This document shows positions 1 through 36,855 of a stretch of 36,855 nt of DNA, piece after piece. Each line of letters begins with the position of its first letter. Positions within the stretch are counted from its first letter, which is position 1. Source of the DNA: Rhodospirillales bacterium (lineage in GTDB: Bacteria; Pseudomonadota; Alphaproteobacteria; Rhodospirillales; JAPHTL01). Under the pieces are notes generated by a model. The model was not told the DNA's origin and did no database searches. It saw nothing but the letters and a program-made list of their open reading frames with translations. The stretch spans positions 1 to 36,855 of the forward strand of contig JAPHTL010000308.1 in assembly GCA_026193355.1 (NCBI GenBank), given 5' to 3'. Both the position numbers and the translations under genes were made by a program.

Positions 1-534
1 ACATCGATGGGTGGGTTGATCGGAATGATGATTGCGGCCCAACCGAACAGCCCCATACGCCGGCTTGTCCTCAACGATGTTGGCCCACTGATCCCGAAGG
101 CTTCGCTAGAACGGATCGGGACATATGTCGGCGCCACGCGTCATTTCGAAAGCGAGGACGATGCGGAGCGTTACCTGCGAGAGGTTCACGCACCGTTTGG
201 CGATCTGTCAAACGAGCAATGGCGGCATTTGGCCGCTCATAGTGTTCGCAGGGATGAAGGCGGCGGGCTCACGCTTCATTACGACCCAGCGATAGGGAAG
301 GCTTTCGAGGGAGAGATGCATGATGTCGATTTGTGGCACATCTGGCGAGAGATTGATTGTCCTGTAATGGTCATGCGCGGTGAGAATTCAGACCTTTTGC
401 TTGCCGATACCGTTGAGCAAATGATCAGTGAGAAACCGGATACGGTATATGCGGAGATTGCCAGAGCCGGCCATGCGCCGGCGCTGATGGCCGACGATCA
501 GGTCGATAGCATATGTAAATGGTTGAGAAATTAA
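1..534 (+). CDS. alpha/beta-fold hydrolase, 3' fragment (5' end outside window)
   Basis: Frame is open to base 1 (T-S-M-G-G-L nucleophile-elbow-like sequence, consistent with GxSxGG); C-terminal VMVMRGENSDLL...AGHAPALM resembles the hydrolase Asp/His segment. Confidence 0.85.
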   Translation, partial: TSMGGLIGMMIAAQPNSPIRRLVLNDVGPLIPKASLERIGTYVGATRHFESEDDAERYLREVHAPFGDLSNEQWRHLAAHSVRRDEGGGLTLHYDPAIGKAFEGEMHDVDLWHIWREIDCPVMVMRGENSDLLLADTVEQMISEKPDTVYAEIARAGHAPALMADDQVDSICKWLRN

Positions 535-655
535 TCTTTGCGGGTTGAAGAAACAGGCCAGAATACTTACCGTATCATCAGCTTCGGTGTATTCTTGAAC
601 ACGCGGAGCGGACAGGGGTTCGCTCCCCATACGAAACGCCTGAGGAGGTGATGAA

Positions 656-1285
656 ATGAACCAGCTGGCAATGACTTCTTCGGCCACGGCCCTGGAGCTG
701 GCTCAAGGAGCCGGCACTGAAGACTTCGTCACCTTCATCATTAAGGATCAGCTTTTCGGCATTCCCGTGTTGAAGGTGCAGGATATTCTGGCTCCGGACC
801 GGATTGCGCGCATTCCTCTGGCTCCGCCCGAGGTTGCTGGCTCAATCAACCTGCGCGGACGCATCGTGACGGTTATCGACGTGCGGACCCGGCTTGGTCT
901 GGAAAGACGACAGGCGCCACCTGCGCTGGAGGCCCCGGTCAATGTCGATGCGGATGCCGAGGGTGAGGGCGAGGTCGAGGTCGAGGATATTCCGGCCGAA
1001 GCTCAGGACGAAAATGTCGAAGAAAATAACGCCGAAGGAATTGGAGGAAGGCTCAACAAGAACCAGCTTGGAATGGGCGTCACGGTCGAGCATAAATCCG
1101 ACCTCTACACCTTCCTCGTCGACAGTGTCGGTGAAGTACTGAACATGAAGGAGTCCGATTACGAGAAAACGCCCGGAACGCTCGATCCCTTGTGGCGCGA
1201 GTTTTCCTGCGGCGTTTATCGTCTTGATGGGCGTCTTATGGTCGTACTCGATGTGGAGAAGATGCTTACGCTTTCCTCGAACTGA
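656..1285 (+). CDS. CheW-like chemotaxis coupling protein with acidic insertion
   Basis: FVTFIIKDQLFGIPVLKVQDILAP...IPLAPPEVAGSINLRGRIVTVIDVRTRLGL and C-terminal VDSVGEVL...LDGRLMVVLDVEKML match the CheW fold; GGAGG-like RBS just upstream. Confidence 0.88.
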   Translation: MNQLAMTSSATALELAQGAGTEDFVTFIIKDQLFGIPVLKVQDILAPDRIARIPLAPPEVAGSINLRGRIVTVIDVRTRLGLERRQAPPALEAPVNVDADAEGEGEVEVEDIPAEAQDENVEENNAEGIGGRLNKNQLGMGVTVEHKSDLYTFLVDSVGEVLNMKESDYEKTPGTLDPLWREFSCGVYRLDGRLMVVLDVEKMLTLSSN

Positions 1286-1296
1286 TTGATCCAATT

Positions 1297-1341
1297 CAAA
1301 AAAACCGCTGTTCCTTCTTAGGGGGACAGCGGTTTTTTCTT
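1297..1341. terminator. Rho-independent, apparently bidirectional terminator between convergent cheW-like and hemB genes
   Basis: AAAAAACCGCTGTTCC-ttcttag-GGGGACAGCGGTTTTTT hairpin flanked by A-tract and T-tract. Confidence 0.85.
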
Positions 1342-1359
1342 TTGGGATGAAGCCTTCTA

Positions 1360-2460
<1,101 letters not shown>

Positions 2461-2509
2461 TCATATTCCAGCGCTCTTTACGGATTTTTCCAAATAGGTT
2501 AGGTTGCTC

Positions 2510-2531
2510 TTGACGTTTACGTAAACGTCAA
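2510..2531. promoter_or_regulatory. Perfect 22-bp palindrome TTGACGTTTACGTAAACGTCAA, candidate operator upstream of icmF
   Basis: Sequence equals its own reverse complement across 22 bp; lies 55 bp upstream of the icmF start codon. Confidence 0.7.
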
Positions 2532-2585
2532 TTAAAGGCCGTATCTTTTCAGGTAACTGCAAAAAAAATCAACAGTGGGGTTGAG

Positions 2586-5500
2586 ATGCCGGACGGGGCT
2601 TCAAACAGCAAAGACACAAAAGCCAAGACTTACAAAACGAAAAACATTGTGCGTTTTGTGACGGCGACCAGTCTTTTTGATGGGCATGATGCCTCGATCA
2701 ACATCATGCGGCGCATACTCCAGTCATCCGGGACTGAAGTCATTCACCTTGGCCACAACAGATCGGTCGAGGACGTTGTGACGGCTGCATTGCAGGAAGA
2801 TGTCAGCGGCATAGCCCTGAGTTCCTATCAGGGCGGTCACGTCGAATACTTCCAGTATATGGTCGATCTGCTGCGCGAACGCGGTGGCGAATCCATCAGG
2901 GTTTTCGGCGGCGGCGGCGGCGTTATCGTTCAGGAAGAAATCGAGCAACTTCAGGCATACGGCGTGTCACGCATTTATTCGCCATCGGACGGGCAGCGCA
3001 TGGGCCTGCAAGGCATGATCAACGATATGGTCAAGCGCGCCGATTTCGATCTGACCGCCAATATTCCGACAGATACAAAGCTGCTTGCGAACGGAGACCA
3101 TCGCGTCCTTGCGCGCATTCTGACAGGTCTGGAAAACAACGCCTACAATGAGGCGCAACGCAAAGATATCCACGATCTGGCGAATGCCCATAAAGATGTA
3201 CCGGTTCTTGGGATAACAGGAACCGGTGGCGCAGGAAAATCGTCACTGACAGACGAGGTTATCCGGCGCTTCCGTCTTTATTCTGGTGAGCCGAAAATCG
3301 CCGTTCTGGCCATCGATCCGACTCGCCGCAAAAGCGGCGGCGCGCTGCTCGGCGATCGCATAAGGATGAACGCCATAGCTGCGCCCAATGTCTTTATGCG
3401 TTCGATTGCAACACGTAGCCACGGCACGGAGGTTCCACCATCGGTTCCCGATATGGTCGCGGCATGCAAGGCCGCTGGCTTCGATCTGGTTATTGTCGAA
3501 ACCCCCGGTATTGGTCAGGGCGACGCAGGAATTGTTCCCCTTGTCGATGTCTCGCTTTATGTGATGACGCCTGAATTCGGCGCCGCCAGCCAGCTTGAAA
3601 AGATCGACATGCTGGACTTCGCCGACATTGTCGCCATCAACAAATTCGATCGCAAAGGGGCCATGGACGCCCTCCGTGACGTTTCCAAGCAGATGCAGCG
3701 AAACCGCGAGGCGTTTGATACATCGCCCGATCAAATGCCTGTATTCGGTACGATTGCGGCGCGATTCAACGATCCCGGCGTGACTGCCCTTCACGCAAAC
3801 CTTCTCGATCAATTTAACCAGCGCGGTCTGGGCAAATGGCAGACTGCCACCGCAACCATATCCACCCGCCATTCGGAACCGGGCGCGGGGATCGTGCCTG
3901 CAACCCGTGTGCGCTATCTGGCCGAAATCGCCGATACCGTTCGCGGCTACCATCAGGACATTGAAAAACAGGTCGCTATCGCCCGTGACCATCAACACCT
4001 TCGCGAAGCGGGCAAAATGCTTGCTGATTCCGGGAAGTCGAATGCAGAACTGGACGAGCTTGCGGCAAAAAAGGCGGAAACGCTTGATCCGCGAGCGAGG
4101 AAGCTCCTCGAAATATGGCCGCAGGTCAAAGAAAGCTATTCGGGTGACGAGTACGTGGTTCGCATCCGTGATCGCGAGATCAGGACTGCCCTGACACACA
4201 CGACCCTGTCGGGTACGAAAATCCCGAAGGTCTGTTTGCCGCGATACGAAGATGATGGCGAAATACTGAAGTGGCTTCTCAAGGAAAACGTCCCGGGCAG
4301 CTTCCCCTATACAGCGGGTGTTTTTGCCTTCAAACGTGAAGGCGAGGATCCCACACGCATGTTTGCGGGGGAAGGGGATGCATTCCGGACAAACCGCCGA
4401 TTCCGGATGTTATCGGAAGGCATGCCGGCAAAGCGCCTGTCCACGGCGTTCGATTCCGTCACGCTGTATGGATACGACCCAGCCGAGCGCCCTGATATTT
4501 ACGGAAAGATCGGCAATGCCGGTGTTTCCATCGCGACGCTGGAGGATATGAAGGTTCTCTATTCAGGGTTCGATCTTTGCAACCCGTCCACATCCGTTTC
4601 CATGACAATAAACGGTCCTGCGCCGACGATTCTGGCGATGTTCATGAACACCGCCATCGACCAACAGGTTGACAAATTCAAGGATGAAAACGGCAGGCAG
4701 CCGACCGATGAAGAAATAGAGAAAATCTCCGAATGGGTTTTCGAAAATGTTCGCGGCACAGTTCAGGCCGACATTCTGAAAGAGGACCAGGGACAAAACA
4801 CCTGCATTTTCTCGACCGAATTCGCCCTGCGGATGATGGCGGACATTCAGGCGTTTTTCGTGCAACACCGGGTGCGTAATTTCTATTCCGTTTCAATCTC
4901 CGGCTATCACATAGCCGAAGCGGGTGCGAACCCGATCTCACAGTTGGCCCTGACACTTTCCAATGGTTTCACCTACGTTGAAACCTACCTTGCGCGTGGG
5001 ATGCACATTGATGACTTTGCGCCCAACCTGTCCTTCTTCTTCTCAAACGGAATGGATCCCGAATATTCGGTGATGGGACGGGTCGCCCGCCGGATATGGG
5101 CGACGACAATGCGCTTCAAATATGGCGCGAACGAACGCTCACAGAAGCTCAAGTACCACACGCAAACCTCTGGCCGCTCCCTGCATGCGCAGGAAATGGC
5201 ATTCAACGATATCCGGACAACCCTTCAGGCGTTGATCGCAACCTACGACAACACGAACAGCCTGCACACCAACGCCTATGACGAAGCGGTAACGACGCCC
5301 ACAGATGAATCCGTGCGTCGCGCGTTGGCCATTCAGTTGGTGATCAACAGGGAATGGGGGCTGGCGAAGAATGAAAATCCTAATCAGGGCGCTTTCATCA
5401 TCGATGAACTGACAGATCTTGTCGAAGAAGCCGTTTTGAAGGAGTTTGAGCGGATTTCCGAACGGGGCGGTGTACTCGGCGCCATGGAAACGGGCTACCA

Positions 5501-5852
5501 GCGTGGCAAGATCCAGGACGAATCCCTTTATTACGAACACCGCAAGCACGACGGCAGTTATCCGATCGTCGGCGTCAATACATTCCTCAATCCCGATGGT
5601 CCGGAGAACATTCCGACACCGGATCTGGCGCGATCAACAGAGGACGAGAAAAAGAGCCAAATTCAGCGGCTTGCGGATTTCCAGAAGACCAATAGCCGTG
5701 AGGCTGAGGCCATGCTGGAACGCCTGAAATCAGCGGCAACGAATGATGAAAATGTATTCGCGGTGCTGATGGAGGCCGTCAGGCTATGTTCACTAGGGCA
5801 GATCACCGATGCGTTGTTCAGTGTCGGGGGGCAATACAGACGAAACATGTAG
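2586..5852 (+). CDS. icmF: Fused acyl-CoA mutase IcmF (B12-binding domain + G3E/MeaI-like GTPase + mutase domain)
   Basis: N-terminal [16 protein letters not shown]12-binding domain; P-loop [43 protein letters not shown] and [24 protein letters not shown] mutase signatures; 1088 aa fused architecture. Confidence 0.95.
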
Positions 5853-5915
5853 GCGCGCCAGGCAACCTCAACCTTGTTGAAGTGGTGAACAAATACGGCC
5901 ATTTTATCGTAAGTT

Positions 5916-6149
5916 GTGGTGCTCTACCTTCAGGGGGAAGTCTTGGCTGATCGTATCGTTCTCGACGAAGTGATCTTCGAGTTCGTAATCGTGAACAACG
6001 CCTTTCGCGTAAATGCCATTGATCCCCGCAGCGGGACCGAAGTAACGGTCATTGGCCGCCCGACGGAACGCGAAGCGCTCAAGCGTGTCGCCAAACGCAA
6101 GCTTGAGTATGTCCTGACCAAGCGTCGTGACAGTGAAATTTCCCGATAA
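5916..6149 (+). CDS. Small conserved hypothetical protein, DUF6898-like (start codon uncertain, GTG)
   Basis: VIFEFVIVNNAFRVNAIDPRSGTEVTVIGRPTEREALKRVAKRKLEYVL resembles short alphaproteobacterial proteins found beside acyl-CoA mutase or liv genes; family name from recollection. Confidence 0.6.
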   Translation: MVLYLQGEVLADRIVLDEVIFEFVIVNNAFRVNAIDPRSGTEVTVIGRPTEREALKRVAKRKLEYVLTKRRDSEISR

Positions 6150-6322
6150 CACACAAATCACCGCAATGTGATTGCATTGCTGTAAAGTGCGAGCTGTACA
6201 AGCATGGTGCGATGCCGTAATTCTCGCACGGGCCGGTTTCGATGGTTTCGGCAGCATTTTTTGGGGGAAAAATGGCAGGTGGGCTTTCGCTAGGGAGTCT
6301 GAAAATCCTGCGCTAGGGATCC

Positions 6323-7237
6323 ATGGAATATTTTATCCAGCAACTGATCAACGGGCTTACACTCGGCGCTATCTACGGGTTGATCGCCATTGGTTACACG
6401 ATGGTCTACGGGATCATCGGGATGATCAATTTCGCACATGGCGAAATCTACATGATCGGCGCCTTTGTTTCGTTTATCGCATTTCTCGTCCTTGGCGCCG
6501 TCGGTATCACCTATATCCCCCTGGCGCTTCTCGTCGTTTTGCTTCTGGCCATGGTTTTTTCCGCCATTTACGGTTGGTCGGTTGAACGGATCGCCTATCG
6601 GCCACTGAGGGGTGCGCCAAGGCTTTCGCCTCTGATTTCCGCCATTGGCATGTCGATCTTCCTGCAAAACTACGTGCAAATCCTGCAAGGTGCGCGGGTG
6701 AAGGCCATGCAACCGTTGATTTCTGGTGGATTCACCCTGATGGAGCACGACGGGTTCACCGTCACCATCAGCTACCTTCAGATTTTCATCATCGTCCTGA
6801 CCATCGTGTTGATGGCCGTTTTCGCGACGGTTATCGGAAAAACGGCATTGGGAAGGGCGCAACGCGCCTGCGAGCAGGACCGCGTTATGGCGTCACTGGT
6901 CGGCGTCAATGTGGATCGAACGATTTCCCTGACCTTCGTCATGGGCGCATCATTGGCTGCCGTGGCGGGCCTTATGGTAACGATCTACTACGGAGTGATC
7001 GATTTCTATATCGGCTTTCTTGCGGGCATCAAGGCGTTCACGGCCGCCGTTCTCGGTGGCATTGGCTCAATGCCGGGGGCAATGCTGGGCGGTCTTTTGA
7101 TCGGCCTTGTCGAAGCCTTCTGGTCGGCGTATTTCAGTATTGAATACAAGGATGTGGCCGTTTTCTCGATCCTCGTTCTTGTGCTTATTTTCCGTCCGAC
7201 AGGCATTCTCGGCAAACCTGAAGTGGACAAGGTCTGA
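6323..7237 (+). CDS. livH: Branched-chain amino acid ABC transporter permease LivH
   Basis: MEYFIQQLINGLTLGAIYGLIAIGYTMVYGIIGMINFAHGEIYMIGAF N-terminus; multiple TM helices; genomic context. Confidence 0.95.
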   Translation: MEYFIQQLINGLTLGAIYGLIAIGYTMVYGIIGMINFAHGEIYMIGAFVSFIAFLVLGAVGITYIPLALLVVLLLAMVFSAIYGWSVERIAYRPLRGAPRLSPLISAIGMSIFLQNYVQILQGARVKAMQPLISGGFTLMEHDGFTVTISYLQIFIIVLTIVLMAVFATVIGKTALGRAQRACEQDRVMASLVGVNVDRTISLTFVMGASLAAVAGLMVTIYYGVIDFYIGFLAGIKAFTAAVLGGIGSMPGAMLGGLLIGLVEAFWSAYFSIEYKDVAVFSILVLVLIFRPTGILGKPEVDKV

Positions 7238-8552
7238 TGTCGGAAGCACAGCAGTCCATCAGGACGGAAACGTTCAATATCCCCGCTGCGCTCAAGGACG
7301 CTTTCCTGACAGCGTTCGTGATGGGGGCCCTGGCCCTTCCGCTCGCCGGTTTCAGGATAGGCGAGCAGGGGGGCGCTTTTTTCGCCGAACAGCGGATGGA
7401 TTGGGTTCTTATCGCCGTTGTCGCAGGATTCATCGGGCGCTTTTTCCTCTCGCTTGCCCGCGTTTCCCTTGCTCCAAGAATTGCGCCCCCCGCCGGCGCG
7501 TTCTTCGGCGGTATCGGATCATGGCTGCATACGAACATGGTCCTGATGTCGGGGCTTGCGATCATCGCAGCCGTTATTCTGCCTTTTCTGCCGTTTACGG
7601 ACCGCCTGATACTGGATCGCGCAATTTACATGCTGATCTATGTCATGCTCGGCTGGGGCCTTAATATCGTTGTCGGATTGGCCGGCCTTCTGGATCTTGG
7701 CTATGTGGCGTTTTATGCCGTCGGCGCATACTCCTACGCGCTTCTATCGACCCATTTTGAGCTTTCCTTCTGGATATGCCTGCCGTTGGCAGGGCTTTTC
7801 GCCGCCGGCTTTGGCGTCATCCTCGGTTTCCCGGTTCTGCGCCTCAGGGGGGATTACCTCGCCATCGTTACACTGGGTTTCGGGGAAATCATCAGGGTCA
7901 TATTGTTAAACTGGTACACCGTGACAAACGGGCCGGACGGCATTTCAGGGATCGCGCGACCGTCCCTTTTCGGGCTGATGGAATTCACGCGCAATCCCAA
8001 GGAGGGCGTTGTCGCCTTCCATGAATTCTTCAATATCCCGTTTTCCGGTGAGCACAGGATGGTCTTCCTTTACTTCCTGATCCTTGCCCTGGCCCTGATC
8101 ACAAATTTCTTCACCCTTCGAATGCGCAAGCTGCCGGTTGGACGTGCTTGGGAAGCGCTCAGGGAAGACGAAATCGCCTGCCGCTCACTCGGCATCAATC
8201 CGACGAACGTAAAGCTCTCTGCGTTCGCCATCGGAGCGATGTTTGCGGGGTTCGCGGGATCGTTCTTCGCCACGCGACAGGGGTTTGTCAGCCCGGAAAG
8301 CTTCACATTCATCGAATCGGCGATCATTCTTGCCATTGTCGTTCTCGGCGGAATGGGCAGTCAGATCGGTGTGGTGATCGCATCCTTTGTCCTTGTTCTG
8401 GGGCCGGAGTTCATCCGTGAGCTTCAGGAGTACAGAATGCTGGCCTTTGGCGGACTCATGGTCCTGATCATGATGTGGCGTCCAAGGGGATTGCTGGCCT
8501 ACAGGGATCCGACAATCCGTCTCTGGCCGGTCAAATCGAAAGGGGCGCGAAA

Positions 8553-8556
<4 letters not shown>
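7237..8556 (+). CDS. livM: Branched-chain amino acid ABC transporter permease LivM
   Basis: LNIVVGLAGLLDLGYVAFYAVGAYSYALL, FPVLRLRGDYLAIVTLGFGEIIRVI; overlaps the livH stop. Confidence 0.95.
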
Positions 8557-9440
<884 letters not shown>

Positions 9441-9441
9441 G

Positions 9442-10152
9442 ATGCTTTCAGTATCAGGCGTCCATACTTACTACGGCCAGGTCCAGGCATTGCGCGGCGT
9501 TGATATTGAGGTCAAGCAAGGCGAAATCGTCACCCTCATCGGCGCCAATGGCGCCGGAAAATCAACCCTGCTGATGACCATCAGCGGGGCGCCGCACCCC
9601 CAACAGGGGCGTGTTACCTTCGATGGACAGGATATTACCGACCTGCCACCGCATGAAATTGTTCGATTGGGAATCGCCCAGTCGCCCGAGGGGCGGCGGA
9701 TTTTTCCGCGCATGTCGGTTTACGAAAACCTTCAGATGGGCTCTGTTCCCAGCCGCTCCGACCATTTTGATGAAGCGCTGGAGCAGGCCTACGAGCTATT
9801 CCCGATCTTGAAGGAACGGCAAGACCAAAGGGCGGGAACCCTTTCAGGCGGTGAGCAACAGATGCTCGCCATTGCGCGCGCACTGATGAGCAAGCCAAGG
9901 CTGTTGCTTCTGGATGAACCGTCTCTGGGTCTTGCCCCGCTCGTCGTTCGCCAGATTTTCAATGTCATCAAGGAAATCAATGAACGTGATGGCATGACGG
10001 TGTTCCTTGTTGAACAAAACGCCTATCACGCCCTGAAACTCGCCCATCGCGGCTATGTGATGGTGACGGGAAACATCTCGATGAGCGGTACCGGGAAAGA
10101 ACTTCTCGATAACCCGGAAATCCGCGCGGCCTACCTTGAAGGGGGGCACTAG
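9442..10152 (+). CDS. livF: Branched-chain amino acid ABC transporter ATP-binding protein LivF
   Basis: GANGAGKSTLLMTISGAPHPQQG, LSGGEQQMLAIARALMSKPRLLLLDEPSLGLAPLVV; start chosen directly after the livG stop. Confidence 0.95.
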   Translation: MLSVSGVHTYYGQVQALRGVDIEVKQGEIVTLIGANGAGKSTLLMTISGAPHPQQGRVTFDGQDITDLPPHEIVRLGIAQSPEGRRIFPRMSVYENLQMGSVPSRSDHFDEALEQAYELFPILKERQDQRAGTLSGGEQQMLAIARALMSKPRLLLLDEPSLGLAPLVVRQIFNVIKEINERDGMTVFLVEQNAYHALKLAHRGYVMVTGNISMSGTGKELLDNPEIRAAYLEGGH

Positions 10153-10153
10153 A

Positions 10154-10510
10154 ATGGAAACGCTGCTTGGGACAACATGGCCCGTAACCGTTGGGGTTAC
10201 GTTCATCCTCATGGGGTGGTGTGCGTACATGACGGGAAAGGCGATCGCCGGAACATGGCGGTCACCATGGCAGGTTGTCGTCTATTGCACACTGTTGGGT
10301 CTGATGGATCGTTTCCTGATCTACGCCCTTTTCGAAGGCGCACTTCTTTCTCTGACCGGCTACATCATCGATACAGCCATTTTGATCGCATTCGGTTTGA
10401 TTTCTTTCCGGGCAACCCAAGCCCGTAAAATGGCCGACCAGTATCCATGGATATATGAACGGTCCGGCCTTTTCGGATGGCGCACGAAATCAGGAACTGC
10501 GCCGCAATAA
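10154..10510 (+). CDS. Small integral membrane protein, DUF6867-like, embedded in liv operon
   Basis: About three hydrophobic segments (WPVTVGVTFILMGWCAYMTG, VVVYCTLLGLMDRFLIYALFEG, TAILIAFGLISFRA); immediately follows livF. Confidence 0.7.
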   Translation: METLLGTTWPVTVGVTFILMGWCAYMTGKAIAGTWRSPWQVVVYCTLLGLMDRFLIYALFEGALLSLTGYIIDTAILIAFGLISFRATQARKMADQYPWIYERSGLFGWRTKSGTAPQ

Positions 10511-10561
10511 TGAGCAGGTGAGTATCAACGTTTTGTTTTTGTGACAGGGAGATCATCGATC

Positions 10562-11662
10562 ATGAAATTGTCAAAATTACCTCTGGTTGCCGCCGCCGTT
10601 CTGGTGATGGGCGCCACAACCGCCAAGGCGGAAATCATTATCGCCACAGCCGGTCCCATGACCGGCCAGTATGCCGCCTTCGGTGAACAGATGAAGCGCG
10701 GCGCAGAGATGGCCGTAGCCGATATCAACGCTTCCGGTGGTGTGCTGGGGCAACAATTGAAGCTGCTTGTCGGCGATGATGCATGCGATCCGAAGCAGGC
10801 GGTCGCCGTCGCCAACGAAATGGCCAACAAGAAGGTCGTCTTCATGGCCGGTCATTTCTGTTCGGGTTCTTCGATCCCGGCGTCTGAAGTTTACGCCGAG
10901 GAAGGAATCGTCCAGATTTCCCCGGCCTCGACCAATCCGCAGCTTACGGAACGTGGCATGGACAACGTTTTCCGCACTTGCGGCCGTGACGATCAGCAAG
11001 GCCAGGTTGCCGGTGAATATCTTGCAAAGAACTTCAAGGGCAAGAATATCGCCATCATCCATGACAAGACAGCCTACGGTAAGGGGCTGGCCGATCAGAC
11101 CAAGGAAAACCTCAACAAGGCAGGCATGACCGAGGTGATGTACGAAGCGATCACGGCCGGTGAAAAGGATTATTCGGCGCTTGTCAGCAAGATGAAGGAC
11201 AGCAAGGTCGACGTTATCTACCTTGGCGGCTATCACACCGAAGCGGGCCTGATCGTTCGTCAGGCGCGTCAGCAGGGCCTCATGGCGAAGCTGGTTTCGG
11301 GCGACGCCCTGGTGACCCAGGAATACTGGTCAATCACCGGCGATTCCGGTGAAGGCACCCTGATGACCTTCAGCCCGGATCCGGCGAAGGATCCGAAGAA
11401 CAAGGCCATCGTCGAAAAGTTCGTGGCCATCAACTACAAGCCGGAAGGCTACACGCTTTACACCTACGGCGCGATCCAGGCTTGGGCCCAGGCGGTTACG
11501 AAGGCCGGCGGCACCGACACCGCAAAGGTCATCGCATCGCTGAAGAGCGGGCAGTTCGACACCGTTCTCGGTTCCATCGGATTTGATGGCAAGGGCGATG
11601 TTTCCGCCCCCGGTTACGTCTTCTACGAATGGAAAAAAGGCGCCTACGATTACGCTCATTGA
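10562..11662 (+). CDS. livK: Branched-chain amino acid ABC transporter substrate-binding protein (LivJ/LivK family)
   Basis: Signal peptide MKLSKLPLVAAAVLVMGATTAKA; IIATAGPMTGQYAAFGEQMKRGAEMAVADINASGGVLGQQLKLLVGDDACDPKQAVAVANEM. Confidence 0.93.
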   Translation: MKLSKLPLVAAAVLVMGATTAKAEIIIATAGPMTGQYAAFGEQMKRGAEMAVADINASGGVLGQQLKLLVGDDACDPKQAVAVANEMANKKVVFMAGHFCSGSSIPASEVYAEEGIVQISPASTNPQLTERGMDNVFRTCGRDDQQGQVAGEYLAKNFKGKNIAIIHDKTAYGKGLADQTKENLNKAGMTEVMYEAITAGEKDYSALVSKMKDSKVDVIYLGGYHTEAGLIVRQARQQGLMAKLVSGDALVTQEYWSITGDSGEGTLMTFSPDPAKDPKNKAIVEKFVAINYKPEGYTLYTYGAIQAWAQAVTKAGGTDTAKVIASLKSGQFDTVLGSIGFDGKGDVSAPGYVFYEWKKGAYDYAH

Positions 11663-11689
11663 TCGGCGTATATGGCCAGCGACAAGGGA

Positions 11690-11726
11690 AGGGCCCGGCG
11701 AGTTTCTCGCCGGGCCTTTTCTTTGA
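11690..11726 (+). terminator. Rho-independent terminator after livK-like gene
   Basis: GGCCCGGCGAG-ttt-CTCGCCGGGCC followed by TTTTCTTT. Confidence 0.9.
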
Positions 11727-11857
11727 TCGTTCAAATGTCAATTACTGTGTTCAATCTGGCAAAAAATCCGCGATACCTTGTGGCGGACTAGCGGCAAGAA
11801 TCGAGATGTGGTATTCAACCATTTCACTGTTGTTGACCATTTTTCATAGATGCCATC

Positions 11858-12301
11858 ATGACTTCAAAAGCAATCGCCATCGCCTGTGATCACGGCGGCT
11901 ACGACATGAAGGTCGAACTGATCGCCGACCTCCAATCCATGGGATTGGAAGTTCTCGATCTTGGCCCCGATGGCCGTGATTCCGTTGATTATCCCGATTA
12001 CGCCTATGCGCTGGCGGATGCGATCAGAAGCGGCAAGGCGGATCGCGGTATCCTTATATGTGGATCGGGTATCGGCATCAGCATCGCCGCCAACAGGTAT
12101 ACGGAGATCCGGGCGGCTTTGGTGCATGATGCGCTTGGCGCCAGGTTGTGCCGTGAACACAACGACGCCAACGTCATTGTTTTTGGCGGCAGAATGACAG
12201 GAATCGAAGTTGCGCGCGATTGCCTGAAAATTTTTCTGAATACCGACTTTGAAGGTGGGAGACATGCGCGCAGGGTCGCGAAGCTCTCCACACCGTCCTG
12301 A
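11858..12301 (+). CDS. rpiB: Ribose 5-phosphate isomerase B
   Basis: IACDHGGYDMKVEL, VDYPDYAYALADAI, GILICGSGIGISIAANRYTEIRAALVHDALGARLCREHNDANVIVFGGR. Confidence 0.95.
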   Translation: MTSKAIAIACDHGGYDMKVELIADLQSMGLEVLDLGPDGRDSVDYPDYAYALADAIRSGKADRGILICGSGIGISIAANRYTEIRAALVHDALGARLCREHNDANVIVFGGRMTGIEVARDCLKIFLNTDFEGGRHARRVAKLSTPS

Positions 12302-12362
12302 ATAACATTGTCGTTTTATCCAATGGCGGTTGTCACCGCCCAGCCGAACTGAGAAGGATGTC

Positions 12363-13637
12363 ATGGATCGTTTCTTCGGAGCCTCGCTTGCACAGACAGA
12401 CCCGGAAATCGCGGGCGCAATCGACAAGGAACTCAGGCGCCAGCAGGATCAGATTGAACTGATCGCCTCGGAAAACATCGTTTCCCGCGCCGTGCTCGAA
12501 GCGCAGGGCTCGGTCCTGACGAACAAGTATGCCGAGGGTTACCCCGGTCGACGCTACTATGGCGGTTGCGAATTCGTCGATATCGCCGAAACGCTGGCGA
12601 TCGATCGGGCAAAGGCCCTTTTCGGATGCGGTTTTGCGAACGTGCAGCCCCATTCCGGCGCACAGGCCAATGGCGCGGTCTACCAGGCATTGCTGAAGCC
12701 CGGCGACACCCTGATGGGCATGTCTCTGGCTGCCGGTGGACACCTGACGCATGGCGCGCCTCCGGCCCAATCGGGAAAATGGTTCAAGGCCGTTCAATAC
12801 GGCGTCAGGCGTCAAGACGGTCGCGTCGACTTTGACGAGGTCGACCGCCTGGCCGACGAGCACAAGCCGAAGATCATTGTCGCCGGTGGCTCGGCATATC
12901 CCCGGGTTATCGACTTCGCCCGGTTTCGCCAGGTCGCCGACCGCGTCGGTGCGCTTCTCATGGTCGACATGGCGCATTTTGCCGGTCTGGTGGCGGCCGG
13001 TGTGCATCCCAGCCCGTTCCCCCACGCGCATATCGCCACCACCACCACCCACAAAACCCTGCGTGGTCCCCGTGGCGGAATGATCCTTACGAACGACGAG
13101 GACATTGCGAAAAAGATCAATTCAGCCGTTTTCCCTGGCTTGCAGGGCGGTCCGTTGATGCATGTGATTGCCGCCAAGGCAGTCGCTTTCGGCGAGGCCT
13201 TGCAGCCGGACTTCAAGACCTACGCTACAAAAATCGTTGAAAATGCAGCGGTTCTTGCCGAGGTTCTCTCGGCACGGGGTTGCGATATTGTATCGAACGG
13301 CACTGATACGCATCTGATGCTTGTCGATCTTCGCCCGAAAAAGCTGACGGGCAAGGCGGCCGAGGAAAGCCTCGAACGCGCCGGCATCACCTGCAACAAG
13401 AACGGTATTCCGTTTGACCCTGAAAAGCCGGCGATTACGTCCGGTGTTCGCCTCGGTACACCAGCCGGAACGACGCGCGGATTCGGCGTGGCCGAATTCA
13501 GGGAAATCGGTGAACTGATCGCCCAGGTTCTGGACGGTCTGGTCACCAGCCCGGATGACAACTCGGAAGTCGAACGTGCTGTTCGCGAGAAGGTGCGGGA
13601 ACTTTGCCGCGCTTTTCCCATTTATCCGGATATGTAA
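12363..13637 (+). CDS. glyA: Serine hydroxymethyltransferase
   Basis: [64 protein letters not shown]-lysine motif. Confidence 0.97.
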
Positions 13638-13673
13638 AAAACCGGAAACGTCCATACAGGGGAGGGGAAGCCC

Positions 13674-14132
13674 ATGCGCTGTCCGTTCTGCGGAAACGAA
13701 GACACCCAGGTTAAGGACTCGCGTCCAACCGAAGACAACTCTGCGATCCGCCGTCGGCGTTACTGCCCGGAATGCGGTTCCCGCTTCACGACGTTTGAAC
13801 GCGTCCAGCTTCGTGAGCTGACGATCGTCAAGAAAGAAAACGAGAAACAGCCATTTGACCGGGACAAGCTGGCCCGCTCCCTACGCCTGGCGCTGAAGAA
13901 AAGGCCCGTTGAGCAGGATCAGATAGAGCGAATCGTCAACAGCATCCAGCGTCGCCTCGAAAGCCTCGGCGAATCAGAGGTTCCCTCGAAGGTCATCGGT
14001 GAGATGGTGATGGATGTCCTCTCCGAACTCGACAAGGTCGCCTACGTTCGCTTCGCGTCTGTCTATCGCAACTTCCGTGAAGCCAAGGACTTCGAGGACT
14101 TTGTCGGAAAGCTTGACCCTGACGCAGAGTAA
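13674..14132 (+). CDS. nrdR: Transcriptional repressor NrdR
   Basis: [46 protein letters not shown] zinc ribbon plus ATP-cone. Confidence 0.97.
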
Positions 14133-15264
14133 TCCCCAGTCGCGGGAAAGCCGCGACGTACAGCACATGTCCGCCGCACTGACACTTGCCCGGCGGGGAC
14201 TTGGGCGTGTCTGGCCTAATCCCGCCGTTGGCTGTGTCATCGTTAAAACAGGCCATTCAGGCGTCGACGACCAGATCGTCGGACGCGGATGGACACAGAA
14301 GGGCGGGCGGCCCCACGCGGAGACCGAGGCGCTGGAACGCGCGGCCTGGGGTGCGCGCGGAGCCACGGCGTACGTCACACTGGAACCATGCAGCCATCAT
14401 GGCGAAACGCCGCCCTGCGCCGAAGCGCTGATTGACGCGGGGGTTTCACGCGTGGTTGTCGCGATGGAAGACCCTGACCCACGCGTCTCAGGGCGTGGTC
14501 TGGCGCGCCTTCGAGAGGCCGGCATTGAAGTCGCCGCCGGCGTTCTTTCCGATGAGGCGGCTGCAATCAACGCGGGTTTTTTCAGGAAAGTCCAGGACGG
14601 CAGGCCACTTTTTACATTGAAGGCGGCGACAACGCTTGATGGACGTATAGCCACGCATTCCGGCGACAGCAAATGGATAACCGCACCCGAAACGAGAGCC
14701 TGGGGGCATCGCCTTCGGGCGACCCACGATGCGATCATGGTGGGTGTCGGAACGGCGATCGAAGACGACCCGGAACTCACCTGCCGACTTCCCGGCATGG
14801 AAGACGATTCTCCCGTCAGGATCATTTTTGACAGCCACATGCGTCTGCCACTGACGGCGAATGTCGTTCGCACGGCAAGGGACGTTCCGACGTGGATCGT
14901 CGTCAGAACCGGCGGCGACCGCGCACGAAGCAAGGCTTTTGAGGATTGCGGGGTGCAGGTTATCGCGGTGGAACCCGACAGCGATGGCTATCCCGACATC
15001 AGGGAAGCCACACAGCAGTTCGCCAGACGCGGGCTGACACGCATTCTTGTCGAGGGCGGCAGCCATCTTGTGGCCAACATGCTCGAACATGATCTGATCG
15101 ACGAAATCGTCTGGATGCGCGCATCCAAGCTTATCGGCGGGGATGGCATTCCCGTTGCGCGCGCGTTCGGCGTCGACAGCCTGGGACAAGCGGCGCAGTT
15201 CACACGAAAAAGCGTTGTGGATGCAGGGGCCGACATCATTGAAACATACGTAAAACGAGCTTGA
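14113..15264 (+). CDS. ribD: Bifunctional diaminohydroxyphosphoribosylaminopyrimidine deaminase / reductase (start uncertain; ATG alternative at 14167)
   Basis: [41 protein letters not shown] deaminase motif; C-terminal reductase domain [23 protein letters not shown]. Confidence 0.93.
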
Positions 15265-15270
15265 GGAAAC

Positions 15271-15858
15271 ATGTTTACCGGAATCATCACCGATCTGGGG
15301 CGCGTTCGCGCTGTCGAAAAAAAGGGCGATACCCGCTTTGAATTCGAAACGCACTATGACACGGGTACCGTTGAAATCGGCGGATCAATAGCCTGCAATG
15401 GCGCCTGCATGACCGTCATTGAGAAGGGAGCGGGTTGGTTCGCCATTTCCGCATCCGGGGAATCCCTGTCCAAAACGACGATGGGAGAATGGCAAGTCGG
15501 CACGCCGGTCAATTTCGAGCGGGCGCTCAAGGTCGGTGACGAACTTGGCGGGCATATCGTTTCCGGACACGTTGACGGCATCGCCAGAATTGAAAGCATC
15601 ACACCCGAAGGCGATTCGCACCGGTTCGTCTTTGTTGCGCCCGACACCCTGAAGAATTTCATTGCCCCGAAAGGCTCTGTCGCGCTTGACGGCATTTCGC
15701 TGACGGTCAACGAGGTGAATGGCGCGCAGTTCGGCGTCAACGTTATTCCCCATACGCTGTCGGTGACCACTTTTGGGCAAAAGAAGGCAGGCGACACGGT
15801 GAATCTGGAAATCGACATGCTGGCGCGCTATGTTGCGCGCCTTCTGGAAAAGGACTGA
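15271..15858 (+). CDS. ribE: Riboflavin synthase (alpha subunit)
   Basis: MFTGIITDLGRVRAVE, GGSIACNGACMTVIE, GGHIVSGHVDGIARI, VALDGISLTVNEVNG duplicated lumazine-binding domains. Confidence 0.96.
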   Translation: MFTGIITDLGRVRAVEKKGDTRFEFETHYDTGTVEIGGSIACNGACMTVIEKGAGWFAISASGESLSKTTMGEWQVGTPVNFERALKVGDELGGHIVSGHVDGIARIESITPEGDSHRFVFVAPDTLKNFIAPKGSVALDGISLTVNEVNGAQFGVNVIPHTLSVTTFGQKKAGDTVNLEIDMLARYVARLLEKD

Positions 15859-15860
15859 CC

Positions 15861-16997
15861 GTGTCACATAGCTCTTACGCACAATATCTTTCGTCCGTCA
15901 CCGAGATCATCGAGGAAGCCCGAAACGGGCGGATGTTCGTTCTTGTCGATGACGAAGACCGCGAAAATGAAGGCGATCTCGTCATCCCTGCACAGATGGC
16001 GACACCGGACGCCATCAACTTCATGGCCAAATACGGACGTGGGTTGATCTGCCTCACGCTCGATCAGGATCGTGTTGAGGAACTGAATATTCCCTTGATG
16101 ACACGCGGGGGGGATGGCTGCCGTCTTGGAACGGCATTCACCGTCTCGATTGAGGCCCGTGAGGGGGTCACAACAGGCATCTCGGCCGGGGATCGCGCAC
16201 GGACCATCGCGGTCGCCATTGATCCATCCAAAAGCGCCGCCGATATCGTAACGCCGGGCCATGTGTTCCCGCTGGCGGCGCGTCAGGGTGGTACGCTTGT
16301 GCGCGCAGGCCACACAGAAGCCGCCGTTGATATCTCCAGGCTGGCCGGGCTCAATCCCTCGGGCGTTATCTGCGAGATCATGAACGACGATGGCACCATG
16401 GCGCGGATGCCCGATCTTATTCAGTTCGCCCAGTATCATGGCCTGAAGATCGGCACGATTGCGGATTTGATCGCCTACCGGCGGCGCAACGACATGCTTG
16501 TCGAGAAAACCGTCGAAACAAGCCTCAACAGCGTTTACGGCGGTGAATTCACCATGGCCGTATACGTCAACAAGGTCGCCTATGCGGAACATATCGCCCT
16601 GATAAAGGGAAATCTTGAAGAAGATGGCCCGGTCATGGTCCGCATGCATGCCCTCAACGTTCTTGATGATGTGCTGGGGGATCACAGCGCGGGCAAGGCC
16701 CACGAACTTCACCAATCGATGCGTATGATCGCCGAACACGGTCGCGGCGTTGTTGTTCTTATCCGGGAACCACACCCGACCAGCTTGTCCGATCGTGTTC
16801 GCGCCCTTGCGGGCGAAGAACGGGGAAACCAGCAGCCGTTGCGTGATTACGGCGTCGGTGCGCAAATTTTGCTCGATCTCGGCGTCAAGGATATGATCTT
16901 GCTTTCAAACACCAAGCGGACGATCGTCGGTCTTGACGGTTATGGTCTGAAAGTGGTTGATCAGCGCCCCATCCCGGCGAAGGAGAAAACCGCATGA
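15861..16997 (+). CDS. ribB: 3,4-dihydroxy-2-butanone-4-phosphate synthase with degenerate GTP cyclohydrolase II-like C-terminal domain (RibBX type)
   Basis: [36 protein letters not shown] and [32 protein letters not shown] for DHBP synthase; C-terminal half aligns to GCHII but lacks the zinc-binding Cys residues. Confidence 0.93.
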
Positions 16998-17467
16998 GCG
17001 ATCAAGATACCCCCCGTGTCCTCATCGTTGAGGCGCGTTTCTATCAGGATATCGCTGATGAGCTGATGAAGGGCGCGTTGGGCGTTCTTGAGGCTGCGGG
17101 TGTCGCATATCAGCGCATTGAAGTGCCTGGCGTGTTCGAAATTCCGGCAGCCATCCGTTTCGCCATCCGTTCGATGGAGTTGCGGGCGGCTTCACGCCGC
17201 TTCCCGGGCTTCATAAGTCTGGGCTGCGTTATACGGGGCGAAACGTCCCATTATGACTATGTTGCCGGGGAGGCGTCCCGCGCCCTGATGGACCTGTCGG
17301 TCAACTACAGCATTGCGCACGGTTTCGGTGTTCTGACCTGTGAAAATTATGATCAGGCGTGGGCCCGCGCTGATGTCACCGGCAAGAAAAACGTTGGTGG
17401 CCGGGCAGCGGAAGCCTGCCTTCAGATGATGGATGTGAAGAAACAGCTTCATCTGGTTCCTCGATGA
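16994..17467 (+). CDS. ribH: 6,7-dimethyl-8-ribityllumazine synthase
   Basis: VLIVEARFYQDIADELMKGA, VPGVFEIPAAIRFAI, GCVIRGETSHYDYVAGEASRALMDLSV. Confidence 0.95.
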   Translation: MSDQDTPRVLIVEARFYQDIADELMKGALGVLEAAGVAYQRIEVPGVFEIPAAIRFAIRSMELRAASRRFPGFISLGCVIRGETSHYDYVAGEASRALMDLSVNYSIAHGFGVLTCENYDQAWARADVTGKKNVGGRAAEACLQMMDVKKQLHLVPR

Positions 17468-17985
17468 GCCGACCATCTGCAAAAAGTCGCAGCGCTGCCC
17501 GTCTGGCGGCGGTTCAGGCGCTTTATGAACTTGATATGTCCGAGGCGACCCCGGACGCTGTCATGGTCGATATCCTGCGTGAGCGTTGGACCGCTGCGGC
17601 TGCAGAATCCGCCCGTGAAGACGGGATTGATGACACTGATATGGTCGAACCCGATAGCGAGCTGTTCACGGACCTCGTTCGCGGCGTCGTCAGCCGCAAG
17701 GCCGAGGTTGACGCCATCGCCGACGGATCGCTAACCGGCGGCTGGAAATCAGACAGGCTGGAAACGTTGCTTCGCGCCGTTCTGCGTGCGGGGATCTATG
17801 AATTGCTCGCCATGCCCGGCGTTCCCCCGAAAGTGGTGATCAGCGAGTACATGGAGGTCGCCCACGCTTTCTTCAATGAAGGAGAGCCCTCGTTGATCAA
17901 CGGTGTGCTTGACCGTGTCGCCCATATTCTCCGTGAAGGGGAGTTCGGCGTGAAGAAAAAGGGTGTGCAGGGAGATGCTGGGTGA
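17464..17985 (+). CDS. nusB: Transcription antitermination protein NusB
   Basis: ARLAAVQALYELDMS; ETLLRAVLRAGIYELLAMPGVPPKVVISEYMEVAHAFFNEGEPSLINGVLDRVA. Confidence 0.95.
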   Translation: MSRPSAKSRSAARLAAVQALYELDMSEATPDAVMVDILRERWTAAAAESAREDGIDDTDMVEPDSELFTDLVRGVVSRKAEVDAIADGSLTGGWKSDRLETLLRAVLRAGIYELLAMPGVPPKVVISEYMEVAHAFFNEGEPSLINGVLDRVAHILREGEFGVKKKGVQGDAG

Positions 17986-18955
17986 ATTCGATCTGATCGC
18001 CCGTTATTTCGCCCCTTTGGCTTCAGGCGCCGAAGGCGCACTTGGTCTTACTGACGATGCCGCTCTTTTCTCTGTTCAGGCGGGCAGGGAAGGCGTTGTT
18101 ACGATGGATACCCTCGTTTCCGGGGTGCATTTTCTGGCGAATAACGCGCCCGAAGACATCGCGGCAAAGCTTCTGGGGGTGAATCTCTCCGATCTTGCTG
18201 CGATGGGCGCACTGCCGCAAGGCTACACCCTGTCTATCGCAATCGATTCCACCATCGACGAATCCTGGCTTGAGGGTTTTACGCTTGGGCTTGAAGTTGT
18301 TGGTCGTGAATACGGGATCGCCCTACTTGGCGGCGATACGGTCAGAACGCCCGGTCCCCTTACCCTGACGGCCACCGCATTTGGAACCATCGAAACAGGC
18401 AGGGCTTTGCGCAGGAAAGGGGGCTCTGCCGGTGATATCGTTTGTGTCTCCGGAACGATAGGGGATGCGGCTCTGGGGCTATTGGCCATTCAGGGAGGTC
18501 TTCAGGGCATATCTGACAAGGCGGCCCAATACCTTGCGCAACGCTACAGCCGACCAACGCCGCGCGTTGCTCTCGGTTCCCGGCTTGTTGGCGTGGCTTC
18601 GGCCGTTGTCGACATCTCGGATGGCCTTGTTGGCGATCTTGGGCATATCTGCGAATGCTCGGATATCGGCATGGAAATCAACGTCGAATCGATTCCACTT
18701 TCTGATGGCGCCAAAGAGGCGCTGGACCTGAATCCAACGCTTGTTCAAAGCGTTCTGTCGGGCGGCGATGACTATGAACTCGCCTTTACCGTTCCGGAGA
18801 ACCTCATGGACCTCCTGAAAGAAGTTTCAAAAAAGGCCGGCGTTATGGTGACGGATATTGGGCGCACTGTCGAAGGCGCCGGATCGGGGAGGGTTTCGGT
18901 TTTCGATGACGGAAAACCAGTGGATGTTGCCATCGCTGGATACAGGCATTTCTGA
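17975..18955 (+). CDS. thiL: Thiamine-monophosphate kinase
   Basis: GEFDLIARYFAPLA, LTDDAALF, TMDTLVSGVHFL, LGVNLSDLAAMGA, LLGGDTVRTPGPLTLTATAFG, VVDISDGLVGDLGHI. Confidence 0.95.
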   Translation: MLGEFDLIARYFAPLASGAEGALGLTDDAALFSVQAGREGVVTMDTLVSGVHFLANNAPEDIAAKLLGVNLSDLAAMGALPQGYTLSIAIDSTIDESWLEGFTLGLEVVGREYGIALLGGDTVRTPGPLTLTATAFGTIETGRALRRKGGSAGDIVCVSGTIGDAALGLLAIQGGLQGISDKAAQYLAQRYSRPTPRVALGSRLVGVASAVVDISDGLVGDLGHICECSDIGMEINVESIPLSDGAKEALDLNPTLVQSVLSGGDDYELAFTVPENLMDLLKEVSKKAGVMVTDIGRTVEGAGSGRVSVFDDGKPVDVAIAGYRHF

Positions 18956-19052
18956 TCCGTTTGCCCGCCCATGACATCACAGCCTTTTCAAGACGGGGAT
19001 GAAGCCCGATAATGAACTTCATCTACACGCAGACCCCCAACGGGACGAATAA

Positions 19053-19520
19053 ATGCGCAAGCTTTTCATCATCATATCCCTTCTGATCGTTACAGCAGGG
19101 GCCAGTATCAGCGTCATGCAAATGATGGGTATTGGCCCCTTTGCGCCAAAGGAGGGTGATGTTGCAGAGGAATCACTTGCAGAAAAAATGATCCCTCAGC
19201 GGCCGCCTTCTTTCCTTGAGGTGAACCCCCTGATGATTCCGATCTTTCAGGAAGACAGGGTGGTAACGACCGTCCAGATCCAGTTGAAGCTTGAGGTCAA
19301 GTCCGAGAACGAGGAAGAAGTCCGAAAGGTCATGCCGCGCATTTCAGACGCCTATCTGCGCGATCTTTATTCCTATGTCCCGCGCATGCTTGAAAAGCAC
19401 GAAAACCTGGACCTTAAGGCGCTCAAGCAACGTTTGATGTGGCTTAGTGAAAAAATCGCGGGACCCGGTATGGTGGACGATGTCCTTATCCAATCTGTTA
19501 TGGACAACCAGCGGGGATGA
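19053..19520 (+). CDS. Membrane-anchored FliL-like protein
   Basis: Single N-terminal TM (LFIIISLLIVTAGASISVM), linker, then a FliL-like domain (FLEVNPLMIPIFQEDRVVTTVQIQLKLEVKSENEEEVRKVMPRISDAYLRDLYSYV). Confidence 0.6.
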   Translation: MRKLFIIISLLIVTAGASISVMQMMGIGPFAPKEGDVAEESLAEKMIPQRPPSFLEVNPLMIPIFQEDRVVTTVQIQLKLEVKSENEEEVRKVMPRISDAYLRDLYSYVPRMLEKHENLDLKALKQRLMWLSEKIAGPGMVDDVLIQSVMDNQRG

Positions 19521-19783
19521 TAGACCGTTCCTGTTTTTTGCTCACGAAGGGACAGTTTCGCCTATTGGTCCTACCAACATCGTTTTTCCTTGTTGGTTGA
19601 CCGCCAAACTTTCGTTTTAATTATTTTAATGAGGAATATTAGGCTTTTGTCATATTCTTTGATTTTCAACTAGATCTAATTTCTTTCTAAGCACTTGCAC
19701 AATAAGTTCACCGATTACGGTGATTAGTTGCTTTGCCGTTCGCGTTCTGCCATTTTTGCACAAATTCAGGAGCTTCAGGAGAA

Positions 19784-19807
19784 GTGCAAGGCCGTGCCGT
19801 CTTGCAC
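19784..19807. repeat. Inverted repeat GTGCAAG-N10-CTTGCAC in hppA leader
   Basis: Perfect 7-bp arms separated by gccgtgccgt. Confidence 0.6.
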
Positions 19808-19902
19808 GCTCAGCGCTATAAAAAGAATAACAGCGCCCGAAGCAGAGACATGAATTTCAGGGTTTGAAAAATTCACAGGTACTTGAAAAAGGGGCTTTAG
19901 GA

Positions 19903-21999
19903 ATGACTGGCGTTTACGCGTTCATCACTGCCTGCGGTCTGCTGGCGTTGGCCTACGGGGCCTATGCCATCAGGTCCGTTCTGGCGCACCCTGCTGGAAC
20001 AGAGAAAATGCAGGAAATTGCTGGTGCCATTCAGGAAGGCGCCAGCGCCTACCTCAATCGGCAATACACAACCGTCGCCGTTGTCGGCGTGGTCGTTGGC
20101 GTTCTCCTCGGCATGCGCCTGGGAATGACGGTTGCCGTCGGTTATTTCATTGGCGCCATCCTTTCCGGTGTGACGGGATATATTGGCATGAACATTTCGG
20201 TTCGCGCCAACGTAAGAACCGCCGAAGCTGCCCGTACCACCGGAATGGCCGATGCTCTCGGCGTTGCATTCAAGTCTGGTGCGGTCACCGGTATGCTGGT
20301 GGTCGGGCTGGCCCTTCTTGGTGTGGGCGTCTACTACTTCATTCTCCGCGGCATGGTTGACACGTCAACAGCCGCAGGAACGCGCCATATTCTCGAAGCC
20401 CTTGTGGCCCTGAGCTTCGGCGCATCGTTGATCTCGATCTTTGCGCGTCTTGGTGGTGGTATCTTCACCAAGGGCGCCGATGTCGGCGCCGACCTTGTCG
20501 GCAAGATTGAAGCGGGAATCCCCGAGGATGACCCCCGGAACGCCGCCGTCATCGCCGATAACGTCGGTGATAATGTCGGCGATTGCGCCGGTATGGCCGC
20601 CGATCTTTTCGAAACATACGCCGTGACAATCGTCGCGACCATGCTTCTCGCCGCCATCTTCTTCGCTGGCGAAACGCAGGAACTGATGATGGCTTTTCCG
20701 CTTCTGATCGGTGCGGTGTGCATCATCGCCTCCGTCGCCGGTGCGTTCTTCGTTCGCCTTGGCGCAACCAAAAACATCATGGGCGCCCTTTACAAGGGCT
20801 TCATTGCTTCGGCGGTGTTTTCAGCGGTTCTTATCGCCGGCGCGACCGGATGGCTTCTCGGTTTCGGGACGGAGTTCCAGATGGCCGGGCGGAGCGTGAC
20901 AGGACTTCAGCTCTTCTATTGCACACTGACAGGCCTTGGCGTTACCGGACTGATTGTCTGGATCACCGAGTACTACACGGGAACCGACTATCGTCCCGTT
21001 CGCAGCATTGCCAAGTCATCTGAAACCGGTCATGGCACAAACGTGATCCAGGGCCTCGCCATTTCGATGGAAGCAACGGCGCTGCCGGTTCTGGTCATTT
21101 GCGGTGGTATCTTCATCGCCTACGCCTCCGCCGGTCTGTTCGGTATCGCCATCGCGGCGACAACGATGCTGGCCCTGGCGGGCATCGTCGTGGCTTTGGA
21201 TGCCTATGGCCCGGTTACGGATAACGCCGGCGGCATCGCCGAAATGGCGGATCTGCCCGAAGACGTCCGCACCATCACCGATGCGCTGGACGCCGTTGGC
21301 AACACCACGAAGGCTGTCACCAAGGGTTACGCCATCGGTTCGGCCGGTCTGGCCGCGCTGGTGCTCTTTGCCGCATACACGGAAGACCTCAGCCATTATT
21401 TCCCCGATCTTGAGGTTACTTTCCGCCTTTCCGATCCCTACGTTGTGATCGGGCTGTTTATCGGCGGGCTGCTTCCCTATCTGTTCGGCGCCATGGGTAT
21501 GATGGCCGTTGGGCGGGCAGGCGGCGAAGTCGTTGTTGAGGTCCGTCGCCAGTTCCGGGAAATCCCCGGCATCATGGATGGTACGGCGCGCCCAGAATAT
21601 GGCCGTTGCGTTGATATCCTGACGAAAACCGCCATCAAGGAGATGATCGTTCCGTCGCTCCTTCCGGTTCTCGCGCCCATCGTTCTTTACGTTGCCGTTC
21701 TTATGGTCGCTGATCAGAAAGCGGCTTTCACGGCGCTTGGCGCGATGCTTCTTGGCACCATCGTCACCGGTATTTTCGTGGCGCTTTCCATGACCTCAGG
21801 CGGTGGCGCCTGGGACAACGCCAAAAAATACATCGAGGACGGGAATCATGGCGGTAAGGGCTCCGAGGCCCATAAGGCGGCCGTTACGGGTGATACCGTC
21901 GGCGATCCGTACAAGGACACCGCTGGCCCAGCTGTCAACCCGATGATCAAGATCACCAACATCGTGGCGATCCTGCTCCTCGCGGTGGTTGCTGGCTAA
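19903..21999 (+). CDS. hppA: Membrane-bound H+-translocating pyrophosphatase (K+-independent type by motif)
   Basis: [87 protein letters not shown]. Confidence 0.97.
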
Positions 22000-22021
22000 C
22001 ACAACGCCTAACGTCAAGAAG

Positions 22022-22058
22022 AAGGCCCGGAAGGTTTTACCTTCCGGGCCTTTTTTTA
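22022..22058 (+). terminator. Rho-independent terminator after hppA
   Basis: AAGGCCCGGAAGG-tttta-CCTTCCGGGCC followed by TTTTTTT. Confidence 0.92.
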
Positions 22059-22082
22059 TGGCACCCCACCGAAGAAACGTTA

Positions 22083-22532
22083 CTATTTTTCACGATTGAA
22101 GCGCCCGAAATTACCAAAAACCTGCTCGATAAAGCCCATTTCATGGCCCGCCGAAGGGGTTTCGCGTTCAACAGGGTCCACTTCCTTGCCTGCTTCCTTG
22201 CCAATCGTTTGAACGGTCGAAACGATGCCCTTGTCGTCAAAGCGGATGACGAGAACCTGACGGTCCGTCAACTCAGGCTTGAAGAAAGCGGTTGTTTCGG
22301 TCCGTTCTGAAATATAATACCAGACCTCGGTGTCGAACATGGCGACTGTTGACGGCGCCCCTAGAATTTCGACGACTTCGTCCTTGGATACCTTGCCAGG
22401 TGAAATTTCGGCTATCAATTCGGAATCGGGCAGGTTTCCGCGTGTTTCGACCCTCGGCGCACAGGCAATGACAGTCAACGCGATCGCGGCGCCGAGAAAA
22501 GTACGGATATGACGGTGTCCAGATGTCGGCAT
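22083..22532 (-). CDS. bamE: Outer membrane protein assembly lipoprotein BamE (SmpA/OmlA family)
   Basis: Lipobox-like ALTVIAC; ISPGKVSKDEVVEILGAPSTVAMFDTEVWYYISERTETTAFFKPELTDRQVLVIRFDDKGIV. Confidence 0.9.
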   Translation of the reverse strand: MPTSGHRHIRTFLGAAIALTVIACAPRVETRGNLPDSELIAEISPGKVSKDEVVEILGAPSTVAMFDTEVWYYISERTETTAFFKPELTDRQVLVIRFDDKGIVSTVQTIGKEAGKEVDPVERETPSAGHEMGFIEQVFGNFGRFNREK

Positions 22533-22656
22533 CTTCAGTTCGCAGCCCTTGCAGGGGTGATGGCGCTATCGTGTCGCGCGGTTTTCATGATAGATCACAC
22601 TCCATGTCAAACCTTGTCAACCATTCCGCAGGTGTGTCGGGAACAGGAAACGCAGA

Positions 22657-23217
22657 ATGGGGATCATAAGCCGTCTTTTTCACCGCAATCCGTGGAACAA
22701 GCCTGCGCGCCTTCTTTACACGTCGGTCATTGAACAATCGCGGCATCCGGTCTTTTACACCGACTGTTGCGTTGATGATACCGTCGAAGGACGTTTTGAT
22801 CTATTGGCCCTGCACGCCTTTCTTGTCCTCCGTCGGCTTAAAAAGGCGCCGGATAATACGAACGTCTTGTCGCAGACCTTCTTCGACCTGATGTTCGCGG
22901 ACCTTGATGTAAACCTGCGCGAACTTGGTGTTGGCGATATGGGTATGGGGCGGCGCATCCGAAAACTGGCGGAATCCTTCTATGGCCGCATAGCGGCCTA
23001 CGACAGCGGACTGGATTCCGATGATGATGAATTGCTGAAAAGCGCTATCGACAGGAACCTGTACATGAATACGCCTGTATCTGAAAAAATTCTGGGCTTG
23101 ATGGCCGAGTATGTGCGCCGTGAGGACGATTCCCTGGCGCAGCAGCAGGTGTCCGCACTTATGGAAGGGCAGGTCACCTTCGGCGCGCCACCCCACGCCC
23201 AGGGAGCGGAGCAGTGA
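22657..23217 (+). CDS. Ubiquinol-cytochrome c chaperone (CBP3-like) family protein
   Basis: DTVEGRFDLLALHAFLVLRRLKK...LSQTFFDLMFADLDVNLRELGVGDMGMGRRIRKLAESFYGRIAAYD. Confidence 0.88.
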   Translation: MGIISRLFHRNPWNKPARLLYTSVIEQSRHPVFYTDCCVDDTVEGRFDLLALHAFLVLRRLKKAPDNTNVLSQTFFDLMFADLDVNLRELGVGDMGMGRRIRKLAESFYGRIAAYDSGLDSDDDELLKSAIDRNLYMNTPVSEKILGLMAEYVRREDDSLAQQQVSALMEGQVTFGAPPHAQGAEQ

Positions 23218-23768
23218 CTGAACAACCAACAAATGAACTTTCACGCCTTGTGTCGATCCCGGATATCCCTCCGTCAGGCATTCGCCTGACCATTGAGGCC
23301 GATGAAACCGAAAGATGCGCGTTGGCGAAGCGGTTCGACCTTGTCTCAATCGATTCATTGAGCGCCGAGGTCGAGGTCAATCACGGGCCTGTCGCCAAGT
23401 CGATTCGTCTGGAAGGCTCGCTGTGCGCAAATATCACGGAGCGTTGTGTCGTGACGCTGCAGCCGCTCAGCAAACGGATCGAATCGGCGTTCGTAAGGGT
23501 TTTCACGACCCAGCCCGAAACTGAAGAGTCCGATGAAATCGAGGTCTGGCTTGATGAGGATGAACCGCCCGAATTTATCGATGCAGGGGACCTGGATGTC
23601 GGTGAAGTCGTTTCCGAACAGCTTGGCCTTGATCTGGACCCGTTCCCGAGGTCGGAAGGTGCTGAATTTAAAGGGTATAATGAGGTTTCCTCTGGCGACG
23701 CTCCCCCGGAAGAAAAAGCCAATCCCTTTGCCGCGCTTCAGGAGTTACGCGATAAATTGAAGGGTTGA
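23214..23768 (+). CDS. DUF177 (YceD-like) protein upstream of rpmF
   Basis: CVVTLQPLSKRIESAFVRVF... acidic C-terminus, DAGDLDVGEVVSEQLGLDLDPFPR; conserved position before rpmF. Confidence 0.85.
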   Translation: MTEQPTNELSRLVSIPDIPPSGIRLTIEADETERCALAKRFDLVSIDSLSAEVEVNHGPVAKSIRLEGSLCANITERCVVTLQPLSKRIESAFVRVFTTQPETEESDEIEVWLDEDEPPEFIDAGDLDVGEVVSEQLGLDLDPFPRSEGAEFKGYNEVSSGDAPPEEKANPFAALQELRDKLKG

Positions 23769-23780
23769 TGCTCAAGTTGC

Positions 23781-23809
23781 TTGCAGCGACGGCCTTTTTT
23801 AGCTAGATA
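23781..23809 (+). promoter_or_regulatory. Candidate sigma70-type promoter for rpmF-plsX-fabH-ihfA (TTGCAG-N17-TAGATA)
   Basis: -35-like hexamer at 23781-23786 and -10-like hexamer at 23804-23809 with 17-bp spacing, in the intergenic gap. Confidence 0.4.
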
Positions 23810-23864
23810 CTCGCCCTTTGCCGAGGGCAACTATCCGGCAGCAATGAACATAGAGAAATGATCG

Positions 23865-24050
23865 ATGGCTGTTCCCAAGAAGAAAGTATCGAAATCAAGG
23901 CGTAACATGCGTCGTTCGCACCATGCGCTTAAGGCTTCGAGCTATGTCGAGTGTCCGAACTGTGGCGAACTCAAACGCCCACACCATGTGTGTCCGTCCT
24001 GCGGGCAGTATCGGGAGCGCGAGGTCGTCCAAGCCGTTGAACTGGCTTAA
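23865..24050 (+). CDS. rpmF: 50S ribosomal protein L32 (zinc-binding Cys4 form)
   Basis: [22 protein letters not shown]...[21 protein letters not shown]. Confidence 0.97.
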
Positions 24051-24085
24051 GACAAGCCGGCTTCGCTTCAGATCAACATTACGGG

Positions 24086-25144
24086 GTGTTGTCCTTGTCA
24101 TCTAAGCTGACGATTTCTATCGACGGCATGGGCGGCGACGATGCTCCGGAAATGGTGATCGCGGGCCTTGCCATGGCACGCGAGAAGCTTCGCAATGTCG
24201 ACTTCCTCGTCTTCGGAGACGAAACCCGCCTCAACAACCTGATCGCGCAGCATGCCGGTCTGGCGGCTGTGTGCTCGGTCCGCCATTCGCCCGATGTCAT
24301 TACAAACGATGACAAGGTCGCCACTGCCCTGCGCAGCGGCAAACAGTCAAGCATGCGCATGGCGATTGATGCCGTTAAGGCAGGCGATGCGGCAGGTGTC
24401 GTTTCCGCCGGAAATACCGGCGCGCTGATGGCCATGGCGAAATTCGTCCTTAGAACCCTTCCCGGCATCGAACGGCCAGCCATTGCAACCGTTATTCCCA
24501 CGCAGCGTGGCGAAACGGTCATGCTCGACCTTGGCGCAAACGTCGATTGCGACTCTGGCAACCTTGTCCAGTTCGCCGTGATCGGCGAAGTTTTCGCCCG
24601 TCAGGTCCTCAAATTGAAGCAACCATCGGTCGGCCTCCTCAATATCGGCGAGGAAGAACTGAAGGGCAACGATTCCGTCAAGGAAGCAAGCCGCATCCTT
24701 CATAACTCAAACCTGCCGATAAGCTTCTACGGGTTCATCGAGGGCGACGATATCGGCGCCGGAACCGTGGATGTTGTCGTCACCGACGGCTTTACGGGCA
24801 ACGTGGCCCTGAAGACCGCAGAGGGAACCGCGCAATTGCTTGCGCACTTCCTGAAGGAAGCCTTGAACAGTTCCCTGTTGTCGAAGGCGGGCGCATTGCT
24901 ACTGCTTCCTGCGCTCAGGAAATTCAAGGAACGATTCGATCCGCGCCGCTATAATGGGGCCATGTTCCTTGGCCTGAACGGTATCTGCGTCAAAAGCCAT
25001 GGCGGAACCGATGCGCTCGGTTTCAGTCATGCTGTCTGCGTCGCCGCCGACCTCATAAAGCAGGGATTCAATGATCGCATCAAGGAAGACCTTGAAAGTC
25101 TGATAGCAATGGATGGGGCAGAAGCGGCTGCTGCTTCGGACTGA
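24086..25144 (+). CDS. plsX: Phosphate acyltransferase PlsX
   Basis: [64 protein letters not shown] start. Confidence 0.96.
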
Positions 25145-25149
25145 TAACC

Positions 25150-26130
25150 ATGGCCCGTATTATTTCCCAGATCATCGGATGCGGATCGTACCTGCCTGAA
25201 AAGATCCTGACGAACGAAGACCTGAGCCATATCGTCGATACGACGGATGAATGGATCACATCGCGATCAGGCATCAGGCGCAGGCACATTGCAGCGGAAG
25301 GGGAACTGACATCCGATCTGGCCCTCAAGGCCGCAGAACGGGCGCTGGCGCATGCCAAGATCGATGCCGGCGAGATCGATCTCATCGTTGTTGCGACGAC
25401 AACCCCCGACAATACATTCCCGGCCACAGCCGTAAAGGTGCAGGCCAGACTCGGAATGACGCACGGCTTCGCCTTTGACGTTCAGGCCGTATGTTCCGGC
25501 TTTGTCTATGCCCTGGCCACGGCGGACAATTTCATCCGGGCGGGCCAGGCGAAGGCGGCGCTGGTGATCGGCGCCGAGACGTTTTCAAGAATCCTCGACT
25601 GGAACGATCGCACCACCTGCGTTCTCTTCGGGGATGGCGCAGGCGCTGTCGTCCTGCGTGGTGAGGAAACAGGCGGGGATCCGGCCACACAGAGGGGCAT
25701 TCTCTCCTCACACCTGCACTCGGATGGCCGATACACGGACCTTCTCTATGTTGATGGGGGGCCTTCCTCTACGAAAACCGTCGGTCACGTCCGCATGGAA
25801 GGCAAGGAAGTCTTCCGTCATGCGGTCGTCAATCTGGCCGAGGTCGTCCATGAGGCGCTTGAAGCCAATGGACTGGAACCATCCGACCTTGACTGGGTCG
25901 TACCCCACCAGGCGAACAAACGCATCCTCGACGGTACCGCACGAAAACTCAAAATGGACAGCGGGAAGATTGTCGTCACGGTTGAAGAGCATGCCAACAC
26001 GTCGGCTGCGTCCGTCCCACTGGCGCTCGACACGGCTGTTCGGGATGGCCGCATCAAACGCGGCGATCTGCTGCTTTTGGAGGCGATGGGCGGCGGCCTG
26101 ACATGGGGAGCCAGCCTGGTTCGCTGGTGA
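25150..26130 (+). CDS. fabH: Beta-ketoacyl-ACP synthase III
   Basis: [72 protein letters not shown]. Confidence 0.97.
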
Positions 26131-26233
26131 TTTCCACAGTTCTTCAAGACCGCTTTGAAATCGTTTCGAGTTGACGGTCACGTCGATCAGAATTATGTTT
26201 TTGAATTCAAAGAGTAATTTGAGGATTGGCGGG

Positions 26234-26539
26234 ATGAGCAACAACACCATCACGCGTGCACAGTTGGCCGAGGCTGTTTATCAGGAAGTCGGGCTTTCCC
26301 GGAATGAGTCGGCTGATCTTCTTGAGGCCGTTTTGACCCGTATATCGGACGCCCTTTCTCGCGGTGAAACCGTGAAGATATCGTCCTTCGGAAGTTTCTC
26401 TGTCCGGCGCAAGGGACAGCGAATTGGGCGCAACCCGAAGACAGGTCAGGAAGTTCCGATCCTGCCGCGCAAGGTTCTCGTTTATCGACCGTCCCAGGTT
26501 CTCAAGGACAGGATCACCAAATCGCTTGGCGGACACTGA
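26234..26539 (+). CDS. ihfA: Integration host factor subunit alpha
   Basis: [30 protein letters not shown]...[45 protein letters not shown]. Confidence 0.95.
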
Positions 26540-26569
26540 TAATATCCGTCATGGAGGAGGGGTCTCGGC

Positions 26570-26968
26570 GTGACGAAAACTGAGAAATCGCCAACGGCTT
26601 TCCGCACCATCAGCGAAGTTGCTGGTGATCTTGATCTTCCGCAACACGTTCTTCGTTTCTGGGAAAGCAAGTTCCCCCAGGTTCATCCACTGAAACGCGG
26701 TGGTGGTCGTCGTTACTATCGCCCCGAAGACATCGCGATTCTCAAACGCATACGCGTTCTTCTTCATGATGAAGGGTATACGATTCGCGGCGTTCAGAAA
26801 TTGCTGCGCGATGAATCATCTTCGTCCGATGGTGCGGCACAGGCTGAAACAGCAGGAAGTCACGATTCTTCTGGTGTGCAAATCGATAGCGGCGCCCGTG
26901 AAGTCTTGACCGCCGCCATCAATGAACTCGAAGACATGAAACGGCTTTTGCAGCGCACCGTTGGCTGA
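26570..26968 (+). CDS. MerR family transcriptional regulator
   Basis: [72 protein letters not shown] start; conserved position after ihfA. Confidence 0.93.
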
Positions 26969-27001
26969 ATTTAAAAGCGACTTCAGATATGTAGGGAAGC
27001 G

Positions 27002-27030
27002 TTGCGCCGCACGGGGGCGATGAGTATAGT
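27002..27030 (+). promoter_or_regulatory. Candidate sigma70-type promoter of tRNA-Pro (TTGCGC-N17-TATAGT), GC-rich discriminator
   Basis: -35-like 27002-27007, -10-like 27025-27030, 17-bp spacer, followed by GCGGCCACCG. Confidence 0.5.
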
Positions 27031-27060
27031 GCGGCCACCGTTTCTGACGGTTTGCCTAAT

Positions 27061-27137
<77 letters not shown>

Positions 27138-27143
27138 GATACA

Positions 27144-27175
27144 GATGGGGCCGGTCCTTTGGACCGGCCCCATTT
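27144..27175. terminator. Strong GC hairpin downstream of tRNA-Pro
   Basis: ATGGGGCCGGTCC-ttt-GGACCGGCCCCAT, 13-bp stem; T-tract weak (ATTTG). Confidence 0.7.
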
Positions 27176-27181
27176 GTGTGT

Positions 27182-27715
27182 TCAATCCGTTGGTTCGTTG
27201 CTGTCCCTTGATGAGAAACAAGCAGCAACCCTTTCGCCGGGAAGGGGGGCTGTTTGATGGCCGCCGTCGCACCCATTCGCCTGTTCCGCACCGATCGTCC
27301 AGTGATGAATCGCCTCCGCCTTCCGTGCCCTGTCCCTGACATGAACCAGCAGAATTGAGTGGCAAGGGCCGCTTTTTCGTGGCCTCAGGTCGCGAATACC
27401 TGCTGCAATGTTTTCGGCTATTGCCGCTTGCTCCCTGATCCAGTCTTCAAGCGATTCTTCGGCAATGTTTTCCCTGACGTAACGAAGCACCCGATACCAT
27501 TGTTCCGCTCTTGAGACCTGCGCACTCACGCGGAAAGGGTTTTCCTTTATGAAACGCTGGATCAGATTCCATTTTAGCGCCTGCAACTCCGTACGCGCCG
27601 ACGCAGTCATTTCGGCGTTGTCCTGGTACCGTTCGCTTTCTTGAATCGAGCGGATGTTTTTGGCAACAGAGAACCTTGGCAATCGTCGGCGATTTGAGTG
27701 TTTCGTTATGGACAT
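27182..27715 (-). CDS. Hypothetical protein (helical, no recognised family)
   Basis: 178-aa ORF with start MSITKHSNRRRLPRFSVAKNIRS; N-terminal two thirds looks protein-like; ends just after the tRNA terminator; no competing gene on the other strand. Confidence 0.45.
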   Translation of the reverse strand: MSITKHSNRRRLPRFSVAKNIRSIQESERYQDNAEMTASARTELQALKWNLIQRFIKENPFRVSAQVSRAEQWYRVLRYVRENIAEESLEDWIREQAAIAENIAAGIRDLRPRKSGPCHSILLVHVRDRARKAEAIHHWTIGAEQANGCDGGHQTAPLPGERVAACFSSRDSNEPTD

Positions 27716-27916
27716 TTTATAACTGCACCGCATGCACATCCACCGTTTGCCTGTTTCAGTTGGGTGGTTTATCCCTGCTATTCAAGAGGTTGATGAAGTT
27801 TGCTGACAACTCAGGCGATGACGATTACGGACCATTAACGCCCGCCAACATCCATCGCAGTTAATGGGGGGCTCATCATTGCGGAATCGATCCGATCAGT
27901 GGGGGCAGGCTGATCT

Positions 27917-28174
27917 TCAGGGGGAAGCCACCTTAATTCCCTTGTCGGTAAGCTTGCACACAAGCCAATCAGGTTTCATGGGATTGGAAAACCAGGGTTC
28001 AGCCCATCCTTGCTTGACGCAGCTTTGGACTGTCTGGTCGCTAACCTTCTGACCTGATTCATCGAACAGGGGCAGCTTTCCTCCGGGCTGTTCAAGGCCA
28101 CGACGCAACCACCGTATCTGTATCCTCGTTGGGCGCCGTGTTTTTTCACCCGAGATCTTCTGGTTGCCGCTCAT
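27917..28174 (-). CDS. Small conserved hypothetical protein, winged-helix-like
   Basis: IRWLRRGLEQPGGKLPLFDESGQKVSDQTVQSCVKQGWAEPWFSNPMKPDWLVCKLTDKGIKV; reads like a compact HTH/winged-helix domain and occupies otherwise empty space. Confidence 0.6.
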   Translation of the reverse strand: MSGNQKISGEKTRRPTRIQIRWLRRGLEQPGGKLPLFDESGQKVSDQTVQSCVKQGWAEPWFSNPMKPDWLVCKLTDKGIKVASP

Positions 28175-28282
28175 GGTTCCAGCCTCCCTGTGGGTCGGCC
28201 CGATTTTTCGGGTCCGATTACGTCCATGAATGGTAATTTAGACAGCGCAAAAGGCCAAGCAGTCAAAACGAAGGGGGCGATC

Positions 28283-28609
28283 ATGGAACTTCGACTGGTT
28301 TACGTAACGGCATCGTCGAAAGAAGAAGCTGTCGCCATTGGAATCAGGGCGGTCGAGGAAAAGCTTGTCGCCTGCGCCAACGTTTTGGACGGTTTGACAT
28401 CGATTTATCGATGGGAGGGGGCAATCGCGCAGGATGCGGAAACGCTTCTTGTCATGAAAACAACTGCGGGGAACATTGAAAAGCTCACCCAACTGGTCAA
28501 GTCACTGCACAGCTATACCTGCCCTTGCGTCGTAACGCTGCCAATTCTGGAGGGAAACCAGGCCTTTTTGGACTGGATCGTGGATGAAACCGCAAAGACG
28601 GGCCCCTAG
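28283..28609 (+). CDS. cutA: Divalent-cation tolerance protein CutA
   Basis: LVYVTASSKEEAVAIGIRAVEEKLVACANVLDGLTSIYRWEGAIAQDAETLLVMKTT...HSYTCPCVVTLPI. Confidence 0.95.
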   Translation: MELRLVYVTASSKEEAVAIGIRAVEEKLVACANVLDGLTSIYRWEGAIAQDAETLLVMKTTAGNIEKLTQLVKSLHSYTCPCVVTLPILEGNQAFLDWIVDETAKTGP

Positions 28610-29559
28610 CTGCTGACTTCCTGGCCTTTCTTCGAACGAATCCGTTCCGAAATCTTGTGGGCAATCGCCGCAACATCGTCCTTGATATCGAATGCCTTTC
28701 CGATGGCCTGCGAGAGCGGCTTGAGCAGTTTTACGTCTTTCTCTTCCGGGAATTCCGCAGACTTGATTCGCGTCGCCACATCAAGGAGAGAGCCGCACAG
28801 TTCGGAGACGTGGTTGTAGCTGGTCCCAAGCAGTCGACGGCTTGTGTCTTCGGCAACGAAAACGAGGCGATCGACATAATCCCTTATATTCTGATCGATG
28901 ATGCGTCTTTCGTAGGCTGGCACTATCAATTCAACAAGCAAACCGATCTGAACGGCATGCCGCTCAAGCTTTTCCTGGTTGATGCGTTTGATCGTGTCAT
29001 CGATTTCCTGTTGCAGCATCGACTGTTCCGACCCGCCGACGATACGGGCGCGCAGGGTGTTCGGAACGTTAATGAGGGGGATTTCAATTCCGCCCCGCTT
29101 GGCCTCCGGTGATCGCCTGTCTGGGCCGATGTAATCCGTTGTCACGACGAACGGTTTTCGGCTTTTTATCAGGGCGGAGATCCGGTCTATGACGTGCCCG
29201 GATGAAAGGGGCATAACGAAAAGATCATCAGCGCCGGAGTTGACGATGCGACGGACGACACGCTCTTCCGGGGCGCTTGTCATCATGATGATCGGAATGA
29301 AAGGATTGCCGCCGTATTCGTGATGGCGAAGGGCATGTACGACATCACAGGGATCCGGCTCACCCGGGAATTCCGTTGCAAGAATCAGGATGTCCGGCGA
29401 TCCGAGCCGTATGGACGTTCTGGCATCTTCCCACGAGCGGACATGATCGATCTGTCTAAAGCCAGCATTCCTTATGACCGTATCGATATTGTCCCGATTG
29501 TTTTTGTCGGGCTCGGCAATGAGGACCTTCACACGGTCAAATCGCTGCTGGATGGACAT
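28606..29559 (-). CDS. Response-regulator-like protein with degenerate receiver domain plus helical C-terminal domain
   Basis: VKVLIAEPDKNNRDNIDTVIRNAGF...PDILILATEFPGE...PIIMMTSAPEERVVRRIVNSGADDLFVMPLS receiver fold; C-terminal TDYIGPDRRSPEAKRGG and long helical region. Confidence 0.82.
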   Translation of the reverse strand: MSIQQRFDRVKVLIAEPDKNNRDNIDTVIRNAGFRQIDHVRSWEDARTSIRLGSPDILILATEFPGEPDPCDVVHALRHHEYGGNPFIPIIMMTSAPEERVVRRIVNSGADDLFVMPLSSGHVIDRISALIKSRKPFVVTTDYIGPDRRSPEAKRGGIEIPLINVPNTLRARIVGGSEQSMLQQEIDDTIKRINQEKLERHAVQIGLLVELIVPAYERRIIDQNIRDYVDRLVFVAEDTSRRLLGTSYNHVSELCGSLLDVATRIKSAEFPEEKDVKLLKPLSQAIGKAFDIKDDVAAIAHKISERIRSKKGQEVSS

Positions 29560-29637
29560 TTACCTCTGCCGCTGGTTTTGCGATGCTACCAGAAAGAGAA
29601 TAAACGGCGCGCCCGGCAAATCAACTCTAACGGATAA

Positions 29638-30795
29638 TCAGCCCAAAAAAGCGAGATTGGCCAGCGCCTGGGCGGCGACCCCCTCTTTCCGGCCAGTGAA
29701 ACCAAGCCCTTCCGTCGTCGTCGCCTTGACGGAAACACGATCGGCATCGATGCCAAGGACATCTGCAACCACTGCGATCATCGCTGAACGATGCGGGCCT
29801 ATCCTGGGAGATTCGCAGATCAGTGTGACATCAACATTCACGATGCTTCCTCCCTTTTCACGGACCAGCGAAACCGCATGTTCGAGAAACACTTTCGACG
29901 CCGCGCCTTTCCAACGGGGATCGCTTGGAGGAAAATGGAGGCCGATATCACCCGCGCCGATAGCGCCAAGCAACGCATCGGTCAGGGCGTGAAGCGCGAC
30001 ATCCGCGTCCGAATGGCCTTCAAGGGCGAATTCATGGGGGATTTCCACACCGCACAGGGTGACGCTTTCGCCTTGAACAAAGCGGTGAACATCGAAGCCG
30101 GTCCCAACCCTTGTCTGCGCATTGTCTCTGACAAGGCGTTCCGCCCTTGAATGATCTTCCGGTGTCGTCACCTTGAAATTCTCCTCGCAACCTTCGACCA
30201 GCAAAACATCCAGTCCCGCTTTTTCCATAACCGCGGCGTCATCCGTCAAGGCGCAGCCAGCAGCGCCCCTGTGCGCCCGAAGAATATCGTCGTAACGAAA
30301 CCCCTGTGGGGTTTGGGCGCGATAAAGGCCGGAACGATCGACCGTCTCAAGGATCAATCCGCGCGCCGAGCGCTTGATCGTATCCGTCAGGGGCAGGGCG
30401 GGCAGGGCGCCAGGAGCCCTCCCCAATGCTTCGATTACGGAAGATATGACCCGATTGCTGACGAAAGGTCTGGCGGCATCATGGACAAGAACGATATCGG
30501 GCCTGTCGTCCACAAGGCTTTCAAGGCCGTTCAGAACCGATTCCTGCCTGGTTTCACCGCCAAAGACCGGATCAAGCAGCGACAGGCCGTCAAGAGCGGA
30601 ATCATACAGTTCAATATCGTCGGGATGGATAACAACGCGAACCGCGTTCACATCCGGGTGGTCAAGTAATTTCTGTACGGTCCGTCGAATGAGGGGAATG
30701 CCGCAAACAGGCGCATACTGTTTGGGAAGTGTTGCGCCAAAACGGCTACCGCGTCCTCCGGCGACAATAAGTGCTGCGCAGGTCATTTCCGGCAT
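29638..30795 (-). CDS. ispDF: Bifunctional IspD/IspF (MEP cytidylyltransferase / MECDP synthase)
   Basis: ALIVAGGRGSRFGATLPKQYAPV (IspD); RVGTGFDVHRFVQGESVTLCGVEIPHEFALEGHSDADVALHALTDALLGAIGAGDIGLHFPPSDPRWKG (IspF). Confidence 0.97.
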   Translation of the reverse strand: MPEMTCAALIVAGGRGSRFGATLPKQYAPVCGIPLIRRTVQKLLDHPDVNAVRVVIHPDDIELYDSALDGLSLLDPVFGGETRQESVLNGLESLVDDRPDIVLVHDAARPFVSNRVISSVIEALGRAPGALPALPLTDTIKRSARGLILETVDRSGLYRAQTPQGFRYDDILRAHRGAAGCALTDDAAVMEKAGLDVLLVEGCEENFKVTTPEDHSRAERLVRDNAQTRVGTGFDVHRFVQGESVTLCGVEIPHEFALEGHSDADVALHALTDALLGAIGAGDIGLHFPPSDPRWKGAASKVFLEHAVSLVREKGGSIVNVDVTLICESPRIGPHRSAMIAVVADVLGIDADRVSVKATTTEGLGFTGRKEGVAAQALANLAFLG

Positions 30796-30933
30796 AATGT
30801 TCCAGGCCCGTTCGTCATCATGTTTTCACCGCCTAACGGTAACAGGGCGAAGAAAACAAGTCATTGCATCAAAAGTCCAAAAAAACCGCCATGACCTCTT
30901 TTCGTTAACGCGAAGAGTGCTACACTCCGCGCC

Positions 30934-31737
30934 ATGAGTCAGGGACTTGTATTCAGTTTCGCCGCGCTTACCGCGATGGTTCCCGCATTCGTTTTTTCCT
31001 TGCGAAAAGACGGTCAACGGGGGGCCATGTTCTGGATTCTTCTGACGGTTGCCTTCGCCGGAACGGCATCCTGGGTCGCCGTTCAGATCACCGGGCACTG
31101 GAGCACAGGCCTCGCATCGGCCCTTTGGGTGACAATCGGCGCCAGTCTGTTTCTTTTCGCCTGGGTTTCGGCGTTGACCCCTCAGGGCTGGCGTCTGACG
31201 CCATTGCTTGTTCCCTATCTTTTTATCCTTGGCGTCATCGCAACGGTCTGGCTCACCGTACCGGGTAAAATGATGGCCCCAAATCTGGCGATGGGATGGG
31301 TTGCTGTCCATATCGTCCTTTCCGTCATCACCTACGCGCTCGTGACCATTGCTTCCGTGGCGGCGCTGGCCGCATTTCTTCAGGAACGCGCACTGAAAAA
31401 CAAGAGACCGACGACCCTGTCTCGGCTCCTTCCTTCGGTGATAGACAGCGAGAAGCTTCTCGTCAGGCTTCTGGTGGCCGCCGAAACCGTATTGGGTTTT
31501 GGCGTCGTGTCAGGCATGGCGCTTCAATATGAAACGAATGGCTCGCTCCTGACGCCTGACCACAAGACGCTCCTTTCTCTCGCAGCGTTCGTTGTAATCG
31601 GCGCGCTTTTGCTGGCCCACCGGCTGACCGGCGTCCGTGGAAAGGCCGCCACCAGACTCGTGCTTCTGGCCTATCTTCTTTTGACCCTTGGTTATCCTGG
31701 TGTGAAATTCATCACGAGCATTCTGATCGGCAAGTAA
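30934..31737 (+). CDS. CcsA/YpjD-like cytochrome c assembly membrane protein
   Basis: 8 or so TM segments; AVHIVLSVITYALVTIASVAALAAFLQERALKNK...LPSVIDSEKLLVRLLVAAETVLGFGVVSGM pattern typical of CcsA-like proteins. Confidence 0.82.
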   Translation: MSQGLVFSFAALTAMVPAFVFSLRKDGQRGAMFWILLTVAFAGTASWVAVQITGHWSTGLASALWVTIGASLFLFAWVSALTPQGWRLTPLLVPYLFILGVIATVWLTVPGKMMAPNLAMGWVAVHIVLSVITYALVTIASVAALAAFLQERALKNKRPTTLSRLLPSVIDSEKLLVRLLVAAETVLGFGVVSGMALQYETNGSLLTPDHKTLLSLAAFVVIGALLLAHRLTGVRGKAATRLVLLAYLLLTLGYPGVKFITSILIGK

Positions 31738-31888
31738 ACGCCACCGGAAAGGCGTTGCGCACACGGCAGGTTTTGCTTAAAAAATAATCAAACTTTTGGT
31801 GTGCCCAATTACACTGCACTCTCGAAACGCCAATTGATGCGGACTGCTTTTCCGCACTGTTCGTTTTTTTACGAAGGCACATGGTTTG

Positions 31889-32875
31889 ATGGCTCTGCGC
31901 ATAGGTTCTGTTGTCCTGAATTCTCCGGTTGTCCTCGCCCCCATGTCGGGGGTGACGGATATGCCTTTTCGCCGCCTTGTGAAAAGCTTTGGCGTTGGGC
32001 TTGTCGTTTCTGAAATGATTGCCAGCCAGGCGATGATTCGGGCAAACCGGAAGACGATGAAGATCGCGTCACCCTGCGCTGACGAATACCCAATGTCCGT
32101 TCAGTTGGCGGGATGTGAGCCTGAAATCATGGCTGAGGCAGCCCGCCTCAACGTGGACAGAGGGGCGTCGATCATTGATATCAACATGGGATGCCCGGTA
32201 AAAAAAGTCATCAAGGGAGACGCCGGAGCGGCTCTCATGCGAGACGAAAGGCTGGCCGGCCGGATTATCGAGGCTGTCGTGAAGTCCGTCGATCTTCCCG
32301 TTACGGTGAAAATGCGGCTTGGCTGGGACGACTCATCGCGAAATGCCGCCACCATTGCGCGGATTGCGCAAGATGCCGGTGCGCAGGCGGTTACGGTTCA
32401 CGGACGAACACGGGCGCAATTCTACAAGGGGCAGGCGGACTGGGAAGCCATCATGGCGGTAAAGGACGCCGTCAAGATACCGGTTATCGGCAATGGCGAT
32501 GTCGCCTCACCGCAGGACGCACTGAAGCTTCTGGAAAAATCCGGAGCGGACGGTGTCATGGTCGGTCGCGCGACCTATGGTCAGCCCTGGCTCCTGATGC
32601 AGATCGAACGCTATCTCGAAACCGGTGAGACATCGCCGGACCCGTCGATTGCGGAACAGTTGGCGACAGTTCTTGGTCACTACGATGAAATGCTGACCCA
32701 TTACGGTTCTGAGGCAGGAATGCGGATCGCCCGCAAGCATCTTGGCTGGTACAGCAAGGGGCTCAAGGATTCGGCTGGTTTCAGGGCGCAGGTCAACCAT
32801 CTTGACGATCCGAACAAGGTGCGTGAACTGATCAGGTCCTTCTATACGCCGATCATCGAAACGGCGGCAGCCTGA
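31889..32875 (+). CDS. dusB: tRNA-dihydrouridine synthase DusB (NifR3)
   Basis: VVLAPMSGVTDMPFRRLVKSFG, DINMGCPVKKVIKGDAGAALM, VTVHGRTRAQFYKGQADW; immediately upstream of ntrBC as in other alphaproteobacteria. Confidence 0.95.
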   Translation: MALRIGSVVLNSPVVLAPMSGVTDMPFRRLVKSFGVGLVVSEMIASQAMIRANRKTMKIASPCADEYPMSVQLAGCEPEIMAEAARLNVDRGASIIDINMGCPVKKVIKGDAGAALMRDERLAGRIIEAVVKSVDLPVTVKMRLGWDDSSRNAATIARIAQDAGAQAVTVHGRTRAQFYKGQADWEAIMAVKDAVKIPVIGNGDVASPQDALKLLEKSGADGVMVGRATYGQPWLLMQIERYLETGETSPDPSIAEQLATVLGHYDEMLTHYGSEAGMRIARKHLGWYSKGLKDSAGFRAQVNHLDDPNKVRELIRSFYTPIIETAAA

Positions 32876-34008
32876 TGAACATATCGCCCCTTGCCATGCC
32901 GTCAGACAACGGACCGGATAAGGGGATTGATGCCTCCGGCATTCTTGCGGCCCTGCCTGCGCCCGTCCTTGTTGTCGGTCCGGATGGGGACGTGATCTAC
33001 GCCAATGGCTCCGCTGAGTCGTTATTGCAGATCAGCGCATCCCAGTTGTACGGAAGCCCGCTTGGCGATTTTTTCCCCGCTGACAGTCCCTTGGCGTCCC
33101 TTGTCGAACAGGTGCGCACGGAGAACAGCTGGTTCACAGAATACGATGTCACCATCGAATCGCCACGCATAGGACGGCACCTCGTCAATATCCAGGCATC
33201 ACCCTTGCCGGACGCTCCCGATAACATCGTCATTGTTCTTCATGAACGTTCCGTCGCCGACAAGATCGCCCGCCAGTTGACATCAAGGGGATCGGCGCGA
33301 ACAGTTGCTTCCCTCGCTTCAATGCTTGCGCACGAGGTCAAGAATCCGCTTTCCGGCATACGGGGAGCCGCACAGCTTATCGAACAGCACGCCAACGATG
33401 ATGACCGGGTTTTGACCCGGCTTATTTGCGATGAAACCGACCGTATTTGCGACCTCGTGGACCGGATGGATGTGTTCGCCGATCGCCACCCGTCCGAGCG
33501 AACAGCCGTAAACATCCACCGCGTTCTGGAACACGCACGCAGGGTTGCCGAAAACGGCTTCGCCGCTCATGTGAAATTCGTAGAAATCTATGACCCGTCG
33601 TTGCCGCCGGTCTATGGCAACCGCGACCAGTTGATCCAGGTGGTCCTTAATCTCCTGAAAAATGCAGCAGAGGCGGCCCCGGACAACGGGGGGGAAATTG
33701 TTATAAGAACGTCATATCAGCACGGCATCCGTTTCGCCGTTCCGGGAAGCAACGCACTGACGCACCTGCCTTTGATTGTCACAATTCAGGATAATGGGTC
33801 GGGGATTCCCGAAGACATCAAAACCAACCTCTTCGATCCGTTCGTCACCACAAAGCCCAAAGGAAGCGGGCTTGGCCTTGCGCTTGTTGCAAAAATCATC
33901 AATGACCACGGCGGCATTATTGAATGCGACAGCAAGCCGAAGCGGACGATTTTTCGTGTAATGCTGCCGGTCTATAAAGAAACCGAAAACGACGGGGAGG
34001 AATCGTAA
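32875..34008 (+). CDS. ntrB: Nitrogen regulation sensor histidine kinase NtrB
   Basis: PAS-like N-terminus; [27 protein letters not shown]-box; [11 protein letters not shown]-box; [14 protein letters not shown]-box. Confidence 0.95.
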
Positions 34009-35450
34009 TGACAACAGCTCCGATCATCCTTGTCGCCGATGATGATGCAGCCATTCGAACAGTCATCAGTCAGGCCCTGGGCAGGGCGGGCTATGAAGTT
34101 CGTACGACAGGGATGGCCTCAACGCTTTGGAAGTGGGTCAATGATGGCGAAGGCGACCTCGTCATAACCGATGTCATGATGCCCGACGAAAACGGCCTTG
34201 ATCTCGTACCCCGGATTTTAAAGATAAGGCCCACGCTTCGCGTCATTGTCATAAGCGCTCAAAGCACATTGATGACGGCCGTCAAGGCAGCCGAAAGAGG
34301 CGCCTTCGAATACCTGCCAAAACCTTTTGATATCAATGAATTGAATGCCGTTGTTGGGCGAGCGCTTAAAGAGCCAAAGCAATCCGGGGACAAAAAACCG
34401 GGGACCCGCGTAGAAGAACAGCTGCCCCTGATCGGCCGGTCGCCGGCAATGCAGGATATCTATCGCACCCTTGCGCGTGTCATGGGAACGGACCTGACCG
34501 TGATGATCACCGGCGAATCCGGTACGGGCAAGGAACTGGTCGCGCGCGCCCTTCATGATTACGGGAAACGACGCAACAAGCCGTTTGTCGCCGTCAACAT
34601 GGCCGCCATACCGCGAGAACTAATCGAAAGTGAGCTTTTTGGGCACGAAAAGGGGTCTTTCACCGGGGCGACCGAACGTTCGCCGGGGCGGTTCGGTCTT
34701 GCCGAAGGCGGAACGCTTTTTCTTGATGAAATAGGCGATATGCCCCCCGAGGCGCAAACGAGACTGCTTCGCGTCCTTCAGGAGGGAGAATACACGCGTG
34801 TGGGCGGTCGAACCCCCATTCGCGCAGACTGTCGTATCATAGCGGCGACGCATCGAGACCTTGGCCAGCTTATCCGTCAGGGCTTTTTCAGAGAGGACCT
34901 TTATTACCGCCTGAACGTTGTCCCATTAAGGCTTCCCCCCTTGAGAGAGCGCCGGGAAGACATTCAGGAGCTTGTCCATCACTTCCTTGCGCAAGCGGCG
35001 GATGAAGGGCTTCCCCTCAAGATGATCGACCCGGATGCCATGCAAAAGCTGGTTGAACACCGCTGGCAAGGGAACGTGAGAGAGCTGGAGAATCTTGTGC
35101 GTCGCCTCGCCGCACTGTATTCGGGCGAAACAATCAATGCCGAAGCAATTGAAAGCGAACTATCCCACGGTTCTCCGTTCAACAATAATGGTATTCAGGC
35201 CAATGAGGGGCTATCCGCTGCGGTTGAACGGCACCTCAAGGATTATTTTTCCGCTCACGGCGGAAGTCTTCCCACACCGGGCCTTTACGACCGTATCCTT
35301 CGCGAGGTTGAACGCCCCCTCATCGAACTTTCCCTGGAGGCGACAAAGGGAAACCAGGTCAAGACCGCCAAGCTTCTCGGACTGAACAGAAATACGCTTC
35401 GCAAGAAAATATTGACCTTGAATATCCCCGTCATCCGAGGCGGAAAGTAA
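34008..35450 (+). CDS. ntrC: Nitrogen regulation response regulator NtrC (sigma54 activator; GSFTGA loop variant)
   Basis: Receiver [12 protein letters not shown]...[70 protein letters not shown]-terminal Fis-type HTH. Confidence 0.95.
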
Positions 35451-35479
35451 CTTCTTTCTGACAGGTACGGTTAACCGGA

Positions 35480-36855
35480 ATGACAGACGAACGCGGTACG
35501 GATATTAATGATGGCGGCATTGGCGCACAGCTTGCCGGCCTGCTCCGAAGTTTCGGCGCCTGGGCGCGGCAATCCGGATTAAGCCGCAAGCTTGCCCTGG
35601 TCCTGACCGTCGTCGCTGTTTTTTCCGGTATCGCAACACTGGCGACGATGACCGGATCAGGCCCTCAGGGGTTTGAGCCCAATACCGTTCTTGCGCTTCT
35701 GTATCTCGACGTCGTTCTGCTGCTTACGCTTGGCAGCATTGTTGCGCGTCGACTGTTTAACATGTGGCTGGACAGAAGGCGCGGGCAGGCCGGGTCGCGC
35801 CTTCACGCAAAACTCGTTGTGCTGTTCAGCCTTGTTGCCGTCACCCCGGCCGTCATGGTGGCGATTTTCGCTGCATTGTTCCTGAATTTCGGGATACAGG
35901 CCTGGTTCAGTGACAAGGTGAAGACCGCCCTGGAAGAATCCCGCGCCGTTGTCATGGCGTATCAGCAAGAACACATAAAAACCATCCGCGCCGACATTCT
36001 CGCAATGGCCAACGACCTGAACCACGATGCGATGAATCTGATCCGTGAACCGAAACGGATGACGTTTGTTCTCGATACCCATTCGGCGATCCGATCAATA
36101 CCGGAAGCAATGGTTATTGACGGCAGCGGCCGTATCTTTGGCCGTTCAACGATGTCGTTTTCCCTTGAATTCGATCAATTGCCCGATGATGTCATCGGAA
36201 AGGCCGAAGCTGGCGAAGTTGTCATTCTCCACACTCCCGGCGATGACAGGGTGAGGGCCATATATCGTCTGGATCGATTCGTCGATGCCTATCTGGTGGT
36301 TGGCCGGTTTATTGACCCACAGGTTATCGACCACATCCGGCGCACCCAGGTCGCCGTCCAGCAATTCCAGACACTCGAAAAAAGCTCCAGCAGCATTCAG
36401 ATAACCTTCGTCATGATTTTCGGGCTTGTAGCCCTGCTTTTGCTGCTTGCCGCGGCATGGGTCGGACTTATGGTCGCCGGGCAACTCAGCCGTCCCATCA
36501 GCCGCCTTATTTCCGCCGCCGAGCAGGTGACGAAGGGCGATCTTTCCGTTCGCGTTCCCGACATTCCGACGGATGACGAAATTGGAACATTGAGCGAAGA
36601 GTTCAATCGCATGACCGGACAGCTGGAAACCCAGCGCGACGGTCTGGTCGCCGCCAACAGTGAACTTGACGAGCGCCGCAGGTTCACGGAAACGGTTTTG
36701 TCCGGTGTGTCCGCCGGCGTCATTGGTTTGGATGCGGAAGGCCTCATCAATCTTCCCAATCGCTCGGCTTCGGTCCTGCTTGGAATACCGCTTGAAACAG
36801 AAATCGGGCGCGATCTTGCATCCGTCATCCCTGAAATGGATCATCTGCTCAAGAC
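35480..36855 (+). CDS. ntrY: Sensor histidine kinase NtrY, N-terminal part (truncated by window end)
   Basis: Open frame from ATG 35480 to the window end: MTDERGTDINDGGIGAQ..., TM segments, HAMP SRPISRLISAAEQVTKGDLSVRVPDIPTDDEIGTLSEEFNRMTGQLETQRDGL, then PAS-like VLSGVSAGVIGLDAEG. Confidence 0.9.
   Translation, partial: MTDERGTDINDGGIGAQLAGLLRSFGAWARQSGLSRKLALVLTVVAVFSGIATLATMTGSGPQGFEPNTVLALLYLDVVLLLTLGSIVARRLFNMWLDRRRGQAGSRLHAKLVVLFSLVAVTPAVMVAIFAALFLNFGIQAWFSDKVKTALEESRAVVMAYQQEHIKTIRADILAMANDLNHDAMNLIREPKRMTFVLDTHSAIRSIPEAMVIDGSGRIFGRSTMSFSLEFDQLPDDVIGKAEAGEVVILHTPGDDRVRAIYRLDRFVDAYLVVGRFIDPQVIDHIRRTQVAVQQFQTLEKSSSSIQITFVMIFGLVALLLLLAAAWVGLMVAGQLSRPISRLISAAEQVTKGDLSVRVPDIPTDDEIGTLSEEFNRMTGQLETQRDGLVAANSELDERRRFTETVLSGVSAGVIGLDAEGLINLPNRSASVLLGIPLETEIGRDLASVIPEMDHLLK

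Follow-up and report, generated by a model that had tools for sequence, protein, structure and literature searches.

The window, by which we mean the whole 36,855-nt stretch of Rhodospirillales DNA analyzed here, contains near its left end two divergently oriented genes separated by a short intergenic region, in which lies the palindrome TTGACGTTTACGTAAACGTCAA (2510-2531). The gene to its right, icmF (2586..5852, forward strand), starts with an ATG after a gap of 54 nt and is the predicted target. Its product combines B12-binding, MeaB GTPase and mutase domains in a single chain according to Pfam, and finds its best structural match in a fused isobutyryl-CoA mutase (PDB 4XC6, residues 19-1088), so the name icmF, earlier given on the basis of the letters, is correct. 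The gene to the left (1360..2454, reverse strand) encodes delta-aminolevulinate dehydratase, HemB (PF00490, E 2.8e-138); its start is uncertain, with a TTG at 2454 or an ATG near 2427 as candidates. The adjacency of hemB and icmF, which spans 1360-5852 in the window, recurs at four loci of surveyed relatives (L012, L013, L022 and L023). Rechecking of sequence and coordinates confirmed exactly that the palindrome is a perfect 22-bp dyad, identical to its own reverse complement; it contains three ACGT units with 6-bp spacing. No other perfect palindrome of 22 bp or more exists in the window, where about 0.01-0.02 would be expected (0.02 in 300 Markov-1 simulations), a value of the same order as the 0.009 estimated in the earlier note. 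That note was also right that the liv operon of the window carries no second copy; with up to 3 mismatches allowed, no further copies were found in the window and none in shuffled sequences.

Orthologues of icmF were drawn from 60 order-level relatives and from named genomes, and the 400 nt before the protein start were scored against the core TNACGTTNACGTNAACGTNA, a site being defined as a match with at most 2 mismatches out of 16. Of 88 icmF orthologues from alpha-, beta- and gammaproteobacteria, 52 carry such a match before the gene (0 mismatches in 39 loci, 1 in 9, 2 in 4); 12 more icmF loci were left out of this count, as the N-terminal motif used could not place them. The distribution of best matches is bimodal: beyond the 52 loci with a site, three show 4 or 5 mismatches and the rest at least 6, while control stretches taken from inside icmF (n = 207) never come closer to the core than 5 mismatches. 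When only this genome and its relatives are considered, the site is present at 17 of 20 icmF loci. Of the three loci without it, two are from genomes of a single genus in which the regulator is missing, and the third is from G021, which possesses only a paralogue of the regulator. Thus, absence of the palindrome from the icmF orthologues of relatives, which the earlier note had regarded as a reason to abandon the operator, is not what we observe. Judged by sequence comparison, the palindrome is a genuine and conserved operator, of a kind that is already known. The site is absent from 36 of the 88 orthologues, therefore icmF is not an obligatory member of the regulon.

The genome itself is available as a 2.37-Mb draft (89% complete). 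Genome scans were carried out with patterns allowing up to 3 mismatches, from which weaker sites may escape; at up to 2 mismatches the draft contains four sites, every one with at most one mismatch, against a single two-mismatch match and no one-mismatch match of the reversed control pattern. Apart from icmF, the sites precede a divergent gene pair for an enoyl-CoA hydratase and a hotdog thioesterase, an acyl-CoA synthetase gene with liv-type ABC transporter genes behind it (livGHM/F operon), and a CoA-transferase III gene that is followed by genes for thiolase and 3-hydroxyacyl-CoA dehydrogenase. All four copies thus stand before acyl-CoA genes, and the random scatter that the earlier note had named as a possible refutation is not seen. 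The proposal that the regulon centers on the mutase rather than on transport is not borne out, since one of the four sites precedes the acyl-CoA synthetase-livGHM/F operon and the commonest target among the relatives is liuA. The contig that carries liuA in this genome (C211) starts inside the thioesterase gene preceding liuA, and therefore the liuA promoter region is missing from the assembly.

We assigned 60 sites, including the four described above, by comparing the genes that follow them. Isovaleryl-CoA dehydrogenase (liuA) follows 15 of them, enoyl-CoA hydratase 13 and a MerR gene 7; most of the remaining assigned sites precede genes for hotdog thioesterases, acyl-CoA synthetase or an HSD10-like SDR, and two sites, one of which is the lone site of the small genome G042, were left unassigned. 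This tally describes the regulon and is no blind test of it, because the reference proteins came from genes beside the sites. Together with the LiuR loci of the named genomes, it places the site before both liuA and liuR genes; for instance, the Marinobacter operon comprising merR and the genes for isovaleryl-CoA dehydrogenase, methylcrotonyl-CoA carboxylase and HMG-CoA lyase has a site just upstream. At two loci, L209 (G036) and L213 (G015), the site has a LivG-type ABC transporter gene on one side and a PAS-domain-like sensor gene on the other, and transport and sensing genes may be part of the regulon in the family of these genomes. In three genomes of one family (L188, L191 and L194), the acyl-CoA synthetase site is common to a divergent aconitase-like gene.

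LiuR belongs to the MerR family and represses branched-chain amino acid utilization (PMC3223726). It occurs in 15 taxonomic groups of proteobacteria (PMC5343134), and its orthologue in Rhodospirillum rubrum is preceded by an ILV box (PMC7238569). The earlier note had compared the palindrome to operators of this type, and its suggestion, although it remains a prediction, is well supported by the conservation of the icmF site, by the acyl-CoA targets and by co-occurrence with LiuR. Sites were found in 23 of the 60 order-level genomes, and a LiuR-like MerR protein is encoded in 21 of those 23 (Fisher p 1.6e-9 for co-occurrence over the 60 genomes, relatedness ignored). One of the two exceptions is G042, whose lone site is equalled by the control pattern. 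The other is G037, whose icmF contig (L012) has the same match scores and lengths as that of G025 (L013), a genome placed in a different family; this identity and the 7% contamination of G037 suggest that the contig is probably a foreign contaminant. Among the named genomes, LiuR is present in all 25 chosen for having an icmF site and in 16 of the 25 chosen without one (relatedness again ignored), so that in both sets the occurrence of the site tracks the presence of LiuR. Seven gammaproteobacterial loci have a MerR gene that lies upstream of icmF and is encoded on the other strand. In five of them (L067, L094, L105, L107 and L120) the two genes flank the site; at L093 and L104 the distance from the MerR gene to icmF is larger, and the search upstream of the MerR gene did not reach a site. 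A phylogenetic tree groups the icmF-adjacent MerR proteins with that of the Marinobacter leucine-degradation operon in one clade (99/99). That the site is conserved, which genes it precedes and that it co-occurs with LiuR-like genes can be read directly from the genomes compared, and on this basis we consider it highly probable that a LiuR-family repressor of the MerR superfamily uses the palindrome as its operator. The presumed match to the published LiuR motif rests on the association with regulon and regulator, and no NCBIfam model for LiuR was matched. The window also contains a MerR-family gene of its own (26570-26968), downstream of genes predicted from gene order to be plsX-fabH-ihfA-like; its product was rejected as a candidate binder, as it is not LiuR-like (LiuR profile E 0.0018).

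We take LiuR proper to be the most probable binder in this organism, its gene perhaps being located in the part that was not assembled; the other candidate is a paralogue encoded on contig C37. Clade-B LiuR was not found in the draft, where the only LiuR-like protein is this clade-A paralogue from a fadD-merR-fadA-fadB operon. If the paralogue were the binder, the operator would tie icmF to the control of fatty-acid rather than branched-chain metabolism, a reading that we regard as the less probable of the two. A degenerate site (3 mismatches out of 16) is indeed found 76 nt upstream of the C37 MerR gene, as it is before some of its clade-A orthologues, and Kazakov et al. 2009 reportedly predicted that LiuR orthologues control fatty-acid degradation in alphaproteobacteria, a role that the fad operon context resembles. 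However, the degeneracy of its own site sets the C37 protein apart from such regulators, and the sites of relatives track clade B and not clade A: clade B is present in every other surveyed genome that has both sites and a clade-A protein. LiuR proper is favored because G021, a 100% complete genome, encodes IcmF and the clade-A MerR and has neither clade B nor a site before icmF. The incompleteness of the present assembly, in which even the liuA promoter is lost from C211, likewise argues against reading too much into the paralogue being the sole LiuR-like protein seen. A more specific scenario, to which we assign a slightly lower probability still, is that the clade-A, fatty-acid-linked paralogue took over the LiuR operators in this lineage and joined branched- and straight-chain acyl-CoA breakdown; IcmF would then be a bridge between isobutyryl-CoA and butyryl-CoA under one regulator of both pathways.

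Binding by a TetR-family regulator (LiuQ/FadP-like or other) appears very improbable: proteins of this family often bind palindromes of such size, and three or four TetR_N matches occur in the genome, but no site is present at the three TetR loci that were scanned, while the sites track the LiuR-like MerR across genomes and stand directly before liuR genes, and MerR genes adjoin icmF in gammaproteobacteria. That the palindrome is a chance occurrence, or a transcript hairpin or terminator devoid of operator function, can be practically dismissed, since even at the low expectation given above single palindromes do arise, but this one is retained in three proteobacterial classes, ahead of icmF as well as of further acyl-CoA genes, and no terminator-like site was found.

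We infer the following mode of action, in which binding, repression and inducer are all tentative and repression is assigned by analogy, being taken from the LiuR literature. A LiuR-family dimer would bind the 22-bp dyad in the hemB-icmF intergenic region, keeping icmF expression low until products of branched-chain amino acid or acyl-CoA breakdown, the presumed inducers, accumulate and relieve repression. The enoyl-CoA hydratase/thioesterase pair, the acyl-CoA synthetase-liv operon and the CoA-transferase III operon would be derepressed together with icmF in this organism, as would liuA and liuR in its relatives, and IcmF could then interconvert valine-derived isobutyryl-CoA and n-butyryl-CoA. 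IcmF requires the tetrapyrrole cofactor B12, for which reason the operator, located in the shared intergenic region, might affect hemB too.

IcmF is an enzyme of biotechnological use whose physiological role is unclear. Our analysis assigns icmF to the branched-chain/acyl-CoA regulon in numerous proteobacteria and thereby suggests that isobutyryl-CoA from valine is the enzyme's natural substrate supply. The useful part of the result is this link between icmF and the LiuR regulon, as the operator itself is of a known kind. LiuR and icmF were not found named together in the papers searched, and a search for the letters of the motif returned nothing relevant. The system resembles the proteobacterial LiuR regulon in regulator clade, targets (liuA, liuR and acyl-CoA genes) and proteobacterial range, and differs from it in the icmF target, as far as the papers searched show, and in the absence of clade-B LiuR from the draft.

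The proposal that the first six bases of the palindrome, TTGACG, serve as a -35 element was not supported: no -10 hexamer lies 16-18 nt downstream in the window, none is recurrent at that spacing among 51 loci, and it was not possible to locate a promoter in the window. TATAAT-like hexamers abut the left edge of the operator in 6 of the 51 loci and the right edge in 5; these counts are small, and a placement that varies in this way is more easily reconciled with a blocking repressor than with activation of the MerR type, which requires a fixed spacer. CueR, ZntR and SoxR share the fold and HTH family (their NCBIfam matches are far below the cut-off), but they are activators with operators in a 19-20 bp promoter spacer, whereas no such promoter is seen here and the position of the -10-like hexamer varies among loci. 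The operators also vary in extent: at L011, L024, L199 and L217 some are prolonged by a fourth ACGT unit, with the 6-bp step retained, or overlap with another copy, which suggests tandem binding.
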